A model generated the notes under the pieces. That model was not told the DNA's origin, made no database searches, and saw only the letters and a program-made list of their open reading frames with translations. Below are positions 1 through 64,000 of a stretch of DNA of 64,000 bases, piece after piece (within the stretch, counting starts at the first letter, position 1; every line of letters begins with the position of its first letter). This DNA is from Fimbriimonas ginsengisoli Gsoil 348. GTDB lineage: Bacteria; Armatimonadota; Fimbriimonadia; Fimbriimonadales; Fimbriimonadaceae. Location: assembly GCF_000724625.1 (NCBI RefSeq), contig NZ_CP007139.1, forward strand, positions 4,960,001 through 5,024,000. The letters run 5' to 3'. The translations under genes were made by a program, and so were the position numbers.

Positions 1-1115
1 TCGACGAAATCAGGCGTACTCGGAGTCGGCTCCGCGCTTTCCAGCGCCCGATCGACGGCGGCCCGGTTCAGCGGCCGGTTGCGCGCGCCTGCGGTTTCTT
101 GGGCGACCGAGCGCCGGATGGCGAGGTAGCCGTGGTCGACGTGAACCCGGATGCTCTCTTTGGAGCTCATAAACTTAAGGAATCGCCAGGCGGCTTCCCT
201 CTCCGGCGAGTCTTTCGAGATTCCCAGCGCGGTAAGCGAGATCTCCCCTCCGCGGCGGCCGGACGGACCTTTCGGAAGCGCCTCGATATCCCAATCGAGA
301 GACGGGATCTGGCGGTAGGTCGACCAAAGGCCGACGTGCCCGCCGTAATCCATCGCGAGCTTGTCGCTCGCAAAACCGGTGGACGGCCCCTCGCCGGGAG
401 GCGGCGCGAACTTTAGCTTGCCGATGGTGTCGCGATAGAAAGTGAGACCGCGGATCGCCTCCGGCGTATCCAGAGTGCAACGACTCATTGCCGGGTCGAA
501 CAGGTCGCCGCCCGCGCCGTGGACCAACGTAAGCCACTCGCCCCACCATCCAGTGGTGACATTGCTCCCCCAGGTCCCGTTTCGGGTCAGCCGCTTGGCG
601 GCCCCGGCGTAGTCGTCCCAGGTCCAGTCGGCCCTCGGGTACGGTTCGTGGGCCGCGTCGAACAGACGCCGGTTGTAGTAGAGCAAAGAAACGTTGAACC
701 ACTGCGGGAGGAAGTAGATGTGCCCGCCCGGCTGCATCGCCCTTTGAACCGCCGGGTAGAAGTCGCCAAGGTCCACCTCCTTCGCGTCCCGCTTCGCCAA
801 GTCGGAGAGGTCCGATAGAAACGGCTTCAGGTAGGCGAAGAAGACGTCGCCGCAGATGAAAACGTCGGGCGGTTCGCCGGCGGCGACGAGGGTCTTCAGC
901 TTCGTCTGGTATTGCGACCCGGGCACGGCCCGGATGTCGATATGGACGTCTTTATTCTCCTGCTCGAACCGCCGAACCAGGTCCTCGATCATGGGCCGGT
1001 TCACGTCGGTTGGATAGAGCCAGACGACGGTGTGCCGTCCGAGCGGGTCGACCGGGCGTTCGAGCTTACAGCCAGCCGCGAGGATCGCAACGGCGGCGAC
1101 CCAAAAGCCGCGCAT
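1..1115 (-). CDS. ABC sugar-transporter substrate-binding lipoprotein (C-terminus cut by window edge)
   Basis: Extracellular solute-binding protein (family 1 type), expected to capture a carbohydrate outside the membrane for an ABC importer. The frame opens at an ATG (complement of 1113-1115) and stays open to the window edge, giving 371 residues with the C-terminus missing. The short hydrophobic leader ends in a lipobox, LAAGC, with Cys16 as the lipidation site. The mature part reads like the family: a region resembling LVRRFEQENKDVHI near residue 50, then AAGEPPDVFICGD, and a later WRFLKFMSS segment. The stop codon of the upstream gene abuts this ATG, so the two are translationally coupled. 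The permeases are not in the window and probably lie to the left. The sugar is not known; the neighbouring GH130 gene suggests mannose-containing oligosaccharides. Confidence 0.88.
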   Translation of the reverse strand, partial: MRGFWVAAVAILAAGCKLERPVDPLGRHTVVWLYPTDVNRPMIEDLVRRFEQENKDVHIDIRAVPGSQYQTKLKTLVAAGEPPDVFICGDVFFAYLKPFLSDLSDLAKRDAKEVDLGDFYPAVQRAMQPGGHIYFLPQWFNVSLLYYNRRLFDAAHEPYPRADWTWDDYAGAAKRLTRNGTWGSNVTTGWWGEWLTLVHGAGGDLFDPAMSRCTLDTPEAIRGLTFYRDTIGKLKFAPPPGEGPSTGFASDKLAMDYGGHVGLWSTYRQIPSLDWDIEALPKGPSGRRGGEISLTALGISKDSPEREAAWRFLKFMSSKESIRVHVDHGYLAIRRSVAQETAGARNRPLNRAAVDRALESAEPTPSTPDFV

Positions 1116-3371
1116 CTACCGTCCCTCCAGCACCAAGGTTCGCGAATTCTTATCGAAGCCGGTCGGCCGCGTGTAGCGCGCTCCGCCAATGTACGCCTGG
1201 CGCTTAAAAGTGCCGTCCACGAGCAGCGGCTGACAACCGATCTTCGCCCCAGCTTTGACAAGCTGGTTCAAGGGCATCCGCACGCCGCTGGCGCGGTACA
1301 GATCGGTCCACGCGATCTTGCCGAAAATGATCCGGTTCGACGCGCTCGCCGTACCGTTCGTGGTCGTTTCGATCCCGGTCAGATCGGGTGAGAACGCGAG
1401 GTTCTTCAAGCGGCGCGAGCTCCACCCCACCGTGACTTCCGGAACGTTCGCGACGGCGATTTTCTCGCGGCCAAAGTCGAGGCTCAGTACGACATCTTCG
1501 AAATCCCACCAATGACGGCGGAGCTCCGCCACGTTGGGAGCCTCGATCGTCGCCGTCGAGGGGGCTCGCTGATCGAGCCGGAAGTGCAGGTACCTCTTGT
1601 CCCACGCAAAGCGGAGCTCGGCCCGCATTTTGCTCCCCTCGCCCCCGCTCAGCTCGACGCCTTGGCTCCGGTTCCAAGGGATCGTGCCGTCCCGACCGAC
1701 TTGCGGGACCCGCACTAGGACGCTCAGGTCGCGCCGCGCTCTTTCCACTCGGGGCGGAAGCGGAACCCGACCGTTGTTGTAGTCGATCGGAACCCCTGCG
1801 ATGAGGGAGCGGTTCCGGTCGAAGCTCAGCCTCCCGGTTGCCGGCACGCGAACGACCTGGACGGATTGCTTGGCCGAGAGGTGCAAGCGATAGGCGCCCT
1901 TGACCGGAGTCGCGGCCAGGAAGCGGTTCGAGACCGCGTCGTACAAGCGAACGGGAGTCGGCCCAAGTTCCAGCCGAATCGACTTTGCGCTCTCGTACGG
2001 ATTCCAATAGAGATCCGTAGGATATCCCTTCACGGGCAGAAAATCGGTCGCCCGCAAGTCGATGCGCAGGATCATCGGCACCGACGTGGGATGGACCAGC
2101 GCGGCGAGAAGTCCAACATATCCTCCGCCGTAGATCCCAAAATCCGTTTTCCCCCACCCGCTCCGCTTCGAGTCGCCGGTCGCATAGGGCGACTTCCCTT
2201 CCCAGGTACGCCGCAACCCTTCGTACGCGATTCCACCTTGGGGATCGCCGGTCCAATCGGCACTTGACTGCAGGGAGCCGGGCAGCGAGTCTCGGTAGAA
2301 GAGGCGCGAAGCGTTAGACAGATTCAGGATCCACTTGGCCAGCGCCGCCGAAAAGCGATCGTCGTACCGCGCCACCGGCGCGAGGGTCGCCGCGTTCAGG
2401 AACGTGTTCATCGCGAATGCGTAACCTCCTCCGTCGTTGGTGGAGCCCATGAGGCCGCCGACATCGTAGCCGCCCCACCGGCCGGCGATCATCCCCCAGC
2501 CGGTGCGGTTAGGCGAGGTCGGATCGAAGCACCAGTCCACCCACCGCGGCACATCCCACCGCTCTCCTTTCTCCGCGTTGAGGTAGGCGCCGGCGAGCGC
2601 GCCGTAGGCAGTGAGAACTTCGTAGGTCGGGTTCGTTTCCCGTATTTGCAGGGCGTTCAACGCCTTGCGAGCCGCCGTCAGGTACTTCGCCTGGCCTCCC
2701 CGCAACCCCTGGAAAAGCTCTAGGTAAGCCACCGCCGCCGCAGCATCCGGCTCTTTCCACTGCCCGTTGTCCACCGGCCGGCGAGCCGCGAAATCGTAGG
2801 AAGTGTGGTCGAAGTCGGCATGGAGCGCCGCGATGCCTCCTACCCAAGCATCGGCGATCCCCCTCGATATCTCGCCGCCCCGATGCCAAGCCGGGTAGCG
2901 CGAAGCGAGCTGGGTGAAAACGACGCTCGGCAGGAGCTCGTACCAAAAAGTGCTTCCGGATTTACCGCCGACGTTGTTCAAAACCGTCTCTTCGGACGGA
3001 TTCAGATATTGGGGAGTCAGCTCGACCCAAGACCGCTTGTCGATCCCAATCGCCGTCGCCCCAAGCAGCGAGCCGAGGGCGGCGATCGCCTCCGCCGGCT
3101 TCCCGCGCATCTCTTCCTTCCCCACGTACGAGGGCATTCCGAAGCCGGGAACGGTGAGATTCGGTACGCCGGGCACACGCCACACAAGCGGCAGGTAGGG
3201 CCCCTTGGAGTTAAGGTCGAAGACGAGCCGGTCGAACGCGGACGCGGTCCGCCGCCAGTCTCGGAGGATGTAGGGCGTCGGTCGGTCCGGTAAGAGATCT
3301 ACCCGCGGGATCGACGACTGCCCCCCTCCGCCAACCGCGGCGAGAAGGCATAGAACCGCCGGACTAGGCAA
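1116..3371 (-). CDS. Large secreted protein with helical-barrel-like N-terminal part and CBM9/DOMON-like C-terminus
   Basis: Function not recognised with certainty. I choose the TTG at 3369-3371 as start: it overlaps the end of the upstream GH130 gene and is followed at once by a signal-peptide-like stretch (AVLCLLAAVGG), giving 751 residues. An in-frame ATG further upstream (3528-3530) lies deep inside the GH130 gene and adds residues that look like out-of-frame translation. The first 420 residues are rich in Trp, Tyr and Gly and look like an alpha/alpha-toroid as found in polysaccharide lyases and heparinase-like enzymes. The last 190 residues (RAELRFAWDKRYLHFRLD, then WWDFEDVVLSLDF) resemble carbohydrate-binding CBM9/DOMON modules. 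Its place between a GH130 enzyme and a sugar-binding protein suggests a role in glycan processing outside the cytoplasm. Confidence 0.7.
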   Translation of the reverse strand: MPSPAVLCLLAAVGGGGQSSIPRVDLLPDRPTPYILRDWRRTASAFDRLVFDLNSKGPYLPLVWRVPGVPNLTVPGFGMPSYVGKEEMRGKPAEAIAALGSLLGATAIGIDKRSWVELTPQYLNPSEETVLNNVGGKSGSTFWYELLPSVVFTQLASRYPAWHRGGEISRGIADAWVGGIAALHADFDHTSYDFAARRPVDNGQWKEPDAAAAVAYLELFQGLRGGQAKYLTAARKALNALQIRETNPTYEVLTAYGALAGAYLNAEKGERWDVPRWVDWCFDPTSPNRTGWGMIAGRWGGYDVGGLMGSTNDGGGYAFAMNTFLNAATLAPVARYDDRFSAALAKWILNLSNASRLFYRDSLPGSLQSSADWTGDPQGGIAYEGLRRTWEGKSPYATGDSKRSGWGKTDFGIYGGGYVGLLAALVHPTSVPMILRIDLRATDFLPVKGYPTDLYWNPYESAKSIRLELGPTPVRLYDAVSNRFLAATPVKGAYRLHLSAKQSVQVVRVPATGRLSFDRNRSLIAGVPIDYNNGRVPLPPRVERARRDLSVLVRVPQVGRDGTIPWNRSQGVELSGGEGSKMRAELRFAWDKRYLHFRLDQRAPSTATIEAPNVAELRRHWWDFEDVVLSLDFGREKIAVANVPEVTVGWSSRRLKNLAFSPDLTGIETTTNGTASASNRIIFGKIAWTDLYRASGVRMPLNQLVKAGAKIGCQPLLVDGTFKRQAYIGGARYTRPTGFDKNSRTLVLEGR

Positions 3372-4461
3372 CGACTCTCGCCTCGAGCTCGTCCACCAGA
3401 TTCTGGAATCGAATGCGGGCGGCGAGGATGAAGGAGTCTCCCCCTCCGTAAACGACGTAAAGCCAGCCGTCGTGGACGTAAGACCCGCAGGCAAATACCA
3501 CGTTCGCCACGCTGTCCGGAAACGGTCCATTCACCTCGAAGTCGGTTTCCGGACGCATTACGTCGTCCATCCGCGCCGCCACCAGCGTCTCCGGGCGCCC
3601 AGGGTCCCAGCGGTTGAAATCGTAAAGGAAGGCGTCGAGCACGTACTTCCTCTGCTCTCCCTTCAAATAGTTGCCCGTATGCTCGATCGACACGTACCGA
3701 CCCTCGCCGATCTTGATCGGCACCGAACCCGCGCCGGACCAGCTTTTGAGATACCCACCGACCGCCATCGCCCGATGAACCTGGCCCAGGTCGGTGTATG
3801 GCCCCTCGGGAGCGGCGGCGGTGGCGATATTCACCCCCCAGGTGCCGATGTCGCCGGTCATCGGCCGGTGCAGGAGCATCACCTTGCCATCGATCCGATC
3901 GGGGAAAAGCACCCCGTCCTTGTTGCTGATCGTTTCGTTGCCGAAGGCGGCGACGCCGCACTTCTCCCAATGGACGAGATCGGTCGACTTCGCCAGGCTC
4001 ACCGAACCGAGCCAAGCGCCGGTAGACGAAAGCTGTCCGACCGGCATCACGCCGCAATAGACCATCCACCAAGCGTCGTCGAGGAAGGTAATGCGAGGGT
4101 CCTCGGCCCCGAGATGATCGTAATCGCACTCGGATCCGCCTGGCTTAAGCACCGGCTCGGCAAAGCGCCGAATCGGCGTCAGGTCCGGTTCATGTACCGA
4201 AACGCCTACGAAGGAACGGGTCCAAGGGAGGCCAGGATCGGTTGCCGGCCGAGCGCGGTAATGGAGCGCGACGACTCCTGCCGGATACTTCGCCTCCGCT
4301 CCTTCCCCAAGCAGGGCATGGATCGCGGGAAGGTTCTCCGCCGTTGAGGGCAGATAGACGGCGGCGGTGTTGAACGTCACGCCGGACTCCCACCAATTTT
4401 CGGTTGGCGAGATCAAGGGTTGGCCCCCGAAGAGGCGCTGAAAAGGCAGGTCGAACGGCAT
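3364..4461 (-). CDS. Glycoside hydrolase family 130 protein (mannoside phosphorylase/mannosidase-like)
   Basis: A 365-residue five-bladed beta-propeller enzyme of GH130. This family contains inverting phosphorylases acting on beta-mannosides and related hydrolases. The hallmark GAEDPRIT is at residues 118-125; Asp121 is the expected proton donor. Other family-like stretches are WMVYCGVMP and the C-terminal WLYVVYGGGDSFI. There is no signal peptide, so it should act in the cytoplasm on imported oligosaccharides. It lies 27 bases downstream of the regulator gene, and its end overlaps the start of the next gene. Whether it is a phosphorylase or a hydrolase cannot be decided by eye, because that rests on phosphate-binding residues I did not align. 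Confidence 0.88.
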   Translation of the reverse strand: MPFDLPFQRLFGGQPLISPTENWWESGVTFNTAAVYLPSTAENLPAIHALLGEGAEAKYPAGVVALHYRARPATDPGLPWTRSFVGVSVHEPDLTPIRRFAEPVLKPGGSECDYDHLGAEDPRITFLDDAWWMVYCGVMPVGQLSSTGAWLGSVSLAKSTDLVHWEKCGVAAFGNETISNKDGVLFPDRIDGKVMLLHRPMTGDIGTWGVNIATAAAPEGPYTDLGQVHRAMAVGGYLKSWSGAGSVPIKIGEGRYVSIEHTGNYLKGEQRKYVLDAFLYDFNRWDPGRPETLVAARMDDVMRPETDFEVNGPFPDSVANVVFACGSYVHDGWLYVVYGGGDSFILAARIRFQNLVDELEARVVA

Positions 4462-4488
4462 GGTAGGAGCGCGGAGAGAAAACGGGAG

Positions 4489-5577
4489 TTACCGGCAAGG
4501 GGCGGCGGTCGACTCGCGCACGACGAGGTGGGTGGCGAGGCGATCGATATGGGGCACTTCCTGCCCGGAGACGATCTCTCTCAGCCGCTGAATGGCTCGG
4601 TAGCCGAGGAGCGGAATCGGTTGCGCGACCGCAGTCAGCGAAGGGTGCATCTGCCCCGCCGCCGGCGGGTCGTCGAAGGTGACCACCGAAATCTGTTCCG
4701 GAACCGACAAACCTAGATCCCGCAACCGGCCGAGTACGGCCAAGGTCATCATAAAGTCGCACGAGACGACGGCGGTCGGATAGTGGTCCGGCCGCAGCCA
4801 CTGGCCAAGACGCTCTCGGAAGAGAGCGGGGTTCCGCTCGTGAGCAAGGCAGATCCACTCGGGTCGTACGGCGATACCGCGGCGTCCGGTCGTTTCCAGA
4901 AAAGCCTTCAGCCGCTCGAAGTGGTCGGGCACGGTGGCGGTGAGGCCGACGAACCCGATGTCTCGATGGCCAAGCTCGTAAAGATGTTCGACCGCCGCCT
5001 CCGCGCCCGATGCGTTATTTGAGGAGATCGACGGTACCGGACTCTCGTCTAGCACACCCGGCACAAGCACGACGGGGACCCCCGCCGCGTGGATACCCTC
5101 GATGATCGTGGCGTCCGCGTAGTCGGGGCGCACCACCAACAGCCCTTGAGCCCCCTTCCCTTGCACGAGCTCCGTCCAAGTGTGGAGCGGGGCCGAGCGG
5201 AAGTGGACCTCGAGCATGTACTCGGCGCAAGCTTCGCGGATACCCCGGAACAGCAGATCGAGGTAATCCCCGCCTTGCCGCTCCTGGTCCTCCGGCCAGT
5301 TCCACAGCACGCCGATCGTGCTTACCACGTCCCGAGCGGCACTCTTGCCGAGGACGAGGGTGCGTCGCCCGCTTCCGCTCTCGATGAGCCCCCGGCGGGA
5401 GAGCTCGGCGAGCGCCTTGTCGACGGTAGCTCGGGCAACATCGTACTGTTTAGCAAGGTCGGCCCGGGTGGGCAAGACGTCTCCCGGGCTTAGGTCGGCC
5501 CGACCGATCTGCTCCTCGATATCCGTGAGGATTCGTTGGAACGGAGTTTCGCGCCGGTCGCCATTCGTGTTACGCAT
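4489..5577 (-). CDS. GntR-type HTH fused to LacI-type sugar-sensing domain, transcriptional regulator
   Basis: A 362-residue DNA-binding regulator, AraR-like in architecture. Residues 10-75 form a GntR winged helix (GDVLPTRADLAKQYDVARATVDKALAELSRRGLIES in outline). From about residue 85 the protein follows the periplasmic-binding-protein fold of LacI regulators, with the typical ELGHRDIGFVG and VVTFDDPP stretches. The ligand is probably a sugar or sugar phosphate. The gene lies between a small membrane-peptide gene (16 bases upstream) and GH130 (27 bases downstream), all in one direction, so it very likely controls its own operon and perhaps the divergent GH130 gene. The operator was not identified. 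Confidence 0.9.
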   Translation of the reverse strand: MRNTNGDRRETPFQRILTDIEEQIGRADLSPGDVLPTRADLAKQYDVARATVDKALAELSRRGLIESGSGRRTLVLGKSAARDVVSTIGVLWNWPEDQERQGGDYLDLLFRGIREACAEYMLEVHFRSAPLHTWTELVQGKGAQGLLVVRPDYADATIIEGIHAAGVPVVLVPGVLDESPVPSISSNNASGAEAAVEHLYELGHRDIGFVGLTATVPDHFERLKAFLETTGRRGIAVRPEWICLAHERNPALFRERLGQWLRPDHYPTAVVSCDFMMTLAVLGRLRDLGLSVPEQISVVTFDDPPAAGQMHPSLTAVAQPIPLLGYRAIQRLREIVSGQEVPHIDRLATHLVVRESTAAPCR

Positions 5578-5593
5578 CGGAATCTGGCCTTTT

Positions 5594-5758
5594 CTAAGGG
5601 GTCTTCATAGGGGATACCCCCTTCGGGAGGAAACGGGATGCGTCGGGCTTCGGAGCCGCCGCTTCCCCGCCGGCGCCCTTCATAAAAAGAGCGCCGATAA
5701 CGAGGACCACAACGACGACGATCGCCACGATCGCGGGAGTCGGTACGTTGAGTTTCAT
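5594..5758 (-). CDS. Small single-pass membrane protein, 54 residues
   Basis: A short frame from ATG (complement of 5756-5758) to TAG (complement of 5594-5596). It encodes an N-terminal membrane anchor (residues 8-26, mostly Val, Ile, Ala), followed by a polar, Pro/Lys-rich tail of about 28 residues. It starts 11 bases after the prepilin-like gene and ends 16 bases before the regulator gene, which supports co-transcription. Its size, anchor and spacing make it a plausible real gene. No family is recognised. It could help localise or export the prepilin-like neighbour, but that is inference. Confidence 0.6.
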   Translation of the reverse strand: MKLNVPTPAIVAIVVVVVLVIGALFMKGAGGEAAAPKPDASRFLPKGVSPMKTP

Positions 5759-5769
5759 AGCTGACGGGC

Positions 5770-6600
5770 CTAGTTGACGTCCTTAGTGTCGTCTGCGGGC
5801 GTCGCCGAGTTGCTTACCTTGCCCGACGCATCCGGCATTCGCAGGAACCAGTCGAGGTCCATGCCGACCTTTCCGTCGCCCGACTTCCAGCCGATGTCCC
5901 CCGCGTATTGAAGGGCACGGAAGCCGAATCCCTTGACCTTCTTCGCATGGCCGTCCATGAAGACCGCGTTGAGCGCCATCTTGGTCGAGATGTCCGACGG
6001 CGTGTACTGGCCCCAAATGTGAACGTTGGGGTCCGTGCTCCAACTGGCGTACTCGTAGTTCACGAACGTGTTTGCGGGGTTCGCCGCCATGGTGTCGGTG
6101 ATCGGGCCACCGGCGAAGTCGGGGCGCGCCGCGCCGCCGAACGCCTTGCGGTACATGTACTGCACGCCGTTCTTCACCTTGGAGTTGAAGTCGTCGGCCA
6201 TCGCCGCGAGCACCGGGTCGCTCGGCTTGCCGCCGCACCAACCCCAGCTCCCTTCGCCCAGCCAGAACGGCTTTACGGAAGCGGGAACCGAGTAGATGTC
6301 TCCGTTCTTGGTGTACGGATAGACCTTGTAAGCCCAGCCGCCGGCCGCGGTCATCCACTCCATGTTCGGGATGCATCCGCTTCCCAGATTGGGGTCGGAG
6401 CCGTAGGTGGGATACGCGTCGTCGTTGTCGCCGACGTAAACCTTAAAAGCGGTTCCGACCTGTTTCAGGTTGGAAAGAGAGGCGATGTTCTTGGCGGCGA
6501 GCTTGGCCTGCGCGAAGACGGGGAATAGGATCGCCGCGAGGATTGCGATGATCGCAATCACGACGAGAAGTTCGATGAGGGTAAAGGCCTTACGATTCAT
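5770..6600 (-). CDS. Prepilin-type N-terminal cleavage/methylation protein (DUF1559/H-x9-DG-like)
   Basis: A 276-residue pseudopilin-like protein. The class III leader has cleavage expected between Ala5 and Phe6, with the conserved Glu10 at +5 of the mature protein and a hydrophobic helix up to about residue 30. The globular part ends with [13 protein letters not shown], the DG signature typical of this family in Planctomycetota and Armatimonadota. Such proteins are processed by a prepilin peptidase and inserted in the membrane. Their role is unknown, and large paralogue families suggest cell-surface or substrate-specific roles. It is the first gene of the leftward cluster, behind a good promoter at 6685-6713. 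A near-identical leader occurs in the gene at 7950-8825. Confidence 0.9.
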
Positions 6601-6684
6601 GGTTCGCTCCGTTGCAAATAGATATCCCCATGCTGCGTTGCCATGGTGGAGTGTCCCTTCTAAGCGGTAAACAGGACTGAGAGC

Positions 6685-6713
6685 ATTCTACGACAAAAAC
6701 CAAACCTTGCCAA
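6685..6713 (-). promoter_or_regulatory. Sigma-70-like promoter for the leftward carbohydrate operon
   Basis: On the minus strand TTGGCA and TAGAAT are separated by exactly 17 bases, close to the housekeeping consensus. The predicted start lies about 75 bases upstream of the prepilin-like ATG. The segment is in the AT-rich gap between divergent genes, where regulation would be expected. Confidence 0.55.
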
Positions 6714-6772
6714 CAAAAGACTGAAAATAGTTCGAAATGCATAGGCATTCTAAAACTTGCCCATAATCGGAT

Positions 6773-7858
6773 GTGAGCACGCCCTGGCAGATCGGCCCCT
6801 TTACGAAACTGGACGAGTCAAATCCGGTGCTGGGACCCTCCGCCGAGTCGAAGTGGACCTGCCCGCTCGCGGGCTCAATCGCCTGGGAAGAAAAGGACGT
6901 CTTCAATCCCGCCGCCGTCGCGCGGGATGGCGCCATCCACCTCTTGTATCGGTCGGAAGACACGGTCGGCAAACACCTCGGGACCTCTCGCATCGGCCTT
7001 GCGGTAAGTGACGACGGCCTCGCCTTTCGGCGTGAAGCGGAGCCCGTTCTCTTCCCTGCCAACGACGCCCTCCGGGGGTACGAATGGGAGGGCGGATGCG
7101 AAGACCCGCGGGTTTGTGGCACGGAAGACGGCGGCTACCTGATGACTTACACCGCCTACGACGGGGTGAAGGCGCGCCTCTGCGTCGCCACGTCGTCCGA
7201 CCTCCGAACCTGGACCAAACACGGCCTCGCCTTCCCCGAGATGCCGGACCTCTGGAGCAAATCCGGAGCGATCGTCTGCCGGGTCGACGGCGAGCGGCTC
7301 GTCGCGACCCAGTTGCGCGGACAGTACTGGATGTACTGGGGCGAGTCGTATATCTTCGCCGCGACTTCGGACGACTTGATTCATTGGCGGCCGGTCGTAC
7401 ATCCCACGCAGGCCGCCCGCTCCGATCAGGCCGGAATGCCGAGCGCACCCGACATCGCGGCTCGTTGGAGCCCCGCCGAAGTCGGCGTCACCGCTTCCGA
7501 CCGCGAGGCGCTCGTCGCTGTCATCCGCCCTCGGACCGGCCGTTTCGATTCCGTCCTGGTCGAGCCCGGCCCGCCGGCGGTGATCACCGAGCACGGGATC
7601 GTCCTCATGTACCACGGCAAAAACGACGGTTCGACTTACTCGGTAGGCCAGCTGCTCCTCGACCCGCTAGATCCGACGGCCGTTCTTGCCCGGACGGCCG
7701 AGCCGTTCCTATTTCCAGAGCGCCAGTACGAGGTCACCGGGCAGGTCGGCAACGTCTGTTTCGCGGAGGGGCTGGTCCCGTTCGGGGACCGGTGGCTCTT
7801 GTATTACGGCACCGCCGATTCGAAAATCGCGGTCGCTTCAGCTCCTCGCCTTTCTTAG
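6773..7858 (+). CDS. Second glycoside hydrolase family 130 protein
   Basis: A 361-residue GH130 propeller enzyme, cytoplasmic (no signal peptide). The catalytic hallmark GGCEDPRV is at residues 107-114, with Asp111 the expected acid. Other family stretches are VFNPAAV near residue 43, MYHGKNDG and a C-terminal GNVCFAEGLV block. The start is a GTG at 6773. It differs in sequence from the GH130 protein at 3364-4461, so the two probably belong to different subfamilies and handle different mannosidic linkages. It is transcribed away from the leftward operon and is followed, 91 bases on, by a prepilin-like gene. Exact substrate and phosphorylase-versus-hydrolase status are unknown. Confidence 0.88.
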   Translation: MSTPWQIGPFTKLDESNPVLGPSAESKWTCPLAGSIAWEEKDVFNPAAVARDGAIHLLYRSEDTVGKHLGTSRIGLAVSDDGLAFRREAEPVLFPANDALRGYEWEGGCEDPRVCGTEDGGYLMTYTAYDGVKARLCVATSSDLRTWTKHGLAFPEMPDLWSKSGAIVCRVDGERLVATQLRGQYWMYWGESYIFAATSDDLIHWRPVVHPTQAARSDQAGMPSAPDIAARWSPAEVGVTASDREALVAVIRPRTGRFDSVLVEPGPPAVITEHGIVLMYHGKNDGSTYSVGQLLLDPLDPTAVLARTAEPFLFPERQYEVTGQVGNVCFAEGLVPFGDRWLLYYGTADSKIAVASAPRLS

Positions 7859-7949
7859 AAAATTGCAAGTTTTCTGATTAGGTTAACGATGGCTACCGCG
7901 TTAATCGGGCGTTGACATCGCGATTCGAAGCTCAACGGGGAGACTTCAT

Positions 7950-8825
7950 ATGAAAAAAGCATTCACCCTGATCGAGCTTCTAGTCGTCATTGCAATCATC
8001 GCCATTTTGGCCGCCATCCTGTTCCCTGTCTTTGCCCAAGCCAAGCAAGCAGCCAAGCAGATCTCCGACCTCAGCAACGCCAAGCAGATCGGCACGGCGT
8101 TCCACATGTACGCCGGCGATTACGACGATTCGACGCCCACCGTCTCCAAGGCGAAACAGCCGGGCCTCGATGGCTTACCGACCAGCAGCTACACGTCTTG
8201 GTACAACGACCTTTATCCCTACGTGAAGAGCTGGAACCTCTTCCTTTCGCCTGGCCGGCTCGACAAATTCACTCAGGCGAGCGATCCGTTCAAGTGCTAC
8301 GACGATATCAACCCGACCGGCACGTGCCTGGGATATGGCTACAACGACGGACTCGTCAGCGACAGCGGTTACGGGCTTCTTCAGACCCAAACCGTCGATG
8401 CGAACGGCAAGACGCTCCGCGCGGGGCGCAATTTGAGCCAGGTTCAAGAGCCCGCCAACCTCGTGGCGTTCGGTTCCAGCAACGACAATCCCGGCTACTC
8501 GGTGGGACTCGATAACATTCTCTCCCGTTACCCGGACAAGGTGAGCTCGGCCCGGCTTCGATTCTCCGGCCGTTTCAGCTTCGGATACACCGATGGACAT
8601 GCGAAGTCGCTACTGGTTAAGTCGGCGGAATACAACGGCTACGGACTGGTGATGCGTCCGGCAAATCAACTCGACGCCGCCAAGTGGTGCTTCGACCCAA
8701 GCTTCGTTCCCGACGCCGCCTATGCCGGCAACTCCTTCCCGGGCGACTATCCGCTCCAGAGCGGTAGCGAGACGTGCGCGGATGCGGTCAAGGACATCTA
8801 CGCCAACACCGTCATCAACCCCTAA
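7950..8825 (+). CDS. Prepilin-type N-terminal cleavage/methylation protein
   Basis: A 291-residue pseudopilin-like protein. It begins [20 protein letters not shown] with Glu9 at +5 of the expected mature end, and carries a C-terminal [12 protein letters not shown] signature. The ribosome binding site GGGGAG sits 8 bases before the ATG. The leader and first helix match the protein at 5770-6600 almost residue for residue, while the globular parts diverge, as expected for paralogues exported by one machinery. A perfect 10-bp hairpin follows the stop codon. Its role with the adjacent GH130 gene is not known. Confidence 0.9.
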
Positions 8826-8837
8826 GCGGGTCTCGAT

Positions 8838-8862
8838 GGGCAGCGATTTAGCATCGCTGCCC
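8838..8862 (+). terminator. Hairpin after prepilin-like gene, probable terminator
   Basis: GGGCAGCGAT (8838-8847) pairs perfectly with ATCGCTGCCC (8853-8862) around a 5-base loop, 12 bases after the stop codon. No strong T-run follows, so termination may be inefficient or Rho-assisted. Confidence 0.5.
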
Positions 8863-8885
8863 GAATGTTTCGGCCTCAAACCACC

Positions 8886-9068
8886 ATGAATAGAACTAAG
8901 TCTTTCGCCATCGGCGTGGCGGCCATACTGGTCGCGATGTCTGCCATTGGATGCGGCGGTCCCATCGAACGTTCCGATCCGAACAATAACTTCGCGGCCG
9001 ACCGTGAGAAGCGGCGGGCGAACAAAGTCGCGTCCGCGAACTCGACCAGTCGCCCGGTTGGGCAGTAG
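8886..9068 (+). CDS. Small lipoprotein, 60 residues
   Basis: I choose the ATG at 8886 rather than the one at 8865. It is followed by a clean signal peptide with a lipobox, SAIGC, so the mature protein is only about 37 residues, polar and rich in Asn, Arg and Lys. It is probably membrane-anchored by lipid. It follows the prepilin-like gene by 60 bases, with a hairpin between them. No family recognised. Confidence 0.55.
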   Translation: MNRTKSFAIGVAAILVAMSAIGCGGPIERSDPNNNFAADREKRRANKVASANSTSRPVGQ

Positions 9069-9112
9069 GCAGGGTAATACGGTTTAGATAGGGATGACCG
9101 AACGGTTTCTTA

Positions 9113-9155
9113 CTCGGGCGGGCCGCCCGAGATACCCACGGGCGAGCCGCCCGTG
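9113..9155. repeat. Double palindrome of the GGGCGGGCCGCCC repeat family
   Basis: Two adjacent 19-base near-perfect palindromes: 9113-9131 (CTCGGGCGGGCCGCCCGAG) and 9137-9155 (CACGGGCGAGCCGCCCGTG), joined by ATACC. The same pair recurs at 22379-22421 with the same linker. It lies between convergent genes and could act as a bidirectional terminator. Confidence 0.8.
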
Positions 9156-9186
9156 CCACCTTATCTGGCTGGCGGGGACGCCGACG

Positions 9187-10158
9187 CTACTTGTTGGTGG
9201 CTAGCGAATAGCTGAACTCGTCCGCTTTCTCGAAGACTCCCTGGTTCCCCTCAGCCTTGAAGGTGATGGTGACCTTGTCCCCGTCAACGTCGACAAGGCA
9301 GTAACCGAGCTTTTGCTCGACGTGGGCGATCCGGGAAAGGGACCACTCTTGATCGGTGGTTGTCAGCGTTTTCCCTTTTACGAACGGGGCGCCGGCGGTG
9401 CCGATGACGAACTGATGGATCGCCCGATCTTCGGGCCAGCCCGGCAGCTTTGCGGCGAGGTGGTCGTACAAGTGATCGTGACCGAAGAAGACCGTGCGCG
9501 CGCCGGCGTCGGCCAAGGATTTGATCAGCGAGTCTCGCGCGGCCGGAACCGTCCACATGCCGTCGGTGTGGTTCCCCGAGAAGAACGCCATTTTGTGGGC
9601 GAAGGCGAAGACGTGCGGCGGATGCGGCGCTTTCAGGGTCTTGTCCAACCACTCCTGGTTCACACCCAGCTCTTTCTGCTGAAACTGATCGAGAGAGAGG
9701 AAGAGGACATTTTTGAGCGGGTAGGCATAGGTCATCCCTTCCTCGCCGGCGGGACCGTCGTTCGGGTTGCTGTAAGGTCCGCTCAGCGCCTTTCGCCAAA
9801 CGTCGGCCGGGTGGGGGCAATGCATCTCATGGTTCCCGCGGGCGGCCAGCACCTTGATACCGGCGTCGTACACCGGCTTCATCGTCTTGAGCCAAGTGTC
9901 GAACTGCGAGCTCTCCGTCTCGTCGGTATCCGCGCCGCCAACCAAGTCTCCATTTACGAGCAGCACATCCGGCTTCTCGTCGAGGATCGCCTTAACGAGC
10001 CGGCCGAGGCCGGTCACGTTCACTCCATTTTCGTCCATGCCGGGGCGGGGAGAGTTCGTATTCCACCGGTCATCGCCGGTCACCACGAACCGGACGTGGT
10101 CCGCAGCCGGACGGAGAGGAGTAGCCGCTAGGCATAGCGCGACGAGCACGTAAGACAT
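9187..10158 (-). CDS. Secreted metallophosphoesterase (calcineurin-like)
   Basis: A 323-residue protein with a short signal peptide (ALCLAATPLRPA) and the metal-binding blocks of the calcineurin/purple-acid-phosphatase fold in order: GDD near residue 29, NGDLVGG near 69, GNHEMH near 107, FAHKM near 187 and GHDHLYD near 225. Together these bind a dinuclear metal centre that hydrolyses phosphoester bonds. The length fits single-domain members. The substrate is unknown, and secretion suggests organic phosphate scavenging or cell-envelope turnover. It stands alone on the minus strand, convergent with the small lipoprotein gene. Confidence 0.88.
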   Translation of the reverse strand: MSYVLVALCLAATPLRPAADHVRFVVTGDDRWNTNSPRPGMDENGVNVTGLGRLVKAILDEKPDVLLVNGDLVGGADTDETESSQFDTWLKTMKPVYDAGIKVLAARGNHEMHCPHPADVWRKALSGPYSNPNDGPAGEEGMTYAYPLKNVLFLSLDQFQQKELGVNQEWLDKTLKAPHPPHVFAFAHKMAFFSGNHTDGMWTVPAARDSLIKSLADAGARTVFFGHDHLYDHLAAKLPGWPEDRAIHQFVIGTAGAPFVKGKTLTTTDQEWSLSRIAHVEQKLGYCLVDVDGDKVTITFKAEGNQGVFEKADEFSYSLATNK

Positions 10159-10258
10159 TCCACGAATATACGTCCCCCCCGGCGCGTTTACCCGTTAAGG
10201 ATCGGATAAGAGCGATCCTTGAACCACTCGGGGCCGGTTGCCGTCGCAAATACAAGCC

Positions 10259-10738
10259 ATGGAAGTCTCACCGCGTACACTTGCGATCGTTGCCGGAGTC
10301 GCCGCCGCCTTATCCGGCCTCGCCTACATCTTCGGCCATCGGACGGGCAGCCGGCGAGAGCAGCGGCTGAACCTCGCTCGATACCGAAACCGGAACCGGG
10401 TGCTCATCCTGTTCGCTCCGAACCGGAACGACTCGCGCTATCAGCGTCAGCTTCGGGAGATCGCCGGGCAGATGGAGGCGTTTCGGGATCGCGACATCGC
10501 CGAGCTGCACGTCCTTAGCAGCGGGCCGGGTGGAACGGTAAAGCCGAGCGACGCTTCCCTGCTTCGCACCCTGTTCAACGTCCGTCGCGGACAGTTCCGG
10601 GTTGTGCTTCTCGGCAAAGATGGGGCCACGGCGCTGGACGAATCCTCCTCGGTTTCCGCCTCGCAGATCTTCGACCTGGTCGACGAGATGCCGATGCGTC
10701 AGCAAGAGCTTCGCCGCCAGGGCGTTTCCGTTCGATAG
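10259..10738 (+). CDS. DUF4174-like membrane-anchored protein
   Basis: I choose the ATG at 10259 over a TTG at 10238. The 159-residue product has one N-terminal membrane helix (IVAGVAAALSGLAYIFG), then a thioredoxin-like domain with VLILFAPNRND, RDIAELHVLS and FRVVLLGKDGATAL, the pattern of DUF4174. These domains resemble peroxiredoxins without the redox cysteines, and none is seen here. The function is unknown. The next gene starts 41 bases downstream on the same strand, so the two may be co-transcribed. Confidence 0.7.
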   Translation: MEVSPRTLAIVAGVAAALSGLAYIFGHRTGSRREQRLNLARYRNRNRVLILFAPNRNDSRYQRQLREIAGQMEAFRDRDIAELHVLSSGPGGTVKPSDASLLRTLFNVRRGQFRVVLLGKDGATALDESSSVSASQIFDLVDEMPMRQQELRRQGVSVR

Positions 10739-10779
10739 CCCCATTCCCGTTCTCGCGAAAATCCGCTTATAGTACGGGC

Positions 10780-12402
10780 ATGATTCCGAACGGGCTCTTG
10801 CTTGGGATCGGCCTGATTCTCCTCGTCGTTTTGGTCGCCGCCGGAATGGCCCGGGCGGCGATAAAGAGCACCGCCGCCTGGCGACGCACCCATGCCGACC
10901 GCCCCGAGGAGCGAGACCTCGCCCGCTTCGGCTACGCGCAGCAGCTTCTGCGCGACATGGGCGGCTTCTCTAACTTCGCCATCTCGTTCTCGGTCATCTC
11001 CGTCCTCACCGGCGGGATCACGCTTTACGGTTATGGACTGACGAATGCCGGTCCGGCGGTGATGGGATTAGGCTGGCCGCTGGTCACGTTCTTCGTCCTT
11101 TTCGTGGCGGCGTCGATGGCCGAGCTCGCGTCGGCGATCCCCACCGCAGGAGCGCTGTACCATTGGTCTTCGCTACTGGGCGGCTCTGGTTGGGGCTGGT
11201 TTACCGCGTTTTTGAACCTAATCGGCTTGGTGGCCACCATTGCCGGAATCGACTATGGCTGTGCGCAGTTTCTAACCCCATTGTTGGGACTGAACGACAA
11301 GAACGCTTGGATCGTACTTGCCGTCTGCGGCGCGATCCTCCTAATGCATGCCGCCCTCAACCATCGCGGCATCCGCCTGGTCGCCCGGCTCAACGACCTC
11401 AGCGCGGGTTATCACATCGTCGGTGTCCTGGCGATCGTCATTGCGCTCGCCATCTTCGGGCCTAAACAGCCGATTGAGTACATGTTCACCAAGACTTACT
11501 CGACCTTGGCCGGGCATCCCTACAGCTACGCGTTCTTGGTCGCCCTTCTCCAGGCTCAGTGGACCTACACCGGCTACGATGCCAGCGCCCACACCAGCGA
11601 AGAAACGCGACACGCCCGTTTGCACGCCCCTTGGGGCGTCTACTTATCGGTCGCCGTGTCGGCGGTCGCCGGCTTTGCGATGCTGGCCATGGTCACGTTG
11701 GCGATAAAAGACTTACCCGCGGCTGCCGGCGACTCGAATCCGTTTGTCTACATCGTCAAAGGCGCCCTTGGAGGGGTGGCGGGAAGCGCGTGCCTGTGGC
11801 TGGTGACCATCGCGATGTGGTTCTGCGGTCTCGCCTGTGTGACCTCGACCTCACGTATGATCTTCGCCTTTGCCCGCGACGGCGGGTTGCCTGGATCTAA
11901 GAAGCTTCGCACCGTAGATCGGCACGGATCTCCATCGGCGGCGGTTTGGTTGGCGTCCATTCTGGCTTTCGCCCTTCCCGCGCTGATCACGGCGCTCGTG
12001 GCGCTCAACCCGAAGGGAGACAAGAATCCTCACGGCCTCGACTTCGCCGCGCTCTATCCGGCGGTCACCGGCATCGGCGTCATCGGTCTTTACCTTTCCT
12101 ACGGGTTACCGGTGATCCTACGGCTACGCGCGATGCGATCCGGCCGATGGGCACAAATCGGAGATGGACCCTGGAGCCTCGGACGATGGAGTCAACCAGT
12201 CGCCATCGTCGCGATCGCCTGGATTGCGTTCATCACAGTCCTATTTGTGCTGCCCCCCAACGAGCTCTCCGGCTACATCTTCGCCGGCTGCATGGCGGCG
12301 GCGGTGGTCTGGTACCTGGCAAGCGTTCGTGGCCGTTTCACCGGCCCCGAGGTGGAGGAGCCGGCGGGCTCCTCGATCGTCGAGGACCCGGTCGCGGTGT
12401 AA
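10780..12402 (+). CDS. APC-superfamily amino acid permease
   Basis: A 540-residue integral membrane transporter. After an N-terminal hydrophobic segment (residues 5-27) comes the APC core, with FSNFAISFSVISVLTGGI in TM1 and AELASAIPTAGALYHW near residue 115, as in bacterial GABA and amino-acid permeases. About 13 membrane segments follow, and the conserved TSTSRMIFAFARDGGLP is near residue 350. It should import an amino acid or polyamine by proton symport. The extra N-terminal helix is less usual for the family. The substrate cannot be told from sequence alone. Confidence 0.9.
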   Translation: MIPNGLLLGIGLILLVVLVAAGMARAAIKSTAAWRRTHADRPEERDLARFGYAQQLLRDMGGFSNFAISFSVISVLTGGITLYGYGLTNAGPAVMGLGWPLVTFFVLFVAASMAELASAIPTAGALYHWSSLLGGSGWGWFTAFLNLIGLVATIAGIDYGCAQFLTPLLGLNDKNAWIVLAVCGAILLMHAALNHRGIRLVARLNDLSAGYHIVGVLAIVIALAIFGPKQPIEYMFTKTYSTLAGHPYSYAFLVALLQAQWTYTGYDASAHTSEETRHARLHAPWGVYLSVAVSAVAGFAMLAMVTLAIKDLPAAAGDSNPFVYIVKGALGGVAGSACLWLVTIAMWFCGLACVTSTSRMIFAFARDGGLPGSKKLRTVDRHGSPSAAVWLASILAFALPALITALVALNPKGDKNPHGLDFAALYPAVTGIGVIGLYLSYGLPVILRLRAMRSGRWAQIGDGPWSLGRWSQPVAIVAIAWIAFITVLFVLPPNELSGYIFAGCMAAAVVWYLASVRGRFTGPEVEEPAGSSIVEDPVAV

Positions 12403-12412
12403 GGCGCTGGGT

Positions 12413-12535
12413 ATGTGAACTGTGGCGTGTGGACTGATGGGACACATGAGACCCATCAGTCTCGTTAGTCCCATTGTCTCATTGGCAAAAGCGAGCCTTG
12501 CCTTCGGAATCATCGGCGGGGCGCCGACGCTACGG
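12413..12535. repeat. Mosaic repeat: GTGGACTGTGGC family followed by GCGCCGACGCTAC motif
   Basis: Contains AACTGTGGCGTGTGGACTGA at 12418 with a downstream CCCAT-rich half (12470-12485), then ATCATCGGCGGGGCGCCGACGCTAC near 12510. Related first halves recur at 57306, 59522 and 63240. The second motif recurs near 9170 and 61760. It fills the gap between convergent genes. Confidence 0.65.
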
Positions 12536-12541
12536 GTGGAC

Positions 12542-12991
12542 TTACCTCAAATATTGACTTGCCTGCTCCAAGTGATACAGGTCATGCCCTAGCAGCATCG
12601 TGACCTGGTCGCGGATGGTCAAGGGACCGCGTTGTGGGTGGAGGAACGACTTCGACCACTCTTCCTCCGACAATCCGTTCAAGAAGTCCATGGTGTCGCG
12701 GCGACGATTTTCGAAGACGTCGAGCTCGTGCTGAAGATCGCGGGTCGAGTAATGCTTTTCGACCGCCCGTTCCCCTTCGTCGTACACCACCACCGTGCTG
12801 CCAGGCGCTTCGTGGGCAAGCCGCATCCGGTCGAGGAAAAGGTCCTCCCAATCCGCCAAGTGGGCCACCATCTCCGTCAGCGTGAACCGATCCGGCTCCA
12901 GTGCTTCGGCGTATCGGTCGGCATGGACGCAGTCGATAAGGCGGCGGAGAGTCGTGGGGGTGAGCTCGATGGCGAGGGTGTACGGAACCAT
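12542..12991 (-). CDS. DinB/DfsB-family protein
   Basis: A 149-residue four-helix-bundle protein of the DinB/YfiT type, using the ATG at 12989-12991; the longer frame upstream has no signal or family match. Family features are LTEMVAHLADWEDLFLDRM near residue 38 and a C-terminal HDLYHLEQASQYL whose histidines could bind metal together with the His of the first block. Members include metal-dependent enzymes and thiol transferases, but the function of this one is unknown. It is transcribed towards the APC permease gene and diverges from the superoxide dismutase gene. Confidence 0.82.
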   Translation of the reverse strand: MVPYTLAIELTPTTLRRLIDCVHADRYAEALEPDRFTLTEMVAHLADWEDLFLDRMRLAHEAPGSTVVVYDEGERAVEKHYSTRDLQHELDVFENRRRDTMDFLNGLSEEEWSKSFLHPQRGPLTIRDQVTMLLGHDLYHLEQASQYLR

Positions 12992-13093
12992 GTCTCTACC
13001 GTGCCAGGTTTTGGGCCGACGGCGCAAGGGGTCACGCCGTAGATCGGAGACAGGTAGTCTTGCCGCAAGGTTTCCACCAAAGGGGGAGTCCTC

Positions 13094-13834
13094 ATGCCAG
13101 AACAGGCAAGCCAACTAAGCAGAAGAAAACTATTGATCGCAAGCGCGGCGGCGGGAGTGACGGCAGTGGCCGGAGCCCCGCTGAACGCCCTCGCGCGGAC
13201 GAAGGAGATTCGGAAAAATATGGAACCCAAACTCGTGCACGTGCCGACTGAGGCCGACATCCAGAAAGCGCTGAAGACCGCCCCCAAGGGGATCAGCGAG
13301 GCGACCCACAAGGCGCACCTCACCCTCTGGCAGGGATATGCCAACAAGACCAACGAGATCCGCAAGGCGCTCGCCGAGATGGAAGTCGACCCCGCCAAGG
13401 CGAACCAGATCTATAGCCAGATGCGCGCCCTCAAGGTGAACTACGCGTTCGCGCTGGGCGGCTACAAGAATCACAACGTCTACTTCGACACCATCGGTGG
13501 CGACGGCGGCGCGCCCTCCGGTGACGTGGCGACCCTGATCAACGAGGCTTACGGCTCGTACGAGAATTGGGCCAAGGATATCAAGACGACCGGCATCGCC
13601 GGCCGCGGCTGGGCTTACCTGGCCTACGACCGCGACGAGCAGCGGGTCTTCAACTTCATCGGCGACGCCCAGGACACGTTCCCGCAGTGGAACTGCGAGC
13701 TCATCCTCGCCCTTGACGTCTACGAGCACGCCTACTTCCTCGACTTCCAAACCGCCCGCGCCAAGTACATCGACGCCTGGCTCAACTGCGTCGACTGGAA
13801 CGCCGTCAACGCCCGCCTCGGTAAGGCCAAGTAA
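13094..13834 (+). CDS. Tat-exported Fe/Mn superoxide dismutase
   Basis: A 246-residue Fe/Mn superoxide dismutase that converts superoxide to peroxide and oxygen. The four metal ligands expected for the family are His72 (THKAH), His127 (GGYKNHNVYF), Asp208 and His212 (LALDVYEHAYFLDF). A twin-arginine leader (SRRKLLIASAAAGVTAVAGA) precedes the enzyme, so export in folded, metal-loaded form is likely, which is uncommon for this class. The enzyme core of about 200 residues has normal length. It is followed by a large cruciform-like repeat. The metal (Fe or Mn) cannot be told by eye. Confidence 0.93.
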   Translation: MPEQASQLSRRKLLIASAAAGVTAVAGAPLNALARTKEIRKNMEPKLVHVPTEADIQKALKTAPKGISEATHKAHLTLWQGYANKTNEIRKALAEMEVDPAKANQIYSQMRALKVNYAFALGGYKNHNVYFDTIGGDGGAPSGDVATLINEAYGSYENWAKDIKTTGIAGRGWAYLAYDRDEQRVFNFIGDAQDTFPQWNCELILALDVYEHAYFLDFQTARAKYIDAWLNCVDWNAVNARLGKAK

Positions 13835-13844
13835 CCCTTTGGGA

Positions 13845-13960
13845 GTGCGCGAAGCCCTTCGCGCTTTCTCCCATCGCGGAGCGATGAAAACTTTCCGGCC
13901 ACCGGCCGGAAAGTCCCGTCGCTTCGCGTCGAAATGCAAAGCGCGAAGAGCTTCGCGCAC
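13845..13960. repeat. 116-base nested palindrome between convergent genes
   Basis: Outer arms GTGCGCGAAGC (13845-13855) and GCTTCGCGCAC (13950-13960) pair. Middle arms CTTCGCGCTTT (13858-13868) and AAAGCGCGAAG (13938-13948) pair, and an inner hairpin pairs ACTTTCCGGCC (13890-13900) with GGCCGGAAAGT (13904-13914). It lies between two stop codons and probably terminates both transcripts. Confidence 0.8.
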
Positions 13961-13969
13961 TTCCAAGGA

Positions 13970-14938
13970 TTACAGCTTCGTCGGCCGGACGACGTTCCCG
14001 GTCCGCGCGCTTTCCAGCGCGGCCAGCGACAGGTTCAGCGCCATCAACCCCTCGAAACCGGGGACCGGGATCGGAGTGCCATTCTTCACCGCGCCGAGGA
14101 ACCCGGACAGCTCCTGGTAGTACGGGTCGTCGGTATCCGACACCGGGTGCTGTAGTTTCGAGCCTTCCTTTTTGTGGGTCCGAACCGACGCCGACTGGCG
14201 GCTGTCGAATTCGATCATCCCCTCGCTGCCGGCCACCTCGTAAGTGGCTCGGAAGCCGGACGGGTCCATCCAGGTCGATTCGACGTGGGCGACCGTGCCG
14301 CTCTCGAAAGTGAGCGTCGTCAAAGCGTAATCGGGACCGCCGCCGGACTGCACGCCGACCGACCGGCTGTACAGATGTGAGACCTCTCCCAGGGTCCACC
14401 GCAACCAATCGAAGTCGTGGATCGCGAGATCCAGAAGGATCCCGCCGGAGCGTCCGTGGTCCATGAACCAGTCCTGAGAGCCGTGGGGCGCCTTGCCCCC
14501 TCGCCGCAGCCGCGCCGCCGCCGGAGTTCCGATCTTCCCGCTCTGCACCAGACGGTGGCCAAGGGCGTACTCCGGGAAAAACCGCACGACCTGCCCCACC
14601 ATCAGCGGAACCCCGGCCTTCCCCGCCGCTTCGATGATCGTCGACCCTTCCGAAAGGTCGCGGGCGAACGGTTTTTCGATGAACACCGCTTTGCCGGCCG
14701 CAATCGCCTTTAGCGCGTATTCCAGGTGAAGGTCGGTTGGCAGACAGATATCCACGACGTCCGCCCACGCGATCAGCTCGTCGGAGGAAGCGCAGGGGAG
14801 GGCTTCCCACTTAGCACGAAAACCGTCCGCCCGTTCCGGGTGCGAATCGCGATATCCGATCTCGACTTCCGGCATCTTCCGATACTGCCGAGCATGCACA
14901 TTCCCCATCGACCCGGTCCCAAGGATCCCCACTCTCAT
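13970..14938 (-). CDS. Gfo/Idh/MocA-family NAD(P)-dependent oxidoreductase
   Basis: A 322-residue oxidoreductase of sugars or inositol-like compounds. I start at the ATG at 14936-14938, where the Rossmann fold begins (MRVGILGTGSMGNVHARQY); a longer frame begins in the neighbouring repeat. The conserved EKPFARDL near residue 95 carries the catalytic Lys, and IHDFDWLRW near 175 holds the active-site Asp/His region. No signal peptide is seen, so it is cytoplasmic. The substrate is unknown. A second member of the family lies at 56216-57238. Confidence 0.9.
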   Translation of the reverse strand: MRVGILGTGSMGNVHARQYRKMPEVEIGYRDSHPERADGFRAKWEALPCASSDELIAWADVVDICLPTDLHLEYALKAIAAGKAVFIEKPFARDLSEGSTIIEAAGKAGVPLMVGQVVRFFPEYALGHRLVQSGKIGTPAAARLRRGGKAPHGSQDWFMDHGRSGGILLDLAIHDFDWLRWTLGEVSHLYSRSVGVQSGGGPDYALTTLTFESGTVAHVESTWMDPSGFRATYEVAGSEGMIEFDSRQSASVRTHKKEGSKLQHPVSDTDDPYYQELSGFLGAVKNGTPIPVPGFEGLMALNLSLAALESARTGNVVRPTKL

Positions 14939-14968
14939 CGCCGCATTGTGGCACGCCCCACCCCACAT

Positions 14969-15071
14969 GTAGCATCGGCTCCCAGCCGATGAACCCCACG
15001 ACCCTCCGGGTCGTGTGAATCCGCCAAGGGCAGGATGCCCTTGGGACCCACTGGCAAGATGCCAGTGCCAC
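14969..15071. repeat. GTAGCATCGG-family composite repeat
   Basis: Four stacked hairpin units: ATCGGCTCCCAGCCGAT (14973-14989), ACGACCCTCCGGGTCGT, CCAAGGGCAGGATGCCCTTGG and ACTGGCAAGATGCCAGT, ending at GCCAC (15071). The downstream gene's stop codon begins on the very next base. Copies or fragments occur at 17038, 34036, 40031, 41703 and 48731. Confidence 0.85.
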
Positions 15072-16835
15072 TTATTGGCCGGTGCCGGCCGACCCCGAGG
15101 CGATGGTGATCGGGGGCGGTTTCACCCCCATACGGTCGAGGGACGCCCGCGTCCGGCGGACGTCCGCTAACAGCGACGTCATGTGAGGCGGTCGAGCCGG
15201 TTGCGCGAAAGCGCGGGCGAAGACTGGCCACATCGGCTCGATATCGTGCGACAGGTCGAACACCATGACCCCCTGCGTCGCCGAACAAGCGGCCTGGAGG
15301 GCGTTCGCAAGGCCGTCCGGATCGCCCTTAAAGTCGATCAGCGATAAGCCGGCGTAGGTCCACGCCTCGTCGCGAACGAGGCGGTACGCCAGGTGAGCGG
15401 AGGCTTCCACCGTACTGCCGATGTTCAGCCCCTTAGACATCGCCTCGTGGATCGTCGCGGTGGTGTAGTAGCAGCCCGGAATAACGAAATCGACCAAATG
15501 TGCGTCGCCCGATCGCCGGTAGTTTCGCGACGTAAACCAAAACGCCGGCTCCGCCTTCGGCGATGCGTAGTTGTTACCGAGCGGCGCGTACTCCCCGTAC
15601 CAGGAGCCGACGTACATTCCGAGCCGGATTCCCGGCCGGGCCGCCGTGATCGTTCGCCGAACCTCGCCGAGGAAGTCGGTCACCTTCGCGGCTCGCCAAG
15701 CCATCCATTGGTCATAGAACCGGCCCGGACGGACGCCCCGGGTCAGGTTTTGGGTCACCGTGAACTTGAAAACGTCGTCCGGCCAATTCAGCTTCTGTGC
15801 CACGACCGCCTCGAACTGTTGGCGAGTGACTTCGCTGAAGTCGGCGTCGATTCCCGCATAACGAAGCCGGTCGTCGAACACCATCCCGTCGACCGGATAT
15901 CGGGTCGCCACCTCCCGCAAGATCGCAAGCTCCCGCGACCGGACTTCCGGATCGTTCGGGTTCATCATCAGGGGGTACTGCGTCGCCTGGCTCTGGGCCA
16001 TGGGAAGGAAGGTCGCCTCCGTATCGAAGGCGACGCGTTGCCCAACCGACGCCTGACGGCGCAGGAATTCGCCGGCGGTCCCGGAGCCGAACATCGTCAC
16101 GCCGCCCGCCGGCGGGGCGGTCGCCACGTTTGAGATCCGGTCCATGACGCCGTTCTTTCGCACCGTCACCACGGTTCCCCCCGAAGGCACGCGCGCGGCC
16201 GACGTGAAAACGCTCACCGCGTTCGATTCGAGCACATCCAGCTTCGCCGCCAGCGGAAACCGCTCCGAGCCGACGACGACCACCGGCTTCGGCTCGTAGA
16301 TCACCGTCTGATGCTCCGGGAGTTCGTAGCCGGGACCGACCTTAAACAGCCGGTGCCCTTCGCTGAAGGCGTTGAGGCTGACGATCAGGCTCAAGCCGAC
16401 GCGCTTGGTCTCCCGGCACATCGCCGCCAACGGATCGTAGTCGATCGGCAGGCGCTTGTCTCGCCAAACTTCGAGTTTCGGGGCGATGGCCGACTTGTAC
16501 ACGACCTGCCCGGAGATCGGCTTGATGTCGAACACCACCGTGTTAAATCCGACCGACTTGACCTTGTCCACAAGCGCTGCCACCTTGGCGTCGCTGTTGT
16601 ACCGGTCGATGTTCGCCGTCGCGTCGATCCAGAGGATCCGGGCCTGAATCCCCCGGTTTCGGGCCAGCGGCTGGGCCACCCCCATCCCATCCAGGAACCC
16701 GTCGATAACAACCGGCGAGATCCCCGGCAGGGCCGTTCCCGGCTCGAATCGGGACTGGAGCGACATCTTTGCCTGCCCCAACGCCACAACTGCCAATAGC
16801 AAGACCATTCCCGTGGGTGTACCCGTTCGTGGCAT
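15072..16835 (-). CDS. Secreted GHL10-like (YngK-type) putative glycoside hydrolase
   Basis: A 587-residue protein with a signal peptide (GMVLLLAVVALGQA). I start at the ATG at 16833-16835; an ATG at 16806-16808 is also possible, and the longer frame to 17063 runs through repeat DNA. It resembles the glycosyl hydrolase-like 10 family, a TIM-barrel group: FNTVVFDIKPISGQVVYKS near residue 98, DYDPLAAMCRETKRVGL near 130, VDGMVFDDRLRY near 318, and RPGIRLGMYVGSWYGEYAP near 390. The acidic pair in FDDR is a candidate catalytic site. An inserted beta-rich part (residues 170-280) separates the barrel strands. The substrate is probably a polysaccharide, but this is not shown. Its 5' end lies in repeat-derived sequence. 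Confidence 0.75.
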   Translation of the reverse strand: MPRTGTPTGMVLLLAVVALGQAKMSLQSRFEPGTALPGISPVVIDGFLDGMGVAQPLARNRGIQARILWIDATANIDRYNSDAKVAALVDKVKSVGFNTVVFDIKPISGQVVYKSAIAPKLEVWRDKRLPIDYDPLAAMCRETKRVGLSLIVSLNAFSEGHRLFKVGPGYELPEHQTVIYEPKPVVVVGSERFPLAAKLDVLESNAVSVFTSAARVPSGGTVVTVRKNGVMDRISNVATAPPAGGVTMFGSGTAGEFLRRQASVGQRVAFDTEATFLPMAQSQATQYPLMMNPNDPEVRSRELAILREVATRYPVDGMVFDDRLRYAGIDADFSEVTRQQFEAVVAQKLNWPDDVFKFTVTQNLTRGVRPGRFYDQWMAWRAAKVTDFLGEVRRTITAARPGIRLGMYVGSWYGEYAPLGNNYASPKAEPAFWFTSRNYRRSGDAHLVDFVIPGCYYTTATIHEAMSKGLNIGSTVEASAHLAYRLVRDEAWTYAGLSLIDFKGDPDGLANALQAACSATQGVMVFDLSHDIEPMWPVFARAFAQPARPPHMTSLLADVRRTRASLDRMGVKPPPITIASGSAGTGQ

Positions 16836-16840
16836 CGGCT

Positions 16841-17085
16841 CCCAGGGGCCATCGCAAAAACTCTCGTTGCTGGCAACGATCCCTCCAGACGCGTCGTCTG
16901 GAGGGTCCCGCAGCAGCGGGGTGTTCTCGCAGGAGGTGCCCGACCGATGGTCGGACCCTGCCAGACGGCGCGTCTGGAGGGATCGGCGACCAAAAAAATC
17001 GTTCGCCTGGCGCAAGCTGATTTTGCGATTTCCTGTCCAGCCGATGAACCCTCTCAGGCTCATCGGCTGGGAGCCGATGCTACGT
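16841..17085. repeat. Composite: GATCCCTCC palindrome nested in a split GTAGCATCGG-family hairpin
   Basis: GCATCGGCTCCCAG (from 16833) and CAGCCGATGAACC (from 17038) look like the two halves of one hairpin unit, separated by about 190 bases. The separating DNA carries 9-base inverted ends, ATCGCAAAA (about 16853) and TTTTGCGAT (about 17022). Inside it is a large palindrome, GATCCCTCCAGACGCG (16878-16893) with CGCGTCTGGAGGGATC (16969-16984). A full GTAGCATCGG-family half in the other orientation follows to 17085. Confidence 0.75.
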
Positions 17086-17087
17086 GA

Positions 17088-19976
17088 TTACCGTCGAATG
17101 GACAACGATAGGATTTTGATGTCCGGGTTATTCGGAAGGGTGATGCTTATCAGCCGTTTCGTTTTGTCGGTCAGCACCCGGTATTGGTAGAGCGAGGTGA
17201 TCGCCACCACGTCTCCCGCCGGTCCGTGCCTCTTGGAGAACCGCGCCGCCATCGCCTCGCCAAATCGGGGCGAGGGGGCGCCCCAATCGGTAAAGCGGAT
17301 CGTCTGCGTAAGGGTGGTGCCGTCCGAGTAGTTGAACTTGAACGTTCCGCTCTGGAACCCATTGACCGAGCAGCCCAACAGACTCACCATCTGCGCGTTG
17401 TAAACCGGCACCACCATCGTGCGCCCGTCGCATCCGATCACGTTCTTCCCCGCCACATCCTTCGGACCCAGGACGTGCAGAACCGGGATCGTTCCCCCCA
17501 CGCTCCAGGTGTCGATCATGGTCTCCGCCGCGTAGGTCTGGCCTTTGAATCCGATGTCGCCATCTTGCGTTCTCGCGGCAAAGCTCATCCCGTCGATATT
17601 GAACTGGGAGGCCAGGTCCACAACCCCGTCCTCGGGCGGCGTCGTGTTCCCATACGGGAACAGGTTAGTCGTCGGAATCGCCACCGGACCGCCCGTTCCG
17701 GGGCCGTTCCAAAGGAGCCGGGCGACTGCCCCGCCGCCATTCTCGTAAAACTCCATCTGGATCGGATACCTCCGCCCGGCGACCAACAGGATCGGCTTCG
17801 ACAAGTCGGTTGCCGGTCCATGATCGGTCCAATTGTCGACGACAAGCTGGTTGCGCACCCAAAGGCGGATTCCGTCGTCGCTCACGGTTTGGAACGTGTA
17901 GTAGCCGGTTTGGTTGGCCGAGACCATTCCGTACCACTGGGCGGAAAACTTGTCGGTTTGCACCAGCGGGTCGGGCGAGCCGTCGCCCCAATCGTAGTCT
18001 ACGGTCGCGTCGAGTCGCTTAAGAGCGGGGGTGACGAAGTGCCGGCCGTCCGCGGGATCGTTGTAGAACGCGGCGGTGAGGCCCGTTCCCGCATCCGGAA
18101 TAGAGGCGGCCGGAGTGGCGGAGCTGGGCACCGACGACTCACTCGTTCCGTACGGGTTCTTCGCGACGACAACATAAGCGTACGTGGTTCCGTTGGTCAC
18201 CGTCTTGTCGAGGTAGAGCGACTCGGTCGTGGTCGTCCCGACCTTCACGTACGGACCGCCGACCGGGCCTCGGCGCACTTCGTAGCTTGCGGCTCCGCGA
18301 ACGGTTCGCCAAGTCACGGCCACCTCGCCGCTTCCACCCTCCGCCTTAACGGCGGCCGGGGCACTTGGCGGGGTTGCCGGCAGGAGTCCATAGACGGCCA
18401 GCTCGTTTGAGAAGGTGGGAACGTACACTTTGCCGTTCACCACTACCGGGGGGTTGAACTTGGCGAAGCTTCCAAAGTCGTCCTCGTCCGCTATGTGGCT
18501 ATTCCACAGTTCGGTCAGGTCCGTAGCTCGGAAGGCGCGCAAAACCCCGGGCACGGTGTTCCAGTTGGCGTCGCCAGTAAACGGCAGCGTCGTCCAAACG
18601 ATCCCGCTCGAGGAATCGGCTCCATTGGAAGAAACCGTGATAAAGCCTCCGGGCATGCCGGGAGGAGCTTGCATCGCCGAGGTAGCAAACGGGGTGGTCG
18701 TAAATTTCGAGCCGTCGAACTTGAACCCCTTTAACGTGTCCCCTTCCGACCAGGCGTAGAGGTTCTTGTTGCCGGTTCCGCCCTGCCAAAAGGCCGGAGT
18801 ACCGTGCATGTGGCCATTGCAAGCCCACCACCACTGGTAGATGTGATCGTCGCTCGCCGCGTCGAAGTGACCCATGTTGGTGCGGTCGGTAACGTAGATC
18901 TTCCCTTCTTTCGACCCTGAGACCACCAGATTCGTGCCGGGAATGAGGATCGCGCCGCACGATCCCAGGTCGGCATCCCATCCTTCGAGGTTGGCCTGGT
19001 TGTAGGGGGTGAAGTAGTCCGAGACCGCCATCGCCGTCCCGTCGATCTTTAGGACGCTATCGCCAAAGTTGGAGGCGAGCGGGTTGAAGTTTCCGTTACC
19101 GGTTACCGCGTAGAGGTTCCCTTGCGCGTCGATCGGCATGGCATGGCCCGACATCCAGAAGCCGCCCAGCCCGGCGTTCGGCGTCGAGCAGTACGAACCG
19201 AGCAGCTTGAACGTCTTGGCATCGTAGCAAAGGATCCAGCCGTGATACGGTCCGTTATCGCCGTGCGAAGCGCTCGCGATGTACAGCTTCCCCGCGTTGA
19301 GCACGAGGGCGGGCCGTTGGTTCTGACGCCGCTCGTCGTAGTTGACGAACCCGTTGACGGAGCCGTCGCCCGTGCCCGGTACCTTGGCGGTCAACTCCTT
19401 GGGACCAAGCTTGGTCACGCCGGTTCTGAGATCGAGGGCGTACAGCCGTTGATGGTACGAGGCATCTACATTTCCGTCCCCCTCGAGGGTTCGAACCACA
19501 ACGTAGAGAAGCTGATTGGCCACGTCGACGGCGGGCGTGCTGACGATTCCGACTTCCGGGTGGATGTCCGGAAATCCGGTTAGGAACTGGTAGGGGATGG
19601 TGGTGATCCCTTTCGATTCGTCGACAAACGATCGTTTCCAAAGCGGAGCGCCGTTACCCGCGTTCTCCGCATCGAAGGCGTACACGCTGTCGTGCATCGT
19701 GGCGACGTACGCCACCGTGAACGTCCCCTTGGTAGGGATAATCACGCCGGGAACGATGAGCGGCTGGGCGTAGATCTGCCCATCCACGGCGCGAGAAAAC
19801 AGCTTGCCGAACTGCCCCGAGTTCACATTGGTAGGCTTCAGAACCTTTTCCTGGTCGTTTGCGCCGGTTCGATTCGTGTCGAATCCCCGCATGATCCAGC
19901 TCGTCTGCGCGGCCGCCCCGCCTATCAGCACCAAAGAAACCACTAACGTCGAAACGATCTTGCACAGCCGCTGCAT
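17088..19976 (-). CDS. Secreted PQQ-like beta-propeller / fibronectin III / PA14 protein
   Basis: A 962-residue exported protein, starting at the ATG at 19974-19976 directly before a signal peptide (VSTLVVSLVLIGGAAAQ). Residues 20-540 look like a PQQ-type quinoprotein propeller with repeated strand motifs such as LYVVVRTLEGDGN, LYAVTGNGNFN and IYVTDRTN, although I see no clear PQQ-enzyme active site. Residues about 550-640 form a fibronectin III domain (APAAVKAEGGSGEVAVTW). Residues about 650-790 form a PA14 domain (GLTAAFYNDPADG, TGYYTFQTVSDDGIRLWV), usually a sugar-binding module. The last 150 residues resemble NPCBM-like jelly rolls. It probably binds glycans at the cell surface. Confidence 0.82.
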   Translation of the reverse strand: MQRLCKIVSTLVVSLVLIGGAAAQTSWIMRGFDTNRTGANDQEKVLKPTNVNSGQFGKLFSRAVDGQIYAQPLIVPGVIIPTKGTFTVAYVATMHDSVYAFDAENAGNGAPLWKRSFVDESKGITTIPYQFLTGFPDIHPEVGIVSTPAVDVANQLLYVVVRTLEGDGNVDASYHQRLYALDLRTGVTKLGPKELTAKVPGTGDGSVNGFVNYDERRQNQRPALVLNAGKLYIASASHGDNGPYHGWILCYDAKTFKLLGSYCSTPNAGLGGFWMSGHAMPIDAQGNLYAVTGNGNFNPLASNFGDSVLKIDGTAMAVSDYFTPYNQANLEGWDADLGSCGAILIPGTNLVVSGSKEGKIYVTDRTNMGHFDAASDDHIYQWWWACNGHMHGTPAFWQGGTGNKNLYAWSEGDTLKGFKFDGSKFTTTPFATSAMQAPPGMPGGFITVSSNGADSSSGIVWTTLPFTGDANWNTVPGVLRAFRATDLTELWNSHIADEDDFGSFAKFNPPVVVNGKVYVPTFSNELAVYGLLPATPPSAPAAVKAEGGSGEVAVTWRTVRGAASYEVRRGPVGGPYVKVGTTTTESLYLDKTVTNGTTYAYVVVAKNPYGTSESSVPSSATPAASIPDAGTGLTAAFYNDPADGRHFVTPALKRLDATVDYDWGDGSPDPLVQTDKFSAQWYGMVSANQTGYYTFQTVSDDGIRLWVRNQLVVDNWTDHGPATDLSKPILLVAGRRYPIQMEFYENGGGAVARLLWNGPGTGGPVAIPTTNLFPYGNTTPPEDGVVDLASQFNIDGMSFAARTQDGDIGFKGQTYAAETMIDTWSVGGTIPVLHVLGPKDVAGKNVIGCDGRTMVVPVYNAQMVSLLGCSVNGFQSGTFKFNYSDGTTLTQTIRFTDWGAPSPRFGEAMAARFSKRHGPAGDVVAITSLYQYRVLTDKTKRLISITLPNNPDIKILSLSIRR

Positions 19977-20159
19977 TCTCAAATACCCTCTACCGTGCGC
20001 TAGTATCGCCCGCGATCGAGGTTCCCAGGCAAGATTCCTAGGGAATTTCAGATGAATGCGCAAAATCCGGCCGCTCGCAAATTTCCAATCTAAAGGTCGC
20101 AGAACCTACCGCCACCTAGGAAATGAACTGCGAACGGCAGGGGCACGCGGAGGTGCTGA

Positions 20160-20205
20160 CCACACGGCTTCGCCGTAAAGGAGGCCGGTCTGGAGACCGG
20201 CGGTC
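20160..20205. repeat. Short hairpin repeat GGCCGGTCTGGAGACCGGC
   Basis: Centred near 20194, preceded by an ACGGCTTCGCCGT hairpin. The same motif occurs in reverse orientation at about 61662-61690, after the GH20-like gene. It lies upstream of acs. No promoter was recognised in 19977-20256. Confidence 0.6.
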
Positions 20206-20256
20206 CGCATGGGTACACGGCCTCCCGAATCGATTCGGGCTAAACTCGGCTTACTC

Positions 20257-22239
20257 ATGTCAGAGACGATCCAGACGCTGTTATCGGAGGAGCGCCGGTT
20301 CGCGCCCTCGCCCGAGTTCGCCGCCCAGGCCAACGCCAACGACCCCGCCATCTACGAGCGGGCGGACGCCGACTACGAAGCGTGGTGGAAGGGCTGGGCC
20401 GACCAGCTCGATTGGTTCGAGCCGTATCACACGGTGTGCGAATTCAAGGCCCCGAACGCCAAATGGTTCCTCGGCGGCAAGCTGAACGCCGCCTATAACT
20501 GCGTCGACCGGCACGCCGAGCGAACGCCGGATAAGCGGGCGATCGTCTTCGAAGGCGAGCCGGGCGACAGCCGAACGATCACCTATCGCGAGCTGAAGGA
20601 CGAGGTCTCCCGCTTTGCCAATGCGCTGATGCAGCTCGGCGTCGAGCGAGGCGATCGGGTTTGCATCTACATGCCGATGGTGCCGGAGCTCGCGATTGCC
20701 ATGCTCGCCTGCGCCCGGATCGGCGCCGCACACTCCGTGGTCTTTGGTGGATTCTCCGCCGATTCGCTCCAGGAGCGCACCAACGATGCCCAATGCAAGG
20801 TGATCGTCACCGCGGACGGCGGCTGGCGGCGCGGCAGCATCGTTCCGCTGAAACGGACGGTGGACGAGGCGCTCGAAAAGGGGTGCCCGAGTGTTCACAA
20901 GGTGATCGTCTTGGAGCGAATCGGCCCCGATGCCACGAACCCGGTGGCGATGGTCTCAGGCCGGGACATTTGGTGGAGCGAGATCGTCTCCGTTCAGTCC
21001 ACCGACTGCCCTTGCGCCTCTATGGACAGCGAGGATCTACTCTACATCCTCTACACCTCCGGTTCCACCGGCAAGCCGAAGGGGATTACGCATACGACGG
21101 GCGGCTACCTTACCGGCACGATGGCCACCAGCAAGCTGGCGCTCGACCTGAAGGACGACGACCTCCACTTCTGCACCGCCGACTGCGGCTGGGTCACCGG
21201 CCATAGCTACATCGTCTACGGCCCGATGGCATGCGGCGCGACCGTCTTGATGTACGAAGGCGCGCCCGATACGCCCGAGAAAGACCGCTTCTGGCGGATC
21301 ATCGAGAAGCATCGCGCCACGATTCTCTACACCGCGCCGACCGCGATCCGTGCTTTCATGAAGTGGGGCGCCGAGTACCCCCGACGATGCGATCTGTCTT
21401 CGCTCCGCCTTCTTGGTTCGGTCGGCGAACCGATCAACCCCGAAGCGTGGATCTGGTACCAGGAGGAGATCGGCGGGGGGCGCTGCCCGGTAATCGACAC
21501 CTGGTGGCAGACTGAAACCGGGGCGATGATGATCACCCCGCTCCCGGGCATTACCGAGACGAAGCCCGGCTCCGCCACCCGCACCTTCCCCGGCATTTCG
21601 GCCCGGATTTATAACGAAGAGGGGATGGACATTACTCCGGCCGACGGCTCTCGACACGAAGTCGGCGGGTTCCTGGTGCTCGATCGCCCTTGGCCATCGA
21701 TGACCCGCGGCATCTTCAACGATCCGGACCGGTTCGAGAAGACGTATTGGTCGAAGTTCCCCGGCCGCTACTTCGCCGGCGACGGGGCGAAGCTCGACGA
21801 GGACGGCTACTTCTGGCTCCTCGGCCGGGTCGACGACATCATGCTCGTCGCCGGCCATAACATTTCGACGATGGAAGTCGAGTCGGCCCTTGTCAGCCAC
21901 CCGGCGGTCGCCGAGGCGGCGGTCATCGGTAAGACGCACGAGCTCAAGGGCCAGGCGATCGCGGCCTTCGTCATCCTTCGTTCGGACCACCGGCACGACG
22001 GAGACCCCGCCCACCTCGTAAACGAGATCAAAGCCCACGTCGCCCACAAGATCGGCCCCATCGCTAGGCCGGACGACGTCTTCATCACCGCCGAGCTCCC
22101 GAAAACCCGAAGCGGAAAAATCATGCGCCGCCTCCTGCGAGACGTGGCTGAAGGCCGCGCCCTCGGCGACACCACCACCTTAGCCGACCCCAACGTGGTC
22201 GCCTCGCTAAAAGACAAGTATGAAAGCACCGAAAGCTAA
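20257..22239 (+). CDS. acs: Acetyl-CoA synthetase (AMP-forming)
   Basis: A 660-residue enzyme that activates acetate to acetyl-CoA through acetyl-AMP. I start at the ATG at 20257, which gives the usual family length. Motifs in order: YTSGSTGKPKGITHTTGGYL (P-loop, near residue 265), DTWWQTETGAMMITPLPG (adenine binding), YFAGDGAKLDEDGYFWLLGRVDD (hinge), and PKTRSGKIMRRLLRD near the C-terminus. The last one holds the catalytic Lys that in this family is regulated by acetylation. The N-terminal YEAWWKGWADQLDW is also typical. No associated regulator or deacetylase gene is adjacent. Confidence 0.95.
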   Translation: MSETIQTLLSEERRFAPSPEFAAQANANDPAIYERADADYEAWWKGWADQLDWFEPYHTVCEFKAPNAKWFLGGKLNAAYNCVDRHAERTPDKRAIVFEGEPGDSRTITYRELKDEVSRFANALMQLGVERGDRVCIYMPMVPELAIAMLACARIGAAHSVVFGGFSADSLQERTNDAQCKVIVTADGGWRRGSIVPLKRTVDEALEKGCPSVHKVIVLERIGPDATNPVAMVSGRDIWWSEIVSVQSTDCPCASMDSEDLLYILYTSGSTGKPKGITHTTGGYLTGTMATSKLALDLKDDDLHFCTADCGWVTGHSYIVYGPMACGATVLMYEGAPDTPEKDRFWRIIEKHRATILYTAPTAIRAFMKWGAEYPRRCDLSSLRLLGSVGEPINPEAWIWYQEEIGGGRCPVIDTWWQTETGAMMITPLPGITETKPGSATRTFPGISARIYNEEGMDITPADGSRHEVGGFLVLDRPWPSMTRGIFNDPDRFEKTYWSKFPGRYFAGDGAKLDEDGYFWLLGRVDDIMLVAGHNISTMEVESALVSHPAVAEAAVIGKTHELKGQAIAAFVILRSDHRHDGDPAHLVNEIKAHVAHKIGPIARPDDVFITAELPKTRSGKIMRRLLRDVAEGRALGDTTTLADPNVVASLKDKYESTES

Positions 22240-22249
22240 CTCCGAAAGC

Positions 22250-22421
22250 CCCCTCTCCCTCCTCGGGATGCATGTGCCCGACGAGGGAGAGGGGGTTGGG
22301 GGTGAGGGAGCTACGCCGAAGGCGTGTAGCCGCAGGTTGGCTCGTACCTGCGCCCGGTGTACTTTCAGTACACCGAGACAGGGGCGGGCCGCCCCTGATA
22401 CCCACGGGCGAGCCGCCCGTG
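22250..22421. repeat. Cluster of four intergenic hairpin repeats between acs and ruvC
   Basis: (a) CCCTCTCCCTCCTCGGG (22251-22267) pairs with CCCGACGAGGGAGAGGG (22277-22293) with one mismatch. (b) A unit with GGTTGGCTCGTACCTGC near 22335 that recurs near 61715. (c) Hairpin CGGTGTACT/AGTACACCG (22355-22375). (d) The double palindrome of the GGGCGGGCCGCCC family (22379-22421). They lie within 200 bases downstream of acs. Confidence 0.75.
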
Positions 22422-22437
22422 CCACGGTAGGTCGCCA

Positions 22438-22920
22438 ATGATCATCCTCGGCATCGATCCCGGGCTAGAGCGAATCGGTTACGGCGTCATTCGCCGTGAG
22501 GGGTCCAAGTTGACGCCGATTGCTTACGGGCTCATCCAGACTCCGCGTATCTCCGTGCCGGATCGGGTGCGGCTCATCCACGAGCAAGTTCTGGAGATCA
22601 TCGACCTTCATCACCCCGACTCCATCGCCACCGAGCGGCTTCTCTTCACCGTCAACAAGACCACCGCGATGGATGTGGCCAAGGCGCTTGGAGTCATCCT
22701 GCTCGCCAGCAGCCTGAGAGGGCTTCCGTGGGCGGAGTATTCGCCTCCGGAGGTCAAGCAGAGCGTGGTAGGCAACGGGAATGCCGACAAAAAGCAGGTC
22801 CAGTTTATGGTGCAACGGATTCTTGGGCTCGAGAAGCCACCCAAACCGGATGACGTCGCGGACGCGCTGGCGATCGCGATCACCCACGCTTTCCGCAGCC
22901 GCATCGTCATTCCCGCCTGA
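22438..22920 (+). CDS. ruvC: Holliday junction resolvase RuvC
   Basis: A 160-residue crossover-junction endonuclease that cuts Holliday junctions with RuvAB. The acidic catalytic residues are at expected places: Asp7 (LGIDPG), Glu66 (ATERLLF), and Asp139 with Asp142 (KPDDVADALA). The length is normal. The ATG follows directly on a repeat cluster; ruvA and ruvB are not adjacent. The next gene begins 21 bases downstream. Confidence 0.95.
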   Translation: MIILGIDPGLERIGYGVIRREGSKLTPIAYGLIQTPRISVPDRVRLIHEQVLEIIDLHHPDSIATERLLFTVNKTTAMDVAKALGVILLASSLRGLPWAEYSPPEVKQSVVGNGNADKKQVQFMVQRILGLEKPPKPDDVADALAIAITHAFRSRIVIPA

Positions 22921-22941
22921 TTTCGTGCGAAGATCTTCGGT

Positions 22942-23637
22942 GTGGAAATTCCACCGATCATCGATCCAGCCCGGGCTCCCGCTCCACCGGAGCCGCCGCC
23001 CCTTCCCGGCTGGGTTTTTCCTTCGATCATCGGGTCGGGAATCTTCGGTATGGTGCTGGGCGGGCTGATCGTATCCACCGCTCAGCGAGCCGCAAACACC
23101 GTCCCGCCCCTAAGACACTTCGGCGAAGAAAAGCGCGAAGCGAACGGTGCCGGCGGCTGGTTCCGCTACCAATTTCCCGATCTCGGCATGAGTCTCGAGC
23201 TGCCACGCGAGCCGCGTACAAGCCAGCTTCAATTTCGCCGAGCGAACCCGATCAGCCGGTTCTCGGGCTGGGCTCTCTACACCGTACGAAGCCCCTACCT
23301 ATATGTCGACATTACGGCTTATCGCTATGCCCCGGGGTTCCACACGACGCTGAGTCAGGATCGCACCACGGTAATTTCCAACCTAAAGGAGAGGTATCTG
23401 ACTCTCAAGACCGTGAAGCAAGACTCGACGAAGGTCGATGGCGAGAATGCCGAGCGAATCGACGTCGCCTATTCGGAGCCGGGTCGAGGGAACAGCGACG
23501 CGGTGGTCTACTGCTTCAAACATTCCGGACTCACCTTATTCATGCGAGCCATCTATTGGGATAGCGATAAAACGACCGGCCTTGCCGACGCCGACCGCCT
23601 CTTCAAGTCGATCCACCTCACCGAGCCGCTTCCGTAA
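22942..23637 (+). CDS. Membrane-anchored protein of unknown function
   Basis: A 231-residue protein starting at GTG 22942. A Pro-rich N-terminus (PAPPEPPPLPGW) precedes one membrane helix (residues 27-47, small residues). After that comes a soluble domain of about 170 residues with FRYQFPDLGMSLELPREP and a C-terminal ADADRLFKSIHLTEP. The second part resembles PsbP/DcrB-like domains, which often end in a FxxSIxL segment. It follows ruvC by 21 bases and may be co-transcribed. Function unknown. Confidence 0.65.
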   Translation: MEIPPIIDPARAPAPPEPPPLPGWVFPSIIGSGIFGMVLGGLIVSTAQRAANTVPPLRHFGEEKREANGAGGWFRYQFPDLGMSLELPREPRTSQLQFRRANPISRFSGWALYTVRSPYLYVDITAYRYAPGFHTTLSQDRTTVISNLKERYLTLKTVKQDSTKVDGENAERIDVAYSEPGRGNSDAVVYCFKHSGLTLFMRAIYWDSDKTTGLADADRLFKSIHLTEPLP

Positions 23638-23643
23638 AAAAAC

Positions 23644-24063
23644 CTAGGCGCCGGTTTGGCAGTGGTCGCAACCGCAGGTGTGGGCCAAGCGTCGATTCAA
23701 TACGTGAAATCCGACTAGGCTAAAGCCGCCAAGCACAGAGAAGATAGTCCCTCCGATCGAAGGCGCTTCCCCCGCGTGGCCATGGCCGAAAACGAAGTGG
23801 CTCACCAACAGGCAGAAGAGACCCGATGCAAAGATGGTCGCCGGGAGAACCGAATGGTGGCGACGAATCCCATGAACGACGGCCGCGGTACCGACGCCGA
23901 CGGTAGTGAAAAAGAAGAAAGCTTCGGTAATGGGAGAGCCGATAAAGTCGAGTCCGACAACCGAGAGGAGCCCCAAGGCCAGCCCGGTGAGCACGCAGTG
24001 CACTGCACAGATCGCGCTGGCATAGGCTCCAACTTTATCGAGGTTCACCCGGCTTGCTTTCAT
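23644..24063 (-). CDS. MerC-domain membrane protein
   Basis: A 139-residue protein with four membrane helices, starting at the ATG at 24061-24063. MerC family proteins carry a vicinal Cys motif in the first helix, here ICAVHCVLTG near residue 20. In the mercury system it passes metal across the inner membrane. The C-terminal THTCGCDHCQ adds a Cys/His cluster that may bind metal. No other mer genes are nearby, so a role in mercury resistance is not established. A CsoR-like operator lies 17 bases upstream. Confidence 0.85.
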   Translation of the reverse strand: MKASRVNLDKVGAYASAICAVHCVLTGLALGLLSVVGLDFIGSPITEAFFFFTTVGVGTAAVVHGIRRHHSVLPATIFASGLFCLLVSHFVFGHGHAGEAPSIGGTIFSVLGGFSLVGFHVLNRRLAHTCGCDHCQTGA

Positions 24064-24079
24064 AAATTCCGATCCCACT

Positions 24080-24096
24080 ATACCCTACGGGGGTAG
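24080..24096 (-). promoter_or_regulatory. CsoR/RcnR-family-like operator upstream of the MerC-like gene
   Basis: ATACCCTACGGGGGTAG is nearly identical to the known CsoR/CstR-type operator core (TACCC, spacer, GGGGTA). It lies between the divergent MerC-like and DASS genes, 17 bases from the MerC-like start. A copper- or persulfide-responsive repressor would fit, but no csoR gene is in the window. Confidence 0.4.
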
Positions 24097-24150
24097 CGCG
24101 AAAGCGGTTCCATTCCCCTGGGACCTCCTTAGCCGCTACAATGGCCGCTC

Positions 24151-25590
24151 ATGCGCAGCGTTGCTCGAATTGCTTCCCCGGTCATCGCATTCATCCTCGC
24201 CTATCTGCTTCTTCAGGGGTTTGGTCCGACGAAGGCGTTGGTCGGAGCAACCTTCGCGGCCACCGTCATTCTGTGGATTACCGAGCTGATGCCTCTCGCG
24301 GTAACGGCGCTCCTCAGCACCTCCGCGCTGGTACTAGTGGCGGGGGTTAAGGACAAGGAAGCGTTCGCCGCCTACGGCGATCCGATCATTCCGCTCTTTA
24401 TCGGCAGCTTCCTCCTCGCGCGGGCAATGGAGCTGAGCGGGCTTAGCGACCGGTTCGCCTATCAGATGATGCGGATGAGGTGGGCGAATTCGCCGGCGGG
24501 CCTGCTGCTCGCCCTAGCGGTCGTCGGGTGTTCGCTTTCGCTCCTCATCTCGAACACCGCGGTTACCGCGATGATGCTGCCGATCGGCCTCTCCGTCCTC
24601 AGCACGGTCGAGCGGCGCAGCCAGACTCCGTATGCGGTCGCCGTGATGTTGACGCTGACCTGGGCCTCCAGCGTCGCGGTCGGCATCCCGGTCGGGACTC
24701 CTCCCAACCTGATCGGCCGCGGCCTGATCGAGAAAGCGACGAACGTCCGGATCTCGACGCTGCAATGGATGGGGTTCGCGATGCCGATCACGATCGTGGT
24801 CCTCCTAGTTTCATGGGGGATTCTTTGGGTGATGTTCGGCAAGGGAGCGCCAAAGACGGAGGCAGCGGGAACCGAGGCGCGTACCCGCCTTCGGGAGATG
24901 GGGCCGATGCGGCAGAGCGAGAAAGTCGTGCTGCTCTCTTTCTGTCTCGCTCTCTTCCTTTGGATTCTCCCCAGCCTCGCCGAAATGGTTTTCGATAAGA
25001 AAGCGCCCGCCACCCTTTGGCTGCAGGGCCGGGTCACGGAAGCGGTCGCTGCCCTGGTGGCAGCCTCGCTTCTCTTCCTCTTGCCGGCGAAAGACCGGCC
25101 CTCGGGGCGAGCCCTTACCTGGACGGAGGGGACTCAGATCGAATGGGGAACGATTCTTTTGTTTGGAGGCGGGATCGCCTTGGGCCAGGCGCTGTTCTCA
25201 AGCGGTCTCGCCAAGGATTTGGGGGACATCGCCGCGCGGGCGTCGGGGGCTCACTCCTTATGGAGCATCACCGCTCTCTGCATCGCGGCTTCTATTATCT
25301 TAAGCGAGCTTGCCAGCAACACGGCGGCGGCGACCACGCTTGTTCCGGTGGCGATCGGACTGGCTCAGGGCGCTCACGTCAGCCCGATCGCTCCGGCCCT
25401 CGGAGCGGCGATCGGCGCCTCCTTCGGCTTCATGCTTCCGGTCAGCACGGCTCCGAATGCGATCGTCTACTCGTCGGGTCTGGTGCCGGCCAAAGACATG
25501 ATGCGCGCGGGCATTCTACTGGACGTCGTCGGCTTTGTCTCGATCTTCGTCTGCCTCCGCATCTTTTTGCCGATGCTGGGTCTGGCTTGA
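24151..25590 (+). CDS. DASS-family (SLC13) sodium-coupled anion transporter
   Basis: A 479-residue integral membrane transporter for dicarboxylates, sulfate or similar anions. Two repeats with the family's SNT motifs are visible: LLISNTAVTAMMLPIGL near residue 133 and LASNTAAATTLVPVAIGLA near 390, each in a re-entrant hairpin that binds sodium and substrate. PVGTPPNLIGRG near residue 180 is also typical. It has about 11-12 helices. The substrate cannot be assigned by eye. It diverges from the MerC-like gene and may share the operator. Confidence 0.9.
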   Translation: MRSVARIASPVIAFILAYLLLQGFGPTKALVGATFAATVILWITELMPLAVTALLSTSALVLVAGVKDKEAFAAYGDPIIPLFIGSFLLARAMELSGLSDRFAYQMMRMRWANSPAGLLLALAVVGCSLSLLISNTAVTAMMLPIGLSVLSTVERRSQTPYAVAVMLTLTWASSVAVGIPVGTPPNLIGRGLIEKATNVRISTLQWMGFAMPITIVVLLVSWGILWVMFGKGAPKTEAAGTEARTRLREMGPMRQSEKVVLLSFCLALFLWILPSLAEMVFDKKAPATLWLQGRVTEAVAALVAASLLFLLPAKDRPSGRALTWTEGTQIEWGTILLFGGGIALGQALFSSGLAKDLGDIAARASGAHSLWSITALCIAASIILSELASNTAAATTLVPVAIGLAQGAHVSPIAPALGAAIGASFGFMLPVSTAPNAIVYSSGLVPAKDMMRAGILLDVVGFVSIFVCLRIFLPMLGLA

Positions 25591-25670
25591 AAGTAGGATG
25601 CGAGAGTTGGTTCGCCATGTCCAGGATGGACATGGTACACACGGGCCGGAATCGCCGTGCCACGGGAAAT

Positions 25671-25746
25671 TGGCGCGCTCGAAAGGACTCGAACCTTCGA
25701 CCCTCAGCTCCGCAAGCTGATGCTCTATCCACTGAGCTACGAGCGC
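25671..25746 (-). tRNA. tRNA-Arg (anticodon GCG)
   Basis: A 76-base cloverleaf on the minus strand. The acceptor stem GCGCTCG/CGAGCGC is perfect, the D-arm is GCTC...GAGC, and the anticodon stem TCAGC/GCTGA encloses the loop TTGCGGA with anticodon GCG at 25713-25711. The T-arm is GAAGG-TTCGAGT-CCTTT, and the 3' end GCCA is encoded in the DNA. GCG reads the Arg codon CGC. Confidence 0.93.
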
Positions 25747-25783
25747 GTACGGCCGAGATTATACCCGCGTCGAACTGGCCCGA

Positions 25784-26692
25784 CTACAAGGGAAATCGCC
25801 GGAGCCGCTCGTCCGAGCATCCCACCGCGAGTTCGTTTCCGTCCGGTGAGAATGCCATCGAGATGACGCGCGCGTCTTCGATAGAGAACCGCGCGAACGG
25901 GCAGGCGTCGAAATCGACCATCTCGATCGCGTCGTGAGTGCCGAGCGCCACAATCTCCTTTCGGGGGTGGAACTCAACCAAAGGCAGACCCGAACCGACG
26001 GAGATCGACATCAGCTCTTCGCCCGATTCCAGGTTCCAAAGCGAAGCCGTTCGGAGCGCCCTCGTCGCCACCACGGTGGCAAAGGCGCTTGCCGCCATCC
26101 CGAAAACCCGTTCGTGGAGGCGACGCTTGAACACCTTCTTCCGGCTGACGATATCCCACGCGCAAAGGCTGAAGCTGTCGGTACCGGCGAGCAAGCTGCC
26201 GTCTTTCATGAAGAAGAGCGACCTTGGTGAGTCGTTATCGTGCCAAAGCGCGCGCATACCGCCGAACGCGTCCCAAACCGCGATGCTGCCGTTATCGAAG
26301 GCGGCCGCCACGTCTCCGGTCCCGGAGACGGAAAGGGCGATGGGAGAAACGATGAGGAACCCAAACGAGCGGGGCGGGGTGTAACTCCAGGTCTCTCGAC
26401 CGTTCGCTAAATTGATCGCTCGAAGGGTATCGCCCGCCGCCACGTAGAGCGTGCGGTCGTCCGGAGAAAACTGCAGTCCGCGCACCCGGTCGGTGGGGCG
26501 GATCTTCTGGCTAAGGCTTTCGAAGCTCCTCGATAGCACCACCTCGTCGCCTCGGTGGACCGCCACGTTCATTCGCACGTCGCTGGTCGCGATCAGCGAT
26601 CCACTCGGCGAGTAAACGACGTGGTTCATTCCAAAACGTTGTTGGCGAACGACTTCAAATGGATCTGGTGGTATCGCGAGACGGCTGCTCAT
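25784..26692 (-). CDS. WD40-like beta-propeller protein
   Basis: A 302-residue protein made of WD40-like blades: VRGLQFSPDDRTLYVAAGD, GSIAVWDAFGGM, SFSLCAWDIVSRK, TASLWNLESGEEL and VISMAFSPDGNELAVG. I start at the ATG at 26690-26692, which lies about 28 bases behind a good promoter. A longer frame upstream crosses that promoter. No signal peptide or enzymatic domain is seen, so it is probably a cytoplasmic scaffold. No partner is evident. Confidence 0.8.
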   Translation of the reverse strand: MSSRLAIPPDPFEVVRQQRFGMNHVVYSPSGSLIATSDVRMNVAVHRGDEVVLSRSFESLSQKIRPTDRVRGLQFSPDDRTLYVAAGDTLRAINLANGRETWSYTPPRSFGFLIVSPIALSVSGTGDVAAAFDNGSIAVWDAFGGMRALWHDNDSPRSLFFMKDGSLLAGTDSFSLCAWDIVSRKKVFKRRLHERVFGMAASAFATVVATRALRTASLWNLESGEELMSISVGSGLPLVEFHPRKEIVALGTHDAIEMVDFDACPFARFSIEDARVISMAFSPDGNELAVGCSDERLRRFPL

Positions 26693-26726
26693 GATCGAAG
26701 CTCTCCTACTAGCGTTTACTCCGGCT

Positions 26727-26755
26727 ATCTTATAGAGACTCTCCTCCCGAGTCAA
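26727..26755 (-). promoter_or_regulatory. Sigma-70-like promoter for the WD40-like gene
   Basis: On the minus strand TTGACT and TAAGAT are separated by 17 bases. The predicted transcript starts about 28 bases before the chosen ATG, which helps decide the start. Confidence 0.5.
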
Positions 26756-26782
26756 GCGGGGCCCAAAGTCCCGGTAAAGGTC

Positions 26783-28552
26783 CTAGGATATGGCGGCCCG
26801 GAGGTTCTCGATCCGACGCGAAAGGGCAGGATGGCTCGCCAATTCGTCCAGCTCGTGCATGTGCGGCATCGGAGAACCGAGGGCGAGCTTGCTCAGCGTG
26901 TTTTCGGCGGCGGACAAGTCGCCGGTCGTCTGAACCGCCAATGCGTCCGCCTCCAACTCATGCCGCTTACGGATCTTTTGACCAAACAACAGCGAGTAAA
27001 ACGAACCGAGCACGGCAAGGCCGAAACCGACTCCGGGAGCGAAGACGCGCGGCGCGCCGAACAGCATCAAGAACACGTAAAACATCGGGAGCGAGCATGC
27101 GAGCAACGGTATCGTCACCTTAAGCAGGCGGGTTTTGACGTGGCCCAGTTTATGGTGGGCGAGTTCGTGTGCCAACAGGAACCGGCGCTCCGCCGGCTCG
27201 AGGATCTGCATGGCCCGGGCGGTTACGGTGACATTCCCTTTCCGGTCGATCCGGGCGTTCGGGTACAGCACCCCCGCCGGACTCCGATCGACCTGAACAA
27301 GCTGAACCTCGGTCCCCATCAGGGCGGCCAGATCTCTCGCCTCTGCGTCGAGGCCGGCGTCACGATACTTCTCGGCGTAGTCTCCCGGTTTTGCCTTTAG
27401 GAACGGGCGGACGATGCTTTCCGCCAAGAAAAGCAAGACCAACCCGAAAACGATCGGCGCTGGTCGCCAGGCAACCTTTTGATTCAGAAATGCTTGCGAC
27501 GCTAGCAAGGTCGCGATTCCGACATATCGAACGACGGAGGTCGCCTGCCGGAAGCGGGCTCGGCGGGCAAGAGCTTCGGGGGCGACCGGCATCGGAGCCG
27601 GAAGCTTCGACTTCTCTTCCTCCGTCGCGCCAAACAGCTTCTTCTCCAATCCGCTCATTGCCTTGGCCGCCGGGGCGAGTACGACCATCGGGAGGATCAA
27701 AAACGGAATCATTACGGTGGAGAGAGTTGTGCTCCCAAACCACAAGTCCGCGATCGGCTTTAGCGCCCCGGAGTAGATGAGATAGAAAGCGAACGGAGCG
27801 TGGATGCCGACGCCGCCGGTCGAGGTGTAGCGGACGAGCTTCGAGTAGTAGCGGCGGCGCATCGGCAAGGGCAGATTCTTCCGCGAAGCCACGATCCCCG
27901 CCGCCAAGAACCCAAGCGAGGTAACCACCGGAACAAACCCCACGAAGACCCAAAAGAGTAAGCCGATACCGGTCGGCAAAGTGACCGTCGGTCTGGCCAC
28001 GAAATTAGCTTCGACGTTGGAAACGTCGAAGCTCGCGTAGGTGCGGGTGGAGTCCTCCGGAGTCCGCGCTCCCGGCGGAACGGCGTGCAGAACATATCGG
28101 AGGGCGACCTTGGCATCCCACCGGTTTTGACGGAGCGACTGGACAAGATTTCCAACCGGTACGGCTTGCTCCCCGTGTTCGATTCCGAAGGTTCCATGCC
28201 CCCATCGGAGACGCGCGGCCGCCCCGTCGCTTTCCGGAGACCACTGCACCGATACCGGGTTCCCCACGCACTTCGACCATTTAGCCAAGAAACTCGCGTA
28301 CTCTTGGGCATTTCCGCTGGGAGGTCCAACCATCAGGATCTCACCCGAGGAGGCCGAAAGATAGACGCTCACCACGAGGCCGTGATCGATCGGCGTGTTC
28401 GGAAATCCAAGATAGGTGCTGAGCCGGCTCAGCACCCGATGCTCCGTGGCCCCGAGGAGGCGCCCTTCACTGACGCGCTCCGGCATCTGCGCCGGGACGC
28501 AAGCCGTCGCAACCAACCACAAGACCAGCGCCAGGAGCCTAGGAAACCGCAT
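26783..28552 (-). CDS. Membrane-embedded M48-family zinc peptidase
   Basis: A 589-residue protein with an N-terminal signal peptide and about six to seven membrane segments. The M48 active site HELAH is at residues 462-466, with the third zinc ligand in HELEADALAV (Glu534), as in HtpX and Ste24-type peptidases. The C-terminal SHPALSRRIENL is also typical. Residues 25-185 form an additional extracytoplasmic domain not common to HtpX. It likely degrades misfolded membrane or envelope proteins. The promoter (28562-28590) lies so close to the ATG that the transcript may be leaderless. Confidence 0.9.
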   Translation of the reverse strand: MRFPRLLALVLWLVATACVPAQMPERVSEGRLLGATEHRVLSRLSTYLGFPNTPIDHGLVVSVYLSASSGEILMVGPPSGNAQEYASFLAKWSKCVGNPVSVQWSPESDGAAARLRWGHGTFGIEHGEQAVPVGNLVQSLRQNRWDAKVALRYVLHAVPPGARTPEDSTRTYASFDVSNVEANFVARPTVTLPTGIGLLFWVFVGFVPVVTSLGFLAAGIVASRKNLPLPMRRRYYSKLVRYTSTGGVGIHAPFAFYLIYSGALKPIADLWFGSTTLSTVMIPFLILPMVVLAPAAKAMSGLEKKLFGATEEEKSKLPAPMPVAPEALARRARFRQATSVVRYVGIATLLASQAFLNQKVAWRPAPIVFGLVLLFLAESIVRPFLKAKPGDYAEKYRDAGLDAEARDLAALMGTEVQLVQVDRSPAGVLYPNARIDRKGNVTVTARAMQILEPAERRFLLAHELAHHKLGHVKTRLLKVTIPLLACSLPMFYVFLMLFGAPRVFAPGVGFGLAVLGSFYSLLFGQKIRKRHELEADALAVQTTGDLSAAENTLSKLALGSPMPHMHELDELASHPALSRRIENLRAAIS

Positions 28553-28561
28553 TCGGGGATT

Positions 28562-28590
28562 ACGATATCATTTGTACTAAGGTTCGGCAA
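28562..28590 (-). promoter_or_regulatory. Possible promoter for the M48 peptidase gene
   Basis: On the minus strand TTGCCG and TATCGT are separated by 17 bases. The -10 element lies only 10 bases before the ATG, implying an almost leaderless mRNA. The match is moderate. Confidence 0.35.
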
Positions 28591-28676
28591 GTTAAATTAG
28601 CTTCTCTTTCCGACCGAGCACCGTCAATGCCCGGCCCGCCTGCGGAACCTTCCCCGCCCGCCGCCGTCCGCATACC

Positions 28677-29117
28677 ATGCGAGTAGAGCAGGTAATGACT
28701 TCGGGCCCGGCATGTTGTCAGGCCGATACGATGATCCAAGAAGCTGCGAAGATGATGATCGAGCGCGACTGCGGCGCCATCCCGGTCGTCGACGGCGGCG
28801 ATCACTCGATGCGGGTCATCGGTCTCATCACGGACCGCGACATCACCGTCCGCGCGGTCGCGGCAGGCAAAGATCCGGGACAGACTGCGGTGCGAGAGGC
28901 GATGAGCCATCCCGTGGCGACCATTAACAAGAGCGCGTCTCTCGACGAGTGCCTCCACCTCATGGAGCAGAACCAGGTTCGGCGCATGCCGGTCGTCGAC
29001 GGTAGCGGATGCCTGGTAGGGATCGTCGCCCAAGCCGATATCGCCCGCCAGCCCGACGGCAAGGTGGCAGAGTTGGTGCAAGAGGTCTCGAAGGGATTCG
29101 ACTCCGGCCACGCCTAG
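28677..29117 (+). CDS. Two-CBS-domain protein
   Basis: A 146-residue protein consisting only of a tandem CBS pair (Bateman module). Each half has the pattern VMTSGPACCQADTMIQEAAKMM ... GLITDRDI and AMSHPVATINKSASLDECLHLM ... GIVAQADIA. Such stand-alone modules bind adenosine nucleotides and regulate partners. The ACC stretch near residue 12 is Cys-rich. The following gene (29220) may be a functional neighbour, both resembling stress-type proteins. Confidence 0.9.
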   Translation: MRVEQVMTSGPACCQADTMIQEAAKMMIERDCGAIPVVDGGDHSMRVIGLITDRDITVRAVAAGKDPGQTAVREAMSHPVATINKSASLDECLHLMEQNQVRRMPVVDGSGCLVGIVAQADIARQPDGKVAELVQEVSKGFDSGHA

Positions 29118-29219
29118 GACCGATTTCCGCCTCCCGGAACCGTTCCCCGCGCGCTCCGTCCGAAGGATCGGGGCCGCGCATTAGCGGACCTGCACTAGCA
29201 AGAACTTAAGGAGAGAACC

Positions 29220-30302
29220 ATGTCCACCCTATACGCTTCCTTTCTCGACGCGACGGCCGCCGAGCACGCGGCGGCCGCGCTGCTCGACCACGGCGCCCGG
29301 TCCGAAGACCTGAGCATCATCGCCAACGAGCAGTTTCGCAACCGAGTGACCTTCGACTCGGCGTCGGCCGAAGCGGCGGCGAAAACCGGCATTACGACGA
29401 CCACCGCCGCCGATGCCGGTGTGGGGGCGGCGAAGGGCTCGCTGGCCGGACTCGGGGTCGGAATCTTGGGAGCCATGGCGGCTCTCTTCATTCCCGGTGT
29501 GGGGATCGTGCTCGGCGGTGGCGCGTTGGCGGCCGCGGTCGGAGCGGCGGCAGCGGCGACCGCGGCCGGCGCAGCCGCCGGCGGAGTCGCCGGATTCCTG
29601 AAGGACCAGGGGATCGGCGACGAAATGGCGCTCAATTACTCTCGCGCCATCGACGAGGGAGGCGCCCTCTTGGCGATCAACATTCCCTCTGGCGACTTAA
29701 CCGCGACCGAGATCGAGCCGTATCTCCTGAAATACGGGGCTCTGCACGTGGAGACATATAACCATCCGCGGAACTTCATGGCCGGTCACGACGATGCCGG
29801 AGTGAGCGTGTTACCCGCCGAGCAGGTCGTCTTCACCAACCCGGTTCCGGCGGTGGAATTGGAAGCGCCATACCCACCGAACAGTCTCACTACGATGGCG
29901 ACGGTCCCCAGCAGTACGCCGGCCGCCGCCGCGGCTCTCAATTCCGCCGACGTTCGACCGACCTTGATCGATCCGGTCACCGGCGCGATGCGGGAGGGGG
30001 TGGTGATCGACCCGCTCACCGGGGTCGAGCGGCCGGTCAAGAGCGTGAATGGCGCGATCGTCTACGCGGATGTCGCGCCGGCGGCGCCGGTGTACGCGCA
30101 GCCGGTGGTCGCCGCTCCCGCCGCCGTGGAGCCGGCGATGGCTCCGGCGAGCGGGGGGTTCACCCTCGCGGACGTGACCCCCGTGGAGATCGATCCGGTC
30201 AGCGGAGTCGTGACCCGAGGCACCGTAACCGACCCGGTTTCGGGGCGTGTTCGTGCCGTAAGGGTTGTAAATGGCTCGATCGTTTACGCCGACGTAATCT
30301 AA
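29220..30302 (+). CDS. Glycine-zipper stress-type protein with two C-terminal repeats
   Basis: A 360-residue protein with a strong ribosome binding site (AAGGAGAG, 7 bases before ATG). Residues 1-50 resemble the N-terminus of general-stress 17M/YflT-type proteins (ASFLDATAAEHAAAALLDHG). Residues 65-125 are a very Gly/Ala-rich glycine-zipper segment that could insert into membranes. The C-terminal half carries two tandem copies of a unit of about 40 residues: DVRPTLIDPVTG ... VNGAIVYADV and DVTPVEIDPVSG ... VNGSIVYADV, joined by an Ala/Pro linker. The repeat unit is not a domain I recognise. It lies about 100 bases downstream of the CBS gene. Confidence 0.75.
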   Translation: MSTLYASFLDATAAEHAAAALLDHGARSEDLSIIANEQFRNRVTFDSASAEAAAKTGITTTTAADAGVGAAKGSLAGLGVGILGAMAALFIPGVGIVLGGGALAAAVGAAAAATAAGAAAGGVAGFLKDQGIGDEMALNYSRAIDEGGALLAINIPSGDLTATEIEPYLLKYGALHVETYNHPRNFMAGHDDAGVSVLPAEQVVFTNPVPAVELEAPYPPNSLTTMATVPSSTPAAAAALNSADVRPTLIDPVTGAMREGVVIDPLTGVERPVKSVNGAIVYADVAPAAPVYAQPVVAAPAAVEPAMAPASGGFTLADVTPVEIDPVSGVVTRGTVTDPVSGRVRAVRVVNGSIVYADVI

Positions 30303-30327
30303 CTGGGAACCAGCGATACCAGATCAG

Positions 30328-30377
30328 GCGTCCATGGGTTATATTCGGAGGGCGTCCCGCCAAAAAAGTGGGACGCC
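30328..30377 (+). promoter_or_regulatory. Competing hairpins in the leader of the next gene
   Basis: GGGACGCC at 30370-30377 can pair perfectly with GGCGTCCC at 30351-30358. Its 7-base core GGACGCC can also pair with an earlier GGCGTCC at 30328-30334. The shorter hairpin encloses an A-rich loop. It may be a terminator of the upstream gene or an attenuator before 30411. Confidence 0.4.
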
Positions 30378-30410
30378 TTCGCAGTCTAAGCCCCGAGGAG
30401 GGATCCCGAA

Positions 30411-30761
30411 ATGCAACCACAGGTCATGCAGATGCCGAGCGCTACCACGGGCGGTCATGTGATTGAGCGGCCCTACATCCGAGTCGTCTTCCAGTCCGGC
30501 CTGCCGAGAGAGGTGGGGGTTAACGGATGCCGAGTCGAAGACGTCCTAGATATCGCGCTCGACCGCCTGCTTCAATATCAAAAGGGACTGCTAGCGTGCG
30601 CCGAAAACGACGAGGCGATCCGGTCGATACGTCAGGCGCGCCAAGCTCTCGAGCTGCGCATCCGACGCCGCCAGGAGCAAGGCGTTCTCAACACGCTCTC
30701 TCGCCACCAAAATATTCGGACGGAAGACGAGGACGACGATTTCTCGGCGACCGGGGCCTAG
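30411..30761 (+). CDS. Conserved small protein of unknown function; weak resemblance to Acb2/Tad1 hairpin proteins
   Basis: A 116-residue protein with a strong ribosome binding site (GAGGAGG). Residues 22-50 form a small beta part (IRVVFQSGLPREVGVNGCRVEDVL). Residues 50-100 form a helical hairpin: ALDRLLQYQKGLLACAENDEAI, then a turn, then QALELRIRRRQEQGV. That layout (L..Q.G..AC.EN..AI, then R..RR..QGV) recalls the Acb2/Tad1-type hairpin family of phage proteins that sequester cyclic nucleotides. The acidic tail ends DDDFSATGA. The family match is weak; a housekeeping role is just as likely. The M61 gene begins 18 bases downstream. Confidence 0.6.
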   Translation: MQPQVMQMPSATTGGHVIERPYIRVVFQSGLPREVGVNGCRVEDVLDIALDRLLQYQKGLLACAENDEAIRSIRQARQALELRIRRRQEQGVLNTLSRHQNIRTEDEDDDFSATGA

Positions 30762-30779
30762 CTCCGGTACGATGCGCGT

Positions 30780-32525
30780 ATGCATCGTCGCATCGCCACG
30801 CTTGCCCTGATTTTCGTCGCCTCGGTCGGCCGTGCCGACCTTACTTACCGAGTTCTCCCCAAACCGGCCACCGGACGGCTCGTCGTGATGATCGAGATTC
30901 CCACCCGTGGCGGGGAGACGACCCTTCAGATGCCGAGGTGGTCGCCCGGCGCTTACGTTCTTTCCGAGCCGGGAAAGAACGTCCAGGATTTTCGCGCGAG
31001 CGATGAAAACGGCGTCAGTCTGCCAGTGACCAACGTCGACCCCTCGACTTGGCGAATCGGCGCGGGTAAGGGGACCATCCAGGTGGTCTATTCCGTTCCC
31101 GGCACCCTTGCCGACGAGACGATCCATTACTCGGGTTCGTCCACGTACATGTATGTCGTGGCTCGAAAGCAGGAGCGGTGCCATCTCAGGTTGGAGATCC
31201 CCGGGGACTGGCGGGTCGCCGTCGGCTTAGACCCGGAGTCCGGCGGCAATGCTTATGGAGCGAAGAGCTACGACGTGCTGGCGGACAACCCTGTGACGAT
31301 GGGTCACTTTCTCGAGGATCACTACACTTCCGCGGGCCGCGACCATACGATCGCGATGCGGAACCCGGCCAAGTCAAAGGTCGACCGGGCTCACCTGATC
31401 AAAGCCGCCAAATTTGTCTCAGACATGCAATCCGACTTCTTTGGCGGCGCGCCGTACCACAAGTATGTCTGGCACTTCGGAGTCACCGACCGGGCCGACG
31501 GCGCGGGGGGCCTGGAGCACCTCAGCAGCACCCAGATCTCGCTGGCGGCCGGTGTCGGCCCGGTAACGGTCGGCGTGATGTCGCACGAGTTCTTTCACCT
31601 TTGGAACGTCAAGCGGATTCGTAGCCGTCCGCTCGGTCCGTTCGACTATCAGAATCTGCCGCAAACCGGGGCTCTCTGGTGGTTGGAAGGGGCGACGGAT
31701 TACTTCGCGCACCTCCTTCTCAACCGGTACGGCTGGTTCGACGGAGCCGAAATCCGGCAGCAGATCGTTAGGAATCTCGACCGTCAACGAGCAAGGCCGG
31801 CCCGGATGGAAATCTCACCCTACATGGCCAGCTATAGGGTTCGAGAGGCGAACGGCGGACGCGGTAACAGCGACGGGTTCCAAGTGAGCTATTACGACAC
31901 GGGATTCCTTTGCGCTCTTTGCCTCGATACCGAGATCCTGAGCCAAACCGGTGGCCGCCGCTCGTTGGATGACGTGGAACGGAACCTATGGAAGCTATGC
32001 CGCGACGACAAGCCAGGATTCCAAGAAGGTGAGATCCGTAACCAGTGCGTTCTGGTCGGCGGACCCGCGATGGGCGCATTCTACGACCGGGTGGTGATGA
32101 CGCCCGGCGAGCTGCCGGTGGAGGCTCAGTTGGCGAAGATCGGCCTTCGCCTGACTAAAGCAACGGAGGCGTTCGCCGATTTCGGCTTCTCCGCCATCCC
32201 GAGCGCCCAGGACAAGGGATTCCTGGTTCAGGGCGAGCCGCGCAGTTGGGATGGGCTGAAGTCCGGCGATTTGATCGTCGAAATCAACGGCGCTCCGGTC
32301 AACCAAGACTCTCCGTTCGCCTTGGCGGGAGCCTATCGAACCGCGACGGAGAAACTGAAGTCTGGGGACGTCATGAAGCTGAAGATCAGGCGAGGAACGG
32401 ACGAGCTGACCGTGACCCGCAACGTCACCGAAGGCTCACGGCCGATCAGCAAGGTCGAAGAAGATCCGAGCGCTACCGCGGCGGCGAAGCGGCTCTACGC
32501 GATCTGGATCGCGAAGAAGAGATAG
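30780..32525 (+). CDS. Secreted M61-family aminopeptidase with PDZ domain
   Basis: A 581-residue exported zinc peptidase of the glycyl-aminopeptidase family, with a signal peptide (ATLALIFVASVGRA). The order is: an N-terminal beta domain (residues 20-190), the gluzincin domain with GGLEH near 244, HEFFHLWNVKRIR (zinc site 269-273), and WWLEGATDYFAHLL with Glu303 as third ligand. A C-terminal PDZ domain (about 440-530) carries the GDLIVEINGAPV block. The start is 18 bases after the preceding stop, and an intrinsic terminator follows. It probably degrades or trims small envelope peptides. Confidence 0.92.
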   Translation: MHRRIATLALIFVASVGRADLTYRVLPKPATGRLVVMIEIPTRGGETTLQMPRWSPGAYVLSEPGKNVQDFRASDENGVSLPVTNVDPSTWRIGAGKGTIQVVYSVPGTLADETIHYSGSSTYMYVVARKQERCHLRLEIPGDWRVAVGLDPESGGNAYGAKSYDVLADNPVTMGHFLEDHYTSAGRDHTIAMRNPAKSKVDRAHLIKAAKFVSDMQSDFFGGAPYHKYVWHFGVTDRADGAGGLEHLSSTQISLAAGVGPVTVGVMSHEFFHLWNVKRIRSRPLGPFDYQNLPQTGALWWLEGATDYFAHLLLNRYGWFDGAEIRQQIVRNLDRQRARPARMEISPYMASYRVREANGGRGNSDGFQVSYYDTGFLCALCLDTEILSQTGGRRSLDDVERNLWKLCRDDKPGFQEGEIRNQCVLVGGPAMGAFYDRVVMTPGELPVEAQLAKIGLRLTKATEAFADFGFSAIPSAQDKGFLVQGEPRSWDGLKSGDLIVEINGAPVNQDSPFALAGAYRTATEKLKSGDVMKLKIRRGTDELTVTRNVTEGSRPISKVEEDPSATAAAKRLYAIWIAKKR

Positions 32526-32533
32526 GGAGGCGT

Positions 32534-32569
32534 AAAAAAGCCCGGCCGCCTTTGGCAGCCGGGCTTTTT
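32534..32569. terminator. Bidirectional intrinsic terminator
   Basis: A-run, GCCCGGC stem (32540-32546), loop, GCCGGGC (32558-32564), then TTTTT. It fits as terminator for the M61 gene on the plus strand and for rplU-rpmA on the minus strand. Confidence 0.85.
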
Positions 32570-32588
32570 CGCGATTTCTATCTTCGAT

Positions 32589-32879
32589 CTATGCTGCGAC
32601 GGCGACCGGCGCCGCTTCGGTTTCGACTTGACTCTCGTAGACCGCGACGCGTCGCTTGCCGACCGGGCCTTCGAACTTCACTTGACCGGCTCGCAGGGCG
32701 AACAGGGTGAAGTCGTTGCCGATGCCGACGCCGGGGCCGGGGAAGAACTTGGTGCCGCACTGGCGGACGAGAATCTCGCCCGACTTGACGACCTGACCGC
32801 CGTAGCGCTTGACTCCGCGCATCTTCGGCTTGCTATCGCGGCCGTTTCTGGATGATCCTTGACCTTTCTTATGTGCCAT
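32589..32879 (-). CDS. rpmA: 50S ribosomal protein L27
   Basis: A 96-residue L27, the ribosomal protein whose N-terminus reaches the peptidyl-transferase centre. It begins [16 protein letters not shown] and continues with [36 protein letters not shown] in outline, both hallmarks. The N-terminal Ala-His-Lys-Lys follows Met directly, so no cleaved leader is present as in Firmicutes. The acidic C-terminal tail is slightly extended. It follows rplU by 10 bases; the two form the usual operon, but obgE is not adjacent. Confidence 0.97.
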
Positions 32880-32889
32880 CTATTCCTCT

Positions 32890-33207
32890 TTAGCTGCCTG
32901 CCAGAACTTCCGTGATGCGGAGATGAGTTTGCGGCTGGCGGTGACCCCAGCGCTTTCGCTCGTTCTTCTTGGGCTTGTAGTTGAACGCCTCGATCTTGGG
33001 TCCCTTCGCCTGTCGGATGATCTCTCCGCGAACGAGCGCGCCCTTGATGAGCGGCGAACCGACGGTCGTATTCTCGCCGTCCACCACTAAAAGGACTTCG
33101 GACAGCTCGACAGCCGTTCCCGCCTCGCCCTCCAGTTTCTCGACGATGAGGACGTCGTTCTTGGCCGCCTTATACTGCTTGCCGCCGGTCTTTACGATTA
33201 CGTACAT
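32890..33207 (-). CDS. rplU: 50S ribosomal protein L21
   Basis: A 105-residue L21. The N-terminus MYVIVKTGGKQYKA and the C-terminal KPKKNERKRWGHRQPQTHLRI are diagnostic. It binds 23S rRNA and is the first gene of the rplU-rpmA operon. A promoter was not clear in 33208-33328, the gap to the divergent HNH gene. Confidence 0.97.
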   Translation of the reverse strand: MYVIVKTGGKQYKAAKNDVLIVEKLEGEAGTAVELSEVLLVVDGENTTVGSPLIKGALVRGEIIRQAKGPKIEAFNYKPKKNERKRWGHRQPQTHLRITEVLAGS

Positions 33208-33328
33208 GAAATCTTCTCCGCGTCATTGGCGACGCGAATCGAAATGATGGCACATTTACCCGCCCCCGATCAACTGGACGGTCAAATTTCTACCTAAGCC
33301 GAGTAACCCGTTCGGTAGAGTCGTAAGT

Positions 33329-34039
33329 ATGGAGAACGTGGCCGACGACTTTTCGAGAGGCGGAAAGCCCCCGGGGAACCTGGAGGTATTGGCCCGGCTT
33401 CTACCCGATCTGCCCACGCCGGCCGAGGCGGTACTCGACCCTGAAGAAGGGGTAAGGGCGGCTCTTCGAGGCTTAGTCGAGCGCTCACTAACGGGCCCGT
33501 TCGACTTTGCGGTGGTATTGGAAGATCCGCAAACATGTCCAAACTGCGGAGGGGCGGTCTCCGCCCCCAAGAGCCCCTATTGCAGCGAAGTTTGCCGAGA
33601 TACCGCCGCTTTCGTACGCCAGTTCCGAAGCTCCCTTCTGAACGGGGCGATCTTTGAGCGGGAACGGCAGATCGGGTTGGGGCAGGCGCTTTGGAAGATC
33701 CAGGGCGGCGGCTACCCTCTTCGGCAACGTCTCGTCACGCCGAAGGTGTTGGCAAAGGTGATCGAGCGAGATGGGGGCAAGTGCAGCGTTTGCGGGGCTC
33801 CCGCCACCGAGATCGACCACGTCGGCAGCGGGTGAAACCGTCCGATCAATTTGCGGGCCGTGTGCTCGCGCTGTAACCGGGCGAAAGGGTTTGGCGACCC
33901 ATCCTACGTGCTCAACCCAAGCGGACTCGACGAGCTCGCCGAGCGTGTCGCGTCGCCCCAACCGATACGCGTCTGCGACGACGCCGAAACCTGGGACTGG
34001 CGGGCATACCTAACCCGCCGCAACCACACCCACCCGTAG
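33329..34039 (+). pseudogene. HNH endonuclease gene interrupted by an in-frame TGA
   Basis: From the ATG at 33329 one frame runs 168 codons to a TGA at 33833-33835, and continues open in the same frame to a TAG at 34037-34039 (236 codons). The first part has a zinc cluster (CPNCGG ... YCSEVC, residues 71-90) and the start of an HNH motif, CSVCGAPATEIDHVGSG. Directly after the TGA come the rest of the motif, NRPINLRAVCSRCNRAKGF, and a normal C-terminus. HNH nucleases need both halves, and families usually have a small residue at this position, so a single Ser-to-stop change is likely. Readthrough or a sequencing error are alternatives. The final TAG lies inside a repeat (34036). Confidence 0.75.
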
Positions 34040-34196
34040 CATCGCTCCCAGCCGATGACGATCACCCAGCGCCCACCAACCGCCAACCGATCCCTCCCGA
34101 CGCGCCGTCGGGAGGGTCCCGCACCAGCGGGGCCCTTTCGGGCCTCATGCCCGACCGATGGTCGGACCCTCCCGACGGCGCGTCGGGAGGGATCGG
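34036..34196. repeat. GTAGCATCGG fragment joined to a GATCCCTCC palindrome
   Basis: GTAGCATCGCTCCCAGCC begins at 34036, one base shorter than the consensus. It is followed by CCGATCCCTCCCGACGCG (34087-34104) and its 18-base inverted partner at 34179-34196. Between them are a nested hairpin (CCCTCCCGACG/CGTCGGGAGGG) and CCGACCGATGGTCGG. The same association of two families occurs at 16841-17085. Confidence 0.8.
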
Positions 34197-34216
34197 AGCA
34201 AGGCAGGAAGCGCAGC

Positions 34217-34945
34217 CTAGCCGTACGTCGGCTTTTGAGGCCAACCGGCGGGGGAGTCTTCCCAGTCTTCTTGGCGGCCGTAGGGGGTTACGTCGAGGAG
34301 TTGGTAAGTGTCGGTGAGCGATTCCGTGCCGCGAGCGTACGTGGAGTAGGTGTGATAGACCTCGTCGCCGACTCGGAAGAAGACGCTCAGGCCGTGATCT
34401 TCACCTTTGATCGGATCCGGGCCGCGGCGGGCTTGCAGCTCCTCTTTGGTTTGGTAGTTGTATTCGATCGGCGCCACGCTCTCGTCGTGCGTGACATGGA
34501 AGTCGTAGTTGAAGTCACTTCCGAACGAGGAGTACCACGGGCGATCCCAGCCGCGCTTCGCTTTGTAGGCTTCCAGCTTTTCTAGCGGCGCTCGCGAAAT
34601 CAGAACAAAGTGCGTTTTGCGCTCCTTCAGCATCGACAGGTCGCCGAGGGCGTCTACGAAGCTGGTGCAACCCATACAGCCGTTGTCCCACGCCGGGTCG
34701 AACATGAAGTGGTAGACGATGAGCTGATGCTGCCCTTCGAACAGATCGAGGAGGCTCCGATTCCCTTCCGGCCCGTCGAACCGATACTCCTTCTCGATCT
34801 TGACCATCGGCAGTCGGCGGAGCTCCGCATGCACGCGGTCGCGCTGCCGGGTGACTTCCTTCTCGTGCTTGAGAAGCGCCTTCCGCGCGGCCAGCCACTC
34901 GTCTTGCGAGGCTACTTTCGGGTGCGGGATGCTTTCGGTGATCAT
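34217..34945 (-). CDS. DUF899-family thioredoxin-like protein
   Basis: A 242-residue protein of the DUF899 (AhpC-like) group. Typical stretches are [18 protein letters not shown] near residue 20, [26 protein letters not shown] near 75 (a CxxC site) and a C-terminal [17 protein letters not shown]. The fold resembles peroxiredoxins; the role is unknown. Its ATG overlaps the stop codon of the small CxxC gene, so the three genes 35453 to 34217 form one operon. Confidence 0.88.
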
Positions 34946-35094
34946 TTTTCTTTACTCCTCTCCAACGGTGCGTGGGCGGCCTTGGCGGGCCGCGTCTTCT
35001 TATAAATCTTGGTGGCGATGAAACCGGTGACTCCGCCGGCCGATGTGGTACCGGCTACGAGCCAAGCCGTGGTGGCGACACAGACGGGGCACAT
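34942..35094 (-). CDS. Small CxxC protein, 50 residues, in operon with DUF899
   Basis: A short frame from ATG (complement of 35092-35094) to TGA (complement of 34942-34944), overlapping the next ATG by the ATGA arrangement. It encodes [15 protein letters not shown] at its start: a CxxC motif followed by a hydrophobic helix, then a basic tail. It begins 2 bases after the YCII-type gene ends. The tight spacing on both sides supports a real gene. It may be a membrane-bound redox partner of the DUF899 protein (inference). Confidence 0.7.
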
Positions 35095-35096
35095 TT

Positions 35097-35453
35097 TTAA
35101 ACCTCCGGCAGCCCCGATAACTCGACGACGGGACGGACCTCGACGATCCCTCGGCGGGCGCCAGGAATCCGGCCGGCAAGTTCGATCGCCTCGTTCTGAT
35201 CCTTGGCGTCTACCAGGAAGAAGCCGCCAAGCTGCTCGTGCGTTTCCGTAAAGGGCCCGTCGGTCACGAGACGTTGGCCGTCTCGAACGCGGACGCTGGC
35301 CGTCTTCGAAGAGTGGTGCAGCGCGCCGGTATCGAGGAACTTCCCTTCGGCGTGAAGGTCATTTGCGACCTGAGTCGACTCGACGTAGCATTGCCGCATT
35401 TCGTCCGCGTTCAGAGCATTTTCGTCGCCGTAGATGAGCAGCATGTATTTCAT
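35097..35453 (-). CDS. YCII/DGPF-domain protein
   Basis: A 118-residue protein of the YCII-related (dimeric alpha/beta barrel) family. MKYMLLIYGDENAL at the start and VTDGPFTETHEQLGGFFLVDAKDQNEAIELA in outline (the DGPF motif) are characteristic. The ATG at 35451-35453 is chosen because it begins the conserved first strand. In actinobacteria these genes often sit near ECF sigma factors; here the partners are a small CxxC gene and DUF899. Enzymatic activity unknown. Confidence 0.88.
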   Translation of the reverse strand: MKYMLLIYGDENALNADEMRQCYVESTQVANDLHAEGKFLDTGALHHSSKTASVRVRDGQRLVTDGPFTETHEQLGGFFLVDAKDQNEAIELAGRIPGARRGIVEVRPVVELSGLPEV

Positions 35454-35579
35454 GCTCTCATCCTGCCCCGTGAGGGCCGGTCTCGGTGTCCTCACCGGGT
35501 CGGAAATCTAATAAAAGTCGCATCGTGATTCCTCCTCGAACTTGGCCCTCCTGGGGCTCTGATAGTTAGTCGAAGAGGA

Positions 35580-35607
35580 GCCCGGTAAATCGACAGAATT
35601 ACCGGGC
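35580..35607. terminator. Hairpin between DUF4380 operon and YCII operon
   Basis: GCCCGGTAA (35580-35588) and TTACCGGGC (35599-35607) form a 9-bp perfect stem with a 10-base loop. It follows the end of the minus-strand DUF4380 gene and precedes the next minus-strand operon, so it probably terminates the former. Confidence 0.6.
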
Positions 35608-35637
35608 CATTTTCTGGAATGCGACGAAGTCGACTCG

Positions 35638-36525
35638 CTACTTCCCTTGCGTCAGCCGCCAGGTGGTTTCCAGATAGGCGCCTTCGCCGTTATCCATGCG
35701 CGAAAGCGGACCGAGCAGCTCCAACTCGACGTACTTGTCCGCGCCCGCGCTAGTGAAAACCTCCATCGCGGAGCCGCCGTCGGCATAGCGTTGGTTTCGA
35801 TAGGTGCGGGTGGAGAAATGGAAGACCGATGAGCCGAACTGGCTCGCGGTGATCTCGCCTTTGCTGGAGAATGCGCCGATTTTATAGGCGATCCGATCGC
35901 CGCGCTTAATCCGCAGGCCATCCGCGGTTAGCTCGTGGAGGGCCGGATCGAGCCGTTTCCCCTCGATCGCTCGCCATCCTTTAGGGTTCTGGCCGGTTGG
36001 CTCGAACGGCAGGAAGACCGAATATGGGTCGACGATCTGGGTGATCTGCCACGGCGCCATTTCGCGGCGCGCGCCGAGATTATCCATGCGGTTCCGGAAA
36101 TGGACGTCGGTGCTCAGCGGCGCCAACGTGATGTCGCGAACAAAGCGGACCTTGCTCTTCTTCCCCCGCGGGCTGGTGATCCGCACTCCGTTGGGAATCG
36201 GCTCCGCCGTCCAGGCCGAGCCGTCGATGTCTGGGTCGGGTGGCCAGTTCCAGTCCGATTGCGGCGCCGACCACATCTTGTCTCCGCCAAAGTTGTTCCA
36301 GTCCTTCCCCGTCGACGCCTTTCCGGCCAGGGCGGAGTTCTCCCAAAGCTGGTTCGGCATTCCAAGGAAGCCGTACCGCATCACCCGGCCGATTTTCGGA
36401 ACGACGACCACGTCGACCAGATCGTTCGAAATCCGGTAGCTGTCGCTCCAACCGTGGTATTCGACCCGCTCCACCTTTACCTCGGCGAGCGGGAGAAGGG
36501 CGAGAGCGACAGCTAGGGTGATCAT
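35638..36525 (-). CDS. DUF4380-like secreted protein
   Basis: A 295-residue protein with a short signal peptide (ITLAVALALLPLAEV). It contains VVVPKIGRVMRYGF near residue 42 and NNFGGDKMWSAPQSDWNWPPDP near 78, features shared with DUF4380 and galactose-mutarotase-like beta-sandwich proteins. The GGDK.W block is typical. The function is unknown but probably carbohydrate-linked. It overlaps the preceding gene by 4 bases (ATGA), so it is co-translated. Confidence 0.78.
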   Translation of the reverse strand: MITLAVALALLPLAEVKVERVEYHGWSDSYRISNDLVDVVVVPKIGRVMRYGFLGMPNQLWENSALAGKASTGKDWNNFGGDKMWSAPQSDWNWPPDPDIDGSAWTAEPIPNGVRITSPRGKKSKVRFVRDITLAPLSTDVHFRNRMDNLGARREMAPWQITQIVDPYSVFLPFEPTGQNPKGWRAIEGKRLDPALHELTADGLRIKRGDRIAYKIGAFSSKGEITASQFGSSVFHFSTRTYRNQRYADGGSAMEVFTSAGADKYVELELLGPLSRMDNGEGAYLETTWRLTQGK

Positions 36526-37253
36526 TTGTAGGTGGTGTAGCGGATGCGGCCACCACCTCGTCCGCCGCCCCTAAAGAGCCGGGAAACGAACCAGAGGATG
36601 ACGCCGATGAAGACGATGCCGAGGAGGAACCGCGTGAAGCTGAACCCGCCCGAGTAGTAAGCGCCATTGTAGTACATCGGCGGATTTACATAGAAGCCGG
36701 GGTGGAACGGCATCCAGTGAGTCCAGGGGCTGCTGAGGAGACCAAGACTGTAGCCACCGAGGAAGCCACCCGCGAACGCCGGCACCATGCTGCCGCCGTG
36801 GTAGTACATGCTTGGCGCGGGCGTGTACGAGTAGCCCGAATACGCCGGAGGCGGGGTCGGCTGCCGGCCATTGATCGAGGTGGAGTTGATGCGCCCCGAG
36901 CCACCAAACGAACCGGAGCGTCCGAAGGAGCTGGAGCCCGGGGCTCGGAAGCCCGACTGGGGCGCGGTGGCAGTGCCGGAACGGCCGAACGAGCCGCCCG
37001 AATTGGATCGGCCGAATGAGCCGCTGCCGGAGGACCGGCCAAAGGAACCGCTACCCGAAGAACGGCCATACGAGCCGCCTCCGAAAGAGCCGCTTCCCGA
37101 AGAACGCCCGAACCCGCCCGAGCGGAATCCGCCTCCGCCACCAAAGCCACCTCGGCGCTGGGCCAGCGCGGGGGTAACCAGGGTCAGTAGCAGAACGAGG
37201 ACGGCCAGCGACTGAGTTAGAAGCCGGGCTCCGGATTGCTTTGTTGTGTTCAT
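36522..37253 (-). CDS. Gly/Ser-rich membrane protein with SSGSGSFGR repeats
   Basis: A 243-residue protein with a signal peptide (AVLVLLLTLVTPALAQ). Residues 35-125 are a low-complexity repeat region rich in FGRSSGSGS units. Residues 150-205 are rich in Tyr, Pro and Gly, and a membrane helix (FLLGIVFIGVILWFVSRLF) ends near residue 227. The sequence resembles the DUF1517-type group of membrane proteins in outline only. The repeats may be flexible linkers in the envelope. It overlaps the neighbours on both sides by ATGA, which supports a three-gene operon (37696 to 35638). Confidence 0.7.
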   Translation of the reverse strand: MNTTKQSGARLLTQSLAVLVLLLTLVTPALAQRRGGFGGGGGFRSGGFGRSSGSGSFGGGSYGRSSGSGSFGRSSGSGSFGRSNSGGSFGRSGTATAPQSGFRAPGSSSFGRSGSFGGSGRINSTSINGRQPTPPPAYSGYSYTPAPSMYYHGGSMVPAFAGGFLGGYSLGLLSSPWTHWMPFHPGFYVNPPMYYNGAYYSGGFSFTRFLLGIVFIGVILWFVSRLFRGGGRGGGRIRYTTYK

Positions 37254-37696
37254 AGAAGGTTGTAGGTCGCCATTTCGGAAGCCGCAAAGAGATGCGGCTT
37301 AAACAACGTTAAATACGCCTCGACCTCGTTCGCCACCGCATCGATGTTGATCGAAAGATCGGTGACCTCGTCCGAGACATCTTTCCCATCGAGAATGATT
37401 CTGGTCATTTCGATCGTAAAGTTCGGCGTGTCGTTCTCCACCGTGATCTTGTGCATCGGGAACTCGAAATCGATCCTCCCGGGAAAGATCGCCTGCTCCC
37501 TCGCATCGCCGTCCTGAGGAAGCACAAACGCTTCCATCTGACCGCCGTTTTGCAATCCGCCCCGAGTCGGCTGGCCATAGGCGTCCCGGCCCGTCTCGAG
37601 TCGAACGAAGAGTCGGGAGGCCGGATACTCCTCGCCGTTCAGGAACAGCGTCGTCGTATCCCAATCGCCGCCGGTGTTGAAGATAAAGTAACGCAT
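37250..37696 (-). CDS. Conserved protein of unknown function
   Basis: A 148-residue protein starting at the ATG at 37694-37696; upstream codons in the same frame look non-coding. It begins MRYFIFNTGGDWDTTTLFLNGEEY and is probably beta-rich, with DFEFPMHKITVENDTPNFTIEM in the middle. It has no signal peptide or membrane helix. No family is recognised. It is the first gene of the operon with the Gly/Ser-rich and DUF4380 genes. The divergent gap to the EF-G-like gene (37697-37938) holds no clear promoter. Confidence 0.6.
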   Translation of the reverse strand: MRYFIFNTGGDWDTTTLFLNGEEYPASRLFVRLETGRDAYGQPTRGGLQNGGQMEAFVLPQDGDAREQAIFPGRIDFEFPMHKITVENDTPNFTIEMTRIILDGKDVSDEVTDLSINIDAVANEVEAYLTLFKPHLFAASEMATYNLL

Positions 37697-37938
37697 CGAT
37701 CCGTCCCCATTCTGACCGAGAGGACGGCAATGAAGACGTTGGACTCTCCGCCAAGGTTTCGTTTGCCGGCACGCCCGCCAACCCAGCCTAAAGGGCAGGT
37801 CGAAATACCTGTCGCGTGGAAATCGGCGTATGCTGGGAACAGACGTCGCCGCTGTCAGTGACGCGCGTGGTCGACGAAACACACGCGCTTCGCGCGCCGC
37901 GCTGTGACGACGCCGAATCCCCAAGGGAGGGTGACAAG

Positions 37939-40023
37939 GTGAAACAATATTCCCCCGATAAGATTCGTAATGTGGCCATTGTAGGCCACGGCGGTGCGGG
38001 CAAAACGATGCTCGTGGAACACTTGCTCTACACCGCCGGAGCGACCGACCGGGTTGGCAGCGTGGACGCCGGGAACACGCAGAGCGACTACGACCCACTC
38101 GAAATCCGGCGAAAGATCTCGCTCAACGCGAGCATCGTGCCGATCGAATGGCACGGCTGCAAAATCAACCTCATCGACGTCCCGGGCTATCCCGATTTCA
38201 TAGGAGACCTCCACGGAGTAGCCCGAGTGGTCGAGTCGATGATCATCGTTTGCGAGGCGAAGCGCGACCTCGACGTGGGCTTTGACCTGGCCTTCGAAGT
38301 CGCCCAAGAGCACGGCCTCGCCACCTGCATCTTCGTCAACAAACTGGAGCGGGACAACGCCGACTTCGAGGGGCTGATGGAGACGCTTCACGAGCGGTTC
38401 GGCCGCAAGGTGGTCAGCACCCAGATCCCGATCGGCCACCAAGCCGCCTTCAGCGGAGTCCTCGACCTGCTGAATATGAAGGTTTACAAAGGAAAAGACC
38501 GCGGCGTCGAGATCGAGGAAGTCCCTTCCGGCTACACCGAGGAAGCGGCCGAGCGGCGCGACAAAATGATGGACGCCGCCGCCGAAGGCGACGACGACCT
38601 CGCGATGAAGTACCTCGAGGGCGAGTCGCTTTCCGAAGAAGAGATCGAGCACGGGCTGCTCGTAGGAATCGAGACCGGCCGCGTCATCCCGGTCCTCGTC
38701 GGATCCGCGATGAGCGGAATCGGAGTCGCGACCCTTCTCGACCGGATTTGCGGCGAGCTTCCGTCGCCGATCGACCTCCCGAAGATGGTCCCGACGCCCG
38801 ACGGCGAATCCATCAAGATCGAGACCGATCCCGCCGGACCGCTGGCCGCGTTCGTATTCAAAACCACCGCCGACCCGTTCGTCGGAAAGATCAACTTCAT
38901 CCGCGTCTTCAGCGGCACCCTCAAGGCGGACCAGCACGTCCTGAACGTCAACCGCGAGTCCGACGAGCGCGTGCACAACCTCTTCTATCCCCACGGAAAA
39001 GGCCAAGAGAACGCGACCGAGGTCGTCGCCGGCGACATCGCCGCCGTAGCCAAGCTCGCGCACACCCACACCGGCGACACACTGAGCACCGCGAAAGACC
39101 GGATCATGCTCCCGCCGATCAACTTTCCCGAGTCGATCTACCGCGTGGCGATCGTTCCGGTCACCAAAGCCGACGAGGACAAGCTCGGCACCGCCCTCGG
39201 CCGGCTGCTGGAAGAGGACCCCACGCTTCGGCACACTCGAGATACCGCGACCCACCAAGAGATCCTGGAAGGAATGGGCGATATCCACCTCGATACCGTG
39301 GTGGAGAAGCTCAAGGCAAAGTTCGGGGTTAACGTAAAGACCGAGGAGGCTCGGGTTCCCTACCGCGAAACCGTGAAGTCTCAGGCGAAAGCTCAAGGGC
39401 GTCACAAGCGGCAGACCGGCGGCAAAGGCCAGTTCGGCGACTGCTGGATCGAGCTCGAGCCGCTTGGGCGAGGCGAAGGGTTCGTATTCGAGAACAAAGT
39501 GGTCGGCGGCGCGATCCCGAAAAACTTCATCCCCGCCATCGAGAAGGGGATCCGCGAGGCGATGGACCACGGCCTCGTCGCCGGCTACCCAGCCGTCGAC
39601 CTAAAGGTGATCGTCTATGACGGGAGCTACCACGACGTCGACTCGAGCGAAATGGCATTCAAAACCGCCGGCGCGCTCGCACTGAGGGCGGCGGCCGAGA
39701 AGGCGCAGCCGGTAGTTCTGGAGCCGACGCTCACCGTGGACGTGGATGTCCCCGACGAGTGCGTGGGAGACGTGGTGGGAGACCTGAACGGCCGTCGCGG
39801 CCGCCTCCAAGGCATGGACCCGATCGGCGCCGGCCGAACCCGCGTTCACGCATCGGTCCCCATGAGCACAATGACCCGCTACGCCCTCGACCTACGGTCG
39901 ATCACCAAAGGCCGCGGCCGTTTCTCCCAAAGAATCGACCAATACGACGAGATCCCCTACCCCGAGCAGCAAACCCTAATGGCCGAATACGCCAAACGCC
40001 GCTCCGCCGAGGCCGAACACTAA
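37939..40023 (+). CDS. Elongation factor G-like GTPase (EF-G paralogue)
   Basis: A 694-residue translational GTPase, using the GTG at 37939 behind AGGG; an earlier GTG (37816) adds residues unlike the family. G1 is GHGGAGKT at 16-23. The switch II motif, normally DTPGH, is DVPGYPDF at 80-87, so the catalytic His is replaced by Tyr. G4 is NKLE rather than NKxD. Domains III-V are present (RVPYRETV, ITKGRGRFSQRIDQYDEIP). These changes occur in the EF-G-like/FusA2 group, whose role is not settled. A canonical fusA probably exists elsewhere, because ribosomal genes here are not adjacent. Confidence 0.88.
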   Translation: MKQYSPDKIRNVAIVGHGGAGKTMLVEHLLYTAGATDRVGSVDAGNTQSDYDPLEIRRKISLNASIVPIEWHGCKINLIDVPGYPDFIGDLHGVARVVESMIIVCEAKRDLDVGFDLAFEVAQEHGLATCIFVNKLERDNADFEGLMETLHERFGRKVVSTQIPIGHQAAFSGVLDLLNMKVYKGKDRGVEIEEVPSGYTEEAAERRDKMMDAAAEGDDDLAMKYLEGESLSEEEIEHGLLVGIETGRVIPVLVGSAMSGIGVATLLDRICGELPSPIDLPKMVPTPDGESIKIETDPAGPLAAFVFKTTADPFVGKINFIRVFSGTLKADQHVLNVNRESDERVHNLFYPHGKGQENATEVVAGDIAAVAKLAHTHTGDTLSTAKDRIMLPPINFPESIYRVAIVPVTKADEDKLGTALGRLLEEDPTLRHTRDTATHQEILEGMGDIHLDTVVEKLKAKFGVNVKTEEARVPYRETVKSQAKAQGRHKRQTGGKGQFGDCWIELEPLGRGEGFVFENKVVGGAIPKNFIPAIEKGIREAMDHGLVAGYPAVDLKVIVYDGSYHDVDSSEMAFKTAGALALRAAAEKAQPVVLEPTLTVDVDVPDECVGDVVGDLNGRRGRLQGMDPIGAGRTRVHASVPMSTMTRYALDLRSITKGRGRFSQRIDQYDEIPYPEQQTLMAEYAKRRSAEAEH

Positions 40024-40030
40024 GTAAGAA

Positions 40031-40345
40031 TCGTGGCACTGGCTTCCAGCCAGTGGGTATCACGACCATCCCGGTCGTGTGAAAAGGCCAAGGGCAGGCT
40101 GCCCTTGGGACCCACTGGCTAGAAGCCTAATGCCATCCAGTTTTTGCCCTGACGAACCCTCGGAGAATACAAACACAGAGGCACAGAGACACGAAGGCAC
40201 GGAGTTCTTGGCAATTGGACGTGCGGATGGGGCAAACGCCGACCGGATCTTTGTGTCTTTGTGCCTTGGCGCCTTTGTATTAACTCCGGACGGAAGGTTC
40301 GTTCGAAAAACTGGATGGCATTAGGCTGGAAGCCAGTGCCACGCT
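40031..40345. repeat. GTAGCATCGG-family composite split by a 204-base element
   Basis: GTGGCACTGGCTTCCAGCC (40033) starts a set of hairpins (ACGACCATCCCGGTCGT, CCAAGGGCAGGCTGCCCTTGG) ending at ACTGGCTAGAAGCC (40114-40127). The hairpin resumes at GGCTGGAAGCCAGTGCCACG (about 40324-40343), after an inserted element. Its end touches the last codons of the GNAT gene. Confidence 0.75.
40124..40327. mobile_element. 204-base element with 22-base perfect terminal inverted repeats
   Basis: Ends AGCCTAATGCCATCCAGTTT (40124 on) and its exact complement (to 40327) match over 22 bases. Inside is a second imperfect palindrome: CACAGAGGCACAGAGACAC (about 40174) against GTGTCTTTGTGCC (about 40254), and ATACAAAC against GTTTGTAT-like sequence. 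It has no coding capacity. It sits in the loop of another repeat's hairpin, so it resembles a MITE or a REP-like hairpin element. Whether it moves is unknown. Confidence 0.6.
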
Positions 40346-40766
40346 ACACCCGATTCAGCCAAGCGCCTTCTACCCTCGCCATACCGTTCGGATGCGGGTG
40401 GAAGCCGAGCTTCTCGTAGAAATCGACGAGGTCGTCGTCGGCCTGCAAGTAGACGTGCTGACCGGGGACCGATCCCACGAGGTTCGACAGGATCGTCCGG
40501 GCGATTCCGCGCCTGCGGAAATTCGACGATGTCCACATGTCGACCAAGTAGGCGTTGCAGACGCTGTCGCTCAGCAAACGTCCCTTCCCGACTACCTGCC
40601 CGTTCACGCGGGCAAAGCAGACCACGTGACTGTTCTCAAACGACCGCCTCAGTTCGTCCGGAGTGCGCCCGTTGCTGAAGTCGTCAGCAATGAGCGACCG
40701 GGTCAACGCCTCCCAGTCGACTCCTTCCGCATCCATTTGAAACTTAATTTCCCGATCCATTGCCAT
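40344..40766 (-). CDS. GNAT-family N-acetyltransferase
   Basis: A 140-residue GNAT enzyme that transfers an acetyl group from acetyl-CoA. The start may be the ATG at 40764-40766 or 40758-40760. Motif A is YLVDMWTSSNFRRRGIARTILSNLV, with the RRRGIA acetyl-CoA pyrophosphate-binding turn. The C-terminal DDLVDFYEKLGFHP is also typical. It has no signal. The substrate is unknown. Its 3' end touches repeat DNA. Confidence 0.88.
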   Translation of the reverse strand: MAMDREIKFQMDAEGVDWEALTRSLIADDFSNGRTPDELRRSFENSHVVCFARVNGQVVGKGRLLSDSVCNAYLVDMWTSSNFRRRGIARTILSNLVGSVPGQHVYLQADDDLVDFYEKLGFHPHPNGMARVEGAWLNRV

Positions 40767-40924
40767 CAACGTAGCTCATTTGCGATTTCGCGAATACGCC
40801 GACCGCAGGGCTAATGGCGCCACGTTGCCAAAAAATCAGTCGCACTGATACGACATCGGAAATGGTTCGTCTAACCCCTCAGAAGCAGCGGTGAACACAA
40901 ATTCAGCGCTCGAAGGGAAATACT

Positions 40925-41689
40925 ATGAAAAGACTCACCACCCGTATCCTCGCGGGATTCGTGGTTGCCGCATTTGCCGCCGTTCCAGTTCTTTCGCTTG
41001 CGCAAGATCCGACGGGCGGCAGCCGAGACCGGCACAACCGCCAGTCGGGCGATCAAGATCGTCAATCCGGGCGTCAGGGCCGACCGTCGGGCGACCAGAG
41101 CCGCCGGGACGACGGCCGTCAGCGCGACGACAGCCGCCAACGGGACGACCAGCGCCGGCGCGACGATCAAAATCGTCGCGGAAACGACCATGGTTGGAAC
41201 GACTCGCGCGACCGTAACAACAACCGGGACTGGCAAAACGATCGGTATCGGCGAGACCAGGATCGATGGCGCGCGGAGGAAGAGCGACGACGTCGCGAAG
41301 AAGATCGCCGCCGCGACGACCGGTATCGCTACAACAACTATGATCGGTACGACCACGACCGCTATCGCGGCGGAGTCATCGTCGAGCGGTACCGCGATGA
41401 CCGATATCGCAACGACCGGAATGAGTGGAGAAATATCGCCACCCTCTCGGGCGCGGTCGCCCTTCTCGGCCTTCTAGAGCGAGACGACACCCTATTCTTC
41501 GTCGGAGCCGCCGGTGAGCTCTACTCGACCTACCGGTACGAGGAAGATCGACACAGCCGGGATCGCGGCCGACGACTCCGAGCGGAGTACTTCAGCCGAC
41601 CGTACTTCATCCGAGATGGCCGGCGGTACACCCGCTACGAAGTCGACCGAGACGGCGAGCGGTACTACCAGTTCCGCTGCGACGACTAG
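40925..41689 (+). CDS. Secreted Arg/Asp-rich protein
   Basis: A 254-residue protein with a signal peptide (AGFVVAAFAAVPVLSLAQ) and a ribosome binding site GAAGGGAAA upstream. Residues 30-170 are dominated by Arg, Asp, Gln and Asn with DDRYR-type repeats, so this part is likely disordered. Residues 170-254 contain a hydrophobic helix (TLSGAVALLGLLERDD) and a small domain (YFIRDGRRYTRYEVDRDGERYYQF). No known family. Such charged repeats often act in envelope attachment or as a flexible spacer. Confidence 0.65.
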   Translation: MKRLTTRILAGFVVAAFAAVPVLSLAQDPTGGSRDRHNRQSGDQDRQSGRQGRPSGDQSRRDDGRQRDDSRQRDDQRRRDDQNRRGNDHGWNDSRDRNNNRDWQNDRYRRDQDRWRAEEERRRREEDRRRDDRYRYNNYDRYDHDRYRGGVIVERYRDDRYRNDRNEWRNIATLSGAVALLGLLERDDTLFFVGAAGELYSTYRYEEDRHSRDRGRRLRAEYFSRPYFIRDGRRYTRYEVDRDGERYYQFRCDD

Positions 41690-41702
41690 CCCGTCCCATC
41701 AG

Positions 41703-41766
41703 ACGTAGCATCGGCTCCCAGCCGATGAGCCCACGCAGGTTCATCGGCTGGGAGCCGATGCTACGT
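41703..41766. repeat. 26-base perfect inverted repeat, GTAGCATCGG family
   Basis: 41703-41728 is the exact inverse complement of 41741-41766, with a 12-base loop. The arm begins ACGTAGCATCGGCTCCCAGC. The SDR stop codon starts on the next base (41767). It may terminate both this gene and the Arg/Asp-rich gene. Confidence 0.9.
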
Positions 41767-42501
41767 TTAGTGGAAGTAGCTGGCGCCGTTAATGTCGATG
41801 GTGACGCCGCTCAGGTAAGCCGCATCGTCAGACAACAGGAACGAAGCGCAAGCGGCGCAATCGGCAGGGGTCGCCATCCGTCCTAGCGGAAGCGTAGCGA
41901 GTACCTCGCTCTGCCGCTTATCCATTCCCTCCCGCGCCATGACGGTGTCGGTCCAAGCCGGTGCGATCCCGAAGACGCCGACGTTCTGCGGCGCCAGCTC
42001 CACCGCCAAGCTCCGCGTAAAGTTGATCAGCCCCGCCTTGGATGCCGCGTAGATGGAGGCCATCGCCTCCCCCTTGAACCCGACCCGGCTCGCCACGTTC
42101 AAGATCTTTCCGCCCCCTCGCGACGCAAATAGCTTTCCGGCCGCGCGCATTAGGCGGACCGGCGACTCGAGGTTGAGCGCCATCAGCCGGCGATACTCCC
42201 GCGAAAAATCCTCTTCTTCGGCGAGGAACGACTGCTGAATGTAAGCGCCGGCATTATTGACCACCGCGTGAAGCTCGCCGTCGGCGACGACAGCGTCGAA
42301 TAGGCGCTGCGCGTTAGCCGGATCCGATAGGTCGGCCTGATAGACGCCGATTGCCTGGATCGCCTCGGCGGTTTTCTCCGCCTCTTCTCGGTGCGCCGTG
42401 TAGTGAAGCGCGACCGCCCATCCATCGGCGGCCAAACGGGTGGCGATTCCTCGGCCGATCCCTCGGGAAGAGCCGGTAACCAGCACTCTCTTGCGGTTCA
42501 T
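41767..42501 (-). CDS. Short-chain dehydrogenase/reductase
   Basis: A 244-residue classical SDR oxidoreductase. The cofactor loop TGSSRGIGRG is at residues 9-18, NNAG at 82-85, Ser138 and the YxxxK catalytic pair Tyr151/Lys155 (SIYAASKAG), with NVASRVGF preceding. The length is normal. It probably reduces a keto group, as in 3-oxoacyl-ACP reductases. The residues after the cofactor loop suit NADPH, but this is not certain. Stand-alone gene. Confidence 0.9.
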   Translation of the reverse strand: MNRKRVLVTGSSRGIGRGIATRLAADGWAVALHYTAHREEAEKTAEAIQAIGVYQADLSDPANAQRLFDAVVADGELHAVVNNAGAYIQQSFLAEEEDFSREYRRLMALNLESPVRLMRAAGKLFASRGGGKILNVASRVGFKGEAMASIYAASKAGLINFTRSLAVELAPQNVGVFGIAPAWTDTVMAREGMDKRQSEVLATLPLGRMATPADCAACASFLLSDDAAYLSGVTIDINGASYFH

Positions 42502-42570
42502 CGCGCGAGTCTACTGCGATAATTGACGATCATAACAAACCCGCGCAACCCAACCACGTAAACTCCTTTT

Positions 42571-43848
42571 ATGAAATCCGTTACGCTCCTTCTCGGCGCG
42601 ACCGCCGGCGCCGTATTCGCCTTCGGCGCGACTACGGCGAACCACCCGCTGAAGGTCGACAGGAAGGCGCGCAAAGTCACCTACGCCAAAGACGTCGCGC
42701 CGATCCTCAACGAGCGATGCGTAACCTGCCACCGCCCGGGTGAGGTCGCTCCTTTCTCGCTAATCGGCTACGAGAACGCCCGCAAGTGGTCCGGAATGAC
42801 CTCGGCAGTGGCGGCCAAAGGGGTAATGCCCCCATGGAAGGCGGTTCATGGATTTGGAGAGTTCCGAGACGAAAACCGCCTGTCCGACGACCAGAAAGAA
42901 ATACTGAAGCTCTGGCATGACCAAGGCGCCCCCCGGGGGGATCGAAAGAAAGAACCGGCGACGCCGACCTTCGCAGGCAACGAGTGGACGCTCGGCGCCC
43001 CGGACATGGTCCTGCAGTCCGAAAAACCGTTCAAGCTCCGCGCGGAAGGGACCGACCTCTACCGAAACTTCGTCGTCCATAACGACTCGACGACGCCGAT
43101 CTACGTCAACGGGATCGACATCCGGCCCGGCAATAAGAAGATCGTCCACCACGTCATCACATTCCTAGATGGCGGACACAACGGACGAAGGCTCGAAGCC
43201 AAGCTGGCCGACGGCCAGGAGGGATACACCACCTCGGGCGGCGGAGTGGGGTTCAATCCAACCGGATCGCTCGGCGGTTGGGCTCCCGGCGTAAGGGGAC
43301 GTCACACTCCGGACGGAACGGCCTTCGTCGTCCCTGCCGGAACCGACTTCGTCCTCCAGATTCACTACCACCCTAGCGGAAAACCGGAAGAGGACCAAAC
43401 GAAGGTGGGCCTCTACACGTCGAAGGAGCCGCCACAGAAGCCGATCCAGCTAATGTGGATCTTCAATTTCAAGGTCGACATTCCCGCCGGCGAGAAAGAG
43501 TACAAGCTCCGCCGTGAATTCACGATCCCCGCCGACGCCACGATGTACACGGTGATGCCGCATATGCATCTCCTAGGCAAGTCAATGAAGAGTTGGCTCG
43601 AGTTGCCGGACGGGACCACGAAGCCGCTCGTCTATGTGGACGACTGGGATTTTAACTGGCAGTTGAATTACGTTTTCAAGGAGCCGATCCACGTTCCCAA
43701 AGGGACGAAGCAGATCGTGGAAGCCGTCTACGATAACTCGGCGACCAACCCGCGCAATCCGAACAACCCACCGCAACGCGTGACCTGGGGGGAGGCGACA
43801 ACCGACGAGATGTTCCTACTTATCGACGCTTATACGCTCGACAAGTAG
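42571..43848 (+). CDS. Secreted cytochrome c / PHM-like copper monooxygenase fusion
   Basis: A 425-residue exported protein with an N-terminal signal (LLLGATAGAVFAFGATT). A mono-heme cytochrome c domain has CVTCH at residues 50-54, with Met candidates for axial ligation downstream (GVMPPWK). A copper type II ascorbate-dependent monooxygenase-like part follows: His193-His194 (IVHHVITF), HYH at 265-267 and MPHMH near 331, the copper-ligand pattern of PHM/DBH enzymes. Similar fusions occur in Acidobacteriota and Planctomycetota. The heme may deliver electrons that ascorbate supplies in animals. The substrate is unknown. Confidence 0.85.
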   Translation: MKSVTLLLGATAGAVFAFGATTANHPLKVDRKARKVTYAKDVAPILNERCVTCHRPGEVAPFSLIGYENARKWSGMTSAVAAKGVMPPWKAVHGFGEFRDENRLSDDQKEILKLWHDQGAPRGDRKKEPATPTFAGNEWTLGAPDMVLQSEKPFKLRAEGTDLYRNFVVHNDSTTPIYVNGIDIRPGNKKIVHHVITFLDGGHNGRRLEAKLADGQEGYTTSGGGVGFNPTGSLGGWAPGVRGRHTPDGTAFVVPAGTDFVLQIHYHPSGKPEEDQTKVGLYTSKEPPQKPIQLMWIFNFKVDIPAGEKEYKLRREFTIPADATMYTVMPHMHLLGKSMKSWLELPDGTTKPLVYVDDWDFNWQLNYVFKEPIHVPKGTKQIVEAVYDNSATNPRNPNNPPQRVTWGEATTDEMFLLIDAYTLDK

Positions 43849-43854
43849 GACGAT

Positions 43855-45957
<2,103 letters not shown>

Positions 45958-46045
45958 TCATGTTACTCCGGGCGTTAGGCGTTAGGCGCTGGGCCCAAGA
46001 CGCAAGGCTTGAAACCTGCGGAAAGGGTAAAGCGGTACAGCTAAC

Positions 46046-46101
46046 CAACGTCCAACGTCCAACGTCCAACGTCCAACGCCCAACGCCCAACGCCCAACGC
46101 C
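46046..46101. repeat. Eight tandem heptamers CAACGTC/CAACGCC
   Basis: Four CAACGTC units (46046-46073) followed by four CAACGCC units (46074-46101). A related array of CGCCCAA units is at 63345-63379. It lies 7 bases downstream of the bifunctional-nuclease gene. Heptamer copies could slip and vary in number. Confidence 0.9.
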
Positions 46102-46107
46102 CAACAT

Positions 46108-46614
46108 TCAATCTTCCATCGCCGCGTCCAAAATCGTATCCGCCACAAAAATTGGGGCGTCGAATCGGACCGCGAGGGCGATGGCGTCGGAGGGGCGGGA
46201 GTCGAGCTCGATCTCTTCGTCTTGGGTCTTGAGATAAAGCTTCGCGTAGTAGACGGTGTTCCAGAAGTCGTCGATGACGACCCGGTCCAGCGTGGCGTTC
46301 AGGCGGTCCATGATGTTCCGCATGAGGTCGTGGGTCATCGGGCGATCGGGACGCTCGTTGTCGATCACCATGGCGATCGCCTGAGCCTCGAACGGGCCGA
46401 TGAGGATCGGCAGCCGCCGGGTTCCGTCCGTTACCAGCACGAAGCGGGCCACGTTCCCCATATTCTGCTGCTCGAAGATCCCCTCGATCTGGACTTCAAC
46501 GAGCTCCACGTTCCCCGCCGGCTCGCGCTCGCCGCCGGTCGCGTCGTAAGGGAAAAACGCCGGCGGCTCGTCCAAATTATCGGACCCATCCGGTCCCTCG
46601 AATTCCTCGGCCAT
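46108..46614 (-). CDS. Bifunctional nuclease (BFN/DUF151) family protein
   Basis: A 168-residue protein of the DUF151 group, which includes nucleases with DNase and RNase activity. Typical segments are VEVQIEGIFEQQN near residue 40, LPILIGPFEAQAIAMVI near 68, and the C-terminal DSRPSDAIALAVRFDAPIFVAD. An acidic N-terminus of 35 residues precedes them. Cytoplasmic. The role in this organism is not known. Confidence 0.88.
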   Translation of the reverse strand: MAEEFEGPDGSDNLDEPPAFFPYDATGGEREPAGNVELVEVQIEGIFEQQNMGNVARFVLVTDGTRRLPILIGPFEAQAIAMVIDNERPDRPMTHDLMRNIMDRLNATLDRVVIDDFWNTVYYAKLYLKTQDEEIELDSRPSDAIALAVRFDAPIFVADTILDAAMED

Positions 46615-46635
46615 TATTCTTAAAGATTACCTACC

Positions 46636-46727
46636 GTAGTGCCGGCATCCCTGCCGGCATCTTTTTGTCTGCCCGGCTGGAAGCCGGGGTAACACTGGAG
46701 AAGATGCCGCCTGGAAGGCGGCACTAC
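46636..46727. repeat. Palindromic repeat GTAGTGCCGGCATCCC ... GGCACTAC
   Basis: The outer arms GTAGTGCC and GGCACTAC bracket inner hairpins GCCGGCATCCCTGCCGGC and GCCCGGCTGGAAGCCGGG, and a GCCGCCTGGAAGGCGGC hairpin. The right arm reaches the rho stop codon (46727-46729), so it may fold in the rho 3' UTR. Confidence 0.7.
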
Positions 46728-48100
46728 TAGACAGTCGCCTTCGTGCGGGCGATGACGCTCTCGAGGAACACTGCGTTCGACGGCGTGCGCTTGAGCAGCT
46801 TGATGAGCCCCTCGGTCGCGTCGATCGAGCTCTGCTCTTTCGCCATGAGGCGGCGAAGCTGAACGATGCCGTCCAGGTCTTCTTTCCGGAACAACAGCTC
46901 CTCGTGCCGGGTCGAGCTTCGGCGAACGTCCACCGCCGGCCAGATTCGACGATCGGAAAGGTCGCGGTCGAGGATGATTTCCATGTTGCCGGTTCCCTTC
47001 AGCTCTTCGAAGATCGCTTCGTCCATTTTGGAGCCGGTGTCCACGAGAACCGAGGAAACGATCGTCAGCGATCCCCCCTCTTCGATGTTTCGCGCCGCGC
47101 CGAAGAAACGGCGGGGACGATACATCGCGCTCGGGTCGAGACCGCCGGTCAGCGTACGCCCGGACGGGTTGATCGTAAGGTTGCTGGCCCGCGAAAGGCG
47201 GGTGAGCGAGTCGAGCAGGATCACGACGTCGCGTCCAACTTCCACCAGGCGCTTCGCCTGCTCCAAGCAGAGCTCGGCGACCCGCATGTGGTTCTCCGCC
47301 GGCTCGTCGAACGTGGAGGAGATCACCTGGCCGCGCACCGAGCGCCGCATATCGGTGACTTCTTCCGGCCGCTCGTCCACCAGCAGAACCATCAAATAGA
47401 CTTCCGGGTGGTTCGCCGTGACCGCGTTGGCGATCGTCTTCATCATCGTCGTCTTTCCAGCCTTGGGCGGAGAGACGATGAGGCCGCGCTGGCCCTTGCC
47501 GATCGGCGACAGAAGGTCGATCATCCGGCCCGGAATGTTGTCCGGCACCGTTTCCATTGAGATCTTCTCGTTCGGATAGAGCGGCGTCAGCTCGTCGAAC
47601 AGCTTCCGTCGCATGATTTCGATCGACTGGGTCGCGAAATTGTTGATGCTCTCGACGCGGAGCATGCCGCGGTACTTCTCCCCTTCTTTCGGCAGGCGCA
47701 CCTGGCCGAAGACGGTGTCACCGCAGCGAAGGTTGAACTTCTTCACCTGCGACTGGGACACGTAGACGTCTTCGGGAGAAGACTGGTAATTGTCGCGGCG
47801 GAGAAAGCCCCAGCCGTCGGACATAAGGTCGAGTACGCCCTTGGCGTAAACCGCTTCCTTGTCCTGGTTGACGATGGGCAGAAGCCGCTCGATGAGCTCG
47901 TGGCGCAGAAGGATCTTGGCGTCCAGCTTGGCCGCTTTCGCTTCCTTCAGCAACGCCGCCGGCGTCATCTGGTCAAAGTGGTTGTAATCCTTTTCCGGAA
48001 GCAGCTCTAAATCGGCTTGCGGATCGTTCTTCGGTAGGCCTTCGCGGTTGCGTCCGCGATTGCGGCCGCCGGATTTTCGGGGTCGAAACTGATGGGTCAT
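46727..48100 (-). CDS. rho: Transcription termination factor Rho
   Basis: A 457-residue RNA-dependent ATPase that ends transcription. After a basic N-terminal tail, the cold-shock-like RNA-binding domain has GWGFLRRDNYQSSPEDVYVSQSQV. The ATPase core has the Walker A PPKAGKTTMMK, then VLLVDERPEEVTDMRR, VVILLDSLTRLSRASN (Walker B) and the secondary RNA site GGSLTIVSSVLVDTGSKMDEAI. The length is normal; no insertion is seen. It is possibly coupled with hpt (74 bases upstream). Rho is relevant to the many terminator-like repeats here. Confidence 0.97.
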   Translation of the reverse strand: MTHQFRPRKSGGRNRGRNREGLPKNDPQADLELLPEKDYNHFDQMTPAALLKEAKAAKLDAKILLRHELIERLLPIVNQDKEAVYAKGVLDLMSDGWGFLRRDNYQSSPEDVYVSQSQVKKFNLRCGDTVFGQVRLPKEGEKYRGMLRVESINNFATQSIEIMRRKLFDELTPLYPNEKISMETVPDNIPGRMIDLLSPIGKGQRGLIVSPPKAGKTTMMKTIANAVTANHPEVYLMVLLVDERPEEVTDMRRSVRGQVISSTFDEPAENHMRVAELCLEQAKRLVEVGRDVVILLDSLTRLSRASNLTINPSGRTLTGGLDPSAMYRPRRFFGAARNIEEGGSLTIVSSVLVDTGSKMDEAIFEELKGTGNMEIILDRDLSDRRIWPAVDVRRSSTRHEELLFRKEDLDGIVQLRRLMAKEQSSIDATEGLIKLLKRTPSNAVFLESVIARTKATV

Positions 48101-48173
48101 ATCGCTCCGGTAGGAGAGTTCGCTCCTGGCAAAGTAGGAATGCGCGGTCGGTCGAGGACCTTAGGGAAAGACG

Positions 48174-48701
48174 CTACCCTTCGCGCAGGATCGCGATGTA
48201 CGGGAGGTTACGAAAACGCTCCGCGTAATCTAGACCATATCCTACCACGAACTCGTTCGGAATCTCGAATCCAATGTATTCGACCGACGGGTGCACTTTT
48301 CTGGACTCCGGTTTGGAGAGCAGCGCCACAACCCTTAGCGACTTCGGTTTTCGAGTGGAGAGCAGTTCCCTGAGGTGGGACAAGGTAATCCCTGTGTCCA
48401 CGATATCCTCAACGATAATGACGTTCAAATTCTCGATATTGATGTCGAGATCTTTACGAATTTGTACGACACCCGTCGAAGACTTGCCGGTTCCATAACT
48501 GCTCGTCTGCATAAAGTCGAGCTGAGCCTCGAGTTGAAGCTCCCGGGCGAGGTCCGAAAGGAAGTGAACCGACCCCTTTAGCACCGCGACCAGCAGCACG
48601 GTTTCCCCTTTGTAATCGGCCTCGATCGCCCGCGCCAGCTCCGCGATCTTCCCTTTCAACTGCTCCTGCGAGAGCAAAACCTCAAGTCGTTCACCCGTCA
48701 T
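48174..48701 (-). CDS. hpt: Hypoxanthine phosphoribosyltransferase
   Basis: A 175-residue purine-salvage enzyme that makes IMP or GMP from hypoxanthine or guanine with PRPP. I start at the ATG at 48699-48701, since the longer frame begins in repeat DNA. The PRPP-binding motif VIIVEDIVDTGITLSHL is near residue 95, LLVAVLKGSVHFLSDLAREL near 36, and the C-terminal VVGYGLDYAERFRNLPYIA is typical of bacterial Hpt. It sits upstream of rho, with the repeat array 48731-48936 before it. Confidence 0.93.
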   Translation of the reverse strand: MTGERLEVLLSQEQLKGKIAELARAIEADYKGETVLLVAVLKGSVHFLSDLARELQLEAQLDFMQTSSYGTGKSSTGVVQIRKDLDINIENLNVIIVEDIVDTGITLSHLRELLSTRKPKSLRVVALLSKPESRKVHPSVEYIGFEIPNEFVVGYGLDYAERFRNLPYIAILREG

Positions 48702-48730
48702 CGTCGCGAAGACTGTGGCATATCCAGGCG

Positions 48731-48936
48731 GTGGCACGTGGCTTCCAGCCCGTGTGTATCACGACCATCCTGGTCGTGTAAACGTAGCATCGGCTCCCAG
48801 CCGATGAACCCCCACAGCCCTCACGGCCGTGGGAAAAGGGCCAAGGGCAGGATGCCCTTGGGACCCACTGGCAAGATGCCAGTGCCACGTGGCACGTGGC
48901 TTCCAGCCCGTGTGTATCACGACCATCCTGGTCGTG
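48731..48936. repeat. GTAGCATCGG composite flanked by 48-base direct repeats
   Basis: 48731-48778 and 48889-48936 are the same 48 bases (GTGGCACGTGGCTTCCAGCC at the start, CCTGGTCGTG at the end). Between them is a copy of the hairpin family: ATCGGCTCCCAGCCGAT, CCAAGGGCAGGATGCCCTTGG and ACTGGCAAGATGCCAGT. The rest of the gap to rpsB (48937-49078) holds a ribosome binding site (GGAGG near 49068) and no clear promoter. Confidence 0.85.
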
Positions 48937-49078
48937 ATAATGCCGTGTCCAAGGAGGCTGGGTCGAACGGGTACACTCATGCCTGCTAAATCACACGCGA
49001 CGGTTGCGCGACCAGGTCCCTTCGGGGTTGTCAGCGTAAATTCAGGCCGGCGCGGAGGCAGAAACCTGGAGGCATATC

Positions 49079-49906
49079 ATGGCTCAGCTCAGCATGAAAG
49101 AGCTGCTTGAATCCGGAGTCCACTTCGGTCACCAAACCCGACGCTGGAACCCGAAAATGAAGCGCTACATCTATGGCGCTCGCAACGGCATTTACATCAT
49201 CGATCTTCACCAGACGATCAAGCTGTTCGAAGACGCCCTTAACTACGTCAAGAAGGTCGTCGAGGACGGAGGCACCGTTCTGTTCGTCGGCACCAAGAAG
49301 CAGGCGCAGGCGGCGGTGAAGGAAGCGGCGGAGCGAAGCGGACAGTACTTCATCTCCGAGCGCTGGCTCGGCGGCACGCTGACCAACTGGAAGACGATCC
49401 AAGGTCGCGTCAACCGTCTGAAGGAGCTCGACCGCATGGAGTCGGACGGCTACTTCGACCGATTACCGAAGAAAGAGGCGCTGAAGCGCCGCGAGGAGCG
49501 AGACCAGCTCCAGCGGTTCCTCGGCGGTATCCGCAACATGAGCTCGGCGCCCACGATCATGTTCATCGTCGACCTTAACAAGGAGTCGATCGCGGTGAAG
49601 GAAGCCAAGAAGCTCGGCATCCCGATCGTTGCCATCGTCGACACGAACTGCGACCCCGATCTGGCCGACGTGGTCATCCCCGGAAACGACGACGCGATTC
49701 GCGCGATTCGGCTGGTAACCCAGAAGATCAGCGACGTGATCCTCGAGGCACGCCCGCTCAGCGAGGGACTTACCGAAGGAACCGTCACCGAAGGCACGGA
49801 GCTTACCGACGAGATGGAATCGGATCTCGACTACCGAGCCCCGATCGACGACGAGCTGCTCCGCGCGTTCGGCGCCGACGACGAGTCGCTTTCGACCGCC
49901 AGCTAG
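49079..49906 (+). CDS. rpsB: 30S ribosomal protein S2
   Basis: A 275-residue S2, with the hallmark N-terminus [27 protein letters not shown] in outline, then [13 protein letters not shown] and a C-terminal [29 protein letters not shown]. Slightly extended, acidic C-terminus. The ribosome binding site GGAGG lies 6 bases before the ATG. Followed by tsf, as in most bacteria, but with a hairpin between them (49916-49974). S2 is required for translation initiation and binds S1. Confidence 0.97.
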
Positions 49907-49915
49907 CAAAATATA

Positions 49916-49974
49916 AGGTCTCAGGTCTTGGGTGGTAAGGCTTGAGCCTGAGACCTAAAACCTGAGACCTTTTT
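49916..49974 (+). terminator. Terminator-like hairpin between rpsB and tsf
   Basis: AGGTCTCAGGT (49916-49926) pairs perfectly with ACCTGAGACCT (49960-49970), directly followed by TTTT. The large loop holds CTGAGACC and could form an alternative shorter pair with the left arm. It may cause partial termination between the two genes. Confidence 0.6.
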
Positions 49975-50046
49975 GCATGCCCCTTTGTCCCCACGAAGGG
50001 AACGTCGGGCATGCCGCCGGCTTATAAGGATTGGAAAAACAAAGAC

Positions 50047-50841
50047 ATGGCAAATTACACAGCACAGGATGTTAAGAAACTTCGCGAGGAGACGGATGCG
50101 CCGATGATGGAGTGCAAGTCGGCCCTCGAGGAGTCGGAAGGAGATTTCGCTCGAGCCAAGGAGATCCTTCGCGAGAAGGGGAAAGCTCAGGCGGGTAAGA
50201 AAGCCGGCCGCGCAACCGGCGCGGGCGTCGCCGCGTTCGCCGTTGGCAACGGTTCGGTAGCCGGCGTCGTGCTGGAGACCGAGACCGACTTCGTCAGCCG
50301 GAACGAGGGGTTCGTCGCGCTCGCGCAGAAGGCGGCCGACGCCCTGCTCGCCGACGCGAATGCCGACCTCAGCCCGTTCGTAGTCGAGGCGGTCGCGAGC
50401 TTCCGCGAGAATGCCGCGCTTGGCAAGACCGCCCGCAAGGACGGCGCCGAGGTGGTTTCGATCTACGTGCACCACGACAAGACCAAAGCCGCGGCCGTTC
50501 TCGGTGAGGGCGATGCCGAGGCGCTTCGCCAGGTTGCGATCCACGCCGTTGCCTTCCCGCCCGCAGTGGTGAGCAAGGACCAGCTCTCGCAAGAGATGCT
50601 GGAGCGAGAGATCGAGATCGAGACGCAGCGCGCGATGAACGAGGGCAAGCCCGAGAACATCGCCAAGAACATCGCCCAGGGGCGCGTCAACAAGGAGTAC
50701 ATCAAGGCGGTCGTTCTCACCGAGCAGCCGTTCTACAAGGACCCTTCGAAGAGCGTCGGCCAGTGGCTGCAAGAGACCGCCAAGGGAACGAAGATTACGG
50801 ACTTCATCTACCTTGGTCTCGGCCTCGGCGAAGCGCAGTAA
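50047..50841 (+). CDS. tsf: Translation elongation factor Ts
   Basis: A 264-residue nucleotide exchange factor for EF-Tu. The start at 50047 (MANYTAQDVKKLREET) is chosen because the family begins with a UBA-like domain. TDFV near residue 78 (ETDFVSRNEGF) is the EF-Tu-contact signature. The central repeat and the C-terminal QPFYKDPSKSVGQWL are typical. The product reaches normal length. A weak hairpin follows (50848-50865). Confidence 0.97.
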   Translation: MANYTAQDVKKLREETDAPMMECKSALEESEGDFARAKEILREKGKAQAGKKAGRATGAGVAAFAVGNGSVAGVVLETETDFVSRNEGFVALAQKAADALLADANADLSPFVVEAVASFRENAALGKTARKDGAEVVSIYVHHDKTKAAAVLGEGDAEALRQVAIHAVAFPPAVVSKDQLSQEMLEREIEIETQRAMNEGKPENIAKNIAQGRVNKEYIKAVVLTEQPFYKDPSKSVGQWLQETAKGTKITDFIYLGLGLGEAQ

Positions 50842-50847
50842 CCGCGT

Positions 50848-50866
50848 CGCCGGCTTCTAGCCGGCG
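50848..50866. terminator. Short hairpin at the tsf / phosphotransferase junction
   Basis: CGCCGGCTTCTAGCCGGCG forms an 8-bp stem. It overlaps the last codons of the minus-strand gene (TAG at 50857-50859) and follows tsf by 7 bases. It is probably a convergent terminator, without a T-run. Confidence 0.45.
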
Positions 50867-51795
50867 ATGCTCAGAGTCCTTTCGATAATCGCGATCGAGC
50901 CGGCGATCCTCGCTTCGTCGGCCGATTCCCTGGAGAGAAAATCGACCATGCTCAGCAGGTCGATTTCGCGAGCCAGTTGCCGCCAACCGGGAGGGAGTTT
51001 TCCACCTCCCTCCCTAAATCCCGCTTCGAACCGCTCCTCGAATCCGCGGGGTACGGCGTGCCGAAAAATCTGGCCCACGCTCATCAGCCACGTGCCGGAA
51101 TGGGCGAATTCCCAGTCGAGCACGGCACTCAACCGCCCCTCGTGGATCAGCAGATTCGTCGCCTTGTAATCTCCATGGACAAGGCAGGGCGGCTCATCGA
51201 TGTCGTTAAGTTTTTTCCGCGCGGCGGCGCTTACCGGCCGGATTCTCCGGCACAGATTCCCACCGGCACGGGCTTGGACGAGAGGCTGATCAAGCAGAAA
51301 GTCCAGATGCCCGAACAAGCCGTCGGCCACCGATGGCCAAGGGCCGCTCACCTCTAAGTCCGCATCGAGGAAGCCCGCCTGATCGAAACGAACCTTCGAG
51401 ATAACCGCCAACGTTCGCCCGATGTCCGTTGCCGCGTCCGAGACCTCGGCCTCGAGTCCCGATGCAAGCAGCCGCTCCATCGTTTCGCCGAGCTTCCATT
51501 CGATGACGGCGAATTGCCGCCCGTTGTCGAAGTACAGAACGCGAGGAACGGGCACTTCCCCGCCGAGACGGTCTGCGATCGCCCACTCTAACCGCGCCGC
51601 GCCCGGGTCGCGCTGGTAAAGCCGCAAAACCGCGTGCGAACCGTCGGCAAGATCTAAGCGGTAATTCGTGTTCGCATGCCCTTCCGGGAGCAAATCGGCA
51701 TCGGCGGCGACCATCTCGCTCGGCGAGAGCAAGTCGTTGATTTCCGCGAGAGACAGCCGGACGAAGTCCATCCCCCGACCCCAGGTCGATTCCAC
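50857..51795 (-). CDS. Aminoglycoside phosphotransferase-family (APH) kinase
   Basis: A 312-residue protein with the eukaryotic-like kinase fold of the APH/choline kinase family. The catalytic loop is LVHGDYKATNLLI (HGDxxxxN) and the metal-binding motif is VLDWEFAHSG. Residue 30-70 shows the glycine-loop region (EGHANTNYRLDLADG). The start may also be at 51771. It is not likely a resistance gene by itself: family members phosphorylate many small molecules, and the neighbours are two lipoproteins. Confidence 0.82.
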   Translation of the reverse strand: MESTWGRGMDFVRLSLAEINDLLSPSEMVAADADLLPEGHANTNYRLDLADGSHAVLRLYQRDPGAARLEWAIADRLGGEVPVPRVLYFDNGRQFAVIEWKLGETMERLLASGLEAEVSDAATDIGRTLAVISKVRFDQAGFLDADLEVSGPWPSVADGLFGHLDFLLDQPLVQARAGGNLCRRIRPVSAAARKKLNDIDEPPCLVHGDYKATNLLIHEGRLSAVLDWEFAHSGTWLMSVGQIFRHAVPRGFEERFEAGFREGGGKLPPGWRQLAREIDLLSMVDFLSRESADEARIAGSIAIIERTLSIAG

Positions 51796-51805
51796 GCCGA
51801 CCAGT

Positions 51806-52147
51806 CTACTGCTGGTCGAGAAGATATTTGATCCGCTTGTCGGCGTCCACGAGAGTCAAATTCTCTCCGCTTCGGCTGTAGCCGTAGGTGATCACCCGTC
51901 CGTCGGGAAAGTTGACGGTCAGGATGTGCTTTTTGGGGTCCTGCTGGTATTCGATCACAGACCCGTTGTCAAGGGTCATCTGGTGCTCGTTCGAGATGGC
52001 GATCTTGACCATATTGGTCGGAGCCTTCGCCGCGTCGGTGGCTATCCAGCGTCCCACGAGCTCACGACCGGTATTGCATCCCGCGACGGCCACCAAGGCG
52101 ACGGAAACAAAAAGCCATCGTCCAGCGAAAGAGACCGTTCGGCGCAT
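51806..52147 (-). CDS. Lipoprotein with a tail paralogous to the next gene
   Basis: A 113-residue lipoprotein with a hydrophobic leader and a lipobox VAVAGC. The soluble part is about 90 residues (GRWIATDAAKAPTNMVKIAISN). The C-terminal segment GENLTLVDADKRIKYL matches the product of 52202-52510. It starts 10 bases upstream of the phosphotransferase gene and may be co-transcribed with it. No known family. Confidence 0.65.
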   Translation of the reverse strand: MRRTVSFAGRWLFVSVALVAVAGCNTGRELVGRWIATDAAKAPTNMVKIAISNEHQMTLDNGSVIEYQQDPKKHILTVNFPDGRVITYGYSRSGENLTLVDADKRIKYLLDQQ

Positions 52148-52201
52148 ATGTTTGTATTACGCGCCGGAAGAGGGAGTCGTGCCTTTCGAGGCGTCCGGCC
52201 A

Positions 52202-52510
52202 TCAAGGCTGCCGAGCGTAGGCGATCCGTTTATCGGCTCGTGAAAGCAATAGGTTATCCCCCTGCCGCTCGAAAGCGAACTTGTCCCACTGGCCGCTCGG
52301 CATCTTTATCTCCATTGTTTGGTCATCGACGATCCGGTACTGCAGCAGACCGTCGGTGGTTTGCACCTGGCTTGAATCGACGAAGTCCAAACGGGCCATC
52401 CCGGGAGGGACGGCCATTCCATCGACCGCCAGCCAATCGCCCTGCAATGTTCGATTTGAGCAGCCGACCAGAAAAACCCCACAGATGAAGAAGATCGACA
52501 TTGATCGCAT
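52202..52510 (-). CDS. Lipoprotein, paralogue of the preceding gene
   Basis: A 102-residue lipoprotein with lipobox FLVGC. It is weakly similar to its neighbour along the length: GDWLAVDGMAVPPGMARLDF against GRWIATDAAKAPTNMVKIAI, and GDNLLLSRADKRIAY against GENLTLVDADKRIKY. A local duplication is likely. The gap 52511-52678 has no recognised feature. Confidence 0.65.
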   Translation of the reverse strand: MRSMSIFFICGVFLVGCSNRTLQGDWLAVDGMAVPPGMARLDFVDSSQVQTTDGLLQYRIVDDQTMEIKMPSGQWDKFAFERQGDNLLLSRADKRIAYARQP

Positions 52511-52678
52511 TAAGCAAATCGTAAGTCACGATCGCCCCCTTCCGCAGGCCCAATATGGTTGCGCTAGGTCTCTGTTCGGCCCAAGTGCCCATGCGACGCC
52601 ACCGAATCCAACGCAACATCCTCTTAACCGTACCGACGTCCAAGGCATCCCGGGTCACATGGGCTTCATACTGGGAGG

Positions 52679-53122
52679 GTGTCGCATAGTGGTACCGTCC
52701 AGCGGGTCAGCAGCTACGCCCTGCTTGTAGAGGACGAGCGGATCTTGCTGTGCCGGCTCAGCCCCCATATCTCCTCCCGAGGCGAGTGGACGCTTCCCGG
52801 CGGAGGGATCGAATTCGGAGAGCATCCCGAGGATGCCGCCGTGCGAGAGGTTCGCGAAGAAACCGGCTTACAGGTCCGCCTGACCGAGCTGGCTCACGTC
52901 GACTCGATCGTCTTCACGATTTCGGACGGCCGCATGCACGCCATCCGGTTCATCTACCGGGCACAGATCGTCTCCGGCGAGCTGACCCACGAAGCCGACG
53001 GCTCGACCGACCGCTGCGAGTGGTTCACCGCCAACCAGGTCCGCAACCTCCCCCTCGTCACCCTCGCCAAAGCCGGCGTGCAACTCGCCTTCCGAAGCTC
53101 CCGTCCACGCAGCCGGGTGTAG
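52679..53122 (+). CDS. NUDIX hydrolase
   Basis: A 147-residue NUDIX-fold pyrophosphohydrolase. The NUDIX box GGGIEFGEHPEDAAVREVREETGLQV fits the consensus Gx5Ex7REUxEExGU. The start is GTG 52679 with TGGGAGG just before it. Substrate unknown; the YALLVEDERILLCRLSP opening fits ADP-ribose or dinucleotide-type members. An array of hairpins and a 9-base tandem array follow (53214). Confidence 0.88.
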   Translation: MSHSGTVQRVSSYALLVEDERILLCRLSPHISSRGEWTLPGGGIEFGEHPEDAAVREVREETGLQVRLTELAHVDSIVFTISDGRMHAIRFIYRAQIVSGELTHEADGSTDRCEWFTANQVRNLPLVTLAKAGVQLAFRSSRPRSRV

Positions 53123-53213
53123 GGCTTCGGAGCCCGCTTCGCGGGGAGCATGCGGAGCAGCGCTTCGCTTCGGAGCATGCGGAGTGGAGGATAGGGTAAT
53201 GCCCAACACTGAC

Positions 53214-53267
53214 GAACGCTCCGAACGCTCCGAACGCTCCGAACGCTCCGAACGCTCCGAACGCTCC
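53214..53267. repeat. Six tandem copies of GAACGCTCC
   Basis: Perfect 9-base repeats from 53214 to 53267, preceded by TTCGGAGCATGCGGAG direct copies (about 53140-53190). It ends 6 bases before the pncB stop codon. The number of units may vary between strains. Confidence 0.9.
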
Positions 53268-53272
53268 GATAG

Positions 53273-54457
53273 TTACCCCGCCTTAGGAACAATGTCGTTC
53301 ACGAGGTGAAGGAGATAGGCAAGGTAGGCCGGATCTTCGCACTGCGCCTTTTCCGGAGTGTCGCTTAACTTGGCGACCGGGTAGCCGTTGCATCGGACCA
53401 GCTTAATCACGTTGGACATCGGCTTCTGCCCGAGGTCGTTGGTCAGGTACGTCCCGATCCCGAACTGCACCCCGATGCGGCCGGCGAAACGGCGCCAAAT
53501 CTCCACCGCCCGCTCGTCGGTTAGCGAATCGCTAAACACAGCGAGCTTTGTACGGGGATCGATCCCGAGACTTTCCAAGTGGGAAATGAATCGTTCGCCC
53601 CAAGCTAACGGATCGCCCGAGTCTTGCCGGGCTCCGTCGTAAAGCCGCGCCATCGAAGAGTCGAAGTCGCGTCGGAACATCGACCAACCCAGAGTGTCCG
53701 ACAAGGCGATGCCGAGCTTGCCGCCGTACACCTCCGCCCATAGTCCGAACCACCTCCGCTGAGAGTCTTGGATCGGCGTCAGCGCCTGCATCGCCATCGG
53801 CCCTTGGTGGGAAAAGGTGCCGTACAAACTCAGCCCAAGCTCTTCGCCCCAGTAAACGTTGCTGGTACCCGCGAACACCTCCGGAAGCTCGGCCGCCAGC
53901 CGCCTCAATACGTTTCCGTGCCATTCGTGCGAGTAGGCCCTCCGCGTGCCCATGTCCACGATCCTCAACGAGTTCGGCTCCGCCACTTCTTCGCGAGCGA
54001 ATGTACGCAACCGGTCGATCTTCGCGGTCAGTCGCCGGTCCCCTTCATTCCGAACCGCTAGCGAGACGGTTCCCTCGTAAACCGCTTCGTTTACGAGCTG
54101 CAGTACCGGGACTTCGAAGTCGATCGTCTCGAACCACGCCCCGCGTATCCGGATGTCGATCTTGCCATCCCGTTCCCCCACCGTCACGTGGTCGGAATTG
54201 AGGCGGAAATTTCGTAGCGCCTCCAGGAACGGCTCGGGAAAGTACCCCAGGTCACGCAATTTGTCCAGCGTCCGCTCGGTCGGCCCGATGCCATGCAACT
54301 CGCCGATCTTTTCTCGAATGCGCTCTTTGAACGGAAGAAGATCGACTCCGTGGTCCCGGTTTCGAAATGCATACTCGACCGACACGTTTGGAAAGTGCTC
54401 CCAAACCACCCTCTTCACGGTGTACGTGTAGAGGTCGTTGTTCGAGAAACGCCGCAT
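53273..54457 (-). CDS. pncB: Nicotinate phosphoribosyltransferase
   Basis: A 394-residue enzyme of the NAD salvage pathway, converting nicotinate and PRPP to NaMN with ATP. The start at 54457 (MRRFSNNDLYTYTVKRVVW) gives the normal length; the upstream in-frame extension overlaps the cyclase gene. Family stretches are DMGTRRAYSHEWHG near residue 180, GTSNVYWGEELG near 210, DTLGWSMFRRDF near 265 and DSGDPLAWGERF near 280. The C-terminal NVIKLVRCNGYPVAKLSD fits. It sits 22 bases after the cyclase gene. Confidence 0.93.
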   Translation of the reverse strand: MRRFSNNDLYTYTVKRVVWEHFPNVSVEYAFRNRDHGVDLLPFKERIREKIGELHGIGPTERTLDKLRDLGYFPEPFLEALRNFRLNSDHVTVGERDGKIDIRIRGAWFETIDFEVPVLQLVNEAVYEGTVSLAVRNEGDRRLTAKIDRLRTFAREEVAEPNSLRIVDMGTRRAYSHEWHGNVLRRLAAELPEVFAGTSNVYWGEELGLSLYGTFSHQGPMAMQALTPIQDSQRRWFGLWAEVYGGKLGIALSDTLGWSMFRRDFDSSMARLYDGARQDSGDPLAWGERFISHLESLGIDPRTKLAVFSDSLTDERAVEIWRRFAGRIGVQFGIGTYLTNDLGQKPMSNVIKLVRCNGYPVAKLSDTPEKAQCEDPAYLAYLLHLVNDIVPKAG

Positions 54458-54479
54458 CCCGTTCGGTTGGACGAACGAA

Positions 54480-56126
54480 CTACCCTTCCCGGTGCGAAAA
54501 GAGCTCGATGGGAGGATGGGCAAGCCGGCAATTATTTTTTCCAGCTCTCTTCGCTTGGTAAAGCGCCTCGTCAGCAGCGCGGACGAGATCGTCCCCCGAA
54601 GGCGCCGTCGGACACCAAGAAGCGACGCCAAGGCTCAATGTGATGGTTCCGTACGGAAATCGGGTGCTCTCGACCGTATGCCGTAAGCGTTCGGCCATCG
54701 CCATCGCACCTTCGGTATCCGTGCTCCGGAGCACGATGGCGAACTCCTCGCCGCCGTATCGGGCGGCAAAGTCGCTCGGCCTAAGGCCGTTCTGAATGAT
54801 GTCCGAGACGCTGCGTAAGACCTGATCGCCCGCGACGTGGCCGTGTTGATCGTTCAGGACCTTGAAATTATCGAGATCGGCCATGATGACCCCCACGGGT
54901 GCGCCGAATTCCCGTGCGTGCTGCGCCTCGGACGAAAGCATCGCCTTCAGTGCGCGGCGGTTGTAGAGGCCGGTCAAGGCGTCTGTCGACGCTAGATGGG
55001 AAAGTTGGGCGTTGGCCGCCTGGAGCTCGAACTGCTCGGCACGCATCGAGATTTCGCTCTGCTTCCGCTCGGTTAGATCCCTCGCGGTGACCGCAACTCC
55101 GCCCGGTACCGGCGCTACCTGAAGCTCCAGCCACCGAACTAGATTCGGCCTAGGCCCGACCTCGATCTCCATGCGAAATGAAGTGCTCTCCGCCATGCAC
55201 TGCACAAATCGGGCGAGTAGCTTATTGGTAAGCGGAGCCGGAAAAATCTGACGGAGCGAAGTCACCGTCAACTCCGTTCCAGACGCCCCTAGCAGCTCTT
55301 CCGCAATCGAGTTGGTTTCGCTGAGGTGGAAGTCGACGACCGCTCCGCCTTCGTTTTTCACGGCGTTCATCAGGAAGAACGCGTCGAAGCTTCCCTCGAT
55401 CGCCGCTCGCAACCGCTCCTCGCTTTGGCGCAAGCTCTCGGTGAGACCCAGCGCCCGCTGCGCCTGAATCGCGGCCGCAACCCGGTTGAGCATCGGCCGG
55501 AAGAGGATGATCCCTTCTACCGCCAACGCCAGAAGCGTCACGGCCAAGGAAAGCCAGATCGTGAGTCGAAGGGCGGCGACCCTCTTGGCAACCAACTCCC
55601 GAATCGCCTGAGTGACCGGTTCGAACTCGCTGAGGAATGCCTCCTCCTGAACGACAGAAGCCCTGGCGAGGGCGATCGCCTTCACCGACGTGGCCGGTAG
55701 TGCGAGTTGGGTTCGAAACTGGTGCGCCAATTGGCGGCGCAGAATCTCGCTCGACTGTAGCGAGCTTTGAAGCTTGGGAGAGTCGCCCGCTGCCTCGACG
55801 TCCCGTTGGAGTTGAAAAGCGATTTGGCTCCAATCGTCGAGCCCTTTCCTAAGTCGGCTGGAAAGTTCGCGGCGATCCCAAGGCGAGGTGGATTGATCTG
55901 CGAGCGCCTGCGAATAGCTGACGAAGGTCTGGCTCTCGATCGCCACTCGGTTAGCGAGGTCCACAAGCTCGGAACCTTTTCGGTTCCGCTCCAAGGCTCG
56001 CACCGTCATCAACTGGCCCGAGAGAGTGACGAGCGCGATGAGTACGAGGATGCCTAAATGGGCGGCGCGCACCCGCCCAATGAGGCGCGTTGTGTCGACA
56101 TCCGAGACCTCGGCCTTATGGCGCAT
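54480..56126 (-). CDS. Membrane-bound diguanylate cyclase with PAS domain
   Basis: A 548-residue inner-membrane protein. Two helices (residues 20-42 and about 190-210) bracket a sensory domain with a coiled coil. A PAS domain (about 240-350) is followed by a GGDEF domain with the active-site motif GGEEF near residue 458. A product-inhibition site RxxD precedes it (LRPSDFAARYGGEEF). It should make cyclic di-GMP. No degenerate residues are visible. It may govern surface or pili phenotypes. Confidence 0.92.
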   Translation of the reverse strand: MRHKAEVSDVDTTRLIGRVRAAHLGILVLIALVTLSGQLMTVRALERNRKGSELVDLANRVAIESQTFVSYSQALADQSTSPWDRRELSSRLRKGLDDWSQIAFQLQRDVEAAGDSPKLQSSLQSSEILRRQLAHQFRTQLALPATSVKAIALARASVVQEEAFLSEFEPVTQAIRELVAKRVAALRLTIWLSLAVTLLALAVEGIILFRPMLNRVAAAIQAQRALGLTESLRQSEERLRAAIEGSFDAFFLMNAVKNEGGAVVDFHLSETNSIAEELLGASGTELTVTSLRQIFPAPLTNKLLARFVQCMAESTSFRMEIEVGPRPNLVRWLELQVAPVPGGVAVTARDLTERKQSEISMRAEQFELQAANAQLSHLASTDALTGLYNRRALKAMLSSEAQHAREFGAPVGVIMADLDNFKVLNDQHGHVAGDQVLRSVSDIIQNGLRPSDFAARYGGEEFAIVLRSTDTEGAMAMAERLRHTVESTRFPYGTITLSLGVASWCPTAPSGDDLVRAADEALYQAKRAGKNNCRLAHPPIELFSHREG

Positions 56127-56215
56127 TTGAACGAGCCCATATTATCGGACGACCGGAGCAAAAACACCAGGGTTTTCTTCTTTTTCGCAATTAAATTAAT
56201 CCTATAGCCGCGGCA

Positions 56216-57238
56216 CTAATGCGGATTCATGCTCGAAGAGCGTCTGGCCGAAACGGTTTCGGTCGCCGTGCGAGCGATCCTCGTCGCAACCAGTCCATCC
56301 CGGCCAGACGGCATCATCCCCGGCTCTCCCGTTCTTAGCGCTTCGGAAAAAGCCGCGTACATCCCGGGAAAATTCTTCTCGCTTGCCCCGGGGGCCACCA
56401 GCGTTCCCTGGCCATGCCTCACGTCCAATCGCCAACCATCCCGGTTGAAATGGATCACTCCGCCGGTCCCGATGAGGTCGTACGTAAAGATCGGCGCCGG
56501 TTCGGCCGCCGTATGTCCATAGGTAAAGCTCATCTCGACCATGGTGTGTGCGCCCCCCTCGTGGTCCATGTGAAGGTAGACATGGTCGGGGGCTTCGTAG
56601 TCGGATACCCAGGCGGCGGCCACGTCGTAGCGCAGCACCTCGCCTCCCAGCCACCAACGCGCCAAATCGATCTGGTGGACCCCGCAGTCCACCATCGGTC
56701 CGCCTTCGAGCATTCTTCCCCGCCACCGCGGACTCTCGATCCACTTGCCGTCCGAGGTCTGCTCCCACTGACCGTGCAGGTCCCAATCGTAGATGAGGCG
56801 CAACGACCGAATGTCGCCTGCGATTTCCTCTTCGACCCACTTTTTGATCTGGAGGGCTACCGGACTGAATCGATAGACGAAGCCGGTGAACAGCATCTTC
56901 CCCGCCGACGCCATCGCGTCGATCATCGTCTGCGCGTCGTCGTCGTTCATCGCCAGTGGCTTCTCGCACAGCACGTGAATGCCGCGCTCGGCCGCCGCGA
57001 GCACGTTTTCGAGGTGTGTCCCGGCGGGCGAAGCAACGACGATCGCCTCCGGCTTCGCCGCGAAGAACGCTCCCGGATCGGTAAACGGCGTCCCTCCGAA
57101 CCGCTCGGACATGGCGTTGACCCGCGACGCCGAAGGATCGAACAAAGCGACCAGCTCCAAACCCGGGGTACCCACGATCGCGGGCAAATGCCCAAACTCC
57201 GCCACCGCCCCACACCCCATCACCCCGACCCGCGCCAT
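56216..57238 (-). CDS. Gfo/Idh/MocA-family oxidoreductase (second copy)
   Basis: A 340-residue NAD(P)-dependent sugar-oxidoreductase. MARVGVMGCGAVAEFGHLPA is the Rossmann start; CEKPLAMNDDDAQ near residue 93 carries the catalytic Lys. DCGVHQIDLARWWLGG near 185 is the metal-less active-site region. Its substrate is unknown. The sequence differs widely from the copy at 13970-14938, so they are not recent duplicates. Confidence 0.9.
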   Translation of the reverse strand: MARVGVMGCGAVAEFGHLPAIVGTPGLELVALFDPSASRVNAMSERFGGTPFTDPGAFFAAKPEAIVVASPAGTHLENVLAAAERGIHVLCEKPLAMNDDDAQTMIDAMASAGKMLFTGFVYRFSPVALQIKKWVEEEIAGDIRSLRLIYDWDLHGQWEQTSDGKWIESPRWRGRMLEGGPMVDCGVHQIDLARWWLGGEVLRYDVAAAWVSDYEAPDHVYLHMDHEGGAHTMVEMSFTYGHTAAEPAPIFTYDLIGTGGVIHFNRDGWRLDVRHGQGTLVAPGASEKNFPGMYAAFSEALRTGEPGMMPSGRDGLVATRIARTATETVSARRSSSMNPH

Positions 57239-57305
57239 CGGCTTTTGTTATGGCAGGTGCGGGAGGCCCGGTGTTGGGGTCTTACGGCGTTGAGGCGGAT
57301 TCGCC

Positions 57306-57400
57306 TCAACTGTGGCGTGTGGCTTGTGAACTGATGAGAAGATGAGATCTACGGGACACCTGAGACCCATGCGACCTAGATGTCCCATCTGTCCCATGGT
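57306..57400. repeat. GTGGACTGTGGC-family repeat with CCCAT half
   Basis: AACTGTGGCGTGTGGCTTGTG (57307) and ATGTCCCATCTGTCCCATGG (57379) frame GAGATCTACGGGACACCTGAGACCCATG. The family's copies are at 12413, 59522 and 63240. The rest of 57239-57452 shows nothing else except a GGCGTTGAGGCGGATTCGCCTCAAC hairpin near 57288. Confidence 0.65.
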
Positions 57401-57452
57401 CTAGGGTAAAGCCAAAACACACCCAACACCTTAGGACCCAAACAAGGCTAAA

Positions 57453-58043
57453 ATGGCTTTCCGCGCATCGATCCGTTCGATGCGACCGTCCATCTCTATG
57501 CCGAATGACGCATTGCGAGACTCTCTGGCCGAAAGACGTTGGCTCGCCTCCCTCGCGGAGGGCGATCCCAAGGCGCTTGGGGGCCTTTACGAGATGTATG
57601 GGGAGCGGATCTTCCGCTACACCTTTCGCATGCTCGGCAACCGGACGGATGCGGAGGACGCTACCGCGGAAACCTTTCTGCGCGTCCTTCGAAGATCAAC
57701 GGAACTGCGCGCCGATGGCGCGTTTCGAACTTGGCTGTTCCGCATCGCGCGGAACCTATGTATCGACAAGATGCGGCAGCACAAGCTTATGGAGCTGCCA
57801 CCCGACGCCCAATACACCGGCGCCGAGGAACGCGCGACCCTCCGGGTCACCGTCCAACAGGCGCTGCACGATTTACCCCTTGAGTACCGAGAGCCGCTCA
57901 TCTACTGCGACCTGGAAGAGCTCAGCGCCAAGGAGGCAGCCGATATTTTGAATATCAGCGTGCCCGCGTTGAAATCCAGGCTATATCGCGGCCGTCGAGC
58001 CCTCCGCGACAAGCTAGGAAGCGCCATTGAGAGGATGCAATGA
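57453..58043 (+). CDS. ECF-type RNA polymerase sigma factor
   Basis: A 196-residue sigma-70 family factor of the ECF group. Sigma-2 (about 35-105) has YEMYGERIFRYTFRMLGNRTDAEDATAETFLRVLR and FRTWLFRIARNLCIDKMR. Sigma-4 (about 130-190) has LPLEYREPLIYCDLEELSAKEAADILNISVPALKSRLYRGRRAL. The start at 57453 has AAGG 5 bases upstream; an internal ATG at 57498 is possible. The next gene overlaps its end by ATGA and may be the anti-sigma. Confidence 0.93.
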   Translation: MAFRASIRSMRPSISMPNDALRDSLAERRWLASLAEGDPKALGGLYEMYGERIFRYTFRMLGNRTDAEDATAETFLRVLRRSTELRADGAFRTWLFRIARNLCIDKMRQHKLMELPPDAQYTGAEERATLRVTVQQALHDLPLEYREPLIYCDLEELSAKEAADILNISVPALKSRLYRGRRALRDKLGSAIERMQ

Positions 58044-58327
58044 ATCAGGAGTTTTATAAGAAGCTCGTCGACCTGTACGCAGGCCGCGAGCTACCGAGCG
58101 ATCTAGAAGATCAAATGGAGTTCGCCGCCTTCGGCGATTCGGAGTTGAGCCACGACATGACCACCCTCCGCCGCACGGTCGACACCCTGCGCGCAGACTC
58201 CGGTCCCGAATTTTCTGAGGAGTCATATCAGCGGGTCTTGATGAAGCTGTACGCCCGCGGGGCCAACATCGAGCCCAAAGCCGCCGCACCGGTCCACCTG
58301 CAGTATCACTTGCCGATGCAGGGCTAA
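58040..58327 (+). CDS. Possible anti-sigma factor, 95 residues
   Basis: A short acidic protein overlapping the sigma gene stop by ATGA. It opens FYKKLVDLYAGRELPSDLEDQMEFAAFGDSELSHDM, which resembles the N-terminal part of anti-sigma proteins with a helix bundle. It lacks a HxxxCxxC zinc motif and a membrane helix. The coupling to an ECF factor is the main evidence. Confidence 0.6.
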   Translation: MNQEFYKKLVDLYAGRELPSDLEDQMEFAAFGDSELSHDMTTLRRTVDTLRADSGPEFSEESYQRVLMKLYARGANIEPKAAAPVHLQYHLPMQG

Positions 58328-58406
58328 TTTTCGGATTGAAGATTGGGAATCGACCGAGTCTCATCAACCGTCCCGTTAAGAACCAATCTCGAACCAAAGT
58401 TCCACA

Positions 58407-59510
58407 ATGAAATTTGACTGTCCGCGCAAGGAGTTCTTCGAGGCCGTAAGCGCCGCCGCAGCAGCGGCGAGCGTTCGTACGTCCGTCAACATCCTCCAAA
58501 ACCTCAAGATCGAGGCCGACGGAGGAGGCATCCGCGTCATGGGATGCGATGGTGAAATGTGGGTCGAGCGAGACGTCGCCTGCATGGTCTCCGAGCCCGG
58601 GGCGATTTGCGTTCCCGCGCGGCTCCTCAACGATCTCGTTAGCTCCCTCCCCGATGGCGACACCCAGCTTCGAACGCTGGAGGGTAACGCCGTCATGCTT
58701 CAGCAGGGGGCTTCCGAGTACCGGATGGTCAGTCTGGATCCCGCCGATTTCCCCGAGCCGCCGGCATTCGGCGGCGACGGCGAGCTGCGGCTGAAGATGG
58801 GTGTGCTTCGGAACGCGGTCGATTCCGTCGCCTACGCCGTTTCGTCCGACTTCCACCGCCAGGTTTTGACCGGCGTTCTGTTTACCTACGACGGAAGGAT
58901 CCTGACCCTCGTCGCTACCGACACCCACCGCCTCGCGGTTCGCCGCCTGGAACAGGAAGGGATCGGTTCGAGCGTCAACGTCGTGGTGCCCGAAAAAGCG
59001 CTCAAGGCGATCAAGGGGCTCCCGGTCAACGACGATGCCGAGGTTGCGATTCTTTTCGGCGGAGGGCGGGTTGGAGTCGAAGCGGGCGGGGCCAAGGTCA
59101 TTTCCCAGCTTCTCGCCGGTACGTATCCAAATTGGGAGCGAGTCGTACCTAACGAAAGCACCCGCGTATGGAGCGTGGAAGCCGACCAGCTCGAGGAGAA
59201 GGTGCGCCGCACCATGATCCTCGCTCGCGACAACGCGAACCGCGTTCGCTTCAAGGGCGCCGGCGACCAAATCCTGATCGCCGCCCGGAGCGAAGAAAAG
59301 GGCGAAGCCAAGGAAGAGGTCGATATGGTCAGCCAGAACGGCGAAGTCGAAATCGCCTTCAACGGCAAATACGTCCAAGACGCGCTCCAGCCGATCGAGG
59401 GTCCGGGCGTCCGTATTGAGATGACCGAAAGCAGCCGCCCCGCCGTCTTCCGCCCCGCCGACGACGAAACCGGCTACTTCTGCGTAATCATGCCGATGGC
59501 CCTAGCGTAG
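58407..59510 (+). CDS. dnaN: DNA polymerase III sliding clamp (beta subunit)
   Basis: A 367-residue sliding clamp, three similar domains that form a ring around DNA. MKFDCPRKEFFEAVSAAAAAASVRTSVNILQNLKIEADGG begins it; LLAGTYPNWERVVPNES near residue 238 and the C-terminal ETGYFCVIMPMAL end (where the clamp-loader contacts lie) are typical. The length is normal. It starts 79 bases after the ECF-linked gene, and dnaA and recF are not adjacent, unlike the usual origin cluster. Confidence 0.95.
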   Translation: MKFDCPRKEFFEAVSAAAAAASVRTSVNILQNLKIEADGGGIRVMGCDGEMWVERDVACMVSEPGAICVPARLLNDLVSSLPDGDTQLRTLEGNAVMLQQGASEYRMVSLDPADFPEPPAFGGDGELRLKMGVLRNAVDSVAYAVSSDFHRQVLTGVLFTYDGRILTLVATDTHRLAVRRLEQEGIGSSVNVVVPEKALKAIKGLPVNDDAEVAILFGGGRVGVEAGGAKVISQLLAGTYPNWERVVPNESTRVWSVEADQLEEKVRRTMILARDNANRVRFKGAGDQILIAARSEEKGEAKEEVDMVSQNGEVEIAFNGKYVQDALQPIEGPGVRIEMTESSRPAVFRPADDETGYFCVIMPMALA

Positions 59511-59521
59511 GGTCCATATTC

Positions 59522-59620
59522 ATGTGGACTGTGGCTTGTCGCTTGTGGACTGATGGGATTTCTGGGAGTCATGCATCCAGAAATCTCATCCGCCGATTCT
59601 GGCCCCAACACCGTAACACC
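59522..59620. repeat. GTGGACTGTGGC-family repeat with AACACCGTAACACCGC tail
   Basis: ATGTGGACTGTGGCTTGTCG (59522) and a GGGATTTCTGG/CCAGAAATC inverted pair (59556-59587), then CCAACACCGTAACACCGCAGCC near 59605. The same tail occurs near 63378. Confidence 0.6.
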
Positions 59621-59630
59621 GCAGCCTCTT

Positions 59631-61640
59631 TCACTCATTTGCCCACCTATTAATCAGCCACCAATTGGCTTGGTCGTGGGGCATGAATTTGGGGTGGGTT
59701 AGGGTTTCGAACGACGGCAGGTAGCCGAGGGCGCCGTCGCCGTACTCCTTGACTCGTCGAACGACGATCTCCACGTGCCGTTGGGCCACCTGACACCGCT
59801 CGATGTCGGCAAGCGACCCCCCGATTCGATAGTTCGTCCCCTTGGCGATCTTGGCCAGGTTTTCGAAAACCTGGCGGCAATACATGAGCGAGGCCGCGGC
59901 TTGCCCTGGAAGCCCCGCCGCGTACAGCTTGTGCGCCTCCTCCGCGTAACGCACGAACTCGATTGCCAGTTTGGCGAACTCGCTCACCCCTCGGTAGGCG
60001 CTATCCGGCGCCACCGCGATCGCGCGCTCCAAGATCGCCAATGCCTTGTCGCCTACCTCGCCGCAAAGCTCTTCTGAGTGGTGCAGCCAGAAAAGAAACG
60101 GGTTCGAAAACAGCAGTAGCCTCGCCTTCATCGATGACCGAATACCGCTAAAAGCAAACATGCCGCCCGCGTTCTGAAGCTCCGATCCCATCAACCGCGC
60201 CCATTCCTCGTGGGTCTCCCCCACCTCTAGGTAAGCGCGAAGGAAGTGAGTCGCTTCCCGAAGAGCTCCATATTGGACATGATTCGCCCTTGGCGGCGTT
60301 CGAAGCTCCATTGTCACGCCGTTTGGATTCACCACCCATTGAGCTTGGATTTCGAATGGCACTCCTTTGTAAATCCCTTTAAGGACACCGTTCCGATTTG
60401 TGTGTTGGCGAAGCGGATCCATATCCGCCATTAGGGCGAGCCTGTTCAGTGTGGAAGTTGCTTGCTCCTTTGGCAATCTCCCCGTTTCCTGCTCACTCCC
60501 TTCCGCGCCAAAACCTATGAGGTACATCTCCTGCCCCGCGGGATAAATTCTTGCAAATGTAGTCCCTGATTGTAGGAAGCTCATGATGATGGCGTCGCTA
60601 ATGCCTACTCCAATGGAGAGGAGCCCGCCGGAGTTAACTTCTTCGCCAAGCTGCCGATTCGGCAGGAAATGGGGCATTGCGTAGGGTCGATAGAGGGGAC
60701 CTCTTCCGTCACCATCAAGAGGCTCCTCCGCGAGTCGGAGCATCTTTCCCGCCGCCCGAATCGCGGGCAAGAGGGTTTCGTAGTTCCCAAACAGCCCGCA
60801 TTCCCACGTCGTAACGCACACTCCGTAAGCGGACTTATCCTTCGATGCCGCGGCCAGCGCGTGCTCACGCACGTTTTCCTCGCTCTGCGGCAAGTGAAGC
60901 CATGCCGCGTTGTACGTATGCAGTGCCGGCGAGTAAACCACGTCGAAGCCACGGCGATGGAAGATCGAGCTGCTGAATTCCGGCCCCCGGAAATACTGCC
61001 AATCGAAGATCAGCGTCCCTTCGGGAATCAGATCCAGCGCCGTCGGGTGATCGAAGAACATGTCGCCCCAGATCGCCGGACGACGGCCCGCCTTCGCCAC
61101 CTTGCGCAGCAGCGGTCCGAAGTGCGATCCGTAGAGTTGTGCCTTACCGTCCACCCCCGCCGTCATCTCGTACTCGCGAACCGTCTTCGCGCACTCCGGA
61201 CAGAGACCCAGTTGCCACGTTTCGTCTCCCCCGATGTGGATGATGTCGCTTGTGAAGATCCCCAGGATGTCGTCGACGAGCTGATTGGCGAGCTCCACAA
61301 ACGCGGGCCGGCACGGGCATGCTTGCATCCCTTTGAACTTCTCTTCCGCGTATCGGCGACCGGCCTCGGTGTAGAGCATCCCCTCGAAGTGGCCCAGCAG
61401 ATTGATGAACGGGATGATCTGCAGGTCGGAAAACTCCGCCTGGAGGGCAAGCACCATCTCGGGCGTCACGCACCCGCGCCCATGAGACCACGGCGTGCTC
61501 GGATAGGCAAACCGGTGCTCCATGTACAACCCGATCGCGTTATAGCCGGCCTCTCGCGTTAACGCGCAGAAGGCGCGAAGATGATCGAGAGTCGGCGATT
61601 GCTCGCGCGCCAAGTCGTACGTCCACATGCGAAGGTGCAT
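59631..61640 (-). CDS. GH20-like beta-N-acetylhexosaminidase with inserted GspE/PilB-N1-like segment
   Basis: A 669-residue cytoplasmic glycoside-hydrolase-like protein without a signal peptide. Residues 1-305 fit a GH20 TIM barrel: HIGGDE at 135-140 holds the Asp-Glu catalytic pair (Asp139/Glu140), and TTWECGLFGNYETLLPAI ends the barrel. Residues about 460-669 are a helical C-terminal region (WARLMGSELQNAGGMFAFSGIRSS). Between them, residues about 312-455 do not fit GH20: ISDAIIMSFLQSGTTFARIYP, LNRLALMADMDPLRQHTNRNGVL and NPNGVTMELRTP follow the order of the N1E domain of GspE/PilB. This stretch (about 60278-60707) has GC near 53% by my rough count, against about 60% in the flanks. Confidence 0.75.
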   Translation of the reverse strand: MHLRMWTYDLAREQSPTLDHLRAFCALTREAGYNAIGLYMEHRFAYPSTPWSHGRGCVTPEMVLALQAEFSDLQIIPFINLLGHFEGMLYTEAGRRYAEEKFKGMQACPCRPAFVELANQLVDDILGIFTSDIIHIGGDETWQLGLCPECAKTVREYEMTAGVDGKAQLYGSHFGPLLRKVAKAGRRPAIWGDMFFDHPTALDLIPEGTLIFDWQYFRGPEFSSSIFHRRGFDVVYSPALHTYNAAWLHLPQSEENVREHALAAASKDKSAYGVCVTTWECGLFGNYETLLPAIRAAGKMLRLAEEPLDGDGRGPLYRPYAMPHFLPNRQLGEEVNSGGLLSIGVGISDAIIMSFLQSGTTFARIYPAGQEMYLIGFGAEGSEQETGRLPKEQATSTLNRLALMADMDPLRQHTNRNGVLKGIYKGVPFEIQAQWVVNPNGVTMELRTPPRANHVQYGALREATHFLRAYLEVGETHEEWARLMGSELQNAGGMFAFSGIRSSMKARLLLFSNPFLFWLHHSEELCGEVGDKALAILERAIAVAPDSAYRGVSEFAKLAIEFVRYAEEAHKLYAAGLPGQAAASLMYCRQVFENLAKIAKGTNYRIGGSLADIERCQVAQRHVEIVVRRVKEYGDGALGYLPSFETLTHPKFMPHDQANWWLINRWANE

Positions 61641-61661
61641 CCCGCGAGTTTACGTCACCCC

Positions 61662-61800
61662 CGGACCGCTGGTCTCCAGACGGGCCTCCCTACGTCCGAG
61701 GGACGTGTCGCCGCCGGTTGGCTCGTACCTGCCCCCGGTGTACATTCGGTACAGCGGGATCATCGGCGAGGGCGCCGACGCTACGGCGAAGCCGTGTCGC
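61662..61800. repeat. Cluster of repeat units shared with 20160 and 22310
   Basis: GACCGCTGGTCTCCAGACGG (61664) is the reverse of the unit at 20160-20205. GGTTGGCTCGTACCTGC (61717) and GGTGTACATTCGGTAC (61737) match 22335 and 22356. ATCATCGGCGAGGGCGCCGACGCTACGG (61758) is the third unit. The rest of 61801-61955 holds no recognised feature. Confidence 0.7.
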
Positions 61801-61955
61801 CGGCGCCTACTCCTGCCAATCGCAGCCCGGAACGGGCGACCTCCTAAAGCGAAGGGCGCAGCCCTGGTTAAAGACCACCGACAATCAAGAGCCCTGTAGG
61901 GGCGACCTAACCCTCTACCGTCCCTTCCGATAACGAAAACTGCCGCAAATATCCG

Positions 61956-62702
61956 TCAGATCAACCCCCAAGCCCGCGCAAGGTAGAAACTCGCCATCCC
62001 GATCCCATAGATGGCGATCGCCGTCCGCAACTTATCCGGATTGATCTTCTGCGAGACCCGTGCGGCGGCGAAGCCGCCGACGATCGAGCCGAGGGCAAGA
62101 ACGGCCGCCGTCATTGGCTCGATAAGGTGCTGAAAGATGAAGACCCACGAACACGTGAAGTTGATCACCAAGCCAAGCCAGTTCTTCACCGCGTTCAACT
62201 CATGAATCGTGCCATCCATATAGAGAGCAAACGCCGCGAGCATCATGATCCCCATCCCCGCGCCGAAGTACCCTCCGTAAATGGCCACGAAGAATTGACC
62301 CGCCATCGCCGCCACCGGGTGCGCTTTCCGACCTCCGCGCAAGACCAGCGCCTTCACCTTCGGCTGAAGCAACAGCAGTACCGCGGCGAACAAGATCAGC
62401 CAAGGAACGACCCGGTCGAACACCGATTTATCGGTATGAACGAGAAGCTCGGCCCCCACGATGGAGCCGGCGAAGGTCGGCAAAAGCAAAATCCGAAGGT
62501 GATGCTTCGTTTTGGAGATCAGATTTCGGAACCCGAACGCCCCGCTGAGCGATCCCGGCCATAACGCTACCGAGTTCGTCGCGTTCGCCACCCTCGACTC
62601 GAGCCCGATTCGCAGTTGGAGAACCGGAAACGATAGGAGGGTTCCACCCCCCGCTACCGCGTTGATGCCGCTGGCGACCGCGCCGACGACGAAGAGGATC
62701 AC
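61956..62702 (-). CDS. TauE/SafE-family membrane transporter
   Basis: A 248-residue protein with about eight membrane helices, starting at GTG 62700-62702; an in-frame ATG at 62954 would overlap ribH with non-family sequence. Typical is GINAVAGGGTLLSFPVL near residue 12, matching the conserved GGGG/AGGG turn of TauE/SafE sulfite exporters, and a second turn GAGMGIMMLAAFALYMDG in the middle. It may export sulfite or a sulfonate product; the substrate is not known. The ribH stop codon lies 27 bases upstream of the start. Confidence 0.82.
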   Translation of the reverse strand: MILFVVGAVASGINAVAGGGTLLSFPVLQLRIGLESRVANATNSVALWPGSLSGAFGFRNLISKTKHHLRILLLPTFAGSIVGAELLVHTDKSVFDRVVPWLILFAAVLLLLQPKVKALVLRGGRKAHPVAAMAGQFFVAIYGGYFGAGMGIMMLAAFALYMDGTIHELNAVKNWLGLVINFTCSWVFIFQHLIEPMTAAVLALGSIVGGFAAARVSQKINPDKLRTAIAIYGIGMASFYLARAWGLI

Positions 62703-62728
62703 CGCATCGGCAGCGGTGAGGACGTGCG

Positions 62729-63217
62729 TCAGAGCCGCTCCAACACGCTCGCAAGCTCGATCGCCGCCTGCGCCGCCTCGCGTCCCTTGTTCCCGTACTT
62801 GAGCCCGGACCGGTCGAGCGCCTGGTCCTGGGTATCCGGCGTAAGTACGCCCCACGCGATCGGCACGCCATGCTCCACCTGAAGCGACATCAACGCCGCC
62901 CCAACGTCTGATCCGAGCAATTTCGCATGCGGCGTCTGCCCCTGCAAAATGCACCCCAGTGCCAGCACCGCATCCGGCCGGTTATCCCTTGTAACGAGCT
63001 TTCGGACGACGATCGGAATCTCCCAGGTGCCCGGCACGTGCACCACTTCGACCTCCGGATCTCCAAACCGTCGCAGCTCATCCAGCGCCCCGGCCAAAAG
63101 CTCCTTCGTCACCAGTTCGTTCCACCGGCTCACGACCACCGCAAACCGCTTACCAGAGGCATCCATGCGCCCGAGAATTTCCCGCACGGGTGGATTATGG
63201 CCGCGAAGAGGTGCCAT
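62729..63217 (-). CDS. ribH: 6,7-dimethyl-8-ribityllumazine synthase
   Basis: A 162-residue riboflavin-pathway enzyme combining 5-amino-6-ribitylaminouracil with 3,4-dihydroxybutanone phosphate. I start at the ATG at 63215-63217 because codons upstream sit in repeat DNA. FAVVVSRWNELVTKELLAGA is near residue 24, VPGTWEIPIVVRKL near 58, LGCILQGQTPHAKLL near 84 and EHGVPIAWGVLTPDTQDQALDRSG follows in outline. It normally forms a 60-mer or pentamer. No other rib genes are adjacent. Confidence 0.95.
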   Translation of the reverse strand: MAPLRGHNPPVREILGRMDASGKRFAVVVSRWNELVTKELLAGALDELRRFGDPEVEVVHVPGTWEIPIVVRKLVTRDNRPDAVLALGCILQGQTPHAKLLGSDVGAALMSLQVEHGVPIAWGVLTPDTQDQALDRSGLKYGNKGREAAQAAIELASVLERL

Positions 63218-63239
63218 GGTGTTTCGCGGAGCCAGATTC

Positions 63240-63396
63240 GTGTGGACTGTGGCGTGTGGCTTGTGGACTGATGGAAGCAAAAGAACCATGTGACCCACAA
63301 GTCCCATCCGTCCCATCAAAAGAGGTAAAGCCTCAAACTAACTACGCCCAACGCCCAACGCCCAACGCCCAACGCCCAACACCGCAACACCGCAAC
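63240..63396. repeat. GTGGACTGTGGC-family repeat joined to CGCCCAA heptamers
   Basis: GTGTGGACTGTGGCGTGTGG (63240) and a GTCCCATCCGTCCCATC half (63301). Then five CGCCCAA heptamers (63345-63379) and two CACCGCAA-type units up to 63396. The nucleotidyltransferase ATG follows after 3 bases, so its leader is repeat DNA without a recognisable ribosome binding site. Confidence 0.8.
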
Positions 63397-63399
63397 CTC

Positions 63400-64000
63400 A
63401 TGCTCGCCCTCATTCCCGCCGCCGGACTTGGAACTCGGATGGCCGCCGTTACCGGCGGCGCTCCCAAAGAATTGCTGCCACTTGGACGGCGCGCAGTCCT
63501 CCGGCGAATCGTCGATGAGGCGATCGCCGCGGGCGCGGACGAGGTCGTCGTCGTCTCCTCACCCAAGAAGCCGCAGATCGAAGCCGCCCTGGCCGATTGG
63601 CAAAGCGAAATCCAGATCCCGCTCCGGGTCGCCTACCAGCAATCGCCCCGCGGGCTCGGCGATGCGATCTTTTGTGCGGAGCCGGAGGGGGATACCCTCA
63701 TCCTTCTGGGTGACTGCGTCTACGATGGCGGCTCGCCCAGCGACCGCATGGCGACTCTGGTTTACCGAGGCATCGACGGCTGCATCGCGGTCGAGACCGT
63801 CCCCGATGAAGAGGTAAGCCGCTACGGTATCTGCCAGGTGGACGAGATGGGAGGAATCCGCGACATCCTGGAGAAGCCTCAGCCCCACGAAACGACGAGC
63901 CGATGGGCCGTCGCGGCGCGCTACGCCTTTACTGGTCCGGTGATGGACCACTTAGGCGAGATATTCTCGCAGATCTCGGCCGCGCGACCGGTCGGCGAAA
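63400..64000 (+). CDS. Sugar nucleotidyltransferase, C-terminus cut by window edge
   Basis: An open frame from ATG 63400 to the window end (200 codons) for a NTP-sugar-1-phosphate transferase, GalU/RmlA-like. The N-terminal LIPAAGLGTRM binds the nucleotide, GGAPKELLPLGRRAVLRRIVDEAIAAGADEVVVV in outline is the family core, and LLGDCVYDGG near residue 104 is the metal-binding Asp region. GICQVDEMGGIRDILEKP follows. It likely makes a UDP- or dTDP-sugar. The start sits 3 bases behind a repeat, so a later start is possible. Confidence 0.85.
   Translation, partial: MLALIPAAGLGTRMAAVTGGAPKELLPLGRRAVLRRIVDEAIAAGADEVVVVSSPKKPQIEAALADWQSEIQIPLRVAYQQSPRGLGDAIFCAEPEGDTLILLGDCVYDGGSPSDRMATLVYRGIDGCIAVETVPDEEVSRYGICQVDEMGGIRDILEKPQPHETTSRWAVAARYAFTGPVMDHLGEIFSQISAARPVGE

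Follow-up and report, generated by a model that had tools for sequence, protein, structure and literature searches.

A window of 64,000 nucleotides from the chromosome of Fimbriimonas ginsengisoli Gsoil 348 contains, between two convergent genes encoding an elongation factor G-like protein (37816-40023, plus strand) and a GNAT acetyltransferase (40344-40769, minus strand), one palindrome lodged inside another. The original prediction described a 204-base palindromic element with perfect 22-base inverted ends and internally paired motifs. Both symmetries are present. The segments 40124-40145 and 40306-40327 are perfectly reverse-complementary (22 of 22 positions by sequence check), and the inverted symmetry continues with few mismatches into the flanks, giving arms of 33 nt (40113-40145 and 40306-40338) with 91% complementarity. 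Further inside, an array of CACAGAG-like octamers (consensus CACRRAG), CACAGAGG-CACAGAGA-CACGAAGG-CACGGAG at 40174-40204 (plus strand), faces its inverted partner CTTTGTGTCTTTGTGCCTTGGCGCCTTTG at 40249-40277 (minus strand) across a spacer of 44 bp, and the four matches of CACRRAGDCACRRAG in the window, where 0.02 would be expected, all lie inside the nested element. A folding energy of -186.4 kcal/mol was computed for 40028-40350, against a shuffle mean of -109.6 (z -14.6), and none of 100 shuffles was as good. The search of the window for structured RNA families returned a tRNA as its sole hit and no rRNA family. This copy forms a very strong hairpin between convergent genes, which might terminate or protect both transcripts.

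The outermost layer is a REP doublet of about 105 bp with a GTGG tag. It comprises a first GTGG-tagged hairpin with the stem CACTGGCT / AGCCAGTG (40032-40055), two inner hairpins that recur in other copies, CACGACC / GGTCGTG (40061-40079) and CCAAGGGCAG / CTGCCCTTGG (40088-40108), and a second REP hairpin whose 5' part (40113-40127) is interrupted by the insert, as comparison with empty copies reveals; the doublet ends with AGTGCCACG at 40335-40343. A BLAST search of 323 bases against the F. ginsengisoli genome gave 71 matches, many of them fragments of one place, and besides the window and a locus at 911k, 33 places matched query positions of about 5-108. These copies are doublets of inverted hairpins with the ends GTGGCA / TGCCAC and two inner hairpins. 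Among the best-scoring 22 of the 33, the second hairpin is uninterrupted in 21, and the remaining doublet (L047) is occupied by another MITE, whose ends are those of the window insert and whose core is different. When the insert and one duplication are removed from the window host, 105 bp remain, with which nine empty copies, all in identical orientation, agree at 91-94 positions. The host had previously been named as a GTAGCATCGG hairpin, an assignment that we reject on sequence, since the real host consists of CGTGGCACTGGCTTCCAGCCAGTG (40032-40055) and the partner end GGCTGGAAGCCAGTGCCACG (40324-40343). The GTAGCATCGG hairpins are a separate REP family of the window, with exact matches at 14969, 17074, 41705, 41755 and 48784 and REP hairpins at 14969, 17074, 41705-41764 and 48784.

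The second layer is a MITE of 196 bp at 40128-40323. The proposed element of 204 bases was thus real, and its limits took in 4 nt of the duplication on each side. The MITE is bounded by 18-bp inverted repeats (TAATGCC..GGCATTA; TAATGCCATCCAGTTTT), the left one being TAATGCCATCCAGTTTTT (40128-40145, plus strand) and the right one lying at 40306-40323 (minus strand). On both sides follows an 11-bp target duplication, GGCTAGAAGCC at 40117-40127 and GGCTGGAAGCC at 40324-40334 (both plus strand), the two being equal at 10 of 11 positions. Seven near-full copies of the insert, 75-100% identical, were found in the genome (window, 911k, 2506k, 1599k, 3463k, 3865956 and 3300k), together with partial or diverged ones at 2816k, 3865654, 4927k, 1259k and 4397k. 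Two further loci, 2491k and 3052k, have the left end of the insert and a different core, and 3052k is without a good right end. The hairpins that host the copies are of three or more kinds. The element is therefore neither unique in the genome nor present in every hairpin of its host family (21 of the 22 inspected have no insert), and its description as a nested mobile repeat is supported by the further copies, the empty host sites and the target duplications. The copies at C1:3865654 and 3865956 belong to a direct tandem duplication with a period of 302 bp, and the decayed copy at C1:4397722-4397852 (L103) has a different palindrome, GTAGAGTAGGGGCGG..CCGCCCCTACTCTAC, at the centre of its arrays, a further level of nesting.

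Direct target duplications were scored in 17 of 18 candidate elements, one having no end pair. The total score was 118, compared with a permuted mean of -36.6 and a maximum of 25, and none of 2000 permutations reached the observed value. The duplications are exact over 10-13 bp in six of the 17 elements, and the target is mostly GGC-N4/5-GCC. Poor duplications were seen in five: 1599k (4 mismatches in 13), 3463k (3 in 11), G004_C19 (3 in 10), G004_C13b (2 in 9) and 3300k (8 bp only). Two of these, 1599k and 3463k, are in CCCC-N-GGGG hairpins and have inverted instead of direct flanks, which plain duplication does not explain. The whole insert is present in only one of 61 genomes, its own. The 18-base end, with up to two mismatches, has 15 matches in this genome, 15 in G004, a genome of the same genus, and at most three in every other genome of the 291 from the phylum. 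G004 carries a sister family with paired elements of 182-307 bp. The octamer dimer was found neither in these paired elements nor in twelve stretches from G004 and G019, where short end pairs were all that was seen.

The ends and duplications suggest the kind of enzyme that moved the MITE. According to PMC2266710 (Table 1), elements of the IS4 subgroup carry the end signature -AATR--------WTW---- and duplicate 10-13 bp of the target. The signature fits 22 of the 22 element ends found, of which the WTW part alone is an independent check because the ends had been preselected by AATGCCA. In both features the insert agrees with this subgroup and its derived MITEs, and some members of the subgroup are reported to have a marked insertion specificity (PMC2266710); it differs from them in having no transposase gene, a length of only about 196 bp, REP-like palindromes as targets and a CACRRAG hairpin as its core. 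No DDE_Tnp_1 transposase (PF01609) matched in the F. ginsengisoli genome, compared with matches in 9 of 14 control genomes, and thus the mover has been lost or went undetected. An IS4-type transposase would be the probable mover, presumably one now absent from this genome, a single 5.23-Mb chromosome for which just 12 transposase genes are reported (PMC4072686).

A RAYT or transposase gene matching the element had been suggested as something to look for. RAYT-like genes are present in the genome (13 matches to PF01797, five at E below 1e-15), and none was found that corresponds to the insert or its ends. The terminal inverted repeat of the MITE had no match near the PF01797 genes at 12 loci examined, and the insert was not found to have a hairpin with a GTAG-type tag next to a RAYT gene. 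One could still regard the insert as a REPIN- or BIME-like product of these enzymes, grown by the joining of several hairpins, rather than as a DDE-type MITE. RAYT-like genes do adjoin REP hairpins here, as at C1:2310916-2311254, which is flanked by CATCGGCT..AGCCGATG hairpins of the GTAGCATCGG type, host-type hairpins occur near some PF01797 loci, and the inverted flanks of 1599k and 3463k would suit such an origin. However, most copies, including those of another species, have 18-bp inverted ends and target duplications, the ends match the IS4-subgroup signature and IS200/IS605-type enzymes are not known to make such a target duplication. We regard this explanation as improbable. Another RAYT-like gene (C1:4494132-4494464, L337) stands amid many hairpins of the GAACCTC..GAGGTTC and CAACCCC..GGGGTTG kinds.

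The insertion of a MITE into a REP doublet is, in our opinion, firmly established. Insertion sequences that choose REPs are already known, among them ISPsy8, ISPa11, ISPpu9 and ISRm22 as described in PMC1525189; they insert into REP hairpins like the element studied here, and those are autonomous, whereas this one is a MITE with no known partner. The host doublet and the GTAGCATCGG hairpins, with RAYT genes adjoining, look like the REPs of the GTAG-tagged REP, REPtron and TIRtron systems, as far as these are set out in PMC3733652; the insert differs from them in that it has no GTAG tag and makes target duplications, and no RAYT gene was seen with its ends. As a form of REP-targeting insertion, an orphan IS4-subgroup-like MITE in REPs is new.

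The third layer is the CACRRAG core. A four-octamer pattern was scanned over a collection of named genomes, giving at least 120 stretches, of which 80 loci were examined. As had been predicted of the CACAGAG motif, it occurs in unrelated bacterial groups, the listed loci belonging by their titles to Planctomycetota, Proteobacteria, Verrucomicrobia-type bacteria, Gemmatimonadetes, Nitrospirae, Chloroflexi, Spirochaetes, Acidobacteria, Bacteroidetes, Lentisphaerae, Firmicutes and Actinobacteria. A reversed-pattern control (24 hits versus 25) tells nothing, since the reversed motif matches the same periodic arrays. With the strict pattern, an inverted octamer partner lies within 400 bp in 36 of the 80 listed loci. 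Neighbouring arrays were compared in 110 loci (these 80 and 30 from octamer-chosen genomes with a GxxExxY gene), and 72 pairs face each other while 28 face away. The facing pairs are spaced by 250 bp or less in 55 cases and by more in 17. Of these 17 wide pairs, 13 contain a GxxExxY gene, a proportion to be read knowing that loci taken for that gene supplied 11 of the wide pairs and that L201 and L253 are one place. The six wide pairs obtained from the repeat alone contain GxxExxY in two cases, an IVP gene (PF05635) in one and no recognised content in three. When the open reading frames of the 80 loci were clustered, the largest cluster (51 loci) proved to be translated repeat; GxxExxY came second, found in the examined stretch at 3 of the 80.

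GxxExxY proteins (TIGR04256) match PF13366, a PD-(D/E)XK nuclease family, and the D..ExK residues are conserved in 74 aligned sequences (D 0.97, E 1.0, K 0.97). The gene was found in 35 of 50 octamer-chosen genomes, in 42 of 274 evenly drawn genomes from the class of G076 and in 10 of 61 relatives of the window genome. Since the set of 50 had been selected for the octamer, weight was put not on this census but on a framing test, in which the 150 bp to the left of the gene were aligned to the reverse complement of the 150 bp to the right and a score of at least 15 was counted as framed. The loci tested were the best-scoring matches of each search, and L279 and L289 among them look like one insertion. 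In the class of G076, a set not chosen for the repeat, 24 of 28 genes are framed, versus 1 of 162 shifted positions, with octamer-like arms in 15 of the 24. The corresponding figures are 22 of 29 versus 0 of 168 in the octamer-chosen set (octamer-like arms in 18), 4 of 14 versus 0 of 81 among the window relatives (octamer-like in all 4) and 3 of 4 versus 1 of 24 for plasmid loci (octamer-like in 1). Four further plasmid loci are not framed, which makes 3 of 8 plasmid records in total, and no GxxExxY gene was found in phages. An earlier, strict test that required octamers on both sides gave 8 of 30, 8 of 28 and 1 of 15, with 0 of 112, 1 of 108 and 0 of 54 for shifted positions, and it was replaced by the alignment because arms built from different repeats escaped it. 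Neighbour genes served as a control, and 15 of 229 reached the score; the 13 of these that were inspected all have arrays, and some of them are the GxxExxY or IVP gene itself. At octamer-selected loci, 15 of 478 neighbour genes reached it.

GxxExxY genes are thus associated with inverted short-repeat arrays, CACRRAG arrays among them, and the arms are matched within a unit and not between units: a score of at least 15 is obtained within the unit in 54 of 72 cases, and between units in 8% on average and 15% at most. By comparison with shuffles, the arms are periodic above the 95% level in 30 of the 54 framed units, with periods of 8-10, and not clearly periodic in the other 24. In Sphingomonas parapaucimobilis one such unit lies within the 464 bp that separate fabD and fabG. 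The same genes are 30 bp apart in Rhizobium indigoferae, and in S. paeninsulae a fabG-like start, read from the sequence as fabG is unannotated, follows fabD after about 32 bp. As these are different species, the comparison is a hint at insertion and not an exact empty site.

Genes of the 23S-IVP family (PF05635) outside rRNA turned out to be framed in a similar manner. They were taken as an intended control from the phylum of G077, in which 142 of 294 genomes were above the cut-off. CACRRAG arrays were found near none of the 30 IVP loci (L304-L333), apart from one stray match, and inverted arrays with repeat units unlike CACRRAG frame 20 of 27 genes, versus 1 of 162 shifted positions. The arms are periodic in all 20 (periods 7, 8, 9 and 14). 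One CACRRAG pair (L204:523-1066) surrounds an IVP gene in place of GxxExxY, and therefore one arm type can hold either gene. These units resemble the intervening sequences of 23S rRNA, such as that of Coxiella (428 nt, with a 28-bp stem and processed by RNase III; PMC4990558), in which an IVP gene lies in a long hairpin; the shared plan, as described there, is a long hairpin that takes the place of another hairpin's loop and has a single small gene in its own. The units described here differ in being outside rRNA, in having arms made of short tandem repeats and, for GxxExxY, in encoding another protein family. The window element itself showed no rRNA family hit and no IVP gene.

In the window core the arrays are present with no GxxExxY gene between them, only the 44-bp spacer, and at best it is a gene-free form of the unit. 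The shortness of this spacer could mean that the core is unrelated, a simple repeat of convergent origin that is contained in the MITE by chance. The absence of the octamer core from the twelve G004/G019 stretches, the framing of GxxExxY in only 4 of 14 loci among the window relatives and its presence at only 3 of the 80 listed octamer loci agree with that possibility. Against it, the F. ginsengisoli genome has an open GxxExxY gene framed by CACRRAG arrays (C1:1609802-1610155) as well as a similar gene-free hairpin at 3149k, and at several loci, for example L278 and L302, a framed gene and a gene-free hairpin share one repeat unit. We think mere convergence possible but rather unlikely. A comparable, lowish probability is given to the idea that the arrays are expression signals of GxxExxY genes, either terminators or RNase III stems, and that the gene-free hairpins are independent terminators with a similar sequence. 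Such hairpins are indeed the commoner form, 55 of the 72 facing pairs being at most 250 bp apart, and the position of the window copy between convergent genes suits a terminator. Against this idea, the arrays flank the gene on both sides in inverted orientation, they match within a unit (54 of 72) and differ between units (8% on average), a unit lies in a fabD-fabG gap of 464 bp that measures 30 bp in R. indigoferae, and one pair surrounds an IVP gene, as at L204.

Taking the three layers together, we consider it very probable that an IS4-subgroup-type MITE inserted into a REP-doublet hairpin between convergent genes, its core probably being a gene-free form of the GxxExxY unit now carried as a passenger. 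The transposase would act on the 18-bp ends and join them to a palindromic, GC-rich target some 11 bp long, which is duplicated; the target here is GGCTRGAAGCC, a REP stem-loop. Because the target is itself palindromic, the inverted symmetry extends from the MITE into the host. The anatomy shows that the MITE entered the REP doublet by end-specific transposition with target duplication. The CACRRAG core is common to the seven near-full copies and hence must already have been part of the MITE when its spread here began, and the G004 copies of the sister MITE are without it. The core may be a gene-free GxxExxY-unit form acquired by the MITE in this lineage, either as a bare hairpin or with a gene that was later lost inside the MITE.

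A broader proposal, to which we give slightly less than an even chance, is that GxxExxY genes and many non-rRNA IVP genes are the cargo of a broad, undescribed class of small mobile hairpin units, each with a single gene in its loop and with arms that are inverted arrays of 7-10-nt tandem repeats. GxxExxY and IVP units would then form one mobile class. Since the array sequence varies between units and the arms of each unit are matched, recognition would be by hairpin shape and not by sequence, and the GxxExxY protein, a member of a PD-(D/E)XK family, would be a candidate enzyme for cleaving its own unit at the hairpin or cruciform. The CACRRAG hairpins that contain no gene would be miniature forms, of which the window element may be one, captured by an IS4-type MITE and brought by it into REP hairpins. 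No report linking GxxExxY with inverted short-repeat arrays was found in a literature search to which most subscription journals did not contribute, so that novelty is only weakly indicated.

The window element illustrates cleanly how one insertion after another can nest palindromes, since host, insert and core can be distinguished, and the repeat of its core, which in many phyla frames a small nuclease-like gene, points to hairpin elements of a possibly widespread type. GxxExxY is a common, named and unexplained family, for which a testable rule across phyla is now available, namely its placement between matched inverted short-repeat arrays. If the units move, this would give the family a role and explain where a large class of intergenic hairpins comes from, and it would supply many testable relatives for the old idea of mobile 23S rRNA intervening sequences.

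Structure prediction for a GxxExxY protein with AlphaFold gave one model with a pLDDT of 70.9 and four others below 50. A Foldseek search with the model returned nothing at an E value of 0.001 or better, and the sequence search found no relative of solved structure. In F. ginsengisoli, a second GxxExxY copy (C1:1788326-1788672; L123, L125) is split and contains a stop codon, and octamer arrays are absent nearby.

Follow-up and report, generated by a model that had tools for sequence, protein, structure and literature searches.

The GH20C-like glycoside hydrolase P0001 of Fimbriimonas ginsengisoli Gsoil 348 houses a divergent N2 domain of a T4P/T2S extension ATPase, fused in frame into the linker between its catalytic barrel and its helical domain. 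This domain was most likely captured once, early in Fimbriimonadaceae, and would then have been lost repeatedly, in several lineages. The gene lies in the window (the whole stretch of DNA analysed here, 64,000 nucleotides of contig NZ_CP007139.1), part of a genome that consists of a single contig of 5.23 Mb. To our knowledge, the N2 domain of pilus and secretion motors does not normally occur except as one half of an ATPase, packing on and sensing a neighbouring ATPase domain. A detached N2 with eroded motor residues in an apparently active enzyme shows that the fold can be detached and reused, and the natural pairs of enzymes with and without it make the effect of the captured domain directly measurable. 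The domain and the enzyme both belong to known families; their combination places a known domain in a new host, stripped of the motor residues that define it. A literature search of partial coverage, without a domain-architecture database, found no paper on an N2-in-GH20 architecture.

The reading frame of P0001 is unbroken over 669 residues (Table 1). A Pfam scan placed Glyco_hydro_20 (PF00728) at residues 100–270 (E 8e-13) and returned nothing else, with no match to an ATPase domain, and the whole protein had no match in NCBIfam. The best structural matches of the full-length model were GH20 enzymes, including GH20C over both domains. Like GH20C of Streptococcus pneumoniae and GcnA of S. gordonii, P0001 combines a TIM barrel with a C-terminal helical domain (about 475 residues matched), although it is only about 15% identical to them; we know of no insert between barrel and helical domain in GH20C or GcnA. 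The Asp139–Glu140 pair is present in all 76 orthologues, insert-bearing or insert-less, and from this intact pair P0001 is apparently an active, GH20C-like hexosaminidase. Direct reading of its sequence revealed no obvious signal peptide, so the enzyme is probably cytoplasmic.

Table 1 Parts of the insert-bearing GH20-like gene, in window coordinates.
Feature	Position	Strand	Basis
GH20-like gene, host of the insert (P0001, 669 aa)	59631..61640	-	Pfam and fold matches
Catalytic TIM barrel, residues 1–303	60732..61640	-	Pfam and fold; aligns throughout all orthologues
Asp139–Glu140, GH20 catalytic pair in HIGGDE	61221..61226	-	Invariant in orthologues
Flexible tether between barrel and insert, residues 304–336	60633..60731	-	Low pLDDT; missing or shortened in orthologues without the insert
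Inserted N2-type domain of PilB/GspE ATPases, residues 337–450	60291..60632	-	Sequence, profile, fold
Short linker to C-terminal domain, residues 451–463	60252..60290	-	Orthologue alignment and full-length model
C-terminal helical domain as in GH20C, residues 464–669	59634..60251	-	Alignment, model, fold matches

The initial annotation had described a GH20-like gene interrupted in frame by about 140 codons, with flanks that join as in normal GH20-like proteins. Alignment with orthologues confirmed both points: P0001 carries an extra in-frame stretch of about 150 residues (~304–454; window ~60279–60731), and the residues on either side align with insert-less orthologues. In the alignment with orthologues of the genus, the insertion site falls after the final helix of the barrel and before the helical domain. 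An insert-type segment occurs in 8 of about 72 Fimbriimonadaceae orthologues, namely in the window's genome, three congeneric ones and a single genome from each of four further genera (G020, G027, G058 and G064). The remaining ~64 are the same enzyme, about 45–70% identical to P0001 in both domains, but instead of an N2-type domain they have a short linker, from a few to about 30 residues long; the segment is thus absent from most close homologues, as that annotation had supposed. The genomes compared were mostly labelled Armatimonadetes, Fimbriimonas or Fimbriimonadaceae. Because most orthologues of the family and all five orthologues examined from the outgroup family f2 are free of the insert, insertion is the derived state. 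A suspected frameshift in the G020 gene was rejected: the gap consists of N characters in the scaffold, and the gene is not broken.

By sequence profile and predicted fold, the insert is a divergent N2 (PAS-like) domain, homologous to that of PilB/GspE ATPases and forming a separate globular unit at residues 337–450. A search of the window's own genome with P0001 matched residues 337–442 to an N1-less PilB/GspE-type ATPase (E 5e-8). When compared with the PDB, a profile built from the eight inserts, with no ATPase included, matched PilB 3jc8 (E 9e-10) and GspE 1p9r (E 4e-8) in the N2 domain. Profile scores were at most 7.3 bits for 1,600 shuffled inserts against 42 for real inserts; the shuffled inserts and the fold match together reject a chance resemblance to secretion ATPases. 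The link to the T2SSE family needs a profile, because the window's 114-aa insert alone had no match in Pfam and Pfam T2SSE matched four of nine sequences examined, one of them being a true ATPase.

Structure prediction agrees with this assignment. Modelled alone with AlphaFold2, from an input of only three sequences, the insert reached pLDDT 86.5 and pTM 0.80, as expected of a separate globular domain, and its secondary structure runs H-E-E-E-H-E-E-E (alpha-beta-beta-beta-alpha-beta-beta-beta). All 26 Foldseek matches of this model at E <= 0.001 were PilF, PilB, GspE or BfpD (TMq up to 0.81). Structural alignment gave Z 18.0 and rmsd 1.6 over 109 residues with the N2 of Thermus PilF, Z 16.6 with PilB and 16.0 with GspE (14–17 among PilB/GspE structures), compared with 10.8 for PilT, 7–9 for other secretion and archaeal ATPases and <5 for unrelated proteins. 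The matches to PilB and GspE align to N2 residues, for example 180–289 of GmPilB. Homology to an N-terminal domain of secretion ATPases, which the initial annotation had proposed, is therefore upheld by both profile and fold (Z 16–18), but its N1 label is wrong, and an N1/MshEN identity is rejected, because profile and structural matches fall on N2; the PilB/GspE motifs that it had aligned by eye were read correctly and are those of N2. The N-terminal domain of this ATPase family has been termed PAS-like (PMC6153414). With the N2 of PilB, PilF and GspE (the N-terminal part of Pfam T2SSE, PF00437), the insert shares fold, element order and sequence profile; unlike these proteins, it comes without an ATPase domain and without N1 and is housed inside a glycoside hydrolase. 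The rest of P0001 is barrel and helical domain, and a RecA-like ATPase domain with Walker A is absent.

The insert also differs from a motor N2 in having lost ASDIH-type residues and arginine fingers. All 43 ATPases of the family that were compared share the ASDIHxxP and RxRxDG residues, an E-R-QD stretch and later arginines without exception; motor-type residues are scattered or gone in the inserts, with Arg400, Gly418 and the hydrophobic pattern kept and Gly422 and Phe429 present in all eight. GmPilB uses Arg286 to contact the phosphates of the nucleotide, and Arg257 and Arg271 to contact the glutamate of the ASP box in the neighbouring packing unit (PMC5424180). The equivalents of Arg257, Arg271 and Arg286, assigned by reading alignments to residues 419, 432 and 447, respectively, are fixed in 43/43 ATPases and kept in 3/8, 1/8 and 1/8 inserts; of the three, the window's insert retains Arg447 alone. 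With its arginine fingers mostly lost, the insert is homologous to the domain without being a functional motor N2, and, since nucleotide sensing in motors needs both an ATPase domain and arginine fingers, such a role is unlikely on sequence grounds.

No longer sensing nucleotide, the insert would act as a tethered accessory module on the predicted active enzyme, laid out as about 40 disordered residues (pLDDT about 25–40 over tether residues 304–336 in the full-length model), a compact PAS-like domain and then the helical domain. It would most likely make protein contacts, by self-association or with a partner, or space the two enzyme domains, and would be dispensable for the enzyme's basic predicted activity. 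We hold this adaptor role tentatively, at a little under even chances, and infer that spacing or protein contacts are the likeliest uses, with a passenger as a close rival and docking to a pilus motor as a weak one. A passenger that folds, does no harm, has no selected function and drifts until it is deleted would suit the very fast divergence, which fits near-neutral persistence, as well as the repeated absence in sister lineages, the loss of most ATPase-specific residues and the flexible tether. However, the insert is open and in frame with a recognizable N2 core pattern in eight lineages, the one insert modelled folds confidently, and a functionless domain of 110 aa should break sooner over such divergence; we regard a passenger as a serious possibility that falls well below an even chance. 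It is quite improbable that the insert docks the enzyme onto a pilus or secretion motor, whether by replacing N2 in the hexamer or by binding the C-terminal domain of an ATPase. Docking would draw on the homology to motor N2, on the packing in motors of the N2 of one chain on the next chain's C-terminal domain (PMC5424180) and on the short or PilB-type ATPases encoded in every carrier genome, yet most residues fixed in the ATPases compared, among them the arginines extending to the adjacent chain, are gone, and the inserts differ strongly from each other.

The insert evolves much faster than its host enzyme, with 14–36% identity among inserts versus 53–73% among hosts. In leave-one-out comparisons, the best-scoring profile for each insert is that built from the remaining seven; the inserts form one group in a tree with ATPases (support 91/89), as they do in the best tree for a wider set; and the shared Gly422 is not among the residues listed for ATPases at that column. 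By our own count, one capture placed on the rooted host tree would have to be followed by about six losses. Two of five splits are common to the insert tree and the host tree (P about 0.05), which makes their congruence suggestive only, and the trees are weak because the branches are very long. A single early capture with losses is favoured, not proved.

The competing account has two independent captures at the same linker, with clade A (the window's genome, G003, G013, G016 and G020) taking its insert from the N1-less short ATPase and clade B (G027, G058 and G064) from a long PilB/GspE. By profile scores, most clade-A inserts, including the window's, are nearer to the short ATPase (short versus long, 42.0 versus 15.4 bits for G000 and 30.5 versus 6.1 for G020), and clade-B inserts are nearer to the long PilB-type N2 (10.5 versus 37.8 for G058, 6.3 versus 32.5 for G064 and 0.3 versus 17.8 for G027), but G013 prefers neither donor. 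The first-helix motif likewise divides into SxxxGIxD, as in short ATPases, and APxxRLA, as in long ones. Both ATPase types are present in families f2 and f3, so the split between them predates Fimbriimonadaceae. A tree joining clade A to short and clade B to long ATPases beat the free tree by 2.8 log units in one set and was not rejected (AU p 0.58; 0.42 in the wider set), but in the wider set two captures came out 4–7 log units worse than insert monophyly. Against them also stand the leave-one-out scores, which favour other inserts, and the Gly422 and insertion site common to all eight. On balance we consider two captures rather unlikely and the favoured single capture the better account. A linker that had captured N2 twice from two ATPase paralogues would point to an adaptor free of ATP being useful there, a conclusion that we think unlikely to hold.

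Base composition had suggested a segment poorer in GC (about 53%) than its flanks (about 60%), and that rough count was accurate: residues 329–450 have a GC of 53.0% and a GC3 of 55.7%, as against 61.6% and 78.7% for residues 1–305 and 60.0% and 73.8% for residues 456–669 (GC3 of insert versus flanks, Fisher p 4.6e-6). Recent horizontal import of foreign DNA could be read from this dip (GC3 0.56 versus 0.77–0.79 in the window's gene) and from a similar one in G020. However, the other six of the eight carriers have no dip, so it is not a mark of recent foreign DNA and that reading is rejected; the inserts are, moreover, deeply diverged from each other and from all ATPases found, and we judge recent import highly improbable. 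The dip says little about where the segment came from; a fast-evolving segment under weaker codon selection would look no different, and the case cautions that a composition dip at an insert need not imply recent foreign DNA. The suggestion of a mobile domain finds no backing either. Six N2 matches in the window's genome comprise five full ATPases and the GH20-like gene, and spread of the domain across many proteins is unsupported in relatives, where other N2 matches were judged by frame length only and the two of odd length that were fetched proved to be ATPases.

The closest sequence relative of the window's insert is the short, N1-less PilB/GspE-type ATPase of Fimbriimonadales, at about 31–34% identity; unlike the insert, it is a complete ATPase, of which the insert corresponds to no more than the first ~110 conserved residues. 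In the window's genome it is encoded at 3836372–3837493 on the minus strand (L002/L038; a 449-aa open frame) and has Walker A and a tetracysteine motif. Nearly every Fimbriimonadales genome searched, including those of f2 and f3, has this ATPase (about 425 aa; relatives L123–L149), which is about 70–85% conserved within the family. A separate 817-aa frame, L175 (G006:C76), encodes a protein with N2 and an ATPase domain in which Walker A is altered (GPAESGRT) and a long N-terminal region is acidic.

Several insert-less relatives carry a long PilB-type gene ~5 kb from the GH20-like gene (G011, contig C118; G014, C30; G048, G045, G062 and G025, C1 in each). Near the GH20-like gene of the window's genome there is no long T2SSE gene. 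Local rearrangement involving such an adjoining gene may have given rise to the fusion.

The window also contains a dispersed intergenic repeat, CTGTGGCGTGTGGCTTGTG(A/G)ACTGATG, at 57310–57336, 59529–59555 and 63247–63273 on the plus strand; its 19-base core has 12 copies genome-wide, compared with 0 for a reversed control.
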